Shown piece after piece: positions 1-64,000 of a stretch of 64,000 bases of DNA. The position numbers and the translations under genes were made by a program. How positions within the stretch are numbered: the first letter of the stretch is position 1; each line of letters begins with the position of its first letter. The DNA is from Rhodobacter xanthinilyticus (lineage in GTDB: Bacteria; Pseudomonadota; Alphaproteobacteria; Rhodobacterales; Rhodobacteraceae): assembly GCF_001856665.1 (NCBI RefSeq), contig NZ_CP017781.1:620001-684000 (forward strand). Reading direction: 5' to 3'. The notes below the pieces were generated by a model that saw only the letters and a list, made by a program, of their open reading frames with translations, was not told the DNA's origin and made no database searches.

Positions 1-1
1 C

Positions 2-943
2 GAAGCCGTTGAAAACGCGATCAAGATCGCGCGTCACTACACCGGCCGCGCGGGCGTCATCGCCTTCGCCGGCGGCTTCCATGGCCGGACCTTCATGACC
101 ATGACGCTGACCGGCAAGGTCCAGCCCTACAAGGCCGGTTTCGGCCCGATGATGAACGATGTCTGGCACCTGCCCTACCCGAACGCGCTGCATGGCGTGT
201 CGATGGAGGACGCGATCGCCTCGCTCGAGCGCCTCTTCAAGGCCGATGTCGAGCCCTCGCGCGTTGCCGCGATCATCCTCGAGCCGGTGCAGGGCGAGGG
301 CGGCTTCGTGCCCGCACCCGAAGGCTTCATGAAGAAGATCCGCGAGATCTGCGACAAACATGGCATCGTGATGATCGCCGATGAAGTGCAGACCGGCTTT
401 GCCCGCACCGGCAAGCTCTTCGCGATGGAGCACCACGGCGTCGCCGCCGATATCACCACCATGGCCAAGGGCCTCGGCGGCGGTCTGCCGATCTCGGCGG
501 TCACCGGGCGCGCCGAAATCATGGATCACGCCCAGCCGGGCGGCCTCGGCGGCACCTATGCCGGCAACCCGCTCGGCGTCGCCGCGGCCAATGCCGTGCT
601 CGACGTGATCGAGGAAGAAGACCTGCCCGCCCGCGCCGAACGCCTCGGCGCGCGCCTCAAGCAGCGCCTCGCCGCGATCGCCGATCAAGTGCCGGAAATC
701 GTCGAGATCCGCGGCCCGGGCTTCATGAACGCGGTCGAATTCAACGTCGCGGGCACCGACACTCCGAACCCGGATTTCGTCAAACGCGTTCTGGCCGAGG
801 CGCTCGACCGCGGGCTGATCCTGCTGTCGTGCGGCGTTTACGGCAACGTGATCCGCTTCCTCGCGCCGCTCACCATCCCCGAGCCGGTCTTCGAGGAAGC
901 CCTCGAGATCCTCGAGGCGTCGATCCTCGCGGCGAAGGGCTGA
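2..943 (+). CDS. gabT: Class III aminotransferase, GabT-like (5' end outside window)
   Basis: This is the C-terminal ~313 residues of a PLP-dependent class III omega-aminotransferase, most like 4-aminobutyrate transaminase, which moves the amino group of GABA to 2-oxoglutarate in the cytoplasm. The reading frame is already open at base 2 and reads EAVENAIKIARHYTGR, typical of GabT. Visible family motifs are the cofactor-contacting IADEVQTGFARTG and the Schiff-base lysine in TTMAKGLGGGLP. The N-terminal part lies upstream of the window. The gene is followed after 3 bp by an Lrp-type regulator gene, which may control it. Substrate assignment within the family (GABA, other omega-amino acids) is inference. 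Confidence 0.85.
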   Translation, partial: EAVENAIKIARHYTGRAGVIAFAGGFHGRTFMTMTLTGKVQPYKAGFGPMMNDVWHLPYPNALHGVSMEDAIASLERLFKADVEPSRVAAIILEPVQGEGGFVPAPEGFMKKIREICDKHGIVMIADEVQTGFARTGKLFAMEHHGVAADITTMAKGLGGGLPISAVTGRAEIMDHAQPGGLGGTYAGNPLGVAAANAVLDVIEEEDLPARAERLGARLKQRLAAIADQVPEIVEIRGPGFMNAVEFNVAGTDTPNPDFVKRVLAEALDRGLILLSCGVYGNVIRFLAPLTIPEPVFEEALEILEASILAAKG

Positions 944-946
944 GCC

Positions 947-1423
947 ATGTGGGGCGAGGGGCCGCGCGCCGAGATTGCGCCGATGCGACTCGACGAAACC
1001 GACCAGCGCCTGATCGCCGCCCTGCGGCGTGACGGCCGCGCGGCGGTCTCGGATCTCGCCGTTCAGCTCGGCCTCTCGCGGGCCACCGTCCGCGCGCGGA
1101 TCGAGCGGCTCGTCGCCCGTGGCGAGATCGAGGGCTTCACCGTTCAGACCCGCTCCGACGCCGCTCTGGCGCCGGTGCGGGGGCTGATGATGCTCGCCAT
1201 CGAAGGCCGCGGCACCGAGCGGGTGATGAGCCGCCTGCTCGGCCTGCCGCAGGTTCAGGCGGTGCATACCACCAACGGCCAGTGGGATCTGATCGTGGAA
1301 ATCGGCGCGCGCGGCCTGCCCGAGCTCGACGAGACGCTGCTTGCGATCCGCCGGATCGAGGGGGTGTCGCGCTCGGAGACCAACCTGCAACTCTCGACCC
1401 GCAAACCCGCCGCGCGGCTCTGA
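947..1423 (+). CDS. Lrp/AsnC family transcriptional regulator
   Basis: A 158-residue Lrp/AsnC regulator. It has an N-terminal winged helix-turn-helix (LDETDQRLIAALRRDGRAAV, then LGLSRATVRARIERL) and a C-terminal RAM/ligand-binding domain ending in a beta-alpha-beta region (VHTTNGQWDLIVEIG). Such proteins sense amino acids. The 3-bp gap after the aminotransferase gene suggests co-transcription and control of that enzyme, which is inference. The ATG at 947 follows an AAGG stretch. An alternative ATG at 983 would begin directly at the conserved MRLDETD and cannot be excluded. Confidence 0.85.
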   Translation: MWGEGPRAEIAPMRLDETDQRLIAALRRDGRAAVSDLAVQLGLSRATVRARIERLVARGEIEGFTVQTRSDAALAPVRGLMMLAIEGRGTERVMSRLLGLPQVQAVHTTNGQWDLIVEIGARGLPELDETLLAIRRIEGVSRSETNLQLSTRKPAARL

Positions 1424-1492
1424 ACCATGCGCGGGGCTCTTGACCTGCGCCCCCGGCGGGCGCAGATCTTGGGCGCAACTTTGGAGGCGCAG

Positions 1493-1681
1493 ATGATCCT
1501 TTCCGTTCCGAACATGACCTGCGGCCATTGCAAGGCCGCCGTCGAGGCCGCGATCACCGAGGTCGGCGGCAAGGCCGTGGTGAGTCTCGAAGACCGCGAG
1601 GTCGAGGTCAACGGCCTGCCCGAGGCGACCGTTCTGGCCGCGCTGAAGGCGGCGGGCTATGAGGCCGAAATCGTCGAATAA
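1493..1681 (+). CDS. Heavy-metal-associated (HMA) domain protein, CopZ-like
   Basis: A 62-residue single-domain metallochaperone. It starts MILSVPNMTCGHCKAAVE and carries the MxCxxC metal site (Cys-Gly-His-Cys) that binds Cu(I) or a similar soft metal, followed by the usual ferredoxin-like beta-alpha-beta pattern ending AALKAAGYEAEIVE. An in-frame ATG exists at 1427, but the ATG at 1493 is preceded by a GGAGG at 1483-1487 and matches the family's normal N-terminus, so 1493 is preferred. No copper ATPase gene is adjacent, so the partner is not visible here. Confidence 0.85.
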   Translation: MILSVPNMTCGHCKAAVEAAITEVGGKAVVSLEDREVEVNGLPEATVLAALKAAGYEAEIVE

Positions 1682-1707
1682 CCCCTGATCTGGGGGCGAA
1701 ACGCCCG

Positions 1708-1731
1708 GGCGCCGCAAGGGATTGCGGCGCC
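1708..1731 (+). terminator. Strong hairpin after the HMA gene
   Basis: Perfect 10-bp arms GGCGCCGCAA and TTGCGGCGCC are separated by a 4-nt loop, 27 bp after the stop codon. There is no U-run, so it may act as an inefficient or Rho-assisted terminator, or as an mRNA end-protecting structure. Confidence 0.5.
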
Positions 1732-1772
1732 TGTGGCCGTTGCGCGGGGTCGGCAAAAATCCGCGCAAGAGA

Positions 1773-1801
1773 TTGAGAATTGTTGCAAAACCGCGTAAAA
1801 T
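1773..1801 (+). promoter_or_regulatory. Sigma-70-type promoter of the small secreted protein gene
   Basis: TTGAGA (1773-1778), 17 bp, then TAAAAT (1796-1801) lies 61 bp before the start codon at 1863. The stretch is AT-rich compared with its surroundings. Prediction from consensus only. Confidence 0.5.
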
Positions 1802-1862
1802 AACGCGCAATCGCGGGCAGGGATCAACCCTCGCCCCTCCGAGGCAGTAACGGGACAGAACC

Positions 1863-2165
1863 ATGAAAATTTCCCTCCTTGCGGCGGCTTTCGTCGCTCT
1901 GGGCACGAGCCAGGCGCTTGCCGGCGCCATCGACAGCGCCTGCCTGAAAACCGGCCGCTCCGCCGCCAACCGCGAGCTGTGCGGCTGCGTGCAGCGCGTC
2001 GCGGATATGACGCTGAGCAAATCCGACCAACGCCGCGCGGCCAAGTTCTTCAAAGACCCCGACATGGCGCAGCAGGTGCGGATGTCGGACAGCGCCTCGG
2101 ACGAGGCCTTCTGGGCGCGCTACAAGCAGTTCGCCGGCGCCGCCGAGAACTACTGCAGCAACTGA
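1863..2165 (+). CDS. Small secreted Cys-containing protein of unknown function
   Basis: A 100-residue protein with a clear signal peptide (MKISLLAAAFVALGTSQALA, cleavage after ALA at about residue 20). The mature part has four cysteines: one near the start (SACLKTG), a CGC pair (ELCGCVQRVAD) and one at the C-terminus (NYCSN), which suggests disulfides in the periplasm. The middle reads SKSDQRRAAKFFKDPDMA. Similar proteins are common in Rhodobacteraceae and have been labelled arginine transporter without visible support; no transporter feature is present here. Its 3' end overlaps the convergent phosphatase gene by 16 bp. Confidence 0.75.
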   Translation: MKISLLAAAFVALGTSQALAGAIDSACLKTGRSAANRELCGCVQRVADMTLSKSDQRRAAKFFKDPDMAQQVRMSDSASDEAFWARYKQFAGAAENYCSN

Positions 2166-2599
2166 AGCTCGGCGATCAGCCGCCGCGCGCCGGCCTCGAT
2201 CAGATCGAGGCAGCCGTCGAAATCGCGCGTGTAATAGGGGTCGGGGACATCCTGCGACCCCTTTTCATTTTGCAAGAAAAGCCGCAGCTCGGCCCGTGCG
2301 CCCTTGGGCGCGATCCGGCGCGCATCGCGCAGGTTCTGGCTGTCCATCGCGAGAATCAGCTCGAATTCCGCGAAATCCGCGGCGCGGATCTGGCGCGCGC
2401 GCAGGGCCGCGAGGTCATAGCCGCGCGCCCGCGCCGCGGCCTGCATCGGGCCATAGGGCGGCTCGCCCGCGTGCCAATCGCCGGTTCCGGCGCTGTCGGC
2501 CTTGACCGCAAGGCCCGCCTCGGCGGCCAGTTTGCGAAACACGCCTTCGGCGGCGGGGGAGCGGCAGATATTGCCAAGGCAGAGAAACAGGATACGCAT
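2150..2599 (-). CDS. Low-molecular-weight protein-tyrosine phosphatase
   Basis: A 149-residue LMW-PTP. The P-loop CLGNICRSP sits at residues 7-15 (CX5R-S, catalytic Cys7 and Arg13). The general-acid aspartate motif is DVPDPYY near residue 118. The fold is complete and the length is normal for the family, which dephosphorylates phosphotyrosine in proteins and sometimes acts like an arsenate reductase. It is divergent from cobB, with 27 bp between the two starts, and convergent with the small secreted protein gene. The physiological target is unknown. Confidence 0.9.
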   Translation of the reverse strand: MRILFLCLGNICRSPAAEGVFRKLAAEAGLAVKADSAGTGDWHAGEPPYGPMQAAARARGYDLAALRARQIRAADFAEFELILAMDSQNLRDARRIAPKGARAELRLFLQNEKGSQDVPDPYYTRDFDGCLDLIEAGARRLIAELQLLQ

Positions 2600-2626
2600 A
2601 GGGAAAGGTTAACGGAGGAGGGGCGG

Positions 2627-3316
2627 ATGGCCAAGATCGTGATTCTGACCGGGGCGGGGATTTCGGCGGAGAGCGGGATTCGCACCTTTCGCGCCTCGGA
2701 CGGGCTTTGGGAGGAGCATCACGTCGAGGATGTCGCGACGCCGGAGGGCTTTGCGCGCGACCCCGATCTCGTGCTGCGGTTCTACAATGAGCGCCGCGCG
2801 GCGGCGGCCGCGGCCGAGCCCAACGCCGCGCATCGCGCGCTGGCCGCGCTCGAATCGGATGGCCGCCACGAGGTTCTGATCGTCACGCAAAACGTCGACG
2901 ACCTGCATGAGCGCGGCGGCTCGCGCAACGTCATCCATATGCATGGCACGCTGACCGGCGCGCTCTGCGCGGCCTGCGGGCACCGTTGGCCGAGCCCGGC
3001 GGTGATGGCGCGGGGCGATTGTTGCCCCGCCTGTGGCGCGACGGCGGAACGCCCGGATATTGTGTGGTTCGGCGAGATGCCCTACCAGATGGAGGAAATC
3101 TGGACGGCCTTGCGCGCGGCAGATCTCTTCGTGTCGATCGGCACTTCGGGCAATGTCTACCCGGCGGCGGGCTTCGTGGCCGATGCGCGCCACGCCGGTA
3201 TCGCCACGCTCGAGCTCAATCTCGAGCCCTCCGCGGGCAGCGCCTATTTCGATCACGCGCTCCACGGCCCGGCGACGCGGATCGTTCCGGCCTGGGTTGC
3301 CGGGATTCTGGCCTGA
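2627..3316 (+). CDS. cobB: NAD-dependent protein deacylase (sirtuin, CobB-type)
   Basis: A 229-residue class III sirtuin that removes acyl groups from lysines using NAD+. Visible are the NAD-binding GAGISAESGIRTFR at the N-terminus, TQNVDDLHERGG, the catalytic histidine in HMHGTL, a Zn site of two CxxC pairs (CAACGHRW and CPACGATAE), and the GTSGNVYPAAG loop. The pair Y and R in FYNERR matches the acyl-pocket residues that give SIRT5/CobB enzymes desuccinylase activity. The start at 2627 follows GGAGGAGGGG; the open frame upstream (from 1979) is a shadow of neighbouring genes. Confidence 0.92.
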   Translation: MAKIVILTGAGISAESGIRTFRASDGLWEEHHVEDVATPEGFARDPDLVLRFYNERRAAAAAAEPNAAHRALAALESDGRHEVLIVTQNVDDLHERGGSRNVIHMHGTLTGALCAACGHRWPSPAVMARGDCCPACGATAERPDIVWFGEMPYQMEEIWTALRAADLFVSIGTSGNVYPAAGFVADARHAGIATLELNLEPSAGSAYFDHALHGPATRIVPAWVAGILA

Positions 3317-3342
3317 AACCGCGCGCAGGCGCCATGAATCGC

Positions 3343-3371
3343 TTGACGCGCCGCGGCTTTCCTCTTATGCC
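3343..3371 (+). promoter_or_regulatory. Sigma-70 promoter of rpmB
   Basis: TTGACG (3343-3348), 17-bp spacer, TATGCC (3366-3371), about 92 bp before the rpmB start. This is a good match for a strong alphaproteobacterial housekeeping promoter. Confidence 0.6.
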
Positions 3372-3463
3372 CCCCAAACGGATTTCCGGGCGCCGCCTTT
3401 GCGGTGCTCGTTTGTGTTGAGAAACGGGCGGACACGCGCCCCGTGAAACGAAGGATTGATGCC

Positions 3464-3751
3464 ATGTCGCGCGTCTGCGAACTGACCGGCAAGGGCCCGA
3501 CCACGGGCAACAACGTGAGCCACGCGAACAACAAGACGCGTCGCCGCTTCCTGCCGAACCTCAACGATGTCACCCTGATCTCTGACGTTCTGGGCCAGTC
3601 GTTCAAACTGCGCATTTCGGCCGCCGGCCTGCGCTCGGTCGACCATCGCGGGGGCCTCGACGCCTTCCTGATGAAAGCCGACGACACCGAGCTCTCGGTC
3701 AACGCGCTGAAGATCAAGAAAGCCATCGTGAAGGCTCAGGCCGCCGCCTGA
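3464..3751 (+). CDS. rpmB: 50S ribosomal protein L28
   Basis: A 95-residue L28 of the large ribosomal subunit. It begins [20 protein letters not shown] and contains [12 protein letters not shown], the family signature; the C-terminal extension beyond the E. coli length is normal for Alphaproteobacteria. The start is set by homology (MSRVCELTG). Upstream frame extension from 3404 is not supported. It has its own promoter and a good terminator, so it is a single-gene unit. Confidence 0.97.
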
Positions 3752-3773
3752 GTCGCACGACCGTGCCGATCCG

Positions 3774-3808
3774 AAAGCCCCGCCTCATGGCGCGGCTTTT
3801 GCTTTTTT
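3774..3808 (+). terminator. Intrinsic terminator of rpmB
   Basis: Near-perfect stem AAGCCCCGCC / GGCGCGGCTT (one mismatch) with a TCAT loop, followed by TTGCTTTTTT. Confidence 0.8.
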
Positions 3809-3879
3809 GCCGCAGCCGCAAGGCGGGTTTCTTGACTTTGCGCATGGAACGCGGGGGCCGCGCGCGCTAAAGTGGCGCC

Positions 3880-4233
3880 ATGAACCGCAGATTTGCCCAG
3901 AGCGCCCTAGCGATCCTGCTGTCGGCAATCCTCTCGGTCACCAGCCTCACGATGGCGGTGGCCCGGGGGCAGACACGCGTCGCGGGCGAGTTCGTCATCT
4001 GCACCGGCTATGGAATTACCACGATCCAGGTCGATGAGAATGGCGAGCCCGTGGGCCCGGTTCATCTGTGCCCCGACATGGTTCTGGGGCTCATGGCGGC
4101 GCTCGACACGCCGGCCCCGACGCTCACGCGTCCCGAGGGTCAGGGCCTGCGTCTCGAGCCGCTTGCCGTGGTGCTCAGTGCCGGTCTGGCGGCGCCCCAG
4201 CCGCGGGCGCGCGACCCGCCCACCGCCGCCTGA
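3880..4233 (+). CDS. Small secreted protein, possibly DUF2946-like
   Basis: A 117-residue protein with an N-terminal signal or anchor segment (residues about 8-27) followed by a short exported domain. The core VICTGYGITTIQVDENGEP and VHLCPD places two cysteines about 25 residues apart, and the tail ends in ARDPPTAA. This pattern resembles DUF2946 proteins, which often sit beside copper-handling genes; no such gene is directly adjacent here. Family assignment is tentative. It has no RBS of note and is followed by a 300-bp GC-rich gap. Confidence 0.6.
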   Translation: MNRRFAQSALAILLSAILSVTSLTMAVARGQTRVAGEFVICTGYGITTIQVDENGEPVGPVHLCPDMVLGLMAALDTPAPTLTRPEGQGLRLEPLAVVLSAGLAAPQPRARDPPTAA

Positions 4234-4439
4234 GGCGCGTTTGCGCCCGGCAAGTGTGCGTTTCCCCTTGCCAGTCTGAGGCGGCTTTCCCGAGCCGCGG
4301 CCCGGTCCGGCATTTGTCCCGATGCCCGGCTCTGGCCCCAAGACACCCGCCCGGCGGCCCCGTGCCGCGGGGCGCCCGGGGCTCGGTTCCCGACGAGCCC
4401 CTTGCGAGCAACGCCTTTTCCCGAGGGCGTCAGATCGGC

Positions 4440-4477
4440 CTCCCCGTTGCGCCTATGCCCTTCGTCGCAACGGGGAG
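4440..4477. repeat. Long inverted repeat in the 4234-4533 gap
   Basis: Arms CTCCCCGTTGCG and CGCAACGGGGAG (12 bp, perfect) enclose a 14-nt loop. It is followed within 7 bp by a terminator hairpin. The rest of this 300-bp gap (4234-4439) is GC-rich sequence in which no convincing gene was seen. Confidence 0.6.
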
Positions 4478-4483
4478 ATGCGC

Positions 4484-4516
4484 AAAGCCCCGCGGGCCGG
4501 CCACGGGGCTTTTGCT
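4484..4516 (+). terminator. Hairpin terminator between convergent genes
   Basis: AAAGCCCCG and CGGGGCTTTT form a 9-bp stem around a GC-rich loop, with U-rich sequence on the plus side and A-rich sequence on the left. It can stop transcription from the plus strand and, on the other strand, downstream of meaB. Confidence 0.7.
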
Positions 4517-4533
4517 TTGCGATCAAGCTCTTG

Positions 4534-5520
4534 TCAGAGGCCGAGCGTGGAGAGCATCTCGGCCGCGGCGGTCGCGGGCGCGGCCTCTCCCGCCGACACG
4601 GCGGCGCCGAGCGCCTGCATCCGCGCGCGGATCTCCGGGTCGGTATGGAGCCGCGCGAGCAACCCCTCGCGCACTTCGCTCTCGAACCAGTGCCGCGCCT
4701 GCGCCGCCCGGCGGCGCTCGAAATGGCCGTTCTCGCGGCGCCAGTCGGCAAGCGTCCGCATCTCCTCCCAGGCCTTGATCAGCCCCTGCTCCTCGAGCGC
4801 CGAGACCGGCAGCGCCTTGGGGAAGCCCTCCGGGTCTTGCCCGCGCTTGCGCAAGAGCCGCAGCGCGCCGGCATAATCGCCCACGGTGCGCATCGCGGCG
4901 GGCTTGAGATCGCCATCGGCCTTGTTCACGAGGATCATATCCGCCATTTCCATGATCCCGCGCTTCACGCCCTGCAGCTCGTCGCCCCCCGCCGGCGCCA
5001 TCAGCAGGATGAAGAGATCGGTCATCTCCGCGACCAGCGTCTCCGACTGGCCGACGCCGACCGTCTCGATCAACACCACATCGAACCCCGCCGCCTCACA
5101 CAGGCTGACCGCCTCGCGGGTGCGCCGCGCGACGCCCCCCAGATGCGCCTGGCTCGGCGAGGGGCGGATGAAGGCGTTGGGCTCGCGCGAGAGCCGCTCC
5201 ATCCGGGTCTTGTCGCCGAGGATCGAGCCGCCCGAGCGCGCCGAGCTCGGGTCGACCGCGAGCACCGCAACCTTCAGCCCCTGGCCGATCAGCATCGTGC
5301 CGAAGCTCTCGATGAAGGTCGATTTGCCCACCCCCGGCGTGCCCGACAGCCCGATGCGCAGCGCCTGCCGCCCGGCTGGCGCCAGCGCCTCCAAGAGCGC
5401 GGCGGCCTGCGCGCGATGATCGGCGCGGGCCGATTCGACCAGCGTGATCGCGCGGGCCAGCGCGCGGCGGTCCCCGGCGAGGATCTTGGCGGCGAAGTCG
5501 GGCAGGAGAGATGCGGTCAT
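4534..5520 (-). CDS. meaB: Methylmalonyl-CoA mutase-associated GTPase MeaB
   Basis: A 328-residue G3E-family P-loop GTPase (MeaB/ArgK) that protects and helps reload the B12-dependent methylmalonyl-CoA mutase. Walker A is GTPGVGKS at residues 60-67. Switch and base-recognition motifs follow: AVDPSSARSGGSILGDKTRM, ETVGVGQSE and the guanine-binding NKAD. Length and C-terminal dimerisation region are normal. The mutase genes are not in this window. In Rhodobacteraceae this activity belongs to propionate metabolism and the ethylmalonyl-CoA pathway, so a link to those pathways is inference. Confidence 0.93.
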   Translation of the reverse strand: MTASLLPDFAAKILAGDRRALARAITLVESARADHRAQAAALLEALAPAGRQALRIGLSGTPGVGKSTFIESFGTMLIGQGLKVAVLAVDPSSARSGGSILGDKTRMERLSREPNAFIRPSPSQAHLGGVARRTREAVSLCEAAGFDVVLIETVGVGQSETLVAEMTDLFILLMAPAGGDELQGVKRGIMEMADMILVNKADGDLKPAAMRTVGDYAGALRLLRKRGQDPEGFPKALPVSALEEQGLIKAWEEMRTLADWRRENGHFERRRAAQARHWFESEVREGLLARLHTDPEIRARMQALGAAVSAGEAAPATAAAEMLSTLGL

Positions 5521-5639
5521 CGGAGGCCTTCGGTCATGGGGTCACGAAACCGTCAGGAAGAGTGAGGCGGTTTGCCGTTTCTTGCCTCTTCCGGGCGGTG
5601 TATGTCCAGACCGAACACCGATTTGCCGGAGGAACGCCC

Positions 5640-6383
5640 GTGTCGACCGTTCGCACCCTGATCCGCAAAACCGCCGCGCTGAGCCTCGCCGGGCTTCTGG
5701 CGCTGAGCTTGCCCGCGCAGGCCGATCAGACCGATCGCATCGTTTTTGATGTGATCTTGAAAGGGGTTACGGCGGGCCAGCTGTCGATCAACGGCAAGAT
5801 CGAGGGCGCGAGCTATGGCGCGACCGGCACGCTGCAAACCACCGGCCTCGTCGGCATGCTGAAAAAGCTGCGCCATGACGCCGCGGTCTCGGGCAGCTTC
5901 CGCGCGGGCCGCTTCACGCCGCTCAAATATTCCGAAACCGCGCAGCGCAACGGCAAGGTGATCGACCACGGGATCATCTACAAGGCCGGCACGCCGGTCT
6001 CGGTGACCCGCAACCCGCCGCGCACCCCCGGCGCGCTCGATGTCGAGCCCGCAAATCAGGGCGGCACCATCGACCCGCTGACCGCGCTTTACGCCGTCCT
6101 GCGCGATGTCGACCGCGCCGAGGCCTGCAAGCTCGACGTGAAGATGTATGACGGCTCGAAGCGCAGCCAGGTCCGCCTCGAGGCGCCGCAGGCCGCGGGC
6201 GAGGGTGTCGTCTGCAAGGGCGAATATCGCCGGCTTGAGGGGTTCTCGCCCGAGGATATGGCCGAGAAGAGCCGCTTCCCCTTCACGCTGACCTATGCGC
6301 CGACCCCCGATGGCGCGCGGCTGCAGGTGATCGAGATTTCGACCGATACGATCCTTGGACAAGGCCGTCTGAAACGGCGATAA
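5640..6383 (+). CDS. DUF3108 domain-containing exported protein
   Basis: A 247-residue exported protein starting at GTG 5640, chosen because GGAGGA lies 8 bp upstream and a signal peptide follows directly (TAALSLAGLLALSLPAQA). The mature part matches DUF3108: VFDVILKGVTAGQLSINGKI, GMLKKLRHDAAVSG and FTPLKYSE. The family is periplasmic and of unknown function. It lies 6 bp before hrpB and is probably co-transcribed with it. The frame is open upstream to 5511 but overlaps the meaB start region and is rejected. Confidence 0.8.
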   Translation: MSTVRTLIRKTAALSLAGLLALSLPAQADQTDRIVFDVILKGVTAGQLSINGKIEGASYGATGTLQTTGLVGMLKKLRHDAAVSGSFRAGRFTPLKYSETAQRNGKVIDHGIIYKAGTPVSVTRNPPRTPGALDVEPANQGGTIDPLTALYAVLRDVDRAEACKLDVKMYDGSKRSQVRLEAPQAAGEGVVCKGEYRRLEGFSPEDMAEKSRFPFTLTYAPTPDGARLQVIEISTDTILGQGRLKRR

Positions 6384-6389
6384 GGCGGC

Positions 6390-8828
6390 GTGACCGACCG
6401 TTTGCCGATAGATGATGCGCTGCCTGCGCTGACCGACGCGCTTGCGCGGGCGGGGCGGGCTGTTTTGATGGCGCCGCCCGGCGCGGGCAAGACGACGCGG
6501 GTGCCGCTCGCGCTCCTCGGTCAGATCACCGGCAAGATCGTCATGCTCGAGCCGCGCCGCCTCGCTGCGCGCGCGGCCGCCGAGCGGATGGCCGAGACCC
6601 TGGGCGAGGCGGTGGGCGAGACGGTCGGCTACCGGATCCGCGGCGAGGCGAAAACCTCGCGCGCGACGCGCATCGAGGTCGTCACCGAGGGGATCTTGAC
6701 GAGGATGCTGCAATCGGACCCGGAGCTCTCCGGCATCGGCTGCGTGATCTTCGACGAATTCCATGAACGCTCGCTCAACGCCGATCTTGGCCTCGCGCTG
6801 ACCTGGGAGGCGCGCGGCGCGCTGCGCCCCGATCTCGCGATCGTGGTGATGTCGGCGACGCTCGATGCCGAGCCGGTGGCGGCGCTGCTCGAGGGGGCGC
6901 CGATCGTGGTCTCCGAGGGGCGCGCCTTCCCGGTCGAAACGCGCTGGCTCGGGCGGCCGCTCGCCGCGGGGCTGCGGCTCGAGGCGGCGGTGGCGGGGCT
7001 GGTCGAGGAGGCGCTCGCCGAGACCACGGGCGGCGTGCTCGTGTTTCTGCCCGGCGAGGGCGAGATCCGCCGCGTCGAGGCGCTGCTCGCCCCGCGGCTC
7101 GGCCCCGAGGTCGTGCTGCGCCCGCTCTTCGGCGCGATGGAGTTCGCCCGCCAGCGCGCCGCGATCGCGCCGGTGGCCGCGGGGCGCAAGGTCGTGCTCG
7201 CCACCTCGATCGCGGAAACCTCGCTCACCATCGAGGATATCCGCGTCGTGGTCGATGCCGGGCGCGCGCGGCGGCTCCGGTTCGACCCGGCCTCGGGCAT
7301 GGCGCGGCTGGTGACGGAGCGCGCCTCGCGCGCCGAGGCCGAGCAGCGGCACGGTCGGGCGGGGCGGGTGGCCGAAGGGGTCTGCTACCGGCTCTGGACG
7401 AAGGGCGAGGAGGGCGCGCTGCCGGGCTTTGCGCCGCCCGAAATCGCGGTGGCCGATCTCGCGGGCCTCGCGCTCGAGCTCGCGCTCTGGGGCTCGGATG
7501 GCTCCGATCTGGCCTTTCTCACCCCGCCGCCAGGGCCCGCGCTCGCCGAGGCGCGCGCGCTGCTCGCGGGGCTCGGCGCGCTCGATCCGGGCGGCCGGAT
7601 CACCGCCCATGGCCGCGCGCTCGCGCGCTTGCCGCTGCATCCGCGGCTGGGGCATATGCTCGTGACCGCAGGCCCGGAGGCCGCGCCGCTCGCGGCCCTT
7701 CTGGCCGAGCGCGATTTGCTCAAGGGCGCGCCCGCCGAGCTCACCCTGCGGCTCTCGGCCTTTGAAAACGCGAGGAAATTTGAGGCCGAGCACCCCTGGC
7801 CCGTGCACCGCAGCACGCTCGAGCGCGCCCGCACCGAGGCCAGGCGGCTGGCGAAACTGGTGACCGGCGCGGGTGGCTATTCCCCCGCCGAGATGGCCGC
7901 GCTGGCCTATCCCGACCGGATCGGGCTGCGCCGCAAGGGCGATGCGCCGCGCTATGTTCTCTCGGGCGGCAAGGGCGCGATCGCGGCGGAGGGCGAGGCG
8001 CTGGGCCGCGCGCGGCTGATCGTGGCGACCGATCTCGACGGCGACCCGCGCGAGGCGCGGCTGCGCCAGGGCACGGCGCTCTCCGAGGCCGAGCTGCGCG
8101 GGCTTTACGCCGATCAGATCGCCTGGGTCGAGGTCTGCGAATGGTCGAAGCGCGAGGGCCGGGTGATCGCGCGCAAACAGGAGCGCTTCGGCGCGCTGGT
8201 GCTCGATGATCGCCACTGGCCCGAGGCGCCGCCCGCGGCGCTGGCGCGCGGCGCGCTCGAGGGGCTGCGCCAGATCGGGCTGACGCTCAGCCCGGCGGCG
8301 GCGCGGCTGCGCGCGCGGGTCGAGATTCTGCGCGCCGATGGTGCCGATCTGCCGGATCTGTCGGACGAAGCGCTGCTCGCGGGCGAGGCGCTCCTGCCCT
8401 TCCTTTCCGGCAAACGCACCGAGGCCGATCTGCGGGCGCTTGACCTGACCGAGGCGCTGAAAGCGCAACTCGACTGGGATCAGACCGCGCTCCTCGACCG
8501 CCTCGCGCCGAGCCATTTCACCACGCCGCTCGGCCGGCGCGTGCCGATCGATTATTCCGGCGAGGCGCCCGCGATCGAGGTGAAACTGCCCGAGATGTAT
8601 GGCGTGACCACGCATCCGACGGTCGGCCCGAAGCGCCACCCGCTCAGGATCTCGCTCCTCTCGCCGGGGATGAAGCCCATTCAGGTGACGATGGATCTAC
8701 CCGGGTTCTGGGAGGGCTCCTATGCCGAGGTCCGCAAGGAGATGCGCGGCCGCTACCCCCGCCACCCCTGGCCGGAAAACCCGCGCGAAGCCGATCCGAC
8801 GACCCGCGCCAAGCCGCGCGGCACCTGA
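6390..8828 (+). CDS. hrpB: ATP-dependent helicase HrpB
   Basis: An 812-residue DEAH/DEFH-box superfamily 2 helicase. Walker A is APPGAGKTTRVP near residue 28, motif II is the HrpB-specific DEFHERSLNADLGL, motif III is MSATLD, and motif VI is EQRHGRAGRVAEG. The HrpB C-terminal domain is present (LPIDYSGEAPAIEVKLPEMYG). The start is GTG at 6390, 6 bp after the DUF3108 stop. The role in RNA metabolism is not well defined in bacteria and the gene is usually dispensable. The very long opposite-strand frame through this gene is a GC-bias shadow. Confidence 0.95.
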   Translation: MTDRLPIDDALPALTDALARAGRAVLMAPPGAGKTTRVPLALLGQITGKIVMLEPRRLAARAAAERMAETLGEAVGETVGYRIRGEAKTSRATRIEVVTEGILTRMLQSDPELSGIGCVIFDEFHERSLNADLGLALTWEARGALRPDLAIVVMSATLDAEPVAALLEGAPIVVSEGRAFPVETRWLGRPLAAGLRLEAAVAGLVEEALAETTGGVLVFLPGEGEIRRVEALLAPRLGPEVVLRPLFGAMEFARQRAAIAPVAAGRKVVLATSIAETSLTIEDIRVVVDAGRARRLRFDPASGMARLVTERASRAEAEQRHGRAGRVAEGVCYRLWTKGEEGALPGFAPPEIAVADLAGLALELALWGSDGSDLAFLTPPPGPALAEARALLAGLGALDPGGRITAHGRALARLPLHPRLGHMLVTAGPEAAPLAALLAERDLLKGAPAELTLRLSAFENARKFEAEHPWPVHRSTLERARTEARRLAKLVTGAGGYSPAEMAALAYPDRIGLRRKGDAPRYVLSGGKGAIAAEGEALGRARLIVATDLDGDPREARLRQGTALSEAELRGLYADQIAWVEVCEWSKREGRVIARKQERFGALVLDDRHWPEAPPAALARGALEGLRQIGLTLSPAAARLRARVEILRADGADLPDLSDEALLAGEALLPFLSGKRTEADLRALDLTEALKAQLDWDQTALLDRLAPSHFTTPLGRRVPIDYSGEAPAIEVKLPEMYGVTTHPTVGPKRHPLRISLLSPGMKPIQVTMDLPGFWEGSYAEVRKEMRGRYPRHPWPENPREADPTTRAKPRGT

Positions 8829-8829
8829 A

Positions 8830-8957
8830 GGGGGCGCTGCCCCCTCTGCCTTCGGCATTCACCCCCGGGATATTTCTGGCAAGATGAAAGGACCACACTT
8901 CATCTTGCCAGAAATATCCCGGGGGGAGCCCGGAACGGGCGGGGGGCAGCGCCCCCC
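8830..8957. repeat. Pair of inverted intergenic repeats between hrpB and argF
   Basis: Two copies of the same ~60-bp element face each other. Each has a GGGGGCGCTGCCCCC-like hairpin (8830-8844 and 8941-8957) and a conserved core. The cores form perfect 27-bp arms (8862-8888 and 8899-8925, beginning CCCCCGGGATATTTCTGGCA) around a 10-nt loop. It sits exactly between the 3' ends of convergent genes and should act as a two-way terminator. Related single copies occur at 9923, 12262 and 60427. Confidence 0.85.
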
Positions 8958-8973
8958 TCCACGCTGGGTCAGA

Positions 8974-9900
8974 TCACTTGCCCAAGCACCAGCGCATGAT
9001 CGCCTTTTGCGCATGGAGCCGGTTTTCCGCTTCGTCGAAAATCACCGAATGGGGCCCGTCCATCACCGCCGAGGTGGCCTCATCGTTGCGATGCGCGGGC
9101 AGGCAATGCATGAAGAGCGCGTCGGGTTTGGCCTTGGCCATCAGCTCTTCGTTGACCTGATAGGGGCGGAGCTGATTGTGGCGCCGCTCTTTCGCCGATT
9201 CCGGGTCATGCATCGACACCCAGGTATCGGTGACGACGAGATCGGCGCCGGACACCGCTTTCGCCGGATCGCGCTCGATCTCGACATTGACCCCTTTGGC
9301 GCGCGCGAAGTCGACCCATTCGCGTTCCGGGTCAAGGGTTTGCGGGCCGGTGAAGGTGAGGTCGAAGCCGAATTGCCCGGCCGCCTGCAGGAAAGAGGCG
9401 CAGACGTTGTTGCCGTCGCCCGACCAGACCACCTTGCGCCCGGCGATCGGGCCGCGGTGTTCTTCATAGGTCATGATATCGGCCATGATCTGGCAGGGGT
9501 GGGTGCGGTTCGTCAGCCCGTTGATCACCGGCACGGAGGCATATTCGGCCATCTCGAGCAGCGTTGCCTCCTCGAAGGTGCGGATCATGATCAGATCGAC
9601 ATAGCGCGAGAGCACCCGCGCGGTATCGGCGATCGTCTCGCCATGGCCGAGTTGCATTTCCTTGCCCGAGAGCACCATCGTCTGGCCGCCCATCTGGCGC
9701 ACGCCCACATCGAAGCTCACCCGGGTTCGGGTCGAGGGTTTCTCGAAGATCAGCGCGACCATATGGCCTTTGAGCGGCGCATCCTCATCGGGGGCGCCTT
9801 TCGGGAGGCCCTGGCGGGCGTCCTTCATGGCGCGCGCCGAGTCGATCATCTTGCGCAGGTCTTCGGGGCTGGTGGTGTGGATATCGAGAAAATGGGTCAT
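8974..9900 (-). CDS. argF: Ornithine carbamoyltransferase
   Basis: A 308-residue enzyme that makes citrulline from ornithine and carbamoyl phosphate in arginine synthesis. Carbamoyl-phosphate binding is seen in [11 protein letters not shown], further motifs are HPCQIMADI, the ornithine-binding region [11 protein letters not shown], and the active-site HCLPAHR. The start is the ATG at 9900 ([10 protein letters not shown]). It lies downstream of argD on the same strand; the 70-bp gap contains one copy of the intergenic repeat. argD-argF is a common alphaproteobacterial operon. Confidence 0.95.
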
Positions 9901-9922
9901 GTGCTTTGCTTTCCCGGCGGCG

Positions 9923-9969
9923 CCGGGGGCGCTGCCCCCGGACCCCCGGCGTATTGGGGCCAAGAAGAA
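9923..9969 (+). repeat. Intergenic repeat copy between argD and argF
   Basis: CCGGGGGCGCTGCCCCCGG (9923-9941) forms a 9-bp stem and is followed by a diverged core (ACCCCCGGCGTATTGGGGCC then AAGAAGAAA). It matches the element at 8830 and 12262 in layout. On the transcribed minus strand the hairpin lies in the argD-argF gap. Confidence 0.7.
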
Positions 9970-9970
9970 A

Positions 9971-11152
9971 TCAGGCCGGTTTCTGTTCAAGTGCGGTGGC
10001 GGCGGCGTCGAGGCGGGCGACGGCTTCGGCCATGTCCGCCTCGGAGATATTGAGCGCGGGCAGGAGCCGCAGCACGTTATCGGCGGCGGGCACGGTGAGC
10101 AGGTTCTGGGCATAGGCCGCGGCCACGACATCGCCCGGCGCGGGCAGGCATTTCAGCCCGAGCATCAGCCCCTGGCCGCGGACCTCGGAGAAGACGCCGG
10201 GGTGCGCGGCGACCAGCGCCTCGAGCTTTTGGCGCAGGAAGCCCGCGCGCGCGTTCACCTCGGCGAGGAATTCGGGGGTGGAGACGATCTCCATCACCTT
10301 CGCGCCGACCGCGCAGCCGAGCGGGTTGCCGCCATAGGTCGAGCCATGGGTGCCCGCGACCATGCCCGAGGCCGCCGCTTCGGTGGCCAGCACCGCGCCG
10401 AGCGGGAAGCCGCCGCCGATGCCTTTGGCGACCATCATGATATCGGGGGTGATGCCGGCCCATTCATGCGCGAAGAGCCGCCCCGTGCGGCCCATGCCGC
10501 ATTGCACCTCGTCGAAGATCAGAAGCGTGCCGGTTTCGGCGGAGATGTCCTTGAGCGCTTTCAGGAAGGCGTCGGAGGCCGGGCGGATGCCGCCCTCGCC
10601 CTGCACCGGCTCGATCAGGATCGCGGCGGTGTTGGGGCCCATCGCGGCTTTCACCGCCTCGAGGTCATCCCAGGGCAGGTGGACAAAGCCGGGCAGGAGC
10701 GGGCCGAAGCCCTTGACCATTTTCTCCGAGCCCGCCGCCGCGATCGCCGCCGAGGAGCGGCCATGGAAGGCGCCCGCGAAGGTCAGGATCTCGACCCGCT
10801 CGGGGGCGCCTTTCTCATACCAGTATTTGCGCGCCATCTTGACGGCGAGCTCGCAGGCCTCAGTGCCCGAATTGGTGAAGAACACGGTATCGGCGAAGGT
10901 CGCGGCCACGAGCTGGTCGGCGAGGCGTTGTTGCTCGGGGATCTGGTAGAGGTTCGAGACATGCCAGAGTTTTTGCGCCTGTTCGCCGAGCGCCGCGACC
11001 AGTTCGGGCGCAGCATGGCCGAGCGCGTTCACCGCGATCCCGGCGCCCATGTCGAGATATCGGCTGCCGTCCGCGGCCTCCAGCCAGGAGCCAGCGCCTT
11101 TGACGAAGGCAAGCGGCGCGCGGTTATAGGTCGGCAGGATCGAGGAAATCAT
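9971..11152 (-). CDS. argD: Acetylornithine aminotransferase
   Basis: A 393-residue class III PLP aminotransferase that converts N-acetylglutamate semialdehyde to N-acetylornithine. It starts [19 protein letters not shown] and has [20 protein letters not shown], the cofactor aspartate in [14 protein letters not shown] and the Schiff-base lysine in [16 protein letters not shown]. It is shorter and distinct from the GabT-like enzyme at the window start. Its pairing with argF supports the arginine assignment over other omega-transaminase roles. Confidence 0.93.
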
Positions 11153-11245
11153 GGGATGTCTCCGGTAGGGAAGGCCAAGGGGTGCCTGAGCCCCGATGGG
11201 CTGTCAACGGCTTTGGCCGGGATTTGCGCTTGTTTTGAAGGCTGT

Positions 11246-11357
11246 GTGGCCTTTGGCCACGGGATCCTTGCGGGGTTTGTGGCCTGCGGCCACGGGTCTT
11301 CTGAAGGTTTGTGGCCTGCGGCCACGGCTCTGCTGAAGGTTTGTGGCCTGCGGCCAC
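11246..11357. repeat. Four tandem ~32-bp units with a palindromic core
   Basis: The 15-bp palindrome GTGGCCTGCGGCCAC recurs at 11279, 11311 and 11343, with a variant (GTGGCCTTTGGCCAC) at 11246. Spacing is 33, 32 and 32 bp and the linkers are related (TGAAGGTTT before the last two). It lies in the 431-bp gap (11153-11583) between the divergent argD and gcrA genes. The rest of that gap (11358-11498) shows no gene. Confidence 0.85.
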
Positions 11358-11498
11358 GGGGGATCGGACGTCAGGCGCGGGCGCGACGTCGGGGACGGGC
11401 AAGGAGGGCGGTCCGTTTGATCATGGCCGTGGGGTAGCCCCGGGCGGCGCTTTTGTCAAAGGGCAATCCGCCGCGGGGTTGAAATCCGGGGGCGGCGC

Positions 11499-11526
11499 TT
11501 GTATCTCACTGCGTCCGCATTAGAAT
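11499..11526 (+). promoter_or_regulatory. Putative gcrA promoter
   Basis: TTGTAT (11499-11504), 16-bp spacer, TAGAAT (11521-11526), 57 bp before the gcrA ATG. No GANTC (CcrM) site was noticed inside it. Confidence 0.5.
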
Positions 11527-11583
11527 GGCGAAAGCCGTAGGGTCTGCCCGTGTCGGGTTGGCAAAGAGAGCGAAAGGGTGACC

Positions 11584-12252
11584 ATGTCCTGGACCGATGA
11601 GCGCGTCGAACTCCTCAAGAAGATGTGGTCCGAGGGCCAATCGGCCAGCCAGATCGCCAAAGAGCTGGGCGGGGTGACCCGCAATGCCGTGATCGGCAAG
11701 GTGCACCGTCTGGGGCTGTCGAACCGGGTGGGGGATGCGCCCGCCGCGCCCGCGCCCGCCGCCCCCGTGGCGCCGCCCGCGCCCAAACCTGCGCCCGAGG
11801 CGCGCCGCCCCGAGCCCGCGCCCAAACCCGCGCCGCAGCCGGCCGCGGCCGCCCCGGCGGCGCCTGCGCCCGCGCCCGCCGCGGCCCAGCCTGCGCCGCA
11901 GCCCGCGCCCGCCAACAGCGCGGCCCGCCCCGAGCCGGTGGCCGCCGCGCCCGCGATGACGCCTGCGCTGCGCAAGCCGATCATCCCGGCGGGCCAGCCC
12001 CTGCCGCCGCAGCCCTCGGCCAATGAGATCAGCCCCGAGGCGCTGGCCAAGGTTGGCGAGGTCGAGAAACGGGCCCGCAAGCTCGGGCTGATGGAGCTCA
12101 CCGAGCGGACCTGCAAATGGCCGATCGGCGACCCGGCGACGGATAATTTCTATTTCTGCGGGCTGCCGTCGCAGCCGGGCAAGCCCTATTGCGAGGCGCA
12201 TGTGGGCGTGGCCTTCCAGCCGATGAGCGCGCGGCGCGACCGTCGGCGCTGA
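11584..12252 (+). CDS. gcrA: Cell cycle regulator GcrA
   Basis: A 222-residue GcrA, which binds DNA at CcrM-methylated GANTC sites and the sigma-70 holoenzyme to switch on cell-cycle genes. The N-terminal DNA-binding domain reads MSWTDERVELLKKMWSEG, then SASQIAKELGGVTRNAVIGK. A long Ala/Pro-rich linker (about residues 45-130) follows. The conserved C-terminal sigma-binding region has TCKWPIGDPATDNFYFCG and CEAHVGVAFQP. The ATG at 11584 is preferred over an in-frame GTG at 11578 because of homology and an AAAGGG upstream. Confidence 0.95.
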   Translation: MSWTDERVELLKKMWSEGQSASQIAKELGGVTRNAVIGKVHRLGLSNRVGDAPAAPAPAAPVAPPAPKPAPEARRPEPAPKPAPQPAAAAPAAPAPAPAAAQPAPQPAPANSAARPEPVAAAPAMTPALRKPIIPAGQPLPPQPSANEISPEALAKVGEVEKRARKLGLMELTERTCKWPIGDPATDNFYFCGLPSQPGKPYCEAHVGVAFQPMSARRDRRR

Positions 12253-12261
12253 ACCAGGGTG

Positions 12262-12311
12262 CCGGGGGCGCCGCCCCCGGACCCCCGGGATATTTGTGGC
12301 AAGATGAAAGG
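12262..12311 (+). repeat. Intergenic repeat copy between gcrA and rimO
   Basis: A CCGGGGGCGCCGCCCCCGG hairpin (12262-12280), then ACCCCCGGGATATTTGTGGC and AAGATGAAAG. This is the best preserved single copy of the element. It reads in frame into rimO but is not coding. Confidence 0.75.
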
Positions 12312-12351
12312 GCGGGTCGCGCGGCTCGCCTTTGCCTTTGAGAGGGAAGCG

Positions 12352-13746
12352 ATGAGCCAGAACCCCCCGAACCTGCGCCCTGATCTTGCGCCGAAAGCGC
12401 GGATCGACGAGGCGCCGCGCCCGGGTCAGCCGACGATCGGGATGGTCTCGCTCGGCTGTCCGAAGGCTTTGGTCGACAGCGAGCGGATCCTGACGCGGCT
12501 GCGCGCCGAGGGTTATGCGATCTCGCCCGATTACACCGGCGCCGAGGCGGTGATCGTCAATACCTGCGGGTTTCTTGATTCGGCCAAGGCCGAGAGCCTC
12601 GAGGCGATTGGTGAGGCGCTGAAGGAAAACGGCAAGGTGATCGTGACCGGCTGTCTGGGCGCGGATCCGGAGTTCATCACCGGGGTGCATCCGAAGGTGT
12701 TGGCCGTCACCGGGCCCGAGCAGTTCGAGCAGGTGCTCGACGCGGTGCATGGGGCGGTGCCGCCGGCGCCCGACCCGTTCATCGACCTGTTGCCGCCCAC
12801 CGGCGTCAAGCTCACGCCGCGCCATTACAGCTATCTCAAGATTTCCGAGGGCTGCAACCACCATTGCAAGTTCTGCATCATCCCGGACATGCGGGGGCGG
12901 CTCGTGTCGCGGCCGGCGCATGCGGTGTTGCGCGAGGCAGAGAAGCTTCTCGACGCGGGCGTGCGCGAGCTGTTGGTGATCAGCCAGGATACGTCGGCCT
13001 ATGGGGTTGATCGCAAACATGATTTGGCGCCCTGGAAGGGCGGCGAGGTGCGCACGCATATCACCGATCTGACCCGCGAGATGGGCAAGATGGCGCGCGA
13101 TGCGGGGGCCTGGCTGCGGCTCCATTATGTCTATCCCTATCCGCATGTGCGCGATCTCGTGCCGCTGATGGCGGAGGGGTTGGCGCTGCCCTATCTCGAC
13201 ATTCCGTTCCAGCATGCCCACCCGGAGGTGCTCAAGCGCATGGCGCGGCCCGCGGCTTCGGCGAAGACGCTCGACGAGATCGCGGCCTGGCGGCGCGATT
13301 GCCCGGAGATCATCCTGCGTTCGACCTTCATCGTGGGCTATCCGGGCGAGACGGAAGAGGAGTTCCAGTATCTCCTCGACTGGATGGACGAGGCCCAGCT
13401 CGATCGCGTCGGCTGTTTCCAGTATGAAAATGTCGCGGGCGCGCGCTCGAGCGAGCTGCCCGGCCATATCGCGCCCGAGCTCAAGCAGGAGCGGTGGGAG
13501 CGGTTCATGGAGAAGGCGCAGGAGATTTCCGCCGCCAAGCTCGAGGCGCGCGTGGGCGCGACCGAGCAGGTGATCGTCGATGCGGTGGACGGCGAGGGCG
13601 CGACCTGCCGCACCCGGGCCGATGCGCCGGAAATCGACGGCAATCTCTTCATCGACGAGGGGTTCGAGGGGCTCGCCCCGGGCGACATGGTCACCGTCGA
13701 GGTCGAGGAAGCCAGCGAATACGACCTCTGGGGGCGTCTCGTCTGA
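12352..13746 (+). CDS. rimO: Ribosomal protein S12 methylthiotransferase RimO
   Basis: A 464-residue radical-SAM enzyme that methylthiolates Asp88 of ribosomal protein S12. The N-terminal MTTase domain carries the three cluster cysteines (Cys36 in SLGCPKA, Cys72 in NTCGF, Cys101 in TGCLG). The radical-SAM triad is in CNHHCKFC (Cys168, 172, 175). A C-terminal TRAM domain follows. The start at ATG 12352 has GAGAGGGA upstream. The upstream open frame to 12259 is the translated intergenic repeat and was rejected. Confidence 0.95.
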
Positions 13747-13754
13747 CAAGACAA

Positions 13755-13772
13755 CGGCCCCCGAAGGGGCCG
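13755..13772 (-). terminator. UUCG-loop terminator hairpin (first of three)
   Basis: On the minus strand it reads CGGCCCC-TTCG-GGGGCCG, downstream of the secreted repeat protein gene that ends at 13798, and it is shared with convergent rimO. Identical hairpins follow the next two minus-strand genes. Confidence 0.7.
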
Positions 13773-13797
13773 CTCTCTGAGGGGCAGGCGCAGGCGA

Positions 13798-14217
13798 TCA
13801 GGCGTCGCGGCCCATCGCCGGTTGCGGGGCGATATCGTAGGTCTTGCGGTTGGTGTGCGAGAGCACATAGTCGAGCGCTTGCGTGTCGCCGGCGCGTTTC
13901 GCATCCGAGATCATTTGCAGCTCGGCGCCGGTGTAATCGGCCGGGTTGACGCCGAGCTGCGCCGCGAATTGCGCCTTGCCGGCGTTGACGGTCGCTTCGG
14001 GCTCACGGTTCACATGGTTGAGGAAATAGGCATAGGTGCCTTGTTGGCCGTTTTCCTTCGCCGCGATCATCGCGCCCAGCTCGGGGGCGGTGTAATCGGC
14101 CGCGTTCACGCCGAGCTGAGCGGCGATTTGCGCCACGCCGGGGGTCACTTCGGCGGCGCCGGCGACGCCGGCGGTCAGGATCAGGGCGAGGGCGCTGAGC
14201 GTCAGATTGCGTTTCAT
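13798..14217 (-). CDS. Secreted two-repeat protein (paralogue A)
   Basis: A 139-residue exported protein of unknown function. The signal peptide is MKRNLTLSALALILTAGVAG ending in AAE. The mature part is two copies of a ~50-residue unit: AAQLGVNAADYTAPEL with FLNHVNRE, then AAQLGVNPADYTGAEL with YVLSHTNRK. It ends YDIAPQPAMGRDA. No catalytic motif is visible. The start at 14217 is supported by GGAGA 8 bp upstream and by alignment with the paralogue at 15123-15548, which has the same start, layout and tail. The longer frame to 14358 is not supported. Confidence 0.8.
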   Translation of the reverse strand: MKRNLTLSALALILTAGVAGAAEVTPGVAQIAAQLGVNAADYTAPELGAMIAAKENGQQGTYAYFLNHVNREPEATVNAGKAQFAAQLGVNPADYTGAELQMISDAKRAGDTQALDYVLSHTNRKTYDIAPQPAMGRDA

Positions 14218-14402
14218 GGTCTGTCTCCAATTCTGTTGCCATATCAGGCGGTTAACTTGCTGGAGCGGTTCGTTTCGCTTCGTGACACTGAGATAGATCT
14301 GATCGCTGATGCGGAAAACGGCAATGTTTGACCAATGTAATGTGCAAATACGAACCAAGTGAACGCGAATGTGAGCGACGGAGCCGTGCCCCGCGCGGCA
14401 TG

Positions 14403-14423
14403 AAAAAGGCCCCCGAAGGGGCC
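14403..14423 (-). terminator. UUCG-loop terminator hairpin (second of three)
   Basis: The minus strand reads GGCCCC-TTCG-GGGGCC followed by TTTTT, 23 bp after the stop of the gene ending at 14446. A clear intrinsic terminator. Confidence 0.85.
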
Positions 14424-14445
14424 CCGAGGTCGCGCGGCGTGGGCT

Positions 14446-15021
14446 TCAGTTGGCGCAGCGCAGGACGCTGTTCAAGGCGGTTTTCCAGGCCTTCTCGGCG
14501 TTGAAATTGCGCGCGAGGGCGGGCTTGCCGGGCGCGCGAAACGCCTGCATGCCATGCGCTGTCATCCAGGTCGGGTCGTGGCGCGGGGCGCCGAGGGCCT
14601 GCAGCTGGGCGCAAAAGGCGGCCTCGGCGGGGCGGCCGGGCGGCACCAGGCGTTTCTGCTCGGCGGAGATCTTGCTGAGCTGGGCCGGGCTGAGTTCGGC
14701 GCTGGTTTGCATCGCGAGCACATCGACCGCCTGATGGGCGGTCTTGTCGGTCACCCGCTCGGTGTCGAACATCCCGCGCGCGATCATCAGATCCCACAGC
14801 GCGGCGGCATCGGCGGGGCGGTTCTTGCGCGCGCAGGCGAGCACGCTCAGCGCCAGATCGGGCGGGCTCAGCCCCGGGTCGGCCTGCGCCAGCGTGATAC
14901 AGCCGCGGTTCTGAGTCGGCGCGAGGTTGCCGGGGGCTTCGTAGTTCTGAACGCTGACCTGCGCCCCGGCCATCGTCGCGCCGAGCATCAGCGCCAGACA
15001 GCTCGCCATCAATCGAGTCAT
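14446..15021 (-). CDS. Secreted protein of unknown function
   Basis: A 191-residue exported protein starting MTRLMASCLALMLGATMAGA, with a GAGGA box 8 bp upstream. Mature cysteines occur in NRGCITLAQ, VLACARKN, AAFCAQL and VLRCAN. The region CARKNRPADAAALWDLMIARGMFD is helical and Ala-rich, and the C-terminus is FNAEKAWKTALNSVLRCAN. No known domain was recognised. It lies between the two related repeat proteins and has its own terminator, so it is probably a separate unit. Confidence 0.7.
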   Translation of the reverse strand: MTRLMASCLALMLGATMAGAQVSVQNYEAPGNLAPTQNRGCITLAQADPGLSPPDLALSVLACARKNRPADAAALWDLMIARGMFDTERVTDKTAHQAVDVLAMQTSAELSPAQLSKISAEQKRLVPPGRPAEAAFCAQLQALGAPRHDPTWMTAHGMQAFRAPGKPALARNFNAEKAWKTALNSVLRCAN

Positions 15022-15076
15022 AGAAAAATCCTCACCAGAATCGGCGAGGATCATAGGCGCGCGCGCCCCGAAAAGC

Positions 15077-15098
15077 AAAACGGCCCCCGAAGGGGCCG
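15077..15098 (-). terminator. UUCG-loop terminator hairpin (third of three)
   Basis: The minus strand reads CGGCCCC-TTCG-GGGGCCG then TTTTGCTTTT, just after the gene that ends at 15123. Confidence 0.85.
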
Positions 15099-15122
15099 CC
15101 TCGCCAGAGTTGGCGTCAGATC

Positions 15123-15548
15123 TCACGCGTCGCGGCCACGGGCCGGTTGCGGGGCGATATCATAGGTCTGACGGTTGGTGTGCGAGCGCACGAAGGCTTC
15201 CGCCTGCAGATCGCCATCGCGGCGCGCATTCAGGATCTGTTGCAGCTCGGCGCCGGTATATTGCGAGGCATCCACCCCGAGCTGGGCGGCGAATTGCGCC
15301 TTGCCGGGGTTCACCGAAGCCGCACCCTCAGCGGCGCGGTTGAAGTGCGAGAGGAGGAAATCGACAGTGCTCTGGTCGCCATCGCGTTTCGCCGCGGCGA
15401 GTTGGTTGAGCTCCACCACCGTATACTCCGAGGCGCTGACGCCCAGTTGGGCGGCGAGTTGGGCCACGCCCGGGTTGATTTCCGCCGCCGAAGCCAAGCC
15501 CGCCGAGAACACGAGGGCAATCGCCGAGAGGGTCACGTTGCGTTTCAT
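15123..15548 (-). CDS. Secreted two-repeat protein (paralogue B)
   Basis: A 141-residue paralogue of the product of 13798-14217. The signal peptide is MKRNVTLSAIALVFSAGLAS ending AAE. Two repeats follow: AAQLGVSASEYTVVEL with FLLSHFNR, then AAQLGVDASQYTGAEL with FVRSHTNRQ, and the tail YDIAPQPARGRDA. The start at 15548 is chosen to match paralogue A and has GGAGA upstream; an ATG 12 bp earlier overlaps that box. The upstream regions of both genes are also alike (a CGGTTA...GTTCG stretch), so the duplication included the promoter. Confidence 0.8.
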   Translation of the reverse strand: MKRNVTLSAIALVFSAGLASAAEINPGVAQLAAQLGVSASEYTVVELNQLAAAKRDGDQSTVDFLLSHFNRAAEGAASVNPGKAQFAAQLGVDASQYTGAELQQILNARRDGDLQAEAFVRSHTNRQTYDIAPQPARGRDA

Positions 15549-15824
15549 TTCAGTCTCCATTCTTTCAGGCTTTTCAGCCGGTTATGATGTCCGAGCGGGT
15601 TCGTTCGCTCTGTGGGGATGGAGATATATCCGTTCGTCAGCGCTGAAAACTGCCGCAAAATGCCAACAGTTGTGCAAATTTGCGGTGTAACGCTTTCGTC
15701 AGCCGCCCTTGGCGCGCCGGCACAGCCCTCTAGACGCGCGTGCCGCGGCGCGCTCGCCCCTTCCCTCGCGGGCGGCTTTCCCCTATCTAGCGGGTAACCC
15801 GAAATACCCCGAAAGGTGCGCGAA

Positions 15825-17480
<1,656 letters not shown>

Positions 17481-17487
17481 GGTCAGG

Positions 17488-17513
17488 GGGGCGCCGCAGG
17501 GCGCCCCTTTTTC
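17488..17513 (+). terminator. Intrinsic terminator of ettA
   Basis: GGGGCGCC-GCAG-GGCGCCCC followed by TTTTTC, 8 bp after the stop codon. Confidence 0.88.
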
Positions 17514-17522
17514 TTGTCAGAG

Positions 17523-17870
17523 TTAGGGGTCCAAGAGCCGATTCCGTTCAAGGGCGCGCGTGACGGCTTGCGTGACCCTCGAGATCTCCGCGCAGCGCCG
17601 GTCCAACGCCTGTTGGGTCATCAGCCCCTCTTGGCACGCCTCCAACATGTTCTGCAGACACTCCTGAACCGGAGCGCAAAGCACACAATAGGCCCCGCCA
17701 AAGACGAGATCGAGCGGGCGCTCCCACTCCCCGCCTGAGTAGATCGCGGGATTGTTCTGCGCATGCATTGGGTCCGTGACCGATACCGCGCGCGGGCTGA
17801 CGGCGACATCCAGCCACGCGGAGAGCTCTTGCCGCGACAATTTTACTTCAATTCTGCCTTTAAAAGTCAT
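17523..17870 (-). CDS. Small conserved-looking protein of unknown function
   Basis: A 115-residue cytoplasmic protein starting MTFKGRIEVKLSRQELSAWL. The region FGGAYCVLCAPVQECLQNML contains three cysteines, and the C-terminus is helical (ALDRRCAEISRVTQAVTRAL). No family was recognised. The start at 17870 was chosen because the frame upstream runs through the tRNA-Leu gene and its terminator. GC content is somewhat lower than in neighbouring genes. It may be a real orphan gene, but coding evidence is only moderate. Confidence 0.55.
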   Translation of the reverse strand: MTFKGRIEVKLSRQELSAWLDVAVSPRAVSVTDPMHAQNNPAIYSGGEWERPLDLVFGGAYCVLCAPVQECLQNMLEACQEGLMTQQALDRRCAEISRVTQAVTRALERNRLLDP

Positions 17871-17890
17871 CTCAAACACCTGATCAAAAG

Positions 17891-17912
17891 AAAAAACCGC
17901 CCAAGGGCGGTT
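17891..17912 (-). terminator. Terminator of tRNA-Leu
   Basis: The minus strand reads AACCGCCC-TT-GGGCGGTTTTTT, 60 bp after the tRNA 3' end. Confidence 0.85.
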
Positions 17913-17971
17913 CGCGCGTCTTGCGCTGATCCATAGCTGGGGGCCGGGCCCCGCGATTTCAAGGGGCGCTC

Positions 17972-18055
17972 TGGTGGCGGCGGCGGGACTCGAACCCGCA
18001 CTCCAGAGGGAAGGCGATTTTAAGTCGCCGGTGTCTACCATTCCACCACGCCGCC
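17972..18055 (-). tRNA. tRNA-Leu (anticodon UAA)
   Basis: An 84-nt tRNA with encoded CCA. The acceptor stem GGCGGCG pairs with CGCCGCC, followed by discriminator A and CCA. The anticodon arm is GGCGA-CTTAAAA-TCGCC (anticodon TAA), with a long class II variable arm and T-arm GCGGG-TTCGAGT-CCCGC. All features fit leucine. It reads codons UUA/UUG, which are rare in this GC-rich genome. Confidence 0.95.
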
Positions 18056-18096
18056 ACGGGGCAAGGCTTACCCCGCGGCGCAGGCCTTGAAAAGCC

Positions 18097-18873
18097 TCAG
18101 CGGCCCTCGAACTTCGGCGCGCGCTTCTCGAGGAAGGCCTGCACCCCCTCGCGGAAATCGCGCGTCACGCCGAGCTGACCCTGCAGCTCCGCCTCGCGGT
18201 CGAGCTGCTCGGAAAGCGTCGCGGAATAGCTCTCGCGCAGCGCGGCCTTCACCGCCCCATAAGCCGCCGTCGGCCCCTTGGCCAGATGCGCCGCCCGCGC
18301 GCGCCAATGGTGCTCGAAATCGACATCGGGCACCGCCTCCCAGATCATCCCCCAGGACACCGCCTTCTCCGCGCTCACCGGTTCGGCAAAGAGCGCCATC
18401 CCCATCGCGCGCGCGAACCCCGCCTGGCGCGGCAGCCAATAGGTGCCGCCCGCATCCGGCATCAGCCCGATCCGCGTGAAAGCCTGCAAGAACACCGCCG
18501 ATTGCGCCGCGATCACCACATCGGCCGCGAGCGCAAGGTTCGCCCCAGCCCCCGCCGCCGCGCCATTCACCGCCGAGATCACCGGCACCGGGCAAGAATA
18601 GATCGCCTTCAGAACCGGCTCATATTCCTCGCGCAGCACCCGCTCGAGCCCGAGCCCCGCCACCGCCGCGCCATCGCCGAGATCCTGCCCCGAGCAAAAC
18701 GCCCGCCCCGCGCCGGTCAGCACGATCACCCGCGCCTCATCCGCCGCGCGCTTGAGCGCCTCGAGCAGCTCGACCCGCATCTGCGTGTTGAGCGCATTCA
18801 TCACCTCGGGGCGGTTGAGCGTGATCACCGCCATCCCCTCCGAAACCTCGTATCGGATCGCCTGATAGGGCAT
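18097..18873 (-). CDS. Enoyl-CoA hydratase/isomerase, PaaG-like
   Basis: A 258-residue crotonase-family enzyme. The acyl-CoA oxyanion-hole motifs are AFCSGQDLGD and SAVNGAAAGAGANLALAADVV; MPDAGGTYWLPRQAG is typical of PaaG, the 1,2-epoxyphenylacetyl-CoA isomerase of phenylacetate degradation. No other paa genes are nearby, so a general enoyl-CoA hydratase/isomerase role remains possible. The start at ATG 18873 has GGGAGGA upstream; the longer frame to 18945 lacks support. Confidence 0.82.
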   Translation of the reverse strand: MPYQAIRYEVSEGMAVITLNRPEVMNALNTQMRVELLEALKRAADEARVIVLTGAGRAFCSGQDLGDGAAVAGLGLERVLREEYEPVLKAIYSCPVPVISAVNGAAAGAGANLALAADVVIAAQSAVFLQAFTRIGLMPDAGGTYWLPRQAGFARAMGMALFAEPVSAEKAVSWGMIWEAVPDVDFEHHWRARAAHLAKGPTAAYGAVKAALRESYSATLSEQLDREAELQGQLGVTRDFREGVQAFLEKRAPKFEGR

Positions 18874-19001
18874 TGGCTCCTCCCTTGCCTGTGCACCACA
18901 AGATGCCGCGCCCGCGCCCGCGCGAAAAGCCAAACCCTGCGTCACGCCGCCCCGTCCGCGCGCCTCCGCTGCGGCTTCTTCTTGGCAAAAATACGCAATC
19001 T

Positions 19002-19463
19002 TCAGCTTTTCATAAGCTCGTCGATCCGCGCCTTTTCCTCCTCGGAGAGCGCCTCGACCGGCGCCTCGCTGCCCGTGCGCCGCCCGCGCAGATAGACAAA
19101 CGCCCCGCCCAGCGCGATCAGCAAAACCGCCGGCCCCGCATAATAGAGGATCAGGTTCGCGCCGGTCTTCTCCGGCTCGAAAAGCACATATTCGCCATAG
19201 CGGTCGGTGATGTAATCGAGCACCTCGCTGTCGCTGTCGCCCGCGACGAGCCGCTCGCGCACCAGAACCCGCAGATCGCGCGAGACCTCGGCGTTCGATT
19301 CGTCGATGTTCTCGCCCTGACAGACCGGGCAGCGCAGCACCTGGCTGATCACCCGCGCGCGTTTCTCGAGCGCGGCATCGGGCAGCACCTCATCGGGCTG
19401 CACCGCAAAGGCCGGCAGGACCGACAGCGCCAGGACGGAACTCAGAAGCAGGGTCTTCAGCAT
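19002..19463 (-). CDS. ccmH: Cytochrome c biogenesis protein CcmH (Ccl2 type)
   Basis: A 153-residue membrane-anchored periplasmic thiol protein of the system I cytochrome c maturation machinery. It has a signal peptide (MLKTLLLSSVLALSVLPAFA), the redox motif LRCPVCQ (two cysteines that reduce apocytochrome c), a conserved YGEYVLFEP region and one C-terminal membrane helix (NLILYYAGPAVLLIALGGAF). It lies 3 bp after ccmF, with which it forms the haem ligation complex. Confidence 0.93.
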   Translation of the reverse strand: MLKTLLLSSVLALSVLPAFAVQPDEVLPDAALEKRARVISQVLRCPVCQGENIDESNAEVSRDLRVLVRERLVAGDSDSEVLDYITDRYGEYVLFEPEKTGANLILYYAGPAVLLIALGGAFVYLRGRRTGSEAPVEALSEEEKARIDELMKS

Positions 19464-19466
19464 GGC

Positions 19467-21428
19467 TCACTCCGCCGGGGTTGCGGCCAGAGGGGCCGAT
19501 TTGCGCGCCCCGGCCGCCACGCGGTAGCGCCGGTCAGAGAGGCTCAAAAGCCCGCCAAACGCCATCATCAGACAGCCCGCCCAGATCCAGTTGGCGAAAG
19601 GCTTGATATAGGTGCGCACCGCCCAGCCGCCGCCGTCCTGCGGATCGCCGATCACCAGATAGATGTCGCGCAGGAAGCCGTTGTCGATATCGGCCTCGGT
19701 GGTCGGCATCGCCTGCACCGGGTAGGCGCGCTTTTCCGGGTGCAGCGTGGTGATCAGCCGCCCGTCCTGCTCGACGCGCAGCGTCGCGGTATGCGAGGTA
19801 TAGTTCGGGCCCTCGACCTCCTCGACCTTGTCGAGGGTGATCTGATAGCCCGCAACCACGAAGGGCTGGCCGATCTGCGCCACGCGGATATCCTCGACCT
19901 GACCCGCCATCAAAAGCCCGATCCCGGTGAACACGATGCCGAGCCCCGAATGCGCGGCGGCCTTGCCCCAATCGGCGCGCGGCAGACGCATCAGCCGCGC
20001 AGCCTTGCGCCCGGCGCGCACCCAAAGATCGGCCATCGCGCCGAAGATGATCCAGGAGCCGAGCCCCGTCGCCACCATCGCAAGGAGCGTCCGCCCCGTC
20101 TCGAGCGACCACGCAAGCCCCGCACAGGCGAGCGCCAGCACGAAAGCCGGCGCCAGCGGGCGCACGAGCTTGCCCAGCCGCGCGCGTTTCCATGGCATCA
20201 TCGCGCCCAGGGGCAGCACGATCGCCAGCGCGATCATGAAGGGCGTGAAGGCCTTTTCAAAGAACGGCGCGCCGACCGAGAGCTTGCGCCCCCAGGCCAT
20301 TTCCGCCACCAGCGGCCAGACCGTGCCGACGAAGACGACAAGCGCCGAGACCGCGAGCAGGATGTTGTTGATCACCAGCGCCGTCTCGCGCGAGACCATC
20401 GAGAACACGCCCTTGGCCTGCATCTCGCTCGCCCGCGCGGCGTAAAGGGTGAGCGCGCCGCCGACGAAGAAGGCGAGGATGCCGAGGATGAACACCCCGC
20501 GCTCGGGGTCGTTGGCGAAGCTGTGGACCGAGGTGATGACGCCTGAGCGCACGATGAACGTGCCGATCAGCGAGAAGCCGAAGGCCATGATCGCGAGGAG
20601 AATCGTCCAGCTCTTCAGCGCCTCGCGTTTCTCCACCACGATCGCGGAATGCAGGAGCGCCGCCGCCAGCAGCCAGGGCATGAAGGAGGCGTTCTCGACC
20701 GGATCCCAGAACCAGAAGCCGCCCCAGCCGAGCTCGTAATAGGCCCACCACGAGCCCAGCGCGATGCCGATCGTCAGGAAGATCCAGGCGGCGAGCGTCC
20801 AGGGCCGCACCCAGCGCGCCCAGGCGGCATCGACCCGCCCCTCGATCAGCGCGGCCACCGCGAAGGAAAACGCCATCGAGAGCCCGACATAGCCGAGATA
20901 GAGGAAGGGCGGATGGAAGGCGAGGCCCGGGTCTTGCAGGAGCGGGTTGAGATCGCGGCCGTTGAACGGCGCCTCGGGCAGGCGCAGAAACGGGTTCGAG
21001 GTGAACAGGATGAAGCCGAGGAAGGCCACCCCGATCCAGGCCTGAACCGCCAGCACCCGCGCCTTGAGCCGCGGCGGCAGCGCGCCGCCAAACCAGGCCG
21101 CCGCCGCCCCGAAGAGCGCCAGCGTCAGCACCCACAGCAGCATCGAGCCCTCATGGTTGCCCCAGACGCCGGAGATTTTATAGAGCATCGGCTTGTCGGT
21201 ATGGGAGTTCTCATAGACCAGCCGCAGCGAGAAATCCGAGGTCACGAAGCCATGCGTCAGCGCCCCGAAGGCGAGCGCGATCAGCAGAAACTGCGCCGAG
21301 GCCGCGGGCTCGGCCACGGCCATCCAGCCCGACCAGTTCTTCTGGGCCCCGATGAGGGGAACGAGTGCCTGCACGATCGCAACGCAAAAGGCGAGGATCA
21401 GGGCAAAGTGGCCGAGCTCAGCAATCAT
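19467..21428 (-). CDS. ccmF: Haem lyase CcmF (Ccl1)
   Basis: A 653-residue polytopic membrane protein that attaches haem from CcmE to apocytochrome c. It contains the tryptophan-rich haem-binding WWD-type region GWGGFWFWDPVENASFMPWL, conserved KISGVWGNHEGSMLLWVL, and many hydrophobic segments over the whole length. It is the first gene of a ccmF-ccmH unit on the minus strand, divergent from the LacI-type regulator gene at 21619. Confidence 0.94.
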   Translation of the reverse strand: MIAELGHFALILAFCVAIVQALVPLIGAQKNWSGWMAVAEPAASAQFLLIALAFGALTHGFVTSDFSLRLVYENSHTDKPMLYKISGVWGNHEGSMLLWVLTLALFGAAAAWFGGALPPRLKARVLAVQAWIGVAFLGFILFTSNPFLRLPEAPFNGRDLNPLLQDPGLAFHPPFLYLGYVGLSMAFSFAVAALIEGRVDAAWARWVRPWTLAAWIFLTIGIALGSWWAYYELGWGGFWFWDPVENASFMPWLLAAALLHSAIVVEKREALKSWTILLAIMAFGFSLIGTFIVRSGVITSVHSFANDPERGVFILGILAFFVGGALTLYAARASEMQAKGVFSMVSRETALVINNILLAVSALVVFVGTVWPLVAEMAWGRKLSVGAPFFEKAFTPFMIALAIVLPLGAMMPWKRARLGKLVRPLAPAFVLALACAGLAWSLETGRTLLAMVATGLGSWIIFGAMADLWVRAGRKAARLMRLPRADWGKAAAHSGLGIVFTGIGLLMAGQVEDIRVAQIGQPFVVAGYQITLDKVEEVEGPNYTSHTATLRVEQDGRLITTLHPEKRAYPVQAMPTTEADIDNGFLRDIYLVIGDPQDGGGWAVRTYIKPFANWIWAGCLMMAFGGLLSLSDRRYRVAAGARKSAPLAATPAE

Positions 21429-21561
21429 GGGAACCTCCTGTTCGCGCGGGCGATCATAGAGGCCCCGCGCCCCGGGGCCAAGGAGGATGCGCGCGATTGT
21501 CGCGCCGGCGCGGGCACGATCTGGTTATCGGGCCCCTCGGGCGGCGCAAGAAAAGGTCGCA

Positions 21562-21585
21562 TTTGAAATTTTCGCGCGGTAAGAT
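21562..21585. promoter_or_regulatory. LacI-type operator in front of its own regulator gene
   Basis: TTTGAAATTTTCGCGCGGTA followed by AGAT. The core TTTTCGCGCGGTAA is an imperfect palindrome with a central CGCGCG. It closely matches the site at 22651-22674 before smoE. It overlaps a possible -35 (TTGAAA, 21563-21568) of the regulator gene, which suits autorepression. Confidence 0.65.
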
Positions 21586-21618
21586 GATGTAAAGTGAGGG
21601 GAAAGATCGGGGGAAGCG

Positions 21619-22644
21619 ATGGGAACCACCAAGGTCCGCAACATGGAAGAATTCGCCGCCCGCGTCGGCATTTCCCGCCCGACGGTCTCGAAATATTTCA
21701 ACGACCCGGAGAGCGTGCGGCCCTCGACGCGGGCGCGCATCGAGAAGGCGCTCGAGCGCTATGACTATCGCCCGAATATCTTCGCGGTGAACCAGAACCG
21801 CAAGCTGACGAAGAATGTCGGCATCGTGGTGCCCTATCTGGCCGACCCGTTTTTCGCCGAACTGGCGCGCAAGGCCGAGCAGCATTGCATCGCGGCGGGC
21901 TATCGGCCGACGCTGTTCAGCGCGCATGGCTCGCGGGCTTTGGAGAACGAGATCCTCGAGACGCTGCGGGCGATGAAGCCGGCCGGGGTGTTGCTCGCGC
22001 CGCTCGGGCGCGGCTCGGATCGCGCCGCGATCGAGAGCTTTTGCCGCGACGTGCCGACGGTGCTGTTCGACAATGCGCCCGCCGATCTCGGTCTCGCCTT
22101 CGTCGGCTCGGACAACCGCCAATTCGCGATGCTGATCGTCGATTATCTCTGCCGGACCGGCGAACCGCCTTGTTTTTTCGAGATGAAAAACCCCGCCAAC
22201 CCGAACGCGAACCGCCGGCGGCTGGGCTATATCCAGGCGATGGAGCGCTTCGGCCAGGAGCCGCGGGTCGTGCAGGTCGAGGGCGAGGGCTGGTCCTTCG
22301 AGGAGATCGGCCGGCGCGGCGGGCTCAAGGCGCTCGCCGCGGGGCAGTTCACCACCAACACCGTCCTGTGCTCGAACGACCGGCTCGCGATCGGCTTTCT
22401 GACCGCCTGTTATGAGAGCAAGATTCAGGTCGGGCGCGATTCGGGCAGTCGGATCCGGGTCGCCGGGCAGGACGATCACCCGTTCTCGCGCTACACCTGC
22501 CCGCCGCTGACCACCATCGCGCAGGATTACGACGCGATCTCGCGCTCGGCGGCGGAGATCCTGTTCCGGGCCATCGAAGGTGCTGAAAAGCCTCGCGAAA
22601 CGCTGCTCTTCGAGGGGCGGTTGGTGATGCGCGACTCTGCGTGA
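21619..22644 (+). CDS. LacI family transcriptional regulator of the polyol operon
   Basis: A 341-residue LacI/GalR regulator. The N-terminal helix-turn-helix is MEEFAARVGISRPTVSKYFN, the hinge is ALERYDYRPNIFAVNQNRKL, and a periplasmic-binding-protein-like sensor follows (NVGIVVPYLADPFFAELARK; VLCSNDRLAIGFL). It is transcribed in the same direction as and immediately before the smoEFGK operon, 106 bp upstream of smoE, so a polyol ligand is likely. Two matching palindromes, one at each promoter, support specific control of both units. Whether it represses only or also activates cannot be told. Confidence 0.9.
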   Translation: MGTTKVRNMEEFAARVGISRPTVSKYFNDPESVRPSTRARIEKALERYDYRPNIFAVNQNRKLTKNVGIVVPYLADPFFAELARKAEQHCIAAGYRPTLFSAHGSRALENEILETLRAMKPAGVLLAPLGRGSDRAAIESFCRDVPTVLFDNAPADLGLAFVGSDNRQFAMLIVDYLCRTGEPPCFFEMKNPANPNANRRRLGYIQAMERFGQEPRVVQVEGEGWSFEEIGRRGGLKALAAGQFTTNTVLCSNDRLAIGFLTACYESKIQVGRDSGSRIRVAGQDDHPFSRYTCPPLTTIAQDYDAISRSAAEILFRAIEGAEKPRETLLFEGRLVMRDSA

Positions 22645-22650
22645 GTCACG

Positions 22651-22708
22651 TTTAAAATTTCCGCGCGTAAAAATACAATTGACGGCGCGCCCGATTACCT
22701 CCTAGGTT
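22651..22708 (+). promoter_or_regulatory. Operator plus promoter of the smo polyol operon
   Basis: The operator TTTAAAATTTCCGCGCGTAA with following AAAT (22651-22674) contains TTTCCGCGCGTAAA, 12 of 14 positions palindromic. It ends 4 bp before TTGACG (22679-22684), 18-bp spacer, TAGGTT (22703-22708). smoE starts 42 bp further on, with GGGAGGAAAGAG as RBS. Confidence 0.65.
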
Positions 22709-22750
22709 TTGCGTTGAGGAGACATACATCAACGTCTTGGGAGGAAAGAG

Positions 22751-24055
22751 ATGTATCTGAAGAACGCATTTCGTGCGGCGACGGCGCTCACGCTGATCAC
22801 CGCCGGCGCGGCGCAGGCCGAAAAGATCACCGTCGCGACCGTCAACAACGGCGACATGATCCGGATGCAGGGCTACACGGCCGAATTCACCAAAGCGACC
22901 GGCATCGAGGTCGAATGGGTCACGCTCGAGGAAAACGTCCTGCGCGAGCGGGTTACGACCGATATCACCACCAAGGGCGGCCAGTTCGACATCATGACGA
23001 TCGGCATGTACGAGACGCCGATCTGGGGCAAGAACGGCTGGCTGGTGCCGCTCAACGACCTCTCGGCGGAGTATGACGCGGCCGATATCCTGCCGGCGAT
23101 GGCGGGCGGGCTTTCCTATGACGGCACGCTTTATGCCGCGCCCTTCTACGGCGAAAGCTCGATGATCATGTATCGCGCCGACCTGATGGAGAAGGCGGGG
23201 CTCACCATGCCTGAGAGCCCGACCTGGGAGTTCATCCGCGAGGCCGCGGCCAAGATGACCGACCGCGGCGCGGATGTGAACGGCATCTGTCTGCGCGGCA
23301 AGGCGGGCTGGGGCGAGGGCGGCGCCTTCATCACCGCGATGGCCAATTCCTTTGGCGCGCGCTGGTTCGACATGGAGTGGAAAGCGCAGTTCGACACCCC
23401 GCAATGGGCCGAAACGATCAACTTCTTCAAGGGGATGATGGATGCCTCGGGGCCGCAGGGTTACGCCACCAACGGCTTCAACGAGAACCTGTCGCTCTTC
23501 CAGCAGGGCAAATGCGGCATGTGGATCGACGCGACGGTCGCGGCCTCTTTCGTGACCAACCCGAAGGAATCGACCGTGGCCGACCATGTGGGCTTCGCGC
23601 TCGCGCCGCATAAGGAGGGCGTGGAGAAGAACGGCAACTGGCTCTGGGCCTGGGCGCTGGCGATCCCGGCGGGCACGCAAAAGGCCGATGCCGCCAAGCA
23701 GTTCATCGAATGGGCCACCTCGAAGGGCTATATCGAGCAGGTCGCGGCGAAAGAGGGCTGGGCCAATGTGCCGCCCGGCGCGCGCAGCTCGCTTTATGAA
23801 AACCCCGAATACATGAAGGTGCCCTTCGCGAAGATGACGCTCGAGTCGATCCTGACGGCCGACCCGGCGCACCCGACCGTCGAGCCGGTGCCCTATGTCG
23901 GCGTGCAATTCGCCGCGATCCCCGAATTTGCCGGGATCGCGACCGAGGTCAGCCAGGAATTCGCCGCCGCCTATGCCGGGCAGCAATCGGTGGAGGAGGC
24001 CCTGGCCAAGGCCCAGGCGCTGACCACCGACGCGATGGAAGCCGCGGGCTACTGA
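22751..24055 (+). CDS. smoE: Sorbitol/mannitol ABC transporter substrate-binding protein
   Basis: A 434-residue periplasmic solute-binding protein (family 1 extracellular binding protein) for sugar alcohols. The signal peptide is MYLKNAFRAATALTLITAGA ending AQA; the mature protein begins EKITVATVNNGDMIRMQG. Typical binding-protein features include FDIMTIGMYETPIWGKNGWL and GYATNGFNENLSLFQQGKCG. It is first in a seven-gene polyol operon. A hairpin after it probably raises its mRNA level above that of the permease genes. Confidence 0.92.
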   Translation: MYLKNAFRAATALTLITAGAAQAEKITVATVNNGDMIRMQGYTAEFTKATGIEVEWVTLEENVLRERVTTDITTKGGQFDIMTIGMYETPIWGKNGWLVPLNDLSAEYDAADILPAMAGGLSYDGTLYAAPFYGESSMIMYRADLMEKAGLTMPESPTWEFIREAAAKMTDRGADVNGICLRGKAGWGEGGAFITAMANSFGARWFDMEWKAQFDTPQWAETINFFKGMMDASGPQGYATNGFNENLSLFQQGKCGMWIDATVAASFVTNPKESTVADHVGFALAPHKEGVEKNGNWLWAWALAIPAGTQKADAAKQFIEWATSKGYIEQVAAKEGWANVPPGARSSLYENPEYMKVPFAKMTLESILTADPAHPTVEPVPYVGVQFAAIPEFAGIATEVSQEFAAAYAGQQSVEEALAKAQALTTDAMEAAGY

Positions 24056-24065
24056 GCCCCAAGGC

Positions 24066-24088
24066 GGGGGGCGCCGCGCGCGCCCCCC
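24066..24088 (+). promoter_or_regulatory. Intercistronic hairpin after smoE
   Basis: GGGGGGCGC-CGCGC-GCGCCCCCC forms a 9-bp all-GC stem 11 bp after the smoE stop, without a U-run. Such structures between binding-protein and permease genes stabilise the upstream mRNA, as in malE-malF. The role is inferred. Confidence 0.65.
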
Positions 24089-24133
24089 GATCCGACCGCC
24101 CCGACCCGACAGCCCCGTCCAGGAGCCTTCGCC

Positions 24134-25003
24134 ATGGCCACCCAACATTCCCGCTCCGCCGCCCGTCTGATGATGGCGCCGGCCGTCACGTTGCTGCTGG
24201 GCTGGATGCTCGTGCCGCTCGTGATGACGCTCTACTTCTCCTTCCGCAAATACCTGCCGCTGCGCCCCGATGTCGCGCAAGATTGGGTGGGCTTCGACAA
24301 TTACATCCGCTTCGTCACCTCGGATGCCTTCTGGCCGGCGGTGCAGGTGACGCTGATCATCGTCGGCGGCGTGCTCGCGATCACGCTGATCCTCGGCGTC
24401 GGGCTCGCGCTGATCCTCGATCAGCCGATGTGGGGGCAGGGCGCGGTGCGGGTGCTGGTGATCGCGCCCTTCTTCGTGATGCCCACCGTCTCGGCGCTTC
24501 TGTGGAAGAACATGTTCATGGACCCGGTGAACGGCTTTTTCGCCCATGTGCTGCGCGCGCTCGGCCTCGCGCCGATCGAATTCCTCAGCCAGCATTCGCT
24601 CGGCTCGATCATCACCATCGTCTCGTGGGAGTGGCTGCCCTTCGCGACGCTGATCCTGCTCACCGCGATCCAGTCGCTCGATCAGGAACAGCTCGAAGCC
24701 GCCGAGATGGATGGCGCGCGCTGGCCCTCGCGGTTCGTCCATATCATCTTGCCGCATCTGAGCCGCGCGATGACCGTCGTGCTCTTGATCCAGACGATTT
24801 TCCTGTTGGGCATCTTCGCCGAGATCTTCGTCACCACGCAGGGCTCCTTCGGCTCGAAGACGCTGACCTATCTGATCTACCAGCGCGTGCTGGAGAGCCA
24901 GAATGTCGGCCTCGGCTCGGCCGGCGGCGTCTATGCGATCATCCTCGCCAATATCGTCGCGATGTTCCTGATGCGCATCGTCGGCAAGAACCTCGACGCC
25001 TGA
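24134..25003 (+). CDS. smoF: Polyol ABC transporter permease SmoF
   Basis: A 289-residue inner-membrane permease with six hydrophobic segments. The cytoplasmic EAA loop that contacts SmoK reads EQLEAAEMDGARWPSRFVHIILPHL. It starts MATQHSRSAARLMMAPAVTL, with AGGAGCC upstream. It works with SmoG as a heterodimeric channel for sorbitol or mannitol. Confidence 0.92.
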   Translation: MATQHSRSAARLMMAPAVTLLLGWMLVPLVMTLYFSFRKYLPLRPDVAQDWVGFDNYIRFVTSDAFWPAVQVTLIIVGGVLAITLILGVGLALILDQPMWGQGAVRVLVIAPFFVMPTVSALLWKNMFMDPVNGFFAHVLRALGLAPIEFLSQHSLGSIITIVSWEWLPFATLILLTAIQSLDQEQLEAAEMDGARWPSRFVHIILPHLSRAMTVVLLIQTIFLLGIFAEIFVTTQGSFGSKTLTYLIYQRVLESQNVGLGSAGGVYAIILANIVAMFLMRIVGKNLDA

Positions 25004-25012
25004 GGAGAGACC

Positions 25013-25843
25013 ATGGCCCGCGCTGTCACCCCCCGCCGCAAGGCTCTCAACACGCTGATCGCCTGGACGATCGGGCTGATCCTCTTCTTCCCGATCCTGT
25101 GGATCTTCATCCTGTCGTTCAAATCCGAGGGCGCCGCGATCCTCTCCCCGCTCGAGGTGCTGCGCGCGCCCTGGACGCTCGAGAGCTATCAGATCGTGCA
25201 GGGCCGCTCGGATTACTTCGGCCATTTCACCAATTCGGTGGTGATCTCGCTCGGCTCGACGCTGCTGGGCCTTCTGGTCGCGGTGCCGGCGGCCTGGGCG
25301 ATGGCCTTCGTGCCCTCGGCGCGCACCAAAGACATCCTGATGTGGATGCTCTCGACCAAGATGCTGCCGGCGGTGGGGGTGCTCTACCCGATCTATCTGA
25401 TGTTCATCAGCCTGCACCTGCTCGATACCCGCATCGGCCTCGTGATCGTGCTGATGCTGATCAACCTGCCGATCATCATCTGGATGCTCTACACCTATTT
25501 CCGCGAGATCCCCGGCGAGATCCTCGAGGCCGCGCGGATGGATGGCGCGGGCCTGCGCGAGGAGGTGCTCCATGTGCTCACCCCGATGGCGCTGCCCGGG
25601 CTCGCCTCGACGGTGCTTCTCAACGTCATCCTCGCCTGGAACGAGGCCTTCTGGACGCTCAAGCTCACCGCCGCCAAGGCCGGGCCGCTGACCGCCTTCA
25701 TCGCCTCCTATTCCTCGCCCGAGGGGCTCTTCTACGCAAAACTTTCGGCGGCTTCCGTGATGGCGATCGCGCCGATCCTCGTCATGGGCTGGTTCAGCCA
25801 GAAACAACTCGTCCGCGGCCTGACCTTCGGCGCGGTGAAATAA
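25013..25843 (+). CDS. smoG: Polyol ABC transporter permease SmoG
   Basis: A 276-residue second permease of the MalG type. The EAA loop is [20 protein letters not shown] followed by VLTPMALPG. Six membrane segments are visible, the last near [20 protein letters not shown]. It starts 9 bp after smoF, with GAGGAGA as RBS. Confidence 0.92.
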
Positions 25844-25853
25844 AGGAACCGAG

Positions 25854-26854
<1,001 letters not shown>

Positions 26855-26858
<4 letters not shown>

Positions 26859-27628
26859 GGCGGCTTGCGGGAAAAACCGCCCTGATCACCGGGGCTGCGC
26901 GCGGCATCGGGCGCGATTTCGCGCGCGCCTATCTGGCCGAGGGCGCGCGCGTCGCGCTCGCCGATATCGACATCGCCCGCGCGCGCCAGAGCGCCGCCGA
27001 GCTCGGCCCCGGCGCGGTCGCGATCGAGATGGATGTGACGCGCGAGGCGAGCATCGCCGCCGCCGTCGCCGAGGCCGAGGCCACGCTCGGCGGCATTGAC
27101 ATCTTGATCAACAACGCCGCGATCTTCACCGCCGCCCCGATCGTCGAGATCACCCGCGCCGATTTCGAGCGCGTCTTCGCGATCAATGTCGCGGGCACGT
27201 TCTTCACCCTGCAAGCGGTCGCGCGGGGCATGATCGCGCGCGGGCAGGGCGGCAAGATCATCAACATGGCGAGCCAGGCCGGCCGGCGCGGCGAGGCGCT
27301 CGTCGCCGCCTATTGCGCCACCAAGGCCGCGGTGATCAGCCTGACCCAATCGGCCGGGCTCGACCTGATCCGCCACGGCATCAACGTCAACGCGATCGCG
27401 CCGGGCGTGGTCGAGGGCGAGCATTGGGACGGCGTCGACGCCTTCTTCGCGAAATATGAAAACAAGCCGCTTGGCCAGAAGAAGCGCGAGGTCGGCGCAG
27501 GCGTGCCCTTCGGCCGGATGGGCCGCCCCGCCGATCTCACCGGCATGGCGATTTTCCTCGCGACGGCGGAGGCCGATTACATCGTCGCGCAGACCTACAA
27601 CGTGGACGGCGGACAATGGATGAGCTGA
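26855..27628 (+). CDS. smoS: Sorbitol dehydrogenase (short-chain, SmoS)
   Basis: A 257-residue short-chain dehydrogenase that oxidises D-sorbitol to D-fructose with NAD+ (and galactitol in the Rhodobacter enzyme). The cofactor motif is [14 protein letters not shown] follows, and the catalytic Ser-Tyr-Lys set is [20 protein letters not shown]. The C-terminus [17 protein letters not shown] is nearly the same as that of the known Rhodobacter sphaeroides SmoS. The ATG at 26855 overlaps the smoK stop. Confidence 0.95.
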
Positions 27629-27639
27629 GGATGAGCCCG

Positions 27640-29106
27640 ATGAAACTCTCGAACGCGACGCTCGCGGCGCTGCCCGAAGGGGTCGCGCGCCCCACCTATG
27701 ACCGCGCCCGGCTCGGCGCCGGGATCGTGCATATCGGGCTGGGCAATTTTCACCGCGCCCACCAGGCCTGGTATCTGCACCGGCTCATGCAACAAGGCCT
27801 TGCGCAGGATTGGGCGATCATCGGCGCGGGCGTGCGCCCCTATGACGAGGCGATGCGCCTGCGCCTCGCCGCGCAGGATTACCTCACCACGCTGATCGCG
27901 CTCGACCCCGCCGGGGTCTCGGCCGAGGTCGTCGGCGCGATGATCGACTACCTGCCCGTGGTCGAGGGCAACGGGCCGCTGATCGCGCGGATGGCCGCGC
28001 CCGATATCCGCATCGTCGCGCTGACCGTCACCGAGGGCGGCTATTACATCGACCCCGCGACCAAGGGCTTCGACGCGACCCACCCCGATATCCTCCACGA
28101 CGCCGCCCACCCCGAGACCCCGCGCACCGCCTTCGGCGCGATGGTCGCGGCGCTCGCGCTGCGCCGCGCGCGCGGGCTCGGCCCCTTCACCGGGCAAAGC
28201 TGCGACAACCTGCAAGGCAACGGCGCGATCTTGCGCCAGACGGTGGTCTCGCTCGCGCGGCTCTCCGACCCGGGGCTCGCCGACTGGATCGCGGCAAACG
28301 CCAGCTTCCCGAATTCCATGGTCGATTGCATCGTGCCCGCCACCGGCCCGGCCGAGCTCGCGCTGGCCGCCCGCCTCGGCATCGAGGACGCCGCGCCGGT
28401 CACCCATGAGACCTTCCGCCAATGGGTGATCGAGGACGATTTCTGCGCCGGCCGCCCCGATTGGGACCGCGCGGGCGCGACCTTCTCGGCCGATGTCCAC
28501 GCCTATGAGGCGATGAAGATCCGCATCCTGAACGCGGGCCATCAGGTGATCGCGACCCCGGGCGAGCTCATGTCCATCGAGACGATCTCGGGCTGCATGG
28601 CGCATCCGAAGATCCACGGCCTCTTCCGCAAGCTCGAGATCGAGGAAATCGTGCCGCATGTGCGCGCGGTGCCCGGCCGCACCCCGGAAGCCTATGTCGA
28701 TCTGATCGAGCGGCGGTTTTCCAACCCGCGCATCCTCGACACCACCCGCCGCGTGGCCTTTGACGGCAGCGCCCGCCACACCGGCTTTCTGCACCCGATC
28801 CTGCGCGCAGGCCTCGCGGCCGGCACGCCCATCGAAGGGCTCGCGCTCGTCGAGGCGCTCTGGGCGCGGATGTGCGCGGGCACCCGCGAGGATGGCTCGG
28901 TGATCCTGCCCAATGACCCGCTCTGGGCCGATCTGACCGCCCGCGCGGCGGCGGCCAAGGCCGACCCGCAGGCCTGGCTCGCGATGCCCCAGATCTACGG
29001 CGATCTTGCGGATCAGCCGCGTTTCGCCGAGGCTTTCGCGCGCTGGCTGCGGCTGATCTGGGATCGGGGCACCGAGGCCGCGCTCGACGCCTATCTTGCC
29101 CCGTGA
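27640..29106 (+). CDS. mtlK: Mannitol 2-dehydrogenase
   Basis: A 488-residue long-chain secondary alcohol dehydrogenase that converts D-mannitol to D-fructose with NAD+. Family motifs are GAGIVHIGLGNFHRAHQ at the dinucleotide fold, CDNLQGNG, PNSMVDCIVPATG and the catalytic lysine region YEAMKIRILNAGHQ. Three in-frame ATGs occur (27616, 27631, 27640). The last has GAGGA at the best spacing and starts MKLSNATLAALPEG, so it is preferred; the first overlaps smoS. Confidence 0.92.
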   Translation: MKLSNATLAALPEGVARPTYDRARLGAGIVHIGLGNFHRAHQAWYLHRLMQQGLAQDWAIIGAGVRPYDEAMRLRLAAQDYLTTLIALDPAGVSAEVVGAMIDYLPVVEGNGPLIARMAAPDIRIVALTVTEGGYYIDPATKGFDATHPDILHDAAHPETPRTAFGAMVAALALRRARGLGPFTGQSCDNLQGNGAILRQTVVSLARLSDPGLADWIAANASFPNSMVDCIVPATGPAELALAARLGIEDAAPVTHETFRQWVIEDDFCAGRPDWDRAGATFSADVHAYEAMKIRILNAGHQVIATPGELMSIETISGCMAHPKIHGLFRKLEIEEIVPHVRAVPGRTPEAYVDLIERRFSNPRILDTTRRVAFDGSARHTGFLHPILRAGLAAGTPIEGLALVEALWARMCAGTREDGSVILPNDPLWADLTARAAAAKADPQAWLAMPQIYGDLADQPRFAEAFARWLRLIWDRGTEAALDAYLAP

Positions 29107-29117
29107 AAGGACCGCCG

Positions 29118-30044
29118 ATGATCCTGTGCTGTGGTGAAGCGCTGATCGACATGATCCCCGAGCCGACGGTCGCGGGGGGCGAGGGCTTCGTGCCCTACCC
29201 CGGCGGGGCGGTGTTCAACACGGCCATCGCGCTCGGCCGGCTCGGCGCGGCGGCGGGGCTCCTGACCGGGCTCTCGCGCGACATGTTCGGCGCGCGCCTC
29301 GCGGCGGCGCTTGCCGCGTCGCATGTCGAGACGCGCCATGCGATCCTGAGCGACCGGCCCACCACGCTCGCCTTCGTACAGCTCACCAACGGCCAGGCAA
29401 GTTACCGGTTTTACGATGAAAATTCCGCCGGGCGGATGATCGAGCCCGAGGATATGCCCGCCCTCGGCCCCGAGGTCACCGCGCTCTTTTTCGGCGGGAT
29501 CAGCCTCGCTTGCGAGCCCGGCGCCGAGGCCTATGCCGCGCTCCTCGCGCGCGAGGGCGCCGGGCGCGCGGTGATGATCGACCCCAACATCCGTCCCGGG
29601 TTCATCGCGGATGCGCCGCGCTACCGCGCCCGGCTCGGGGCCATGATCGCGCGCGCCGATATCCTCAAGGTCTCCGATGAGGATCTCGACTGGCTCGAAC
29701 CGGGCGCGGCGCCGCTCGTCGAAAAGGCCCGCGCGCTGCAGGCGGCGGGCCCGGCGGTGGTGATCGTCACGCGCGGCGCGGCGGGGGCGGTGGCGGTCCT
29801 GCCCGGCGGCGCCGAGGTCGCGGTGCCTGCGCGCCCCGCCACCGTGGTCGATACCGTCGGCGCGGGCGATACGTTCAACGCGGGCGTTCTGGCCGAGCTC
29901 GCCCGGCAAGGCTTGCTCGAAAAATCCCGCCTCGCGACGCTTGCGCCCGCGGCGGCCGAGGCGGCGCTGCGCTTTGGTGCGCGGGTCGCGGCGGTGACGG
30001 TGGCGCGCGCGGGCGCCAACCCGCCCTGGGTGCACGAGCTCTGA
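29118..30044 (+). CDS. mtlZ: Fructokinase, PfkB family
   Basis: A 308-residue ribokinase-family sugar kinase. Its signatures are the N-terminal ILCCGEALIDMIP, GGAVFNTAIALGRLG and the catalytic VDTVGAGDTFNAGVLAEL. Both dehydrogenases of this operon yield fructose, so fructose 6-phosphate formation is the natural last step; the mtlZ name follows the equivalent Rhodobacter polyol gene. The ATG at 29118 follows AAAGGA. The xylulokinase gene (xylB) that accompanies this locus in Rhodobacter sphaeroides is absent here. Confidence 0.9.
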   Translation: MILCCGEALIDMIPEPTVAGGEGFVPYPGGAVFNTAIALGRLGAAAGLLTGLSRDMFGARLAAALAASHVETRHAILSDRPTTLAFVQLTNGQASYRFYDENSAGRMIEPEDMPALGPEVTALFFGGISLACEPGAEAYAALLAREGAGRAVMIDPNIRPGFIADAPRYRARLGAMIARADILKVSDEDLDWLEPGAAPLVEKARALQAAGPAVVIVTRGAAGAVAVLPGGAEVAVPARPATVVDTVGAGDTFNAGVLAELARQGLLEKSRLATLAPAAAEAALRFGARVAAVTVARAGANPPWVHEL

Positions 30045-30117
30045 TCCTCCTCCCGCGCGGCCTGCGGCGATCCGGCGCAGCGGCCGGCGCGACGGGAAAC
30101 CGCGTCTCAAAGGTATC

Positions 30118-30141
30118 GCATACACAAATGCGAATGTATGC
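30118..30141. promoter_or_regulatory. Inverted-repeat operator before the RND efflux operon
   Basis: GCATACA-N10-TGTATGC, perfect 7-bp arms, ends 30 bp before the adaptor gene's start. The arm sequence and spacing look like a TetR-family site. The AT-rich stretch stands out from the surrounding GC-rich DNA. Confidence 0.6.
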
Positions 30142-30171
30142 TTCCGGTTGAACGGGGCAGAGGAGACGGAA

Positions 30172-31521
30172 ATGGCACGATTTGGCCAAGGGGTCGGGCG
30201 CGCGCTGATGGTCGCGGTGCCGCTGGCAATCGGCGTGGGCGCGGTGATTTTTGCGGGCAAACTCAGAACCTTGCCGGAGCCCGTCGCGGCCAGCCGGCCG
30301 CCCGTTCTGGTGCGGGTGATGACGCTTGCGCCGCTCGATCTGATGGCGCGGGTCTCGGGCTATGGCACGGTGGCGCCGGTGCGCGAATGGCGCGCGGTGG
30401 CGCGGGTCGAGGGCGAAATCGTGCAGATCGCGGCGCCGCTGGCGGCGGGCGATGTCGTCAAGGCGGGCGCTGCGCTCTTCACCCTCGATGACAGCGATCT
30501 CAAGCTCGATCTGGCCAATATCGACGCCCAGCTCGCCGCCTCGCGGGTCAAGGATCAGACCGTCGAGGCGAGCCTTGCGCTCGCGCGCTCCGATCTCGAT
30601 CTCGCCCAGCAGGATCTGGCGCGCCAGGACAAGCTCGCCGCGCAGGGCGTTGTGACGCAGGCGACCCTCGAGACGACCCGCCGGCAGGAGCTCAGCACCC
30701 GCACCAAGGTGATCGAGCTCGAGAGCCAGCTCGCCCTGAACGCCGCCGAGCGCGAGGTTCTGGCCACTCAGGCCGAGACGATCCGCCGCGCGATCGGCTT
30801 TGCGCAGATCACCGCGCCCTATGATCTGCGGGTGACCGAGCTTGCCGCCGATCTCGGCCAATATGTCAGCCGCGGGCAGGTTCTGCTCTCGGGCGAAGGG
30901 GTGGAGGCCGTTGAAATCGCGGCGCAATTCCCGATCGGCCGGATCGGGCCGCTGCTGCGGCTGGTGGGCGAGGGCACGCAGGTGTCCGATCTCAAGGCGC
31001 GCGTCACGCTGCCGGGCGCCGAGCATCCGGTGTTCTGGAAGGCCGAGGTGGTGCGGATGGGCGATGCGATCGACGCGACGACGCAAAGCGCGCCGGTCGT
31101 GGTGCGCGTGACCGATCCGCTCGGCCAGAGCGTCGCGGGCGAGCGCCCGCCGCTGCGGCGCAACATGGTTGTCGAGGTCGAGCTCTTCGCGCCCAAGCGC
31201 CCCGCGCTCGTGGTGCCGGCGGAGGCCGTGGTCAACGGTGCGGCGCTCGTGGTCAAGGACGGGGTGCTCGAGAAACGCCCGGTCAAGACGAGCTTCGCCT
31301 CGGGCGATCTGGCGGTGGTGAGCGCGGGGCTGGCCGAGGGCGAGCAGCTCGTCATCACCGACCCCTCGATCGCGGTGCCGGGGATGGCGGTCAAGCCGGT
31401 CGAGGATGCCGCGCGCAAGGCCGCGCTGCAGGCCGAGGCGCTGGGCCAGGCGCCGGGCGCCGCTCCGACGGGCGCGGGCACGGGCGCGGGCAAGAAAGCG
31501 GCTGAGGGGGCGACCCAATGA
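30172..31521 (+). CDS. RND efflux periplasmic adaptor (membrane fusion protein)
   Basis: A 449-residue HlyD/AcrA-type adaptor that links an inner-membrane RND pump to an outer-membrane channel. It has an N-terminal membrane anchor (ALMVAVPLAIGVGAVIFAGK), a split lipoyl domain (ARVEGEIVQIAAPLAAGDVV; ITAPYDLRVTELAADLGQYV), a coiled-coil hairpin (about residues 120-205) and a beta-barrel. The C-terminal tail is Ala/Gly-rich. The start at 30172 follows GAGGAGA; 30148 is an alternative without RBS. The stop overlaps the pump gene's start (ATGA). Confidence 0.9.
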   Translation: MARFGQGVGRALMVAVPLAIGVGAVIFAGKLRTLPEPVAASRPPVLVRVMTLAPLDLMARVSGYGTVAPVREWRAVARVEGEIVQIAAPLAAGDVVKAGAALFTLDDSDLKLDLANIDAQLAASRVKDQTVEASLALARSDLDLAQQDLARQDKLAAQGVVTQATLETTRRQELSTRTKVIELESQLALNAAEREVLATQAETIRRAIGFAQITAPYDLRVTELAADLGQYVSRGQVLLSGEGVEAVEIAAQFPIGRIGPLLRLVGEGTQVSDLKARVTLPGAEHPVFWKAEVVRMGDAIDATTQSAPVVVRVTDPLGQSVAGERPPLRRNMVVEVELFAPKRPALVVPAEAVVNGAALVVKDGVLEKRPVKTSFASGDLAVVSAGLAEGEQLVITDPSIAVPGMAVKPVEDAARKAALQAEALGQAPGAAPTGAGTGAGKKAAEGATQ

Positions 31522-34500
31522 TCCGCCTCTTCGCCGGCCATCGAACCGCCGCCAATATCCTGATGATCGCGATCGGGGGGCTCGGGTTGCTCGCGCTGCC
31601 CGGCCTGCAACGCGACACCTTCCCCGCGACGCCCCCCGCCGAGGTCTCGGTGCGCATCCCCTACCCCGGCGCCGCGCCCGCCGAGGTCGAGACCGGGATC
31701 TGCACCGTCGCCGACCCGCAGCTGATGAAGGTCGAGAACCTCGCCAAGCTCACCTGCCTGGCGCGCGAAAACGCCGCCCAGATCACCGCCGAGATTATCG
31801 AGGGCGCGGATATGACGCGCTTTTACAATGACATAAAGGACAGCATCGACGCGATCACCAGCTTCCCCGAGAAGGCCGATGCGCCGCTCGTGCAGGTCGT
31901 GGAGCGCACCGCCTCGGTCGCCTCGGTGGCCGTCACCGGCGCCGAGGACCCGGCCGTTCTCTACGCCTATGCCCAAGAGCTCGCCGACCGGCTGCGCGCC
32001 GATCCGGGCATCGCGCTGGTCGATGTGAACGGCTTTTCCGACCGGGAAATCGCGGTGGAATTCGACCGCGCCGCGCTGGAGCGCTACGGGCTCGACATGA
32101 CGAGCATAGCGAGCGCGCTCGCCCGCTACAGCCTCGACATGCCCGCGGGCACCCTCGAGGGCGCCGCGGGCGACACCGCGATCCGCTTCCTGGGCGAGAA
32201 ACGCACGCCGCGCGAGCTCGCGCAGATCCCGCTCGCCGGCGCCGCCTCGGGCGGCCAGGTGCGGCTCGGCGATGTCGCCACCCTCACCCCGGGCTTCGAC
32301 GACCCCTCGCAGGCGAGCTTCTTCAACGGCCAGCGCGCCGCGATCGTCGCTGTCTCGAAAACCGCCGCGCAGGATGCGCTGAAGGTGCGCGCCGCGCTCG
32401 ATGCGCAAATCGCCCGCGCCCAGGCCGAGGCCCCCGCCGGCATCGCCCTCGCGATCTCGCAGGATTCGACCTCGAACATCGTCGAGCGGCTGCGGATCAT
32501 CGGCACCAACGGCGTGCAGGGGCTGATCCTCGTCTTCGTCGCGATGTGGCTCTTCTTCGGGCTGCGGATGTCGTTTTGGGTGGCGATGGGCCTGCCGGTG
32601 AGCTTCCTCGGCGCGATCTTCGCGATGCAGCTGCTGGGCTATACCGTCAACATGATGACCATGGTCGCGCTGCTGGTGGCGACGGGGCTGTTGATGGATG
32701 ACGCCATCGTCATCTCGGAAAACATCGTGCGCCGCCGGCAGGCGGGCGAGAGCGCCGCCCTGGCCGCGATCAACGGCGTCAAACAGGTCGGGCCGGGGGT
32801 GTTTGCCTCGTTCCTGACCACCGCGATGGTGATCGGGCCCTTGAGCTTCCTGACCGGCACGATCGGCGCGCTTTTGAAATATATCCCGATCGTGCTTCTG
32901 ATCACGCTCACCGTCTCGCTGATCGAGGCCTTCCTGATCCTGCCCGCGCATATGCGCCATTCGCTCGGCCATGACCTGCGCCCGGGGCCGGTGGGGCGGG
33001 CGGTGAACGGCGCGTTCGAGCGCTTCCGCGACGGGGTCGTCGTGCCGCTCGCCGCGCGCGCGATCCGCGGGCGCTATCTCACGCTTGGCCTCGCGGCGGC
33101 GCTGGTGGCGCTCTCGGTCGCGCCCTTCACCGGCGGGTTCATCAAGTTCCAGAGCTTCCCGACGCTCGAGAGCGATACCGTCGAGGCGCGGCTTCTGCTC
33201 GCCGAGGGCGCGCCGCTCGCGCGCACCGAGGCGCGGGTGGCACGGGTCGTCAAGGCGCTCGAGCAGCTCAACGCCGATTGGTCCCCCGAGCAGCCCGACG
33301 GCCAGCCGCTCGTGCTCTCCTATACCATCACCTATGGGATGAACGCCGACAGCCCCTCGAGCGGGCCGAACATGGCCACCGTCAGCGCCGCGCTCCTGCC
33401 CGCAGGGGTGCGCACCACCGCGGTGGGCACCGTGCTCGACGATTGGAAGAAGCTCGTCGGCCAGATGCCCGACATGGACGCCTTCCGCATCACCGACAAG
33501 GAGCGCGGCGCCGGCGGCAAGCCGATCGACCTGCTCATCGAGGGCGAGAACCTCGAGGAGCTGGCCCAGACCGCGCGCGAGCTGCGCAAGTTCTTCCGCG
33601 GCTTTGACGGGGTGCGCGATGTCGCCTTCGATCTGCAGGCGGGCAAGCCCGAGCTCGTGGTGCGGATGAAACCCGATGCCGCGAACCTGCTTGGCGTGAC
33701 GCCCGCCGCGCTCGCGGGCGAGCTGCGCGCGGCCTTCCGCGGCGACAGCGCCTACAGCTTCGCCGATGCCCATGGCCAGATCGATGTCGTCGCCCGCCTC
33801 GCGGCACGCGAGCGGCGCGATATCGGCGATGTGCTGGCGCTGCGGGTGCCGGGGGCGGGCGGCGCGCTGGTGCCGCTCTCGGCGGTGGCCACGGTCGAGG
33901 AGACCCGCGGCTACAGCACCATCACCCATGTCGACGGCGTGCGCGCGGTTTCGGTGCAGGGCACGATCGACCCCGCGCGGGCCAATGCGCGCGAGCTGAT
34001 GGCGGCGATGCGGGCCGAGTATCTGCCCGGTCTGGCCGAGAAGCGCCCCGGCGTGAAGGTCGTCGTGCTGGGCGAGGAGCAAGATACCGCGACCACCGGC
34101 GCCTCGCTTGCGCGCAACATGGCGGCCGGGGCGCTCGGCGTCTATCTGCTGCTCGCCTTCACGCTGTCGAGCTTCATCCGCCCGCTCGCGGTGATCGCGG
34201 CGGTGCCGCTCAGCCTGATCGGGGTGATGTGGGGGCATCTGGCGCTCGGGTTGCAGATCTCGTTGCCGAGCCTCGTCGGGCTGGCCACGCTCGCGGGCGT
34301 GGTGGTCAACAACTCGATCCTGCTCGACGCTTTCATCGGCGAGCGCCGCGCGGCGGGGGCCTCGATCCTCGAGGCGGGCACCGAGGCGGTGCGCGACCGC
34401 TTCCGCGCGATCTTCCTGACCTCGCTGACCACGGTCGTGGGGCTCGGCCCGCTCCTCTTCGAGCAATCGACTCAGGCGCAATTCCTGCGCCCGATCGTGG

Positions 34501-34631
34501 CGAGCCTCGCCTTCGGGCTGACCTCGGCGACGCTCCTGTCGCTGGTCGTCACCCCCGCGATCCTCGCGATTCTCGAGGATTTCGGGGTCTCGGTCGCCGA
34601 TCGCGAGGCGGCGAGCCCCGCCGCGGGATGA
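31518..34631 (+). CDS. RND family efflux permease (AcrB-like)
   Basis: A 1037-residue proton-driven inner-membrane pump. The first helix is HRTAANILMIAIGGLGLLAL; the PYPGAAPAEVE porter motif and the proton-relay aspartates in TGLLMDDAIVISENI are present; the second half repeats the fold (LSSFIRPLAVIAAVPLSLIG; GVVVNNSILLDAF). Substrate cannot be predicted. No outer-membrane TolC-type gene is beside it, so a channel encoded elsewhere would be shared. Confidence 0.92.
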   Translation: MIRLFAGHRTAANILMIAIGGLGLLALPGLQRDTFPATPPAEVSVRIPYPGAAPAEVETGICTVADPQLMKVENLAKLTCLARENAAQITAEIIEGADMTRFYNDIKDSIDAITSFPEKADAPLVQVVERTASVASVAVTGAEDPAVLYAYAQELADRLRADPGIALVDVNGFSDREIAVEFDRAALERYGLDMTSIASALARYSLDMPAGTLEGAAGDTAIRFLGEKRTPRELAQIPLAGAASGGQVRLGDVATLTPGFDDPSQASFFNGQRAAIVAVSKTAAQDALKVRAALDAQIARAQAEAPAGIALAISQDSTSNIVERLRIIGTNGVQGLILVFVAMWLFFGLRMSFWVAMGLPVSFLGAIFAMQLLGYTVNMMTMVALLVATGLLMDDAIVISENIVRRRQAGESAALAAINGVKQVGPGVFASFLTTAMVIGPLSFLTGTIGALLKYIPIVLLITLTVSLIEAFLILPAHMRHSLGHDLRPGPVGRAVNGAFERFRDGVVVPLAARAIRGRYLTLGLAAALVALSVAPFTGGFIKFQSFPTLESDTVEARLLLAEGAPLARTEARVARVVKALEQLNADWSPEQPDGQPLVLSYTITYGMNADSPSSGPNMATVSAALLPAGVRTTAVGTVLDDWKKLVGQMPDMDAFRITDKERGAGGKPIDLLIEGENLEELAQTARELRKFFRGFDGVRDVAFDLQAGKPELVVRMKPDAANLLGVTPAALAGELRAAFRGDSAYSFADAHGQIDVVARLAARERRDIGDVLALRVPGAGGALVPLSAVATVEETRGYSTITHVDGVRAVSVQGTIDPARANARELMAAMRAEYLPGLAEKRPGVKVVVLGEEQDTATTGASLARNMAAGALGVYLLLAFTLSSFIRPLAVIAAVPLSLIGVMWGHLALGLQISLPSLVGLATLAGVVVNNSILLDAFIGERRAAGASILEAGTEAVRDRFRAIFLTSLTTVVGLGPLLFEQSTQAQFLRPIVASLAFGLTSATLLSLVVTPAILAILEDFGVSVADREAASPAAG

Positions 34632-34635
34632 GCCT

Positions 34636-34675
34636 TTGAAACGCGGCGCGGCTGGGGTATGTTCGTGCAATGTTT
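34636..34675 (+). promoter_or_regulatory. SOS promoter of imuA with LexA box
   Basis: TTGAAA (34636-34641), 16-bp spacer, TATGTT (34658-34663). A LexA-like box GTTC-N7-GTTT (34661-34675) overlaps the -10; the alphaproteobacterial consensus is GTTC-N7-GTTC, so one base differs. The predicted transcription start falls at about the first ATG (34670), so the mRNA may be leaderless. Confidence 0.6.
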
Positions 34676-35224
34676 ATGCCCTCGCTCCCCTCCCTGCCGC
34701 TGCGCGCCGGCCGCGTGCATGAGGCCTTCGGCCCCGGCGCCGCGGGCTTTGCCGCGATTGCGGCGTCGATGGCGGAGGGCCCCGTGCTCTGGATCCGCGA
34801 GGCCTGGCGCCCCGAGATCCTGAACCCCGTGGGCCTCGCCCCGGTCCTCGACCCCGGGCGGGTCCTGCTCGCCCGCCCCGCCGATCAGGCCGATGCGCTT
34901 GGCGTGGCGGAGGAGGCGCTCAAGGATGGCGCGGTGCCCCTCGTCGTGCTCGAGGTGACGCGCGCGCTCGACCTGCGCGAGGGGCGGCGGCTGCAACTCG
35001 CCGCGGGGGCAGGGCGCGCGACCGGGCTGTGCCTGATCCCCGAGGGCATGGGCTCGAACGCCGCCGAGACGCGCTGGCAGTGCACCCCCAGTTTCGATGC
35101 GCAGGACTCGACTCGTCAGCTCTGGCGGCTTATCAAGAACAAATCAGGAACAACTGGAGCCTGGCATGTTCGATGGGACCCGCAGGCGCATCGTGTCGCT
35201 GTGGTTTCCCCGGTTCGCGAGTGA
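34670..35224 (+). CDS. imuA: SOS mutagenesis protein ImuA
   Basis: A 184-residue RecA/SulA-related protein of the ImuA-ImuB-DnaE2 mutasome, which carries out error-prone translesion synthesis. The N-terminus reads GRVHEAFGPGAAGFAAIAAS and the C-terminus SRW-like core is replaced by TRWQCTPSFDAQDSTRQLWR. It lacks a Walker A motif, as is usual. Start codons at 34670 and 34676 are both possible. It overlaps imuB by 59 bp. Confidence 0.88.
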   Translation: MFMPSLPSLPLRAGRVHEAFGPGAAGFAAIAASMAEGPVLWIREAWRPEILNPVGLAPVLDPGRVLLARPADQADALGVAEEALKDGAVPLVVLEVTRALDLREGRRLQLAAGAGRATGLCLIPEGMGSNAAETRWQCTPSFDAQDSTRQLWRLIKNKSGTTGAWHVRWDPQAHRVAVVSPVRE

Positions 35225-36620
35225 CCGGGCTCTGCGCGCGCGCCCGCTCGAGGGGCCGTTCGTCCTGACCCTGCGCCAGGGCGGCGCGGAGCGGGTCTAT
35301 TGCCTGAACGAGGCGGCGCTCGGCTGCGGGCTCGCGCGCGGGATGCCGTTTGCCGATGCGCGCGCCTTTTGCCCCGATCTCGCCAGCCGCCCGGCCGATC
35401 CGCTCGCCGATCAGCGATTCGCGGTCTTGCTGCGGCGCTGGGCGACGCGCTGGTGCCCCTGGGTCGGGCCCGAAACCCCCGACGGGTTGGTGCTCGACAT
35501 CACCGGCTCGGCCCATCTGTGGGGCGGCGAGGCGGCGCTGATCGCGACGCTGCGCGCGCGGCTGGAGCGGGCGGGCCTTGCGGTGCGCATCGGTCTGGGC
35601 GCGACGCGCGGCGCGGCCTGGGCGCGGGCCCATTACGGCGAGGGGGCGGCGCTCGAGGGGCTGCCGGTGGCGGCGCTGCGGCTGGAGCCCGAGACGGTGA
35701 CGGGGTTGCAACGGATGGGCCTGCGCCGCATCGGTCAGCTCGCCGAGAGCCCGCGCGCCCCGCTCGCGCGCCGCTTCGGGCCGGGGCTGCTGGCGCGGCT
35801 CGATCAGGCGCTCGGCCGCCAGCCCGAGCAGATCTGCCCCGAGGCCGAGCCGCCCCATTACGCCGTGCGCCTGAGCCTGCCCGAGCCGATCGGGCTGGTG
35901 GACGATGTCATGGCCGGGCTCGGGCGGCTGCTCGGGCGGCTGTGCGACAAGTTGCAGGCGCATCAGGCCGGGGCGCGGGTTCTGTGCCTGACCCTGCGCC
36001 GGGTCGATGGCGATGCGCGCGAGGTGGAGCTGCGTCTGGCGCGCCCGCTGCGCGACCCGGCGCGGATCGCGCCGCTGTTTCAGCGCGCGGTGGAGGGGGT
36101 CGATGCGGGGTTCGGCATCGAGCAGATGCGCCTCGAGGCGGTGCAGGTCGAGCCGCTCCCCCCCGAGCAGCTGGGCGCCGAGCGCCGCCATGACCCCGGC
36201 CGGCTCGAGGATCTGATCACCCGGATCGGCACCCGCATCGGGCTGGAGAATGTGCTGCGCTTCCTGCCTGCCGACAGCCATATCCCCGAGCGCAGCTTCA
36301 CCCTCGCCCCGGCGGCGTTTTCCACCCCCGAGGGGGGCTGGGCTCCGGCGCGCCCGCGGCCGCTGTGGCTGTTTGCGCCCGAGCCCGTCGACGCCACCGG
36401 CCCGCGCCCGCCGCGCCGGTTCCGCTGGCGGCGCATGGCGCTCACCACCGGCCGCGCCACCGGCCCGGAGCGGATCGCGCCGGAATGGTGGCTGCCCGAT
36501 GACGCCTGGCGGGGCGGGCTGCGCGATTACTGGCAGGTCGAGACCGAAGAGGGGCGGCGGCTGTGGATGTTCTACACGCCGCAAGCCCCCGGCTGGTTCG
36601 TGCAGGGGGAATTCGCATGA
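35166..36620 (+). CDS. imuB: Y-family polymerase-like protein ImuB
   Basis: A 484-residue ImuB. The N-terminus VSLWFPRFASDRALRARP and the DINP-like region are present (GLVLDITGSAHLWGGEAALI, GLGATRGAAWARAHYG), but the catalytic carboxylates of active Y-family polymerases are not all kept, as in other ImuB proteins, which act as the hub between the sliding clamp and DnaE2. A C-terminal WRLTP-like region (DYWQVETEEGRRLWMFY) ends the protein. The stop overlaps dnaE2 (ATGA). Confidence 0.92.
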   Translation: MFDGTRRRIVSLWFPRFASDRALRARPLEGPFVLTLRQGGAERVYCLNEAALGCGLARGMPFADARAFCPDLASRPADPLADQRFAVLLRRWATRWCPWVGPETPDGLVLDITGSAHLWGGEAALIATLRARLERAGLAVRIGLGATRGAAWARAHYGEGAALEGLPVAALRLEPETVTGLQRMGLRRIGQLAESPRAPLARRFGPGLLARLDQALGRQPEQICPEAEPPHYAVRLSLPEPIGLVDDVMAGLGRLLGRLCDKLQAHQAGARVLCLTLRRVDGDAREVELRLARPLRDPARIAPLFQRAVEGVDAGFGIEQMRLEAVQVEPLPPEQLGAERRHDPGRLEDLITRIGTRIGLENVLRFLPADSHIPERSFTLAPAAFSTPEGGWAPARPRPLWLFAPEPVDATGPRPPRRFRWRRMALTTGRATGPERIAPEWWLPDDAWRGGLRDYWQVETEEGRRLWMFYTPQAPGWFVQGEFA

Positions 36621-39600
36621 GCTACGCCGAGCTTTGTGTCACCTCGAATTTCACCTTCCTGACCGGCGCCTCGCACCCCGAGGAGCTGGTCACCCGCGCC
36701 GCCGAGCTCGGCCTCGAGGCGATCGCGATCACCGATCGCAACTCGCTCGCGGGGGTGGTGCGGGCCTTCCGCGCGCTTCAGATCCTGCGCGACGAGGCCG
36801 CCGAGGCGGTGCGGATCCGCTCGCAGCACCGCCTCGACAGCTGCTCGCGCCAGGAGATCGGCGCGCCGCAGGATATCCCCCGCCCGGCCGCGCCGCGCCT
36901 GCCGCGGCTGATCGTGGGCACCCGCCTCGTGCTGCGCGACAGCGCGCTCGATTGGCTCGCGCTGCCGACCGATCTGGCGGCCTATCAGCGGCTCTGCCGG
37001 CTCCTGACGCTGGGCAAGCGGCGCGCGGAGAAGGGCGGCTGCCACCTCGATCTCGCCGATCTGCTGGAGGGCGGCGCCGGGCTGATCCTGATCGGGCTGC
37101 CCCGCGATCTGACGCAGGCCGGCGCCGATCTTCAGACCCTGCGGCGGCGGTTTCCGGGCGATGTCTATCTCGGCGCCGCGCCGCGCTATGATGGCTCGGA
37201 TCAGGCCTGGCTCGCGGCCTGTGCGGCGCTCGCGCTGCGCTGCGCCACGCCGATGGTGGCGGTGGGCGATGTGCTGATGCACCGCGCCGCGCGCCGCCAG
37301 CTCGCCGATGTGCTGACCTGCCTGCGCGAGGGCTGCACGATCGACACGATCGGCACCCGCGCCCTGCCCAATGCCGAGCGCCGCCTGAAAGGCGCGCCCG
37401 ACATGCAGCGCCTCTTCCACGACCACCCCGCCGCGCTGCGCCGCACGCTCGAGATCGCCACCCGCTGCGGCTTCGATCTCTCCGAGCTGAGCTACCAATA
37501 CCCCGACGAGACCGCCGAGGGCGGCGAGACCCCGATGGCGCGGCTGACCCGGCTCGCGCAGGAGGGCCTCGCGCGGCGCTACCCCGCCGGCCCGACCGAA
37601 AAGGCGCGCAGGCTGCTCGCCAAGGAGCTCGCCGTCGTCGCGGAGCTGAACTACCCGGCCTATTTCCTGACCGTCCACGATATCGTGCAGTTCGCCCGCT
37701 CGCGCGGGATCCTGTGTCAGGGCCGCGGCTCGGCGGCCAATTCGATCCTGTGCTACCTGCTCGGCATCACCGATGTCGCCCCCGAGATGATCGGCATGGT
37801 CTTCGAGCGTTTCATCTCGCGCCACCGCGGCGAGCCGCCCGATATCGACGTCGATTTCGAACATGAGCGGCGCGAGGAGGTGATCCAGTGGATCTACGCC
37901 CGCTACGGCCGCCACCGCGCCGGGCTCTGCGCGACCGTGATCCATTTCCGCACCCGCGCCGCGATCCGCGAGGTGGGCAAGGTGATGGGGCTGAGCCAGG
38001 ACGTGACGGCGGGCCTCTCGGGCCAGATCTGGGGCTCGTCCTCCGCGGGCCCCGCCCCCGAGCGGATCCGCGAGCTCGGCCTCGACCCGGGCGACCGGCG
38101 GCTCGCCCAGACCCTGCGCCTGATCGGCGAGATCATCGGCTTTCCGCGCCACCTGTCGCAACATGTCGGCGGTTTCGTGATCACCCGCGGCCGGCTCGAT
38201 GAGCTCTGCCCGATCGAGAATGCCGCGATGGCCGATCGCACCTTGATCGAATGGGACAAGGACGACATCGACACGCTGGGCATCCTCAAGGTCGATATTC
38301 TGGCGCTCGGCATGCTCAGCTGCATCCGCAAGGCCTTCGCGCTGCTCGCCCAGCATGAGCGGCGCGCGCTCACGCTCGCCACCGTGCCGCCCGAAGACCC
38401 CGAGACCTACCGCATGTTGCAGCGCGCCGATGCGGTCGGCGTCTTTCAGGTGGAAAGCCGCGCGCAGATGAATTTCCTGCCGCGGATGAAGCCGCGCGAG
38501 TTTTACGACCTCGTGATCGAGGTGGCGATCGTGCGCCCCGGGCCCATTCAGGGCGGCATGGTCCAGCCCTATATCCGCCGCCGCCAGGGCCTCGAGGCGC
38601 CCGAACCCTTCGGCCCCGCGCTCGAGGAGGTCACCCGCCGCACCCTCGGCGTGCCGCTCTTTCAGGAACAGGCGTTGCAGATCGCGGTGGTGGGCGCGGG
38701 CTACAGCGCCGAAGCGGCCGACCATCTGCGCCGCTCGCTGGCCAGCTTCCGCCGGATGGGCACGATCGGCGAGCACCGCGACACGTTCATCGCCGGGATG
38801 CTGGCGAATGGCTACAGCCCCGAGGTCGCGGCGCGCTGTTTTGGCCAGATCGAGGGCTTTGCCGATTACGGCTTCCCCGAGAGCCATGCCGCGGCCTTCG
38901 CGCTTCTGGTCTATGTCTCGGCCTGGCTGAAATGCCACCACCCGGCGATCTTCGCCTGCGCGCTGCTCAATGCCCAGCCGATGGGCTTTTACGCCCCCGC
39001 CCAGATCGTGCGCGACGCGCGCGAGCATCAGGTCGAGGTCCGCCCGATCTGCGTCAACCACAGCGCCTGGGACAATACGCTCGAGCGCCGCGCCGATGGC
39101 GCGCTGGCGCTGCGGCTCGGGTTTCGCCAGATCAAGGGCTTCCGGCAGGAGGACGCCGCCCGCATCGCCGCGGCGCGCGCCAACGGCTACCGCGACCCCG
39201 AGAGCGTCTGGCTGCGCGCGCAGGTGGCGCCGGCTGCGCTCGAACGGCTCGCCGAGGCCGATGCTTTCGCGGCGATGGGCTTGACCCGGCGCGATGCGCT
39301 CTGGCAGGTGCGCGCGATCCGGGCGCCCGCGCAACTGCCGCTGTTCAACGACCCGCTCGACGGCGAGGCGATCCATGAGCCCGCGGTCAGCCTGCCGCAG
39401 ATGCATCTGGGCGAGGAGGTGGTCGAGGATTACATCGCCACGCGGCTGACCCTGCGCGCCCATCCGATGGAGCTGTTGCGCCCCTCGATGCCCGGCCTGA
39501 CCCGCCATGATGCGCTGGCCACGGCGCCCTTGCGCCGCACCACGGTCTGCGGCCTCGTCATCACCCGCCAGCGCCCCGGCACCGCCTCGGGGGTGGTGTT

Positions 39601-39925
39601 TCTCACCCTCGAAGATGAAACCGGCGTCAGCAATATCGTGATCTGGAAAAAGGTCTTCGCCCGGTTTCGCCGCGCGGTGATGGGCGGGCGGCTCCTGCGC
39701 GTCACCGGCCGGCTGGAGCGCGAGGGGATCGTCGTGCATCTGATCGCCGAGGAGATCGAGGATCTCTCCCATCGCCTCGCCGATCTGGGCCACCCGCTGC
39801 CCGAGGTGATCGGCCTGACCGGCCCGCAGGCCGATGACGCGCCGCGCCCGCCGCGGCCCGCCCCGCGCGCCCGCCACCCGCGCGAACAGGCCAAACGCCT
39901 GTTCCCGAGCCGCGATTTCCGCTGA
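36617..39925 (+). CDS. dnaE2: Error-prone DNA polymerase DnaE2
   Basis: A 1102-residue C-family DNA polymerase that extends past lesions under SOS control. It has an N-terminal PHP domain (SNFTFLTGASHPEEL), the palm aspartates in PPDIDVDFEHERREEV and KVDILALGML, the fingers region VGVFQVESRAQMNFLPRMKP, and a C-terminal OB fold (TTVCGLVITRQRPGTASGVV). Length is normal for the family. It is translationally coupled to imuB, completing the cassette. Confidence 0.95.
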   Translation: MSYAELCVTSNFTFLTGASHPEELVTRAAELGLEAIAITDRNSLAGVVRAFRALQILRDEAAEAVRIRSQHRLDSCSRQEIGAPQDIPRPAAPRLPRLIVGTRLVLRDSALDWLALPTDLAAYQRLCRLLTLGKRRAEKGGCHLDLADLLEGGAGLILIGLPRDLTQAGADLQTLRRRFPGDVYLGAAPRYDGSDQAWLAACAALALRCATPMVAVGDVLMHRAARRQLADVLTCLREGCTIDTIGTRALPNAERRLKGAPDMQRLFHDHPAALRRTLEIATRCGFDLSELSYQYPDETAEGGETPMARLTRLAQEGLARRYPAGPTEKARRLLAKELAVVAELNYPAYFLTVHDIVQFARSRGILCQGRGSAANSILCYLLGITDVAPEMIGMVFERFISRHRGEPPDIDVDFEHERREEVIQWIYARYGRHRAGLCATVIHFRTRAAIREVGKVMGLSQDVTAGLSGQIWGSSSAGPAPERIRELGLDPGDRRLAQTLRLIGEIIGFPRHLSQHVGGFVITRGRLDELCPIENAAMADRTLIEWDKDDIDTLGILKVDILALGMLSCIRKAFALLAQHERRALTLATVPPEDPETYRMLQRADAVGVFQVESRAQMNFLPRMKPREFYDLVIEVAIVRPGPIQGGMVQPYIRRRQGLEAPEPFGPALEEVTRRTLGVPLFQEQALQIAVVGAGYSAEAADHLRRSLASFRRMGTIGEHRDTFIAGMLANGYSPEVAARCFGQIEGFADYGFPESHAAAFALLVYVSAWLKCHHPAIFACALLNAQPMGFYAPAQIVRDAREHQVEVRPICVNHSAWDNTLERRADGALALRLGFRQIKGFRQEDAARIAAARANGYRDPESVWLRAQVAPAALERLAEADAFAAMGLTRRDALWQVRAIRAPAQLPLFNDPLDGEAIHEPAVSLPQMHLGEEVVEDYIATRLTLRAHPMELLRPSMPGLTRHDALATAPLRRTTVCGLVITRQRPGTASGVVFLTLEDETGVSNIVIWKKVFARFRRAVMGGRLLRVTGRLEREGIVVHLIAEEIEDLSHRLADLGHPLPEVIGLTGPQADDAPRPPRPAPRARHPREQAKRLFPSRDFR

Positions 39926-40012
39926 GCCCGGCGGGATCCCGCGCTTGCGACCATCGTCTGGGCTGCGCGGCGGAAATCTCGTGCTACAGTCGCGCCAGGG
40001 AGGCTGCGCGCG

Positions 40013-41782
40013 ATGAAGCACGCACGGCATGTCGAGGAGATCGAGCGGGTTCTGGAGGGCAACCCGACGGGGCGGGACAGCTTTGTCTCCGCCTCCTGGC
40101 GGCGCTGTGTCGAGCTTTACGGCATGGACCCGATGCGCGCCGACCCGGCCCATATCGTCACCGAGGCCGAGCTGCGCGAGCACCGCAAACAGGCCGAATG
40201 GATGATCGCCGCGGCGCGCTCGGGGCTGCAATCGCTGTTTCGGCAGGTGGCGGGGCAGAATTACGTCTTGCTGCTGACCGATGCCAAGGGCGTCTGCGTC
40301 GATTTCTTCGGCGATGATCTCTTCACCGAGGATCTGCGCTCGGCGGGGCTCTATCTGGGCTCGAACTGGTCGGAGGATCTCGCCGGCACCTGCGGGGTTG
40401 GCGCCTGCATCATCACCCAGGCGCCGGTGACCGTCCATCAGGACGACCATTTCGGCAATGCCCATACCGCGCTCTCCTGCACCGCCGCGCCGATCTTCGA
40501 CAGCCTCGGCCAGCTCGCCGCGGTGCTCGATATCTCGCTTTTGCGCTCGCCCGCGCCCAAGACCAGCCAGAGCCTCGCGATGAGCCTCGTGACCACCGCC
40601 GCGCGCCGCGTCGAGATGGCCAATCTGATGGCCGAGAGCCCGCGCGACTGGGTCTTGCGGCTCTCCTCGAGCCCCGAATTTCTCGATGTCGACCCGGAGG
40701 TCGCGGTGCGCCTCGACGGCTCGGGGCGGGTGCTCGGCTATACCAGCGCCGCGCGGCGGCTGTTCCCCGAGGGCGGCGCGATCCTCGGCCACCGCATCGA
40801 CGAGGTGCTCGGCGTCAGCGTCGATGACCTGCCCGATCTGATGCGCGACCGCCCCACCGAGGAGCGCGTGATCGAAACCCGCGACGGCGGCGCGCTCTTT
40901 GGTCATGCGATCGCGCCGAAGGCGCCGCGCCAGGCTTTGCCGCGGATGCGCTCGGGCGGCGCGCTCGCGGGGCTCTCGGGCGGCGATCCGGCGATGGCGC
41001 GGCTGCTCGATCAGGCCGAGCGGCTCGCGCCCGGCACGGTGCCGCTGCTGATCGCGGGGGAGACCGGCACCGGCAAGACCCGCCTCGCGCGCGCCATCCA
41101 CATGACCAGCAAGGCGCAGGGCTTTCTCAGCCTCGATTGCGCCGGGCTGAGCGCGGCGGCGCTGGGCGCGGCCTGTCAGGCGCTGGCGGGGCCGAGCACG
41201 CTCCTGCTGCGCCGGATCGAGGATCTCGCCCCCGAGACCGCCACCGCGCTCGCCGGGCTGCTCGACCGTCAGCCCGATCTGCGCCCGCTCTCCACCTGTT
41301 GCCTCGAGCCCGCGCGGGTGGCGCTGCCGCGGACGCTGTTTCACCGGCTCGCGGGGGCGGTGCTCAGCGTGCCGCCCTTGCGGATGCGGCGCGATCTGGG
41401 CTGGCTGATGGAGCGCCACCTGCGCCGCCACGCCGCCGATGCGGTCCGCCTCTCGCCCTCGGCGCGGGCCGAGCTGATGGCGCGCAGCTGGCCGGGCAAT
41501 ATCCGCGAGCTCGAGCAGGTGCTCGATGTCGCCGCGGCGCTGTGCGACGGGCCGGTGATCGACCTGCATGACCTGCCCGCGCCGGTCGCGCCCAGCCCCT
41601 TGGCGCCCGGGCCCTTGGCGTCTGGCCCCCTGGCGCCGCCGGCCGCTGCGGCGGGCGAGTCGCTCGAACAGGTGCTCGCCGCCTGCGAGTGGAACATGGC
41701 GCGCGCCGCCCGCCGGCTCGGGGTCAACCGCTCGACGATCCTGCGCCGGATCCGCGCCGCCGGGTTGCAGCCGCCCGGCTGA
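40013..41782 (+). CDS. AcoR-like regulator with a degenerate sigma-54 AAA+ domain
   Basis: A 589-residue regulator of the AcoR type: an N-terminal GAF sensor (YVLLLTDAKGVCVDFFGDDL, LAGTCGVGACIITQAPV), an AAA+ domain and a C-terminal Fis-type HTH (ARRLGVNRSTILRRIRAAGL). Walker A is intact (GETGTGKT, 349-356), but the sigma-54 contact loop GAFTGA is missing: DCAGLSAAALGAACQALAGP runs straight into the Walker B site. That site reads LLLRRIED instead of LFLDEI, without the catalytic acids. It therefore probably does not activate sigma-54. It is followed by a monooxygenase-like gene and a butanediol dehydrogenase gene, so acetoin or butanediol is the likely signal. Confidence 0.85.
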   Translation: MKHARHVEEIERVLEGNPTGRDSFVSASWRRCVELYGMDPMRADPAHIVTEAELREHRKQAEWMIAAARSGLQSLFRQVAGQNYVLLLTDAKGVCVDFFGDDLFTEDLRSAGLYLGSNWSEDLAGTCGVGACIITQAPVTVHQDDHFGNAHTALSCTAAPIFDSLGQLAAVLDISLLRSPAPKTSQSLAMSLVTTAARRVEMANLMAESPRDWVLRLSSSPEFLDVDPEVAVRLDGSGRVLGYTSAARRLFPEGGAILGHRIDEVLGVSVDDLPDLMRDRPTEERVIETRDGGALFGHAIAPKAPRQALPRMRSGGALAGLSGGDPAMARLLDQAERLAPGTVPLLIAGETGTGKTRLARAIHMTSKAQGFLSLDCAGLSAAALGAACQALAGPSTLLLRRIEDLAPETATALAGLLDRQPDLRPLSTCCLEPARVALPRTLFHRLAGAVLSVPPLRMRRDLGWLMERHLRRHAADAVRLSPSARAELMARSWPGNIRELEQVLDVAAALCDGPVIDLHDLPAPVAPSPLAPGPLASGPLAPPAAAAGESLEQVLAACEWNMARAARRLGVNRSTILRRIRAAGLQPPG

Positions 41783-41784
41783 AC

Positions 41785-41809
41785 GTTGCGCCCCGGTTGC
41801 GCGCGCAAC
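41785..41809. promoter_or_regulatory. Palindrome between the AcoR-like gene and its presumed target
   Basis: GTTGCGCGCGCAAC (41796-41809) is a perfect 14-bp palindrome, with an extra half-site GTTGCG at 41785-41790. It lies 113 bp before the next start codon, a suitable place for a Fis-type HTH regulator to bind. No GG-N10-GC sigma-54 promoter was found between it and the gene. Confidence 0.45.
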
Positions 41810-41921
41810 ATGCCGCGCCGCGGCGCCGGGTTTTTCGCCCCGCTTGCACGCAAAGCCCATGGATCGGGGCCTTTTTCGCCGCTGATATCCCTCCTGAGAC
41901 ACGCGCAAGGGAGGAGACGCG

Positions 41922-43721
41922 ATGCTTGATCTGACTGCGACCCATCAGACCCAGGAGGTCCTCGACAGCCTGAATGCCGCGCTGGAGAGCGGCGATATCG
42001 ACCGCGCCGCGGCGCTCTTTGCCACCGACAGCTATTGGCGCGACCTCGTTGCGGTGAGCTGGAACCTGAAGACCGTCGAGGGCCCGGGCGGCGTTGCCGA
42101 CATGCTGGGCCACCAGCTCGCCCAGACCCGGATCGGCAATTTCCAGATCCAGACCGGCGAGCTGCCCGCCGAGGAGGGCGGCGTGGTCACCGCCTGGATC
42201 ACCTTCGAGACCAGGGTCGGCCGCGGCTGGGGCCTGCTGCGGCTGCGCGACGGCCGGATCTGGACGCTGCTCACCGCGCTGCAGGAGCTCAAGGGCTTCG
42301 AGGAGCCGCGCGGCAAGCGCCGGCCGATGGGCGCCGAACATGGCGCGCAGAAGAACCGCAGCTCCTGGGCCGAACGGCGCGCGGAGGAGGAGGCGGCGCT
42401 TGGCTATACCACCCAGCCCTATGTGGTGATCATCGGCGGCGGGCAGGGCGGCATCGCGCTTGGCGCGCGGCTGCGCCAGCTCGGCGTGCCCGCGCTCGTG
42501 CTCGACAAGCATGACCGCCCCGGCGATCAGTGGCGGAGCCGCTACAAGTCGCTCTGCCTGCATGACCCGATCTGGTATGACCACCTGCCCTATATCAAAT
42601 TCCCCGACAACTGGCCGGTGTTCACCCCCAAGGACAAGGTCGGCGACTGGCTCGAGATGTATACCAAGGTGATGGAGATCCCCTATTGGTCGCGCTCGGA
42701 GGTGACGCGGGCGCGCTATGACGAGGCCACGAAAACCTGGACGGTCGAGGTCAACCGCGATGGCGAGGCGGTGACGCTGCGCCCGACGCAGCTCGTGCTG
42801 GCCACCGGCATGTCGGGCAAGCCGAACCTGCCGCGCTTCCCCGGCATGGAGCGCTTCAAGGGCACGATCCAGCATTCCTCGCAGCACCGCGGCCCCGATG
42901 GCTGGGCGGGCAAGAAAGCGGTGGTGATCGGCTCGAACAACTCCGCCCATGACATCTGCGCCGCGCTTTGGGAGGGGGAGGCGGATGTGACCATGGTGCA
43001 GCGCTCCTCCACCCATATCGTGCGCTCCGACAGCCTGATGGAGATCGGGCTGGGCGCGCTCTACTCCGAGGAGGCGCTCGCCAATGGCGTGACCACCGAG
43101 AAAGCCGATATGATCTTCGCCTCGCTGCCCTACAAGATCATGCATGAATTCCAGATCCCGCTTTATGACCAGATGCGCGCGCGCGATGCCGACTTCTACG
43201 CCGGGCTGGAAAAGGCGGGCTTCGAGCTCGACTGGGGCGATGATGGCTCGGGGCTGTTCATGAAATACCTGCGCCGCGGCTCGGGCTATTACATCGACGT
43301 CGGCGCCAGCCAGCTGATCATCGACGGCGAGGTCAAGCTCGCCAAGGGCGGCATCGACCATTTCGAGGAAGATGCGGTGGTGCTCGCCGATGGCACGCGC
43401 CTGCCCGCCGATCTGGTGGTGCTGGCGACGGGGTTCGGCTCGATGAACGGCTGGGCGGCGGATCTGATCAGCCAGGAGGTCGCCGACAAGGTCGGCAAGG
43501 TCTGGGGGCTCGGCTCCGATACCACCAAGGACCCCGGCCCCTGGGAGGGCGAACAGCGCAACATGTGGAAGCCGACCCAGCAGGAGAACCTCTGGTTCCA
43601 CGGCGGCAACCTGCATCAGTCGCGGCACTATTCGCTCTATCTCGCGCTGCAACTCAAGGCGCGGATGGAGGGGCTCGAGACCCCGGTCTATGGGCTGCAA
43701 GAAGTCCATCACCTGTCCTGA
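41922..43721 (+). CDS. Flavin-dependent monooxygenase-like protein with NTF2-like N-domain
   Basis: A 599-residue fusion. Residues ~10-130 look like an NTF2/SnoaL-type domain (LNAALESGDIDRAAALFATD, RGWGLLRLRDGRIWTLLTAL). Residues ~165 onward are an FAD/NAD(P)-binding FMO-like oxidoreductase: GGGQGG at 172-177 for FAD, FKGTIQHSSQH at 312-322, GSNNSAHD at 337-344 for NAD(P), and LATGFGSMNGW. The Baeyer-Villiger fingerprint is only partly kept. It starts with GGGAGGAG upstream. Between an AcoR-like regulator gene and a butanediol dehydrogenase gene it may oxidise a related ketone, which is inference. Confidence 0.85.
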   Translation: MLDLTATHQTQEVLDSLNAALESGDIDRAAALFATDSYWRDLVAVSWNLKTVEGPGGVADMLGHQLAQTRIGNFQIQTGELPAEEGGVVTAWITFETRVGRGWGLLRLRDGRIWTLLTALQELKGFEEPRGKRRPMGAEHGAQKNRSSWAERRAEEEAALGYTTQPYVVIIGGGQGGIALGARLRQLGVPALVLDKHDRPGDQWRSRYKSLCLHDPIWYDHLPYIKFPDNWPVFTPKDKVGDWLEMYTKVMEIPYWSRSEVTRARYDEATKTWTVEVNRDGEAVTLRPTQLVLATGMSGKPNLPRFPGMERFKGTIQHSSQHRGPDGWAGKKAVVIGSNNSAHDICAALWEGEADVTMVQRSSTHIVRSDSLMEIGLGALYSEEALANGVTTEKADMIFASLPYKIMHEFQIPLYDQMRARDADFYAGLEKAGFELDWGDDGSGLFMKYLRRGSGYYIDVGASQLIIDGEVKLAKGGIDHFEEDAVVLADGTRLPADLVVLATGFGSMNGWAADLISQEVADKVGKVWGLGSDTTKDPGPWEGEQRNMWKPTQQENLWFHGGNLHQSRHYSLYLALQLKARMEGLETPVYGLQEVHHLS

Positions 43722-43731
43722 TGCCGCTTCC

Positions 43732-43756
43732 GCCCCCGGCCCGCGCGGCCGGGGGC
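43732..43756 (+). promoter_or_regulatory. Intercistronic hairpin
   Basis: GCCCCCGGCC-CGCGC-GGCCGGGGGC forms a 10-bp stem 10 bp after the monooxygenase stop, followed only by CCTTT. It may attenuate or protect the message before the butanediol dehydrogenase gene. Confidence 0.6.
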
Positions 43757-43784
43757 CCTTTCCCCACACCACAGGAGTTTTGCG

Positions 43785-44837
43785 ATGAAAGCCGCGCGTT
43801 GGCATGGCGTGAAGGACATTCGCGTCGAAGAGATCGAGACCCCCACCCCCGGCCCCGGCGAGGTCGCGATCAAGGTCGCCTGGACCGGGATCTGCGGCAG
43901 CGACCTGCATGAATATCTCGCCGGGCCGATCTTCATCCCGGTGGGCGCGCCCCATCCGCTCAGCGCCGATCAGGCGCCGATCACCATGGGCCATGAATAT
44001 TGCGGCACCGTCTCCGGCCTCGGCGAGGGCGTCACCGGGCTCGCCCTCGGCGACCGCGTCGCGATCGAGCCGATCTTCGCCTGCGGCACCTGCCCGGCCT
44101 GCCTCGAGGGCAAATACAATCTCTGCGACAGCCTCGGCTTCGTCGGCCTCTCGGGCGGGCATGGCGGGTTCGCCGCGACCTCGGTGGTGCCCGCGCGGAT
44201 GGTCCACAAGATGCCCGACGGGCTCTCGATGGAGCAGGGCGCGCTGGTCGAACCCGCGGCGGTGGCGCTCCATGCGGTGCGGATGTCGAAGATCAAGCCG
44301 GGCGATAGCGCGGCGGTGTTCGGCGCCGGGCCGATCGGGCTTTTGGTCGTCGAGGCGCTGCGGGTGGCGGGGGCGGCGCAGATCCATGTCGTCGAACCCT
44401 CGCCCGAGCGGCGGCAAAAGGCGCTCGAACTCGGCGCGACGCGGGTGATCGACCCGATGACGGAAGACCCGGTCGCGCAGATCCGCGCCGCGACCGGCGG
44501 CGTGCAGGTCGCCTTCGAGGTGACCGGGGTGCCGCGGGTCTTGCCGCAATGCATCGAGTGCACCCGCCACGAGGGGCAGACCCTGATCGTCTCGATCTGG
44601 GAGGGCGACGCGGCCTTCCACCCCAATACGGTCGTGCTCAAGGAGCGCCAGCTGCAAGGCACCATCGCCTATCGCCACATCTACCCGGCGGTGATGGAGC
44701 TGATGGGGCAGGGCTATTTCAGCGCCGAAAAGCTCGTCACCAAGCGCATCCCGCTCGACGAGATCGTCGCGCAGGGCTTCGAGGCGCTGGTGGCGGAAAA
44801 ATCGCAGGTGAAAATTCTGGTCAAGGCGCCCGATTGA
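43785..44837 (+). CDS. (R,R)-butanediol dehydrogenase-like Zn alcohol dehydrogenase
   Basis: A 350-residue medium-chain dehydrogenase that interconverts 2,3-butanediol and acetoin with NAD. Catalytic zinc ligands are in GICGSDLHEY and MGHEYCGTV, the structural zinc site is CGTCPACLEGKYNLC, and the Rossmann motif is VFGAGPIGLL. The segment GPIFIPVGAPHPLSADQAPI is typical of butanediol dehydrogenases rather than threonine dehydrogenase. Its AcoR-like neighbour supports this role. Confidence 0.88.
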   Translation: MKAARWHGVKDIRVEEIETPTPGPGEVAIKVAWTGICGSDLHEYLAGPIFIPVGAPHPLSADQAPITMGHEYCGTVSGLGEGVTGLALGDRVAIEPIFACGTCPACLEGKYNLCDSLGFVGLSGGHGGFAATSVVPARMVHKMPDGLSMEQGALVEPAAVALHAVRMSKIKPGDSAAVFGAGPIGLLVVEALRVAGAAQIHVVEPSPERRQKALELGATRVIDPMTEDPVAQIRAATGGVQVAFEVTGVPRVLPQCIECTRHEGQTLIVSIWEGDAAFHPNTVVLKERQLQGTIAYRHIYPAVMELMGQGYFSAEKLVTKRIPLDEIVAQGFEALVAEKSQVKILVKAPD

Positions 44838-44882
44838 GCAATATCGCGCGAGGCGGTCCGCCGCCTCGCGCCTAGGTGCGGC

Positions 44883-46121
44883 TCAGGCCTGGGCGGGCTC
44901 GGCCTGCGCCGCGGCCGCCTTGGCCGCCTTGCGCCGCGAGAGCCACAGCAGCACCCCGCCGAGCACCACCCCCGCGCCGATCAGCCCCGCCGCCAGCATC
45001 GGCCGCACCGCGATCCAGCTCAGCCCGATCACGAGCGGCGCGAGGATCAGCGTCAGCGCCCCGGCCAGCAACCCCGTCCCCGCGCGCAGCACACTGCCCA
45101 GCACCGGGATCACATCGCCGATCACGCCCAAGAGCCCGAACACCATCCCGAAGCCCACGAACATCGCAAACACGCCACCCCCGCGCCACAGCCAGCTCAG
45201 CGTGCGGTTGTCGGCCTGCGCCTGATCGAACATCGCCGCAGCGCTGACCGCGCCCGCCCGCACCAGGAAGATCTCGCGCCCGTTCGAGGTCTCGAACGGC
45301 TCCAGCATCATCGCGCCGGTATCCTTGGCCACCACCGAGGCGGTGTCGGCGCGCGCCGCGCGGTAGCTGATGCGCAGATCGCCGATCTCGGGGCGCAGCG
45401 GATCGCGCCCGACATAGAGCGCGTTTTGCGACAGCCGCACCGGCTTGGCGGTCTGCAGCGAGCCCGCCAGGCTCTCGGCATCGGCCTCGCTCAGGGTCAC
45501 CGGCGCCACCTCGCCGATCTGCGAGACCTGCGCGGCGGGCAGATACCATTCGCTCTCGCCCACCACGAGCTTGCGGTCATGGCTGTAGCTCTCGCTCTCG
45601 AAGGGCATCGGCGGGTTCTGATGCCCGGTCGGCTCGGCGAAAGCGCCCGACTCCGCCGCGCGCTCCGACCAGCCCTTGCCATAGCTGTAGGTGGTCACCG
45701 TTTCGGTGCCGCCGCCGAGCAGGGTGCGGGTCTCGGATTTCTGGCTCTCCTGCCATTGATACATCTCCACCACCCGGTCGAGCCGGGTCGCGGTCTGCGG
45801 CACGCCGCCGGGCAGGGTGAAATCGTCGGTCAGATAGAGGTTGTTGAACACCTCGAGCCGGCCGGTGGCATGGATCAGCTGCCCGGTGGTGAGGAAATCA
45901 TCGGGGTAGGGCGGCGGCGCATAGCCGTTCTCGTCGAGCGAGATCACCGCACCCGCGCCCTCGTTCAGCGCCCGCTCGGTCATCACCGCGCGGTTCTCGT
46001 TCCAGGCGAGCGCGCCGATCGCGCCGAGGACCAGCCCGATGCCCGCGAGGGTGCCGCCCACCGCCTTGCCAAGCCGCGACCCCCAGGAGTGGGTCGTGAC
46101 GCGCGTCACCTGATCAGCCAT
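44883..46121 (-). CDS. TMEM43 family membrane protein
   Basis: A 412-residue protein of the TMEM43/LUMA family. It has an N-terminal membrane helix (AVGGTLAGIGLVLGAIGALA), a large exported domain (NAGHT-free; region YQWQESQKSETRTLLGGGTE and WSERAAESGAFAEPTGHQNP) and a cluster of C-terminal helices (about 310-400). The function in bacteria is unknown. The start at 46121 follows GGAGG; the frame upstream to 46193 is Arg/Pro-rich and rejected. It is the last of several minus-strand envelope genes. Confidence 0.85.
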   Translation of the reverse strand: MADQVTRVTTHSWGSRLGKAVGGTLAGIGLVLGAIGALAWNENRAVMTERALNEGAGAVISLDENGYAPPPYPDDFLTTGQLIHATGRLEVFNNLYLTDDFTLPGGVPQTATRLDRVVEMYQWQESQKSETRTLLGGGTETVTTYSYGKGWSERAAESGAFAEPTGHQNPPMPFESESYSHDRKLVVGESEWYLPAAQVSQIGEVAPVTLSEADAESLAGSLQTAKPVRLSQNALYVGRDPLRPEIGDLRISYRAARADTASVVAKDTGAMMLEPFETSNGREIFLVRAGAVSAAAMFDQAQADNRTLSWLWRGGGVFAMFVGFGMVFGLLGVIGDVIPVLGSVLRAGTGLLAGALTLILAPLVIGLSWIAVRPMLAAGLIGAGVVLGGVLLWLSRRKAAKAAAAQAEPAQA

Positions 46122-46247
46122 GGCGCGCCTCCGCTGCGGCAAGGTGGCGCGGCGCGCGGGCGGGCGCGGGACGGGGCTGGGGGGGCGCTTCACAACGGGT
46201 CATGGGCTGTCCTTTCGGTCGGGTCTGGGGGTCGGGGTCTGGGGGGC

Positions 46248-46799
46248 TCACGGGGTCGGGCGCGGGATGGCGGGGCCGCCATCATCGCGTTTGAGCAGGT
46301 CATCGAGCACATTGCGCCCGCCCGGCCCCTCGATATCGAAAAGCTGCGCTTCACAGGGCATGAGCACGATGGCAAAGCTGCGCCCGGCGAGGCCGAGCCG
46401 ATAGGCCCCCGCCTCGAGCGCGGTGAAGGTGACGCTGAGCATCTCGCCGGGGCGGTCCTGCGCGCCCTCGATCGAGCGGCAGGCGACCTCGGTGCCGCCC
46501 ATCTGCGGGCAGCGCATCCCGCCCGCGCGCACAAAGAACGGCCCGCCCGCCACCGCGGCCTCCATGTCGGCGGGTTTCAGCGCCCGCATCAGCCCGTCGG
46601 CGTAGACCAGCGACGGGGTGTTCTTGCACAGCTTCGCGCCCTGCTCGAGGGCGGCGGGCGGCAGGGCGGTCACATCGACGGGCGCCTGCATCGCGGCATA
46701 GATCCCGGGCGCGACGATCGCCTCGGGCGGGGTCTGCGCGGCGGCAAGCCCGGCGCTCAGGCTCAGCAGGGCAAGGGCGGGCAAAGCGGGACAGTTCAT
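46248..46799 (-). CDS. Secreted protein of unknown function
   Basis: A 183-residue exported protein with signal peptide MNCPALPALALLSLSAGLAA ending AQ. Cysteines occur in AKLCKNTP, GMRCPQMG, EVACRSI and LMPCEAQL, possibly as two disulfides. GLAGRSFAIVLMPCEAQLFD is the most conserved-looking segment. AAAGGAGA precedes the start. No domain was recognised. It probably belongs with the adjacent TMEM43 and membrane protein genes. Confidence 0.7.
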   Translation of the reverse strand: MNCPALPALALLSLSAGLAAAQTPPEAIVAPGIYAAMQAPVDVTALPPAALEQGAKLCKNTPSLVYADGLMRALKPADMEAAVAGGPFFVRAGGMRCPQMGGTEVACRSIEGAQDRPGEMLSVTFTALEAGAYRLGLAGRSFAIVLMPCEAQLFDIEGPGGRNVLDDLLKRDDGGPAIPRPTP

Positions 46800-46851
46800 G
46801 GTCGGATCTCCTTTCGCTCAGGCTAGCGCCGGCGCGCCCGGGGGCGGTCAT

Positions 46852-47355
46852 TCATTTGGATGAGGCGCCGCGCGCGCGCTCCTCGGCGAGCCAGGCGTTC
46901 GCCTGCTGCGCCAGATCGGCGGCGCTCTCGCCGCCCCGATGGGCGTTGAAGATCGGATGGCGGCGCCCGTCGGGGGTGATCAGAACCGGCCGGTCGATCC
47001 GGTTCCAATGCACCATGTCGGCGTCGTTGCGCTGGGAATGCACGCTGCGCGACTGGGTCGCGACCCGCGCCACCTGCGCCAGGGGCACCACGATCTCGCG
47101 CCGCCGGATCAGGCTGCGCCGGGCGACGCGGGCTTCGCCGGTGGTCGCATCGAGGCTGAACCGCTCGAGATCGGCCAGCCACAGAAACCCCGCGAGCGCG
47201 ATCGCGAAGAACCCGCCGAACAGCCCCGCCTGCGCGGGCGGCGCGCCGGAGACGAGAAGCCCCCCGGCCGCGCCCCCGAAGGCGAGCGTCAGGACGGCGC
47301 ACAGCAGAACGAGCAGCACCGGAAAGCGGCGGCGGCGAAAGGGCGGGAGCGACAT
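46852..47355 (-). CDS. Membrane protein of unknown function
   Basis: A 167-residue protein with two N-terminal membrane helices (VLLVLLCAVLTLAFGGAAGG and GLFGGFFAIALAGFLWLADL) and a cytoplasmic PH-like or beta-rich domain (FSLDATTGEARVARRSLIRR; RPVLITPDGRRHPIFNAHRG). No family was recognised. It lies directly upstream of the secreted protein gene on the same strand and downstream of the LuxR-type remnant. Confidence 0.65.
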   Translation of the reverse strand: MSLPPFRRRRFPVLLVLLCAVLTLAFGGAAGGLLVSGAPPAQAGLFGGFFAIALAGFLWLADLERFSLDATTGEARVARRSLIRRREIVVPLAQVARVATQSRSVHSQRNDADMVHWNRIDRPVLITPDGRRHPIFNAHRGGESAADLAQQANAWLAEERARGASSK

Positions 47356-47425
47356 CGGGGGCCTCTGGCTGCGGATCGGGTCCGCCCAGCCTGCCCGCTC
47401 AGGCCCGCGCCGCCCTCATCCGTTT

Positions 47426-47747
47426 GAATGAAGCCGCCGCAGCGGCGTGGGGGCGGCGGCGGCGGCGAGCGCGGGCTCCGCGCCCCCACCCGCGCCCCAC
47501 CTGCGCTCCCACCCGGGCCGGTGCTCTCCGAGGCGACCAGCCAGCCCAGCGGCGAGCGATGCAGCGCCGCGGCGAGCTCGGCCTTGCCGGCGGTTTCGGT
47601 CTTGGCACAGGCCTGCGCGAGATGGCTGCGCACGGTGTTGATCGAGAGCCCGAGCTTCCCGGCGATCTGCTGCGGGGTGTGGCCATGCATCACCTCGAGC
47701 GCGACCCGCGCCTCTTGCGGCGTCAGCCGCCAACCGAGCTCCACCAT
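47426..47747 (-). pseudogene. LuxR-type HTH regulator, 5' part lost at the IS3 border
   Basis: The frame from 47747 encodes MVELGWRLTPQEARVALEVM, then HTPQQIAGKLGLSINTVRSH, a full LuxR-type helix-turn-helix, but no sensor domain. Eleven bp upstream begins the IS3 element, and a stop lies in frame between them. The N-terminal part is probably deleted. The frame stays open to 47289 through a Pro/Arg-rich tail that overlaps the next gene, so its true 3' end is uncertain; 47426 is only an approximate limit of plausible coding. It could alternatively be a small single-domain regulator. Confidence 0.5.
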
Positions 47748-47782
47748 CCCGAATCAGTGACCTGCCCCCGGTCGTCCCTCGT

Positions 47783-48685
47783 TCATGACGAGAGTCCTTG
47801 GGGTTGATATTGGTTGGTTTCGGGTGTGGCAAGCGCGCCGGGCGCGGAGCCCTCAGATTGCTCAAGCGCCCGGCGCGCTTCTGCCGGGGTCTTGTTGGCC
47901 AGCGAGGAATGCGGCCTGACGTTGTTGTAGTCGTAGCGCCAGAGTGCCAGCTTGCGGCGGGCATCGGCCAGGCTGTCGAAGATCTCCTCGTTCAGGCATT
48001 CGTCGCGCAGGCTGCCGTTGAAGCTCTCGATGAATCCGTTCTGCTGCGGCTTGCCCGGATCGATGTAGTGCCATTCGACGCCGTTCTCGTTAGCCCATTT
48101 CAGAATGGCCTTGCTGGTGAACTCGGTGCCATTGTCAGAAACGATGCAAGCGGGTTTGCCGTAAATCCTGACCAGCGCATCGAGTTCCCGCGCCACTCTG
48201 GCCCCCGAGATGCTGGTGTCGGCAATCAGGGCAAGGTTCTCGCGGCAGCGATCGTCGTTGACGGCCAGGATGCGGAACTTGCGGCAGGCCCCGAACGTGT
48301 CGGATAGGAAGTCCAAAGACCACCGCTGGTTCGGGCGCAATGGCACCGGCATCGGCGTTCGGCTGCCGCGCGCCCGTTTGCGGCCACGGCGTCGACGCAC
48401 CGACAGGCCCTCTTCCCGGTAGATGCGGTAGAGCTTCTTTTCGTTCATGATCATGCCCTTGCGCTCCAGCAGGATACCCACGCGCCGGTAGCCGAAGCGA
48501 CGGCGCTTCTCGACGATCTTGTGCATCGCCTCACGGATTTCCGGGTTATCGAGCGGCCTGTCACGCCGCACCGTCTTCGGATCGACACCGATCAGGACGC
48601 AGGCCCGGCGTTGAGAGATCGGATGATCCCTCATCGCCCGCAGCACCGCCTCCCGCCGTTGCACCGGTGTCGTCAGGGCTTTCCC
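47783..48685 (-). CDS. IS3 transposase OrfB (catalytic part), copy A
   Basis: The integrase-core part of the OrfAB transposase. The DDE residues are in [18 protein letters not shown] and the [16 protein letters not shown] region. It is translated as a fusion with OrfA after a -1 shift at the GGGAAAG heptamer (48679-48685 on the minus strand); the frame stays open upstream to 48856 but overlaps orfA. It differs from copy B at three residues only (Glu/Asp after VQRR, Leu/Pro in DRPxDN, Gln/His near the end). Confidence 0.9.
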
Positions 48686-48936
48686 AAGAGATCCTTCAGA
48701 ACCACGTTGTCCAGCATCGCATCCGCCAGAAGGCGCTTCAGCTTCGCGTTCTCGTCCTCGAGCTGCTTCAGCCGCTTGGCGTCCGACAGGTCCATCCCGC
48801 CATACTTCGCCTTGAGCTTGTAGAACGTCGCGGGGCTCAACCCGTGCTTCCGGCAAAGCTCGGAAGTCGGCAAACCCGCCTCCTGCTCCTTGATCATCCC
48901 GATAATCTGCGCCTCGGTGAACCGGCTTTTCCTCAT
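48673..48936 (-). CDS. IS3 transposase OrfA, copy A
   Basis: An 87-residue HTH protein: [20 protein letters not shown], then a leucine-zipper-like coiled coil ([20 protein letters not shown]). It binds the IS ends and is the N-terminal part of the fused transposase. It is identical in sequence to copy B's OrfA. Confidence 0.92.
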
Positions 48937-49004
48937 GTCGTCTGCTCCTTCTCAGGTTGGGCAGACTCTACATCACAGCGAGGGAACTTCCGGGGGGCAG
49001 GTCA

Positions 49005-49118
49005 CTCCTTGTTCAGGCGCTCGATCGGGTTCGTGCTGTGCAGCTTGGTGCGGTGCTGCCGGGGGAAGGCCATGTAGGCGAGCACGTCGTCTTCGCTTGC
49101 GTCCATCAAGTCGGCGAC
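49005..49118 (-). pseudogene. IS256 family transposase remnant
   Basis: The minus strand translates as VADLMDASEDDVLAYMAFPR, then QHRTKLHSTNPIERLNKE, an internal piece (about 38 residues) of a mutator-type (IS256) transposase around the last catalytic region. It is cut by IS3 copy A on one side and loses similarity at about 49118 on the other. Confidence 0.8.
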
Positions 49119-49179
49119 CCTAGTCTGAGCCCAACGTGACGAATGCTGCACCATGGGCGAATGTCGACTGCCGACCTCA

Positions 49180-50052
49180 CTACATCGGCGTCCGCATCAT
49201 CTCGCGGATCAGATCATTTGTCTCTGGTCTCGACGTTTGATGCCGATATCGGAGGGCCAGAACAGTTCTCGATAATTGAAGGCCCTCGATGGGCTTCGAC
49301 ACCAGTCCCATGTCCGCAGGAATAGCAGTGGCCGGCAAGATCAGCGCACCTGACCCTTGCCGAGCAAGTTCAACTAACCAATCCACGCGGTTGGACCGAT
49401 ACGCCGCGTAGAGTTCATGACCATGATCTGCGCAAGTCCCATGCAAAGCGTCCCGCATTTCGCAATTTAGTCGGTCGAGCATGTCGGTTTTTGCGAGAGC
49501 CGAAAGAGAAATTGCATCTTGTTCAGACAACGGATGCGACTTCGACATTACGACCTTGTAGTCCTCTTCATAGAGACGGTCTATGCGATAGAGGTCTTCA
49601 CTGACCTTCTCTGCGGTGACGACAACGTCAAGTTTTCCGTCTCGCAACCCGGCAAGAAGCTCGGAGGATGATGCAACAATCAATTCGATCTCGGCTTGCG
49701 GTAATCGCTTACGCGTACGCTCCATAGCTGCCGATATCAGGTTGTGGCCAATCGTTTCGCCGACACCGACAGAGATTGGAACCCGCTCCAAACGCATGTG
49801 ACGGACCGCCTCAGCCTTCGCCTGGCGCGTCTCATCGTAAATCCTCTGCAGCCTTGGCTGCATGAGTTTCCCGAGGGCTGTAAGCCTGCATCCTGCACGG
49901 TCCCTGACAAACAGCTCACCTCCAAGCTCGTCTTCAAGCTTCTTGATCGCAGTCGTCAAGGAAGGTTGGGACACATTGGAGGCACTGGCTGCGTGGGTGA
50001 AGTTTCGGTGCTCGCAGACAGCGAGAAAATACCTGATCTGGTTCATTTCCAT
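49180..50052 (-). CDS. LysR family transcriptional regulator
   Basis: A 290-residue LTTR. The N-terminal HTH is MNQIRYFLAVCEHRNFTHAA, then SNVSQPSLTTAIKKLEDELG; the substrate-binding domain has ISVGVGETIGHNLISAAMER and LDVVVTAEKVSEDLYRIDRL. Base composition is clearly less GC-rich than in the core genes, a sign of transfer. The ATG at 50052 has GGAGA upstream; the frame to 50151 is not supported. It is divergent from the IS21-interrupted ABM gene and is its likely regulator. Confidence 0.9.
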   Translation of the reverse strand: MEMNQIRYFLAVCEHRNFTHAASASNVSQPSLTTAIKKLEDELGGELFVRDRAGCRLTALGKLMQPRLQRIYDETRQAKAEAVRHMRLERVPISVGVGETIGHNLISAAMERTRKRLPQAEIELIVASSSELLAGLRDGKLDVVVTAEKVSEDLYRIDRLYEEDYKVVMSKSHPLSEQDAISLSALAKTDMLDRLNCEMRDALHGTCADHGHELYAAYRSNRVDWLVELARQGSGALILPATAIPADMGLVSKPIEGLQLSRTVLALRYRHQTSRPETNDLIREMMRTPM

Positions 50053-50100
50053 CGCCGCATTCTCCACCAGATTCCAACGCAGGCCATCAAAGCAACCTCC

Positions 50101-50125
50101 ATAGTCCATGTCTATCAAAAAATAG
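50101..50125. promoter_or_regulatory. LysR-type binding region between the divergent genes
   Basis: ATAG-N7-CTAT (50101-50115) is a T-N11-A LysR motif, followed by the overlapping CTAT-N6-ATAG (50112-50125). It lies 49 bp before the LysR start and 88 bp before the original ABM start codon. Confidence 0.55.
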
Positions 50126-50212
50126 AACTTCGGAATTGGAGTCCGACCCATCCGCCATGGGACAAGAGTGCATCGAAACCAAACACGACGAACTTCAAGT
50201 CAGGGGACGACC

Positions 50213-50228
50213 ATGAACATGAAAATCC
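50213..50228 (+). pseudogene. Severed 5' end of the ABM-domain protein gene
   Basis: ATGAACATGAAAATCC with AGGGGA upstream. Joined to 52768 onward (after removal of the IS21 element and one 6-bp duplicate), it gives MNMKILPIFAALALITTSAT ending AQ, a standard signal peptide, in frame with the ABM protein. This fragment alone now reads only a few codons before a stop in the IS. Confidence 0.75.
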
Positions 50229-50393
50229 TGTCAACGGCGGAGTAAAATTGGGCCACGGGGCGGCGCAAAATTGGGCCACTTTGGGTTTGCGCGAGACGCG
50301 GCTGATGGGCGGCGGCCAGTCAGCCGCGCTCTCCATATAGCTTGCGGGTGACTGGCCGCCTTGGACCGTCAGGTCCAAGTCTGATACTTTGGA

Positions 50394-51158
50394 TCAGGTG
50401 TTGTCGCCGGTCTTGCGCGCGCGACTTTGCGCGAGGCGATAGCTTTCGCCGTTCATCTCGAGGATGTTGACGTGGTGGGTCAACCGGTCGAGGAGCGCGC
50501 CGGTCAGCCGCTCGGTGCCGAAGGTCTCGGTCCATTCATCGAAGGGCAGATTGCTGGTGATCAGCGTGGCACCGCGCTCGTAGCGCTGGGAGATCATCTC
50601 AAAAAGCAGCTCGGCGCCGGTCTTTGACAGGGGCACGAACCCGAGCTCGTCGATGATCAGCAGCTTGACGGCAGCCATCTGCTTCTGGACGCGCAGCAGC
50701 CGACGTTCGTCTCGCGCCTCCATCAGCTCGTTGACCAGCGCGGCGGCGGTGGTGAAGCTGACAGACATGCCCTTCTGGCAGGCCGCCAACCCGAGGCCCA
50801 AGGCAATGTGGGTCTTGCCGGTTCCGCTGGGGCCAAGGGCGATCACGTTCTCACGCCGTTCGATCCATTCGCAGCGCGCCAGTTCCAGCACCTGCATCTT
50901 GTTCAGCTTCGGGATCGCCTTGAAGTCGAAGCTGTCGAGGCTTTTGGTGGCCGGGAACTTCGCAGCCTTGATGCGGCGCTCGACCATCCGCCGCTCGCGG
51001 TCAATGAGTTCCAGTTCAACGAGGCGCGACAGGAATTGGACATGGTCCAACCCTTCGGCGGCGCATTGGCGCGCAACCTTCTCGTGTTCCCGCAGGAAGG
51101 TGGGCAGCTTCAGCGTCTTCAGATGGTGGGCAAGCAGGATCTTCGGAGCCTCGCTCAT
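50394..51158 (-). CDS. istB: IS21 helper ATPase IstB
   Basis: A 254-residue AAA+ ATPase that loads target DNA for IstA. Walker A is GPSGTGKTH, Walker B is LLIIDELGFVP, and sensor 1 is LITSNLPFDEW. Its start overlaps the istA stop by 4 bp. Confidence 0.94.
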   Translation of the reverse strand: MSEAPKILLAHHLKTLKLPTFLREHEKVARQCAAEGLDHVQFLSRLVELELIDRERRMVERRIKAAKFPATKSLDSFDFKAIPKLNKMQVLELARCEWIERRENVIALGPSGTGKTHIALGLGLAACQKGMSVSFTTAAALVNELMEARDERRLLRVQKQMAAVKLLIIDELGFVPLSKTGAELLFEMISQRYERGATLITSNLPFDEWTETFGTERLTGALLDRLTHHVNILEMNGESYRLAQSRARKTGDNT

Positions 51159-52642
51159 TCCGCCGCCTCCGACATCAAGGCCATGTAGCTGGCCGCACGC
51201 GTCGTCTCGACGTTCGCCCGCGGCAGGTAGGGGTAGACATCGAGATCAAGCCTTGGGGGGCGCTTCTCGACCTGGCAAAGCACGAGGTGCTTCACGGCGT
51301 CAAAGCCGACCGCGCCCAGCTTCAGGGCCTTCTTCACGGCGGCATGCAGGTCATCCATGCCAAAGGTCTCAAGCAGCCGCAGCACCTGCACATACTCGCG
51401 GCGCCCCATCTTGAGCATGCGCGCCTCCATCAGGCGGCGCAAAGTCTGGAACTCTTCGGGCAGGTCCCATTCCGCCAGAGGCGCAGCCTGGTCCAAGGCA
51501 TTGATCTTGCGCTCGATCAGCGGGAGGTAGTGAACCGGGTCGAAGATCATGTCCTCGCGATCGTAACAGCGCGGGTGTCGGGCGATCACCTCCCCGCGAC
51601 AGCCGATCACGACCTCATCGACATAGCCGCGGATCCAGACATCCTGATGGCCATAGGCGACCGGGACCGAGTAATCGTTGGTGTCATAGCGCACGAGCGA
51701 CTGCGAGCTGACCCTGCCGCTCGCTTGGTCGCAGGCGTCGAACGGGGCAGTAGGCAATGGGCGCATCGCCGCCAGATCGCGCTGCAGCCTCTCGCCGATC
51801 GTCTCCTTGTGACCCCGAAGAATGCGCGTGAGGCGTGCGCAGCACTGCCCTTCAAGGTCGGCGTTGAAGGCGTCCCAACTGGCAAAGTGGGGGATCGGCA
51901 CCATGTGGTTGCGGCGGGCGTAGCCGACCATCCCCTCGACAGCGCCCTTGTCGTTCCCCTTCCCGGGCCGACCATAGCGATCCCGAAACAGGTAATGCGA
52001 CTGCAAGCCGCTGAACAGCGTGGCGCGGATGCGCGTGCCATCTGGCTGGATCTTCGAGACCAGGCAGCGGTCGTTATCGTAGAGCACCGACTGCGGCACC
52101 CCGCCGAAGAAGGCAAAGGCGCGGACATGCCCGTCTATCCAGGCCTCCGCCGTCGCCGCCGGATAGGCCCGGACGAAATAGGCATCGCTGTGCGGCAGGT
52201 CGATGACAAAGAAATGCGCCTTCTGCTCGACACCGGCGATGACGACGACCGCTTCGCCAAAATCGGCCTGAGCATGGCCCGGCGGATGGGCCAGTGGCAC
52301 GAACATCTCCCGTGTCCGCCGCTCACGCTCACGCACGTAATCCTTGACGATCGTATAGCCGCCGGTGAAGCCATGCTCGGCCTGAAGCCGTTCCCATATC
52401 CGCTTGGCCGTATGACGCTGCTTGCGATGCACCGCCTTGTCGGCTTCAAGCCAGGCGTCAATGAACTCGGTGAACCCGTCCAGCTTCGGCCGCCTGATCG
52501 GCTTGTCCCGCCGGTAGCCAGGCGGCACCGAGAAGGCCAACATCTTCTCAACCGTCCCGCGCGAAATGTTGAAATGCTTCGCCGCCGCCCGCGCGCTCAT
52601 GCCCTCGGCACACGCCAAGCGAACCTTCTTGTAAAGTTCCAC
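51155..52642 (-). CDS. istA: IS21 transposase IstA
   Basis: A 495-residue DDE transposase. The N-terminal HTH is EGMSARAAAKHFNISRGTVE; the catalytic core includes HAQADFGEA, SVLYDNDRC and GNDKGAVEGMVGYARR; a C-terminal domain (RYDTNDYSVPVAYG) follows. It appears intact, so the element may still be active. Confidence 0.93.
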   Translation of the reverse strand: MELYKKVRLACAEGMSARAAAKHFNISRGTVEKMLAFSVPPGYRRDKPIRRPKLDGFTEFIDAWLEADKAVHRKQRHTAKRIWERLQAEHGFTGGYTIVKDYVRERERRTREMFVPLAHPPGHAQADFGEAVVVIAGVEQKAHFFVIDLPHSDAYFVRAYPAATAEAWIDGHVRAFAFFGGVPQSVLYDNDRCLVSKIQPDGTRIRATLFSGLQSHYLFRDRYGRPGKGNDKGAVEGMVGYARRNHMVPIPHFASWDAFNADLEGQCCARLTRILRGHKETIGERLQRDLAAMRPLPTAPFDACDQASGRVSSQSLVRYDTNDYSVPVAYGHQDVWIRGYVDEVVIGCRGEVIARHPRCYDREDMIFDPVHYLPLIERKINALDQAAPLAEWDLPEEFQTLRRLMEARMLKMGRREYVQVLRLLETFGMDDLHAAVKKALKLGAVGFDAVKHLVLCQVEKRPPRLDLDVYPYLPRANVETTRAASYMALMSEAAE

Positions 52643-52826
52643 GGTATAAATCTCCCCACCCTCCCTGCTGCCGCAAGAAGGGAAAAGTGGCAGGATTTTA
52701 CTCCGCCCGCAGCGAGACGATCCCGCCGCTACCGTGGCCTAATTTTGCACCGCCGTTTCCAAAATCCTTCCGATATTCGCCGCACTGGCTCTGATCACAA
52801 CTTCTGCAACTGCACAGGACAATCCA

Positions 52827-53471
52827 ATGGAAAATCATGCTGCCAGCTACATCGCCATGCCGGCCGCCGAAGGCCAGACCGGAGCCTTCGCGGAGTTTTT
52901 GGCTGGTGCTGCACCTATCGTGCGAGAAACAGAGCCGGGCACTGTACTGTGGTTCGCTCTGCAAGCCGATGATACGCTCGCAATCTTTGACATCTTCGTA
53001 GACGAAGACGCACGCGATGCTCACTTTTCAGGAGCGGTTGCTGCGGCTTTGAACCAAAATGCCGACGCCTTGGTCAACGGAGGATGGGAAGACGGTGTTG
53101 TGGCGAATATCAACAACTCCGATGTCCTGTCGGTAAAGGCGCCGGTTGATCTCTACACGGCAACGACCGCAACGTACATCAAGCTCGAAGCTGCTCCAGG
53201 TAAAGGTCCAGAATTGGCAGCTTTGCTGACCGCCGCCGGCCCCATCGTCGCAGATACCGAACCCAAGACATTGTTCTGGGCGGCGCTGCAAATTGACGAG
53301 AGCAACTTTGCCATCTTCGACATCTTTGCCGACAACTCTGGCCGCGAAGCGCATTTTGCCGGACAGGTCGCCGGACTCCTGAATGCAAAGGCTTCAGAGT
53401 TGGTCTCAGGCGGATGGGACGATGGTGTTGTGGCAAACGTCCGCAATTTCGACATCCTCGCTGCCAAGTAA
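52827..53471 (+). CDS. Tandem ABM-like (dimeric alpha/beta barrel) protein, signal peptide removed by IS21
   Basis: From the first remaining ATG, 214 residues with two copies of a ~100-residue ABM/quinol-monooxygenase-like unit: SYIAMPAAEGQTGAFAEFLA to VNGGWEDGVVANINNSDVLS, and TYIKLEAAPGKGPELAALLT to VSGGWDDGVVANVRNFDILA. Both contain FDIF and a GGW-DDG motif. The frame is open further upstream to the IS21 end and there encodes the hydrophobic part of a signal peptide. The original protein was exported; the present product, if made, would stay in the cytoplasm. GC content is lower than in core genes. Confidence 0.75.
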   Translation: MENHAASYIAMPAAEGQTGAFAEFLAGAAPIVRETEPGTVLWFALQADDTLAIFDIFVDEDARDAHFSGAVAAALNQNADALVNGGWEDGVVANINNSDVLSVKAPVDLYTATTATYIKLEAAPGKGPELAALLTAAGPIVADTEPKTLFWAALQIDESNFAIFDIFADNSGREAHFAGQVAGLLNAKASELVSGGWDDGVVANVRNFDILAAK

Positions 53472-53493
53472 TCTTGAGTTGCTCTGAGAAAGA

Positions 53494-53527
53494 AGTGCCC
53501 GGTGCAACCCATCGGGCGCTTCGCTGT
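53494..53527 (+). terminator. Terminator of the ABM gene
   Basis: AGTGCCCG / CGGGCGCT stem (one mismatch), then TTCGCTGTTTT, 22 bp after the stop codon. Confidence 0.7.
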
Positions 53528-53559
53528 TTTCATTGAGATCATGCCAAAGCGGCCGACTA

Positions 53560-54390
53560 GGGTCAGGACCCATTGATTTCCAAGGGATGGCATGATTCAC
53601 GGTTCGAAAACGAGCGGTGAACATGTCTGATCTGTTTTGGCTGACCGACGCCCAGATGGCGCGTCTTGAGCCCTTCTTTCCCAAGTCACACGGCAGGCCA
53701 CGCGTCGATGACCGACGTGTGCTGAGTGGGATTATCTTCATCAATCGCAACGGCTTGCGGTGGCGGGATGCCCCCATCGCCTACGGTCCACACAAGACGC
53801 TCTACAACCGTTGGAAACGATGGAGCGACAAGGGCATCTTCGCGCGAATGATGGCCGGTCTGGCTGCCGAGCACAGCGAGACGAAGACCGTGATGATCGA
53901 CGCGACCTACCTCAGGGCCCACCGAACAGCGACCAGTTTGGGCGTGAAAAAGGGGGGCGTGGACGCCTGATCGGTCGGACGAAGGGCGGCATGAACACTA
54001 AACTGCACGCTATCTGCGACAGCCAGGGCCGGCCGCTCAACCTCTTCGCCACCGCCGGACAAGTCAGCGACTACATCGGCGCGCGAGCGCTGCTCAGCAG
54101 CCTGCCGAAGGTCGATTGGCTGCTCGGCGATCGGGGGTATGATGCCGACTGGTTCAGAGAAGCATTGAAAGACAAGGGGATACGCGCCTGCATCCCTGGC
54201 CGTAAGCAGCGCAAGAAGGCGGTGAAATACGACAAGCGCCGCTACAAACGCCGGAACCGGATCGAGATCATGTTCGGCAGGCTAAAGGATTGGCGACGCG
54301 TTGCGACACGATACGACAGGTGTCCGAAGGTCTTCCTGTCTGCCATCGCCCTCGCAACAACCGTCATCTATTGGTTATGAGTCCTGACCC
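53560..54390 (+). mobile_element. IS5 family insertion sequence (IS427-like)
   Basis: An 831-bp element with terminal repeats GGGTCAGGACCCATTG and, on the other strand at the right, GGGTCAGGACTCATAA. The flanks are CTA and TAG, consistent with insertion at a CTAG site with a TA duplication. It contains one transposase gene in two frames. Confidence 0.88.
53623..54380 (+). CDS. IS5 family transposase (OrfA/OrfB, -1 frameshift)
   Basis: Two overlapping frames form one transposase of about 252 residues. The first (53623-53970) begins MSDLFWLTDAQMARLEPFFP and has the first catalytic aspartate in VMIDATYLRAHRTA. The second frame (open 53760-54380) continues GRGRLIGRTKGGMNTKLHAI, with GDRGYDADWFREAL and the last glutamate in RNRIEIMFGRLKDWRR. 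The A5G6 run at 53947-53957 is the slip site. This is the normal expression mode of IS427-type elements, so it is not scored as broken. A GTG at 53617 is an alternative start. Confidence 0.85.
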
Positions 54391-54395
54391 TAGGC

Positions 54396-54875
54396 GCCGA
54401 ATGTGAATGGTGCGGCGGACCTCTCCCCGAGGGCGCGACGGCGCGGCGGATGTATTGCTCGATGAAGTGCAAGAACGCGGCAACCCATGCCCTTGTCAGG
54501 CAGGCGCGGGCCGAGGCGCGCAAGGGGCGCATTTGCCCGATGTGTGGCGGGCCGGTATCCGATGACGTTCGCGCCGACAAGATCTATTGCAGCAAGCTTT
54601 GCCAGAGACGGGCGAGCAGGGCTTATGCGCGCGGCAAACGCGAGAAGACGTGCGCGCATTGCGGCAAACCGTTCTTTGCTCACCGCGACGCGCAAAGGTT
54701 CTGTTCGGTGCAATGCGGTCACAAGGCCGCACCGATCGAGCCCAAGCCCTGCGCTCATTGCGGCGCGATGTTCAAGGGAAGGCAGGGGCAAAGATTCTGC
54801 GGCAAAGCCTGCGCCACGGCGGCGCGCTGGACGGCGGGAACGATGACCCTGCCACCGGGGCGGGGCAAGGGCTGA
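54396..54875 (+). pseudogene. Four-knuckle zinc protein, 5' end lost at the IS5 border
   Basis: The first in-frame ATG is 54450 (141 residues: MYCSMKCKNAATHALV...), but the same frame is open upstream and already encodes AECEWCGGPLPEGATARR, the first half of a zinc knuckle. The full protein has four repeats of CxxCG...(Y/F)C-xx(x)-C: CEWC/YCSMKC, CPMC/YCSKLC, CAHC/FCSVQC and CAHC/FCGKAC. No start codon remains before the first CxxC, and the IS5 end is 6 bp upstream. Translation from 54450 would lose half of the first knuckle. The family is unknown; zinc binding is inferred. Confidence 0.7.
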
Positions 54876-54904
54876 CCTGTTACCCCAGATGTTACCCCCA
54901 AAGC

Positions 54905-54934
54905 AAAACCCCGCCGAAGTGGCGGGGCTTTTTG
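54905..54934 (+). terminator. Intrinsic terminator after the zinc protein gene
   Basis: CCCCGCC-GAAGT-GGCGGGG followed by CTTTTTGC. Confidence 0.82.
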
Positions 54935-54956
54935 CTTCGCAAGTCTTTGTTTTTAT

Positions 54957-55032
<76 letters not shown>

Positions 55033-55162
55033 ACCGGAGGTCTGCAAGGGCGTTGCCGTCCCTGCGTGGGGGGTCGTATACGGCCCGGCCGCGGGGGGCG
55101 CAAGAGGAAAATTCGTGGGGCGGTGAAAATATTTCGGGGCCCCGGCGCGCCTCGGGCGCAGC

Positions 55163-55203
55163 AAAAAGCCGGGCGCGGAACTGGCGTCCGCGCCCGGCTT
55201 TTT
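55163..55203. terminator. Strong bidirectional terminator
   Basis: Perfect 17-bp arms AAAAAGCCGGGCGCGGA and TCCGCGCCCGGCTTTTT around a 7-nt loop. It ends the minus-strand TIGR02300 gene (stop at 55221). Confidence 0.92.
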
Positions 55204-55220
55204 CCCCTGTTTCGAGGGGA

Positions 55221-55547
55221 TTAGTTGTCTTCTTCGCCGGCGCTCACATCGGCGATATCGTCGAGCGAGACGTTGTCATCGTCATCGTCCTCGAGCAGAT
55301 CATCGTCGAGTTCCACATCGGCGGCGTCGTCGTCGAGATCCTCATCGGCCAGATCGTCCACGTCGATCTCGCGCTCGCGGCTCGCGCTCTTGTCGGCGAC
55401 GAGCGTGCGACCGCGGCCCGCGGTGAGGCTGTCCAGCGTGAAGCTGTTGGTGCAGACCGGGCAGGTCATCGGGTCTTTGCCCAGATCGTAGAACCGGCTC
55501 GCGCAATGCGGGCAGAGGCGCTTGACGCCCCATTCCTCTTTCGGCAT
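55221..55547 (-). CDS. TIGR02300 family acidic zinc-ribbon protein
   Basis: A 108-residue protein of a family conserved in Alphaproteobacteria and of unknown function. It begins MPKEEWGVKRLCPHCASRFY and continues DPMTCPVCTNSF, a four-cysteine zinc ribbon, then a long Asp/Glu-rich tail (VDDLADEDLDDDAADVELDD). Start at 55547 with AGGAGA upstream; the longer frame to 55664 is rejected. Confidence 0.9.
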   Translation of the reverse strand: MPKEEWGVKRLCPHCASRFYDLGKDPMTCPVCTNSFTLDSLTAGRGRTLVADKSASREREIDVDDLADEDLDDDAADVELDDDLLEDDDDDNVSLDDIADVSAGEEDN

Positions 55548-55681
55548 GGAATTCTCCTGGCATCGCTCTGATATTGAGAGTCGAAGCCACCTGCCACAAT
55601 GGCGGCGGGGTGTCAAAGCCTTTTCGCGGCAAATCCGGCGCGCCGCCGCCGAAGGCCCGCCCACGCCGCCCGGAGCCCGGA

Positions 55682-56374
55682 ATGACCCGTCTGATCTTGC
55701 CCGATGCGCGTGTGATCGAGCTGACGCTGCGTCGCTCGGCGCGGGCGCGGCGTTTCAGCCTGCGCGTCTCGCGCGTCGATGGCGCGGTGACGCTGACGCT
55801 GCCGGCCCGTGCGCGCGAGGTCGAGGCGCTGGCTTTCGCGCGGGAGCAGGCCGATTGGCTCGCCGCGGCGCTGGCGCGGATGCCGGCGCGGCAAGGGGTG
55901 GGCTTTGGCGCGGAGATCCCCTTCGAGGGGGTTGCGCGGCAAATCGTCGAGGGCGCGGTGCGGGCGGTGCGGATCGAGGCGCGCGAGATCATCGCCCCGC
56001 CGGGGGAGGAGCGGCTCGGCGCCCGCCTCGAGGCCTATTTCAAACATGCCGCGCGGCTGCGCTTGCAGGCGGCGAGCGAGCATTACGCCGCGCGCCTGGG
56101 CCGCCCCTTCCGGCGCATCACGCTGCGCGATACGCGCTCGCGCTGGGGTTCCTGCGCGGTCGATGGCTCGCTCAGCTATAGCTGGCGGCTGATCATGGCG
56201 CCGCCCGGGGTGCTCGATTACGTCGCCGCGCATGAGGTCGCGCATCTGGCCGAGATGAACCACTCGCCCGATTTCTGGGCGGTGGTGGCGCGGCTGCGCC
56301 CGGGATACGAGGCCGAGCGCGGCTGGCTCAAGCGCGAGGGGGCGGCGCTGCATGCGGTGCGCTTCCGCGACTGA
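55682..56374 (+). CDS. YgjP-like zinc metallopeptidase domain protein
   Basis: A 230-residue protein of the YgjP/SprT-like (DUF45, M48-type) family. The zinc motif HEVAH is in DYVAAHEVAHLAEMNHSPDF, preceded by RDTRSRWGSCAVDGSLSYSW, both typical. The start at ATG 55682 (MTRLILPDARVIEL) is preferred over the frame to 55574, which overlaps the divergent promoter region. Its stop at 56374 is followed at once by the 16-bp repeat and IS3 copy B. Confidence 0.88.
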   Translation: MTRLILPDARVIELTLRRSARARRFSLRVSRVDGAVTLTLPARAREVEALAFAREQADWLAAALARMPARQGVGFGAEIPFEGVARQIVEGAVRAVRIEAREIIAPPGEERLGARLEAYFKHAARLRLQAASEHYAARLGRPFRRITLRDTRSRWGSCAVDGSLSYSWRLIMAPPGVLDYVAAHEVAHLAEMNHSPDFWAVVARLRPGYEAERGWLKREGAALHAVRFRD

Positions 56375-56390
56375 GGGGGCATTGACGGGG
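56375..56390. repeat. 16-bp direct repeat, left flank of IS3 copy B
   Basis: GGGGGCATTGACGGGG, identical to 57639-57654 on the other side of the element. It contains TTGACG, probably the -35 of the GntR gene. Confidence 0.9.
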
Positions 56391-56458
56391 TGACCTGCCC
56401 CCCGGAAGTTCCCTCGCTGTGATGTAGAGTCTGCCCAACCTGAGAAGGAGCAGACGAC

Positions 56459-56722
56459 ATGAGGAAAAGCCGGTTCACCGAGGCGCAGATTATCGGGATG
56501 ATCAAGGAGCAGGAGGCGGGTTTGCCGACTTCCGAGCTTTGCCGGAAGCACGGGTTGAGCCCCGCGACGTTCTACAAGCTCAAGGCGAAGTATGGCGGGA
56601 TGGACCTGTCGGACGCCAAGCGGCTGAAGCAGCTCGAGGACGAGAACGCGAAGCTGAAGCGCCTTCTGGCGGATGCGATGCTGGACAACGTGGTTCTGAA
56701 GGATCTCTTGGGAAAGCCCTGA
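56459..56722 (+). CDS. IS3 transposase OrfA, copy B
   Basis: An 87-residue HTH and coiled-coil protein, identical to copy A. AGAAGGAGCAGAC precedes the ATG. It ends [10 protein letters not shown]; the frameshift heptamer lies just before its stop. Confidence 0.92.
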
Positions 56723-57612
56723 CGACACCGGTGCAACGGCGGGACGCGGTGCTGCGGGCGATGAGGGATCATCCGATCTCTCAACGCCGGGCCTGCGTCC
56801 TGATCGGTGTCGATCCGAAGACGGTGCGGCGTGACAGGCCGCCCGATAACCCGGAAATCCGTGAGGCGATGCACAAGATCGTCGAGAAGCGCCGTCGCTT
56901 CGGCTACCGGCGCGTGGGTATCCTGCTGGAGCGCAAGGGCATGATCATGAACGAAAAGAAGCTCTACCGCATCTACCGGGAAGAGGGCCTGTCGGTGCGT
57001 CGACGCCGTGGCCGCAAACGGGCGCGCGGCAGCCGAACGCCGATGCCGGTGCCATTGCGCCCGAACCAGCGGTGGTCTTTGGACTTCCTATCCGACACGT
57101 TCGGGGCCTGCCGCAAGTTCCGCATCCTGGCCGTCAACGACGATCGCTGCCGCGAGAACCTTGCCCTGATTGCCGACACCAGCATCTCGGGGGCCAGAGT
57201 GGCGCGGGAACTCGATGCGCTGGTCAGGATTTACGGCAAACCCGCTTGCATCGTTTCTGACAATGGCACCGAGTTCACCAGCAAGGCCATCCTGAAATGG
57301 GCTAACGAGAACGGCGTCGAATGGCACTACATCGATCCGGGCAAGCCGCAGCAGAACGGATTCATCGAGAGCTTCAACGGCAGCCTGCGCGACGAATGCC
57401 TGAACGAGGAGATCTTCGACAGCCTGGCCGATGCCCGCCGCAAGCTGGCACTCTGGCGCTACGACTACAACAACGTCAGGCCGCATTCCTCGCTGGCCAA
57501 CAAGACCCCGGCAGAAGCGCGCCGGGCGCTTGAGCAATCTGAGGGCTCCGCGCCCGGCGCGCTTGCCACACCCGAAACCAACCAATATCATCCCCAAGGA
57601 CTCTCGTCATGA
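56710..57612 (+). CDS. IS3 transposase OrfB (catalytic part), copy B
   Basis: The catalytic part of the OrfAB fusion (total about 384 residues). At 56710-56716 the heptamer GGGAAAG is in the right register (X XXY YYZ) for -1 slippage from orfA; the shifted frame continues [18 protein letters not shown]. The DDE motifs are as in copy A. The frame is open back to 56539 but that part overlaps orfA. Confidence 0.9.
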
Positions 57613-57638
57613 ACGAGGGACGACCGGGGGGCAGGTCA

Positions 57639-57654
57639 GGGGGCATTGACGGGG
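57639..57654. repeat. 16-bp direct repeat, right flank of IS3 copy B
   Basis: GGGGGCATTGACGGGG, the partner of 56375-56390. The TTGACG in it (57646-57651) is at the right distance from the GntR gene start to be its -35. Confidence 0.9.
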
Positions 57655-57679
57655 CGCGGATTTGTGATCACATATCCGC
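57646..57679 (+). promoter_or_regulatory. GntR gene promoter with operator touching the start codon
   Basis: TTGACG at 57646-57651 and a weak -10 (CATATC or ACATAT, about 57670-57676). The 24-bp palindrome GCGGATTTGTGA / TCACATATCCGC (57656-57679, one mismatch pair) has the core TGTGATCACA. It ends one base before the ATG at 57680, leaving no room for a Shine-Dalgarno sequence, so the message is probably leaderless and autoregulated. Confidence 0.6.
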
Positions 57680-58327
57680 ATGACCACGCTCACCACTCGC
57701 CCGATCGAGACCGCCGCCCATGACCGGCTCTACCGCCAGCTGCGCCAGCAGATCATGCATGGCGAGCTGATGCCGGGGCAGCCGCTGACGCTGCGGGGGT
57801 TGGCCAAGCAATTCGGCGTGTCGATGACGCCCGCGCGCGAGGCGCTGCGGCGGCTGGTGGCGGAGGGGGCGCTGATGCTGTCCTCCTCGGGGCGGGTGAC
57901 GACGCCCGAGCTCTCCAACGAGCGGATCGAGGAGCTCGCCGCGCTGCGCGCGCTGATCGAGCCGGAGCTCGCCTCGCGGGCCTTGCCGCGGGCGCATCTG
58001 GCGCTGATCGACCGGCTCTCGGCGATCAATACCGCCAATGCCGAGGCGGTCGCGAAACATGATGCGGTGGCCTATATCCGCACCAATCTCGAGTTCCACC
58101 GCACGCTTTACCTGCGCGCTCAGGCGCCCGCCATGCTCGCGGTGATCGAGACCGTTTGGCTCCAGCTCGGGCCGACGATGCGCGCGCTTTACGGGCGGAT
58201 GCAGCGCAACGAGCCGCCGCGCCACCACCGGATGATTCTCGCCGCGCTGCGGGCGGGGGATGAGCCCTCGCTGCGGCTGGCGGTGCGCACCGATGTCACG
58301 CAGGGCCTGCGGCATCTGGCAACCTGA
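57680..58327 (+). CDS. GntR family regulator (FCD/FadR subfamily)
   Basis: A 215-residue regulator. The winged HTH is DRLYRQLRQQIMHGELMPGQ, then LAKQFGVSMTPAREALRRLV; the C-terminal FCD ligand domain has LEFHRTLYLRAQAPAMLAVI and the metal-binding histidine region PRHHRMILAALRAGDE. The start at 57680 gives a normal N-terminus. It is 9 bp before the thioesterase gene, with which it forms an operon. Ligands of this subfamily are small carboxylates or acyl compounds. Confidence 0.9.
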   Translation: MTTLTTRPIETAAHDRLYRQLRQQIMHGELMPGQPLTLRGLAKQFGVSMTPAREALRRLVAEGALMLSSSGRVTTPELSNERIEELAALRALIEPELASRALPRAHLALIDRLSAINTANAEAVAKHDAVAYIRTNLEFHRTLYLRAQAPAMLAVIETVWLQLGPTMRALYGRMQRNEPPRHHRMILAALRAGDEPSLRLAVRTDVTQGLRHLAT

Positions 58328-58336
58328 GGGGGCAAA

Positions 58337-58837
58337 ATGGGTGAGTCGCTGAGCGAGGACGAGCGCAAGACGCTCGAGATGACGGTGCTGATGACGCCCG
58401 ACCTCGCGAATTTCTCGGGCAAGGTGCATGGCGGGGCGCTCTTGAACTGGCTCGACCGGGTCGCTTTCTCGCTCGCCTCGCGCTATTCGGGGCGCTATGC
58501 GGTGACGCTCTCGGTCGATCAGGTGACGTTCAAGCAGCCGATCCATGTGGGCGAGTTGGTGCGCTTTGCCGCCACCGTGAACCACACCGGGCGCTCCTCG
58601 ATGGAGATCGGCATCCGCGTCGAGGCGGAGAATATCCGCACCGGGCTGCGCCGGCATACCAACAGCTGTTATTTCACCATGGTCGCCGTGGATGAGGAGG
58701 GCCGCCCCGTCGAGGTGCCGCGCCTTGCGCCCGAGACCGAGATCGAGCACCACCGCTGGCGCGCGGCCGAGGTGCGCAAGAGCCTGCGGCGCGACTTTGC
58801 CGAGCGGATGGAAAAAGCCGCGCGCGAAGCGAAATGA
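58337..58837 (+). CDS. Acyl-CoA thioesterase, YciA-like hotdog protein
   Basis: A 166-residue hotdog-fold thioesterase that hydrolyses acyl-CoA to free acid and CoA. The family signature is NFSGKVHGGALLNWLDRVAF, followed by the beta-strand VTLSVDQVTFKQPIHVGELV. The C-terminus is a charged helix (RKSLRRDFAERMEKAAREAK). Co-transcription with the GntR gene suggests the regulator senses an acyl or carboxylate compound. Confidence 0.88.
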   Translation: MGESLSEDERKTLEMTVLMTPDLANFSGKVHGGALLNWLDRVAFSLASRYSGRYAVTLSVDQVTFKQPIHVGELVRFAATVNHTGRSSMEIGIRVEAENIRTGLRRHTNSCYFTMVAVDEEGRPVEVPRLAPETEIEHHRWRAAEVRKSLRRDFAERMEKAAREAK

Positions 58838-58969
58838 CGCGACAGAAAGCGCTTTGGGCCGCGTAGGACGAGGATCCGCACAAACCCTGGCGGCGCCTCG
58901 CGTGCCGCGCGGATAGGCCCCGGCGATGTTCCCCCAATGTCGCCGGGGTTCCCTCGCGCGAGGCGCATG

Positions 58970-58996
58970 AAAAAGGCGGCCCGGAGGCCGCCTTTT
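58970..58996 (-). terminator. Terminator of the odhA-odhB-lpdA operon
   Basis: The minus strand reads AAAGGCGGC...GCCGCCTTTTT, 20 bp after the lpdA stop. The remainder of the gap 58838-58969 shows no gene. Confidence 0.82.
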
Positions 58997-59015
58997 CCGC
59001 ATCGAGAGCGCCCGA

Positions 59016-60404
59016 TCAGGCGTGGATCGCACCGTCGCCGCAGGCGAGCGCCGCTTCGCGCACCGCTTCCGAATAGGTCGGGTGGGCGTGGCAGGTCAGC
59101 GCGACATCCTGCGCCGAGGCGCCGAATTCCATCGCGACGCAGATCTCGTGGATCATGTCGCCCGCGCCCGGCCCGATGATGTGGCAGCCGAGGATCCGGT
59201 CGGTGGCGGCATCGACGATCATCTTGACGAAGCCATCGGCCTGGAACACGGCCTTCGCGCGGCCGTTGCCCATGAAGGAGAACTTGCCGACCTTGTAGGC
59301 GCGGCCTTCCTGCTTGAGCACCTCTTCGGTCTTGCCGACCGAGGCGACCTCGGGGGTGGTGTAGATCACGCCGGGGATCACGTCGTAATTGACGTGGCCA
59401 TGTTTGCCCGCGATCACCTCGGCGACGGCCATGCCCTCGTCCTCGGCCTTGTGGGCGAGCATCGGGCCGACGATCGCATCGCCGATCGCGTAGATGCCCT
59501 TCACATTGGTCGCCCAATGCGCATCGGTCTTCACCTGGCCGCGCGGCAGCATCTCGACGCCCACCGCCTCGAGCCCGAGGCCCGCGGTATAGGGCTTGCG
59601 GCCGGTCGCGACGAGCACGACCTCGGCCTCGAGCGCGGCTTCGCTCTCATCCTTGCGCAGCTTGTAGCGCACGATGTTCTTGCCCTTGGCCTTCTCGACG
59701 CCCTGCACCGCGGCGCCGAGCACGAATTTGATCCCCTGTTTGGCGAGGATCTTCTGGAAGGATTTGGCGACCTCGCCGTCCATGCCGGGGGTGATCGCGT
59801 CGAGATATTCGACGACCGTCACCTCGGCGCCGAGGCGCGCATAGACCGAGCCCATCTCGAGGCCGATCACGCCGGCGCCGATCACCACCATCGATTTCGG
59901 GATCTTCGGCAGCGAGAGCGCGCCGGTCGAGGTCACCACGGTTTCCTCGTCGATCTCGATGCCGGGCAGCGAGGCGGGCTCGGAGCCGGTGGCGATGACG
60001 ATCGACTTGGCGGTGTGGATCTCGTCGCCGACCTTGACCTGGCCCGCGGCCGGGATCGAGCCCCAGCCTTGCAGATAGGTGACCTTATTCTTCTTGAAGA
60101 GGAACTCGATGCCCTTGGTGTTGCCGGTGATGACGTCTTGCTTGTAGTCCTGCATCTTCGCCCAGTCGACTTTGACCTTGGCGCCCATCAGGCCCATTTT
60201 CTCGAAGTTCTCGTGAACCTCGTGCAGGTGATGGGTGGCGTTCAGCAGCGCCTTGGAGGGGATGCAGCCGACGTTGAGGCAGGTGCCGCCGAGCGCGCCA
60301 CGGCCCTCGACACAGGCGGTTTTCAGCCCGAGTTGGGCGCAGCGGATCGCGCAGACATAGCCGCCCGGGCCGCCGCCGATCACGATCACATCAAATTCAG
60401 CCAT
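59016..60404 (-). CDS. lpdA: Dihydrolipoyl dehydrogenase (E3)
   Basis: A 462-residue FAD disulfide oxidoreductase that reoxidises dihydrolipoamide in the 2-oxoglutarate dehydrogenase complex. FAD motif IGGGPGGY, redox disulfide [13 protein letters not shown] (Cys42, Cys47), NAD-binding [18 protein letters not shown] and the catalytic C-terminal [10 protein letters not shown] are all visible. The ATG at 60404 follows AAAGGAT. Third in the odh operon, after a gap with one intergenic repeat. Confidence 0.95.
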
Positions 60405-60426
60405 TGTTTTGATCCTTTGGCAGGGC

Positions 60427-60478
60427 GGGGGGCGCTGCCCCCCGCGCCCCCCGGGATATTTCATGCAAGATGAAAGGG
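60427..60478 (+). repeat. Intergenic repeat copy between odhB and lpdA
   Basis: GGGGGGCGCTGCCCCCC hairpin (within 60427-60443), then CCCCCCGGGATATTTCATGC and AAGATGAAAG. It is the same layout as 8830 and 12262. Confidence 0.75.
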
Positions 60479-60525
60479 GAGCGGAGAGAGGAAAGGGGCG
60501 GCGCAGCGGCCGCCCCGGGGTTCGA

Positions 60526-62055
60526 TCAGAGGTCGAGCAGCAGGCGGCGCGGGTCTTCCAGCGCTTCCTTGACGCGGACGAGGAAGGTCACCGCGCCTTT
60601 GCCGTCGACGATCCGGTGATCGTAGGAGAGGGCGAGATACATCATCGGGCGGATGACGATCTGGCCGTTCACGACGACCGGGCGATCCTGGATCTTGTGC
60701 ATGCCGAGGATGCCCGATTGCGGCGGGTTGAGGATCGGCGAGGACATCAGCGAGCCATAGACGCCGCCGTTCGAGATCGTGAAGGTGCCGCCTTGCATTT
60801 CCGCCATGGTCAGCTTGCCGTCACGGGCGCGCTTGCCCTTGTCGGCGATCGCCTTCTCGATGTCGGCGAAGGACATCTGGTCGGCGTCGCGGATGACCGG
60901 AACGACGAGGCCCGTGGGCGTGCCCGCAGCGACGCCCATGTGGACGTAGTGCTTGTAGACGATATCGCCGCCGTCGATCTCGGCGTTGACTTCCGGCACC
61001 TCCTTGAGCGCGTGGCAGCAGGCCTTGGTGAAGAACGACATGAAGCCCATGCGCACGCCGTGTTTCTTCTCGAAGGCGTCCTTGTATTCGTTGCGCAGCG
61101 CCATGACGCCCGACATGTCGACCTCGTTGTAGGTCGTCAGCATCGCGGCGGTGTTTTGCGCGTCCTTCAGGCGGCGCGCGATGGTGGCGCGCAGGCGGGT
61201 CATCTTGACGCGCTCTTCGCGGGCGGCGTCATCGGCCAGAACCGGGGCGCGCGGCGCCGAGGCCGGGGCGGGCGCGATCGAGACGGCGGGGGCGGCGGGT
61301 TTCGCCGCGGCCGCGGCCACGTCTTCCTTCATGATCCGGCCATCGCGGCCCGAGCCTTGCACCTGCGCGGGCGTCAGGCCGGCTTCCGCCATCGCCTTCT
61401 TGGCCGAGGGCGCATCCTCGACATCCTTGCCCGCGGGCGGGGCCGCCGGGGCGGGCGCCGCCGCAGGGGCCGCCGCCGGAGCCGCGGCGCCCGCCGAGGC
61501 GCCTTCGGCCACCACGGCGAGTTTCGCCGCGGCATCCACGGTGGTGCCTTCCGGCGCGAGGATCTCGGTCAGGACGCCCGCGACCGGCGAGGGAACCTCG
61601 ACCGACACCTTGTCGGTTTCGAGCTCGCACAGCATCTCGTCTTGCGCGACCACATCGCCCACTTTCTTGAACCAGGTGGAAACCGTGGCTTCCGACACGC
61701 TTTCGCCCAGGGCGGGCACCATCACGTCCGTCATTTTGACCTCATTGGATTGCGGCGCGCTTGCAGAGGGGCTCGCGCCTTCGGATTTGGGTTGGGCAGG
61801 GGCCGCAGCCGCGGCGCCCGCTTCGGTCAGCACGGCGAGCAGGGCGTTCACGCCCACCGTCTCGCCCTCGGCGGCAACGATCTCGCCGAGCACCCCCGCC
61901 GCCGGGGCGGGGACCTCGACCGTCACCTTGTCGGTCTCGAGCTCGCACAGCATCTCGTCGGCCGCGACCGCATCCCCCGGTTTCTTGAACCAGGTGGCCA
62001 CGGTCGCCTCCGAGACGCTTTCGCCGAGCGTGGGAACGCGAACCTCGATCGCCAT
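60526..62055 (-). CDS. odhB: Dihydrolipoyllysine succinyltransferase (E2) with two lipoyl domains
   Basis: A 509-residue E2 of 2-oxoglutarate dehydrogenase. Two lipoyl domains (about 1-80 and 108-185) each carry the lipoylated lysine in ELETDKV (Lys43 and Lys149). Ala/Pro-rich linkers, an E1/E3-binding domain ([20 protein letters not shown]) and the catalytic domain with [14 protein letters not shown] follow. Most SucB proteins have one lipoyl domain. An internal ATG at 61734 with GAGG five bases upstream starts exactly at the second domain ([17 protein letters not shown]). It begins 3 bp after odhA. Confidence 0.94.
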
Positions 62056-62058
62056 CGA

Positions 62059-64000
62059 TCAGCCCTCCAGCGCGTCGTGGACGAGCGCCTCCTGCTCGGC
62101 CTTGTGGCGCGAGGCGAGACCCGTCGCGGGCGAGGCCGAGGCCGCACGGCCGGCATAACGCGCGCGGCTGTGCTTGGCGTCGATCTTCGAGAGCACCCAT
62201 TCGATGTTCGGCTCGACGAAGGTCCAGGCGCCCTGGTTCTTCGGCTCTTCCTGGCACCAGATCACCTCGGCATCCTTGAAGCGCGAGAGTTCGGTGACCA
62301 TCGAATGCGCCGGGAACGGGTAGAACTGTTCGAGGCGCAGGATGTAGACATCCTCGAGGCCGCGCTTGTCGCGCTCGGCCAGCAGGTCGTAATAGACCTT
62401 GCCCGAGCAGATCACGACGCGCTTGATCTCGGCATCGGGCTTCACGCGGAACTCCGAATTGCCGTGCTTTTGCTGCACGTCGGCGTCATCCCACATCACC
62501 CGGCGGAAGAACGAGCCGGTGGTGAATTCCTCGGCCTTCGACACGCACAGCGGGTGACGCAGGAGCGATTTCGGCGTCATCAGGATCAAGGGCTTGCGGA
62601 AGTTGCGATGGATCTGGCGGCGCAGGATGTGGAAGTAGTTCGCCGGGGTCGAGACATTGGCGACGATCCAGTTATCCTCGGCCGAGAGCTGCAAGAAGCG
62701 CTCGAGGCGCGCCGAGCTGTGCTCGGGGCCCTGGCCCTCGAAGCCATGCGGCAAGAGGCACACAAGCCCCGACATCCGCAGCCATTTGCGCTCGCCCGAG
62801 TTGATGAACTGGTCGAACATGATCTGCGCGCCGTTGGCGAAATCGCCGAACTGGGCCTCCCAGAGGGTCAGCGCGTTCGGTTCCGCGAGCGAATAGCCAT
62901 ATTCGAACCCGAGCACCGCATATTCCGAGAGCATCGAGTCGATGACCTCATAGCGCGCCTGGCCGGGCTTGATGTGGTTGAGCGGGTAGTAGCGCTCTTC
63001 GGTCGCCTGGTCGATCAGCCCCGAATGGCGCTGCGAGAAGGTGCCGCGGGTGCAGTCCTGGCCCGAGAGACGGACGGCGAAGCCCTCCGAGAGCAGCGTG
63101 CCGAAGGCGAGCGCTTCGCCGGTCGCCCAATCGAAGCCCGCGCCGGTCTCGAACATCTTCTTCTTCGCGTCGAGCTGGCGCGCGACGGTCTTGTGGATGT
63201 CGAAATCCGACGGATAGGAGGTCAGCGCCGCGCCCACTTCGGCGAAGGTCTCGGGCGAGACCGGCGTGACGCCCGCGTCGTAATCGGCCTTCTCGCGGTC
63301 GAGGTGTTTCCAGCGGCCATCGAGCCAGTCGGCCTTGTTCGGCTTGAACTGCTTGCCGGCCTCGAAATCTTCGTTGAGCTTGGCCTGGAAGGCCGCCTTC
63401 ATGTCCTCGATCTCGCCTTCCGGGATCAGCCCGTCGGCGACCAGCCGCTCGGTGTAGAGTTGCAGCGTCGTCTTGTGGCCCTTGATGTTTTTATACATCT
63501 GCGGGTTGGTGAACATCGGCTCGTCGCCTTCGTTGTGACCGAAGCGGCGATAGCAGAAGATGTCGATGACGACATCCTTGTGGAACTTCTGGCGGAACTC
63601 GGTCGCGACCTTGGCGGCGTGCACGACCGCCTCCGGGTCATCGCCGTTGACGTGGAAGATCGGCGCTTCCACCATCAGCGCGATATCGGTCGGATAGGGC
63701 GAGGTGCGCGAGAAATGCGGCGCGGTGGTGAAGCCGATCTGGTTGTTCACCACGATATGGATGCAGCCGCCGGTGCGATGGCCCTTGATCCCCGAGAGCT
63801 GGAGACATTCCGCCACAACGCCCTGGCCGGCGAACGCCGCGTCGCCGTGGAGCAGGATCGGCAGCACCTGGGTGCGGTCCTCATCGGCGAGCTGGTCCTG
63901 CTTGGCGCGGACCTTGCCGAGCACGACCGGGTTCACCGCCTCGAGGTGCGAGGGGTTGGCGGTCAGGCTGAGGTGGACGGTATGGCCGTCGAAGGTGCGG
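62059..64000 (-). CDS. odhA: 2-oxoglutarate dehydrogenase E1 (5' end outside window)
   Basis: The C-terminal ~647 residues of the thiamine-diphosphate E1 that decarboxylates 2-oxoglutarate in the TCA cycle. Motifs include the ThDP-binding GDAAFAGQGVVAECLQLSG and VVNNQIGFTT, and the pyrimidine-binding region NALTLWEAQFGDFANGAQ. The frame is open to the window edge (it reads RTFDGHTVHLSLTANPSHLE there), so the start lies outside. First visible gene of odhA-odhB-lpdA. Confidence 0.95.
   Translation of the reverse strand, partial: RTFDGHTVHLSLTANPSHLEAVNPVVLGKVRAKQDQLADEDRTQVLPILLHGDAAFAGQGVVAECLQLSGIKGHRTGGCIHIVVNNQIGFTTAPHFSRTSPYPTDIALMVEAPIFHVNGDDPEAVVHAAKVATEFRQKFHKDVVIDIFCYRRFGHNEGDEPMFTNPQMYKNIKGHKTTLQLYTERLVADGLIPEGEIEDMKAAFQAKLNEDFEAGKQFKPNKADWLDGRWKHLDREKADYDAGVTPVSPETFAEVGAALTSYPSDFDIHKTVARQLDAKKKMFETGAGFDWATGEALAFGTLLSEGFAVRLSGQDCTRGTFSQRHSGLIDQATEERYYPLNHIKPGQARYEVIDSMLSEYAVLGFEYGYSLAEPNALTLWEAQFGDFANGAQIMFDQFINSGERKWLRMSGLVCLLPHGFEGQGPEHSSARLERFLQLSAEDNWIVANVSTPANYFHILRRQIHRNFRKPLILMTPKSLLRHPLCVSKAEEFTTGSFFRRVMWDDADVQQKHGNSEFRVKPDAEIKRVVICSGKVYYDLLAERDKRGLEDVYILRLEQFYPFPAHSMVTELSRFKDAEVIWCQEEPKNQGAWTFVEPNIEWVLSKIDAKHSRARYAGRAASASPATGLASRHKAEQEALVHDALEG

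Follow-up and report, generated by a model that had tools for sequence, protein, structure and literature searches.

An IS21 insertion splits the leader of a predicted exported double-ABM protein whose body keeps a conserved putative internal start

The window, a stretch of 64,000 nucleotides from Rhodobacter xanthinilyticus, contains a reading frame at 52827..53471 on the plus strand that gene finders would call an ordinary cytosolic protein. The frame lies beside an insertion element, which raises the question of whether it is a gene in its own right or the remainder of a longer one, and what could still be made from it. The element (50229..52761, minus strand, 2,533 bp) carries istB (50394-51158) and istA (51155-52642), encoding an AAA+ IstB and a DDE-type IstA in the IS21 order, with the two frames sharing 4 nt. 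In addition to Pfam matches, the NCBIfam models NF033546 (285.1 bits, cut-off 160) and NF038214 (291.2 bits, cut-off 200), named transpos_IS21 and IS21_help_AAA, were matched. The terminal inverted repeats are identical at 25 of the 30 outermost positions and a short target duplication, AAATCC, stands on the left at 50223..50228 and on the right at 52762..52767, so that both the gene content and the ends are those of the IS21 family. The same 2,533 bp are found at 100% identity in 21 copies in the genome, 14 on contig C1 and seven on C2, and the boundaries at 50229 and 52761 were set by comparing them. That no copy differs from the others points to a recent burst of transposition. Direct repeats flank nine of the 21 copies (6 bp in seven, 5 bp in one and 9 bp in one); the other 12 have none, perhaps after recombination between copies. 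An exchange that swapped duplications between copies was rejected, as no left 6-mer equals the right 6-mer of another copy. Among the copies on C2, L004 and L007 share the left flank and L001 and L004 the right one, as after recombination or duplication between copies. The clean 6-bp repeat around the copy at 50229-52761 indicates a simple insertion. The coordinates of the element, the AAATCC duplicate and the reading frame given in the preliminary description were all correct.

The point of insertion is codon 6 of a gene here called abm. Its native start and first five codons (50213..50228, plus strand), recognized by the equivalent start in uninterrupted orthologues, are now detached and read MNMKILSTAE followed by a stop codon. 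To the right of the element the open abm frame extends from 52743 as far as its stop codon, 53469-53471. The remainder of the signal peptide (52768..52826, plus strand; compare L035) is in frame without a start codon, the stretch ahead of 52827 translates as PIFAALALITTSATAQDNP, and no ATG, GTG or TTG occurs in this frame between 52743 and 52827. Removal of the element together with one duplicate had been predicted to restore an in-frame reading. This reading exists in nature: the allele L035 of Pseudorhodobacter sp. MZDSW-24AT, which has no IS, agrees with it letter for letter across the insertion point, and the uninterrupted reading used here was taken from this allele and not from a scripted join.

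Relatives of the gene were collected from a genome-collection scan, of which the best 80 of 97 were used, together with further genomes (L104-L107), plasmids (L117-L129) and a contig from a viral collection (L130) that carries abm with its neighbour lysR. In the resulting 98 loci, some genomes of which may be duplicates, clustering at 97% gave 40 clusters; L010 was dropped because it lies on the same contig as L054. The record of L054 and L010 is labelled Enemella evansiae TN21-6, yet the contig was placed in the window's own family, so that either the label or the assembly may be in error. In 93 of the 98 loci an open ATG start lies 20-40 codons ahead of the position that corresponds to 52827. 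Judged by hydropathy, the leaders of the 40 cluster representatives have an N-region and a hydrophobic core, as predicted for Sec export, and some of them have no Lys or Arg among the first five residues. In 95 of the 98 loci, small residues occupy positions -3 and -1 of a cleavage site that immediately precedes residue -4. No locus proved to be a leaderless orthologue starting at the equivalent of 52827: L026, L039, L040 and L049 have broken leaders, and L085 is ambiguous, with no in-frame ATG, GTG or TTG and with AAGGAGG before an ATT that is a possible start. The signal-peptide-like leaders of the uninterrupted orthologues thus support the earlier claim that the gene at 52827 is the body of an exported protein split by IS21. 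Among plasmids, 68 records match the full-length query at E 1e-40, and all 60 listed start at query residue 1 in one piece, a comparison in which internal stops would not show.

The body from the internal ATG (52827..53471, 214 aa) matches Pfam ABM (PF03992) with 23.7 bits against a cut-off of 23.1, just over the threshold and with a single domain matched. The AlphaFold model (27 sequences, mean pLDDT of 96.8) has two tandem ABM domains, the first strand beginning at residue 5 after the internal Met. The Pfam match, the dimeric ferredoxin-like fold of the model and the PDB neighbours point to the ABM superfamily. The body alone forms a complete predicted tandem ABM fold, and therefore a product started at 52827 would also be a complete fold. 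L109 and L115, both distant homologues with one domain, start a few residues ahead of the matching strand; the internal Met therefore sits where an ancestral start may have been, and it may survive from an ancestor that was cytosolic and had a single domain. In PHROGs the body matched only phrog_6411, of unknown function. A role against phages was considered and rejected, as PADLOC returned no family for the body or for the adjacent LysR.

The start of the body is conserved at the nucleotide level. The internal ATG is kept in 97 of the 98 loci, and a Shine-Dalgarno-like AGGA (52816..52819, plus strand) stands exactly 7 nt upstream of it in 96. The exceptions are L076 and L087, which have no AGGA at this spacing, and L086, where the ATG lies one codon later. 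As background, nine of the 1,693 ATGs in the window have AGGA at the 7-nt spacing. Third bases were compared over 220 columns in the 40 clusters, comprising 12 leader codons and the gap-free body columns without a Met or Trp consensus. Codon -4, which makes the AG of AGGA, has G as its third base in 40 of the 40 clusters, which share ancestry and are not independent, and is the sole invariant third base, even though the codons there stand for Gln, Glu, Lys or Met and in one case for a stop. It is again alone in this with 25 and with 21 clusters, and is joined by a second column with 16 and with 14; in a weaker test of uniform two-fold columns, three of 66 were uniform, codon -4 included. Gln at codon -4 is CAG in all 35 clusters that have it, as against 128 CAA and 100 CAG in the bodies, and 67 CAA and 32 CAG where a body Gln precedes a codon starting with G. 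L051, which has a longer leader, recreates AGGA at this spacing from a separate GAG-GAA, and in L082 AGGA is likewise formed by GAG-GAA. Part of this conservation may lie at the protein level, because AGGA overlaps the common Ala-Gln-Asp/Glu cleavage motif. On these comparisons the ATG at 52827 and its AGGA look selected, and the pairing of a conserved internal Shine-Dalgarno sequence with a start codon is that expected of a putative dual-start gene. An antisense or RNA explanation of the AGGA was discarded, as Rfam at its gathering thresholds returned no family in 49000-54400. The preliminary description took the gene at 52827 to be either silent or the source of a mislocalised product from an internal ATG. 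This interpretation holds up, except that the internal ATG, treated there as incidental, does not look so: with a conserved Shine-Dalgarno sequence and ATG, its product need not be a mislocalised accident.

The neighbourhood of abm recurs in other genomes. A LysR-type regulator of 290 aa (49180..50052, minus strand; Pfam LysR_substrate and HTH_1) is transcribed divergently across a 160-bp gap; its start at 50052 has an equivalent in several annotated plasmid records and it reads through intact in the window. The gap holds the palindrome TCTATCAAAAAATAGA (50111..50126), a possible LysR binding site, a loose form of which lies upstream in 39 of the 40 cluster representatives. lysR is intact in 92 of the 98 loci; in L024 it stops early, in L034, L036 and L088 it runs into contig ends or breaks, and near L039 and L056 there is none. 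By blastn against the 98 loci and L010, the left part of the unit in the window is 49127..50228, up to the IS, and the right edge is 53472..53559, where homology ends in many loci and where a terminator-like stem lies at 53492-53522, one of five such matches against 3.3 expected. In many loci the unit ends within window positions 49119-49127 on the left and 53555-53559 on the right while the flanking DNA differs, and both ends are the same in 19 of the 34 distinct flank pairs listed. With sharp ends that recur from locus to locus and no transposase inside, the lysR-abm pair resembles a small mobile unit. The gene is absent from all 17 same-genus genomes, and seven of 394 family genomes have any match, including the window's own genome and one weak partial match; abm loci from several orders are more than 90% identical. 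On plasmids the neighbours of the unit vary, with conjugation genes, transporters and toxin-antitoxin pairs. Plasmid pDSHI03 of Dinoroseobacter shibae DFL 12, a laboratory strain with an intact gene, is among the carriers. In the window, two near-identical elements that by eye are of the IS3 type (47783-48936 and 56459-57612) stand in opposite orientation on either side of the region. An element that by eye is of the IS5 type, with two overlapping frames (53617-54380), adjoins the unit, and the alignment with L011 continues into the same element. A narrow search of open-licence literature for exported ABM proteins with LysR or plasmids returned only work on another group's conjugative elements, and a search of the same scope for ABM with Roseobacter and gene transfer returned nothing.

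Disruption of a leader by an IS is an ordinary event; the points of interest are the conserved internal start and the recurrent loss of the leader only. L026 has a frameshift in the leader, L040 and L049 have a stop inside it, and L039 is joined to an element that appears, by eye, to be of the IS3 type. In these four loci the leader is destroyed, yet AGGA, ATG and the 214-codon body are all kept. A plain loss of function would see the insertion in the window, like these lesions, as the death of an expendable mobile accessory gene, whose body owes its open frame solely to the recency of these events and whose AGGA and ATG are by-products of the Ala-Gln-Asp/Glu motif and of ancestry. The rarity of abm in the genus and family fits such a gene. 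The lesions of L039 and L040 do look recent, since these loci are 0.998 and 0.997 identical to intact relatives, and selection on the body of the lesioned loci is not clear, with dN/dS values mostly inside the range of intact pairs; the value for L049 slightly exceeds the 90th percentile of one bin (0.175 against 0.162). The same account leaves unexplained why, among 220 columns, the sole third base that never varies should belong to the codon forming AGGA, and why L051 and L082 rebuild AGGA with other codons. In addition, bodies are unbroken over 214-216 codons in all 98 loci, with no stop against two leaders with nonsense codons, for which (25/239) squared gives about 0.011 by hand, a post hoc figure from a set in which bodies broken by a frameshift or an insertion are under-sampled, as they would tend to fall among the 17 of 97 hits left out. 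We regard plain loss of function as rather unlikely.

Transcription bears on this account and on a further one. A scan of 49900-53600 with the sigma-70 consensus found one promoter-like site, at 50219-50248 on the plus strand (0.5 expected), and no plus-strand site in 52640-52827. Alphaproteobacterial promoters often depart from this consensus. The native intergenic region and its palindrome are now on the far side of IS21 from the body, and as the scan gave nothing promoter-like from the IS end up to 52827, transcription of the body is probably weak, barring read-through. The lack of such a site agrees with a loss of function. It speaks against a promoter supplied by IS21 that would cause over-production of the body in the cytosol and thus a gain of mislocalised protein, an idea suggested by the promoter parts that IS21-family ends carry according to PMC10122671. 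The body adjoins the istA-proximal end, whose -10 element would point inwards, and the outward TTGACA belongs to the other end, which faces lysR. Such over-production appears very improbable.

We consider it likely, from the comparative evidence, that export has been lost, that the body is poorly transcribed and that the conserved internal start could still yield a cytosolic form. IS21 has inserted, probably recently, at codon 6 of an abm gene that is linked to lysR and was acquired horizontally. The native promoter region, the start and the first part of the signal peptide now lie on one side of the element and the remainder of the secreted double-ABM protein on the other, so that export would cease and the native start would yield no more than a 10-residue peptide. 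The 214-codon body stays open and is predicted to be a complete fold, with AGGA-N7-ATG as its putatively selected internal start. In intact relatives this start may produce small amounts of a leaderless cytosolic form alongside the exported protein; in the window it would be the only start left. As the relatives suggest that the shortened gene starts at a conserved second start, an exported and an internal form may both be regular products of this protein family. More tentatively, we propose that this two-gene mobile unit encodes an exported double-ABM protein that is also purposely made leaderless from a conserved internal ribosome-binding site, giving the cytosol its own form. Leader-only losses appear to have arisen independently in the window, L026, L039, L040 and L049, so that some hosts may manage with the cytosolic form alone; this broader proposal is quite possible rather than probable. 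The conserved internal start thus offers a testable case in which a single gene, carried on mobile DNA, would encode two locations; natural variants of it have lost the exported form alone.

The element shares with the IS21 family its IstA and IstB, terminal inverted repeats, duplicated target and multi-copy state. The IS21-family element studied in PMC10122671 is reported to have 5-bp target repeats, whereas seven of the nine repeat-bearing copies here have 6 bp. The body has the tandem ferredoxin-like ABM fold in common with 3mcs (FN1347; TM-score normalized to the query of 0.78, 14% identity) and 3f44 (0.73, 10% identity), and 2pd1 (NE2512, 38% identity) aligns to one of its domains; intact abm relatives add a leader peptide. 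For Salmonella OmpX and PagC, PMC11005335 describes N-terminal proteoforms without signal peptides from in-frame internal starts. The evidence there is ribosome profiling, and here it is comparative sequence alone in another protein family. As in the predicted short form of abm, the short forms of OmpX and PagC begin near the cleavage site, without the leader.
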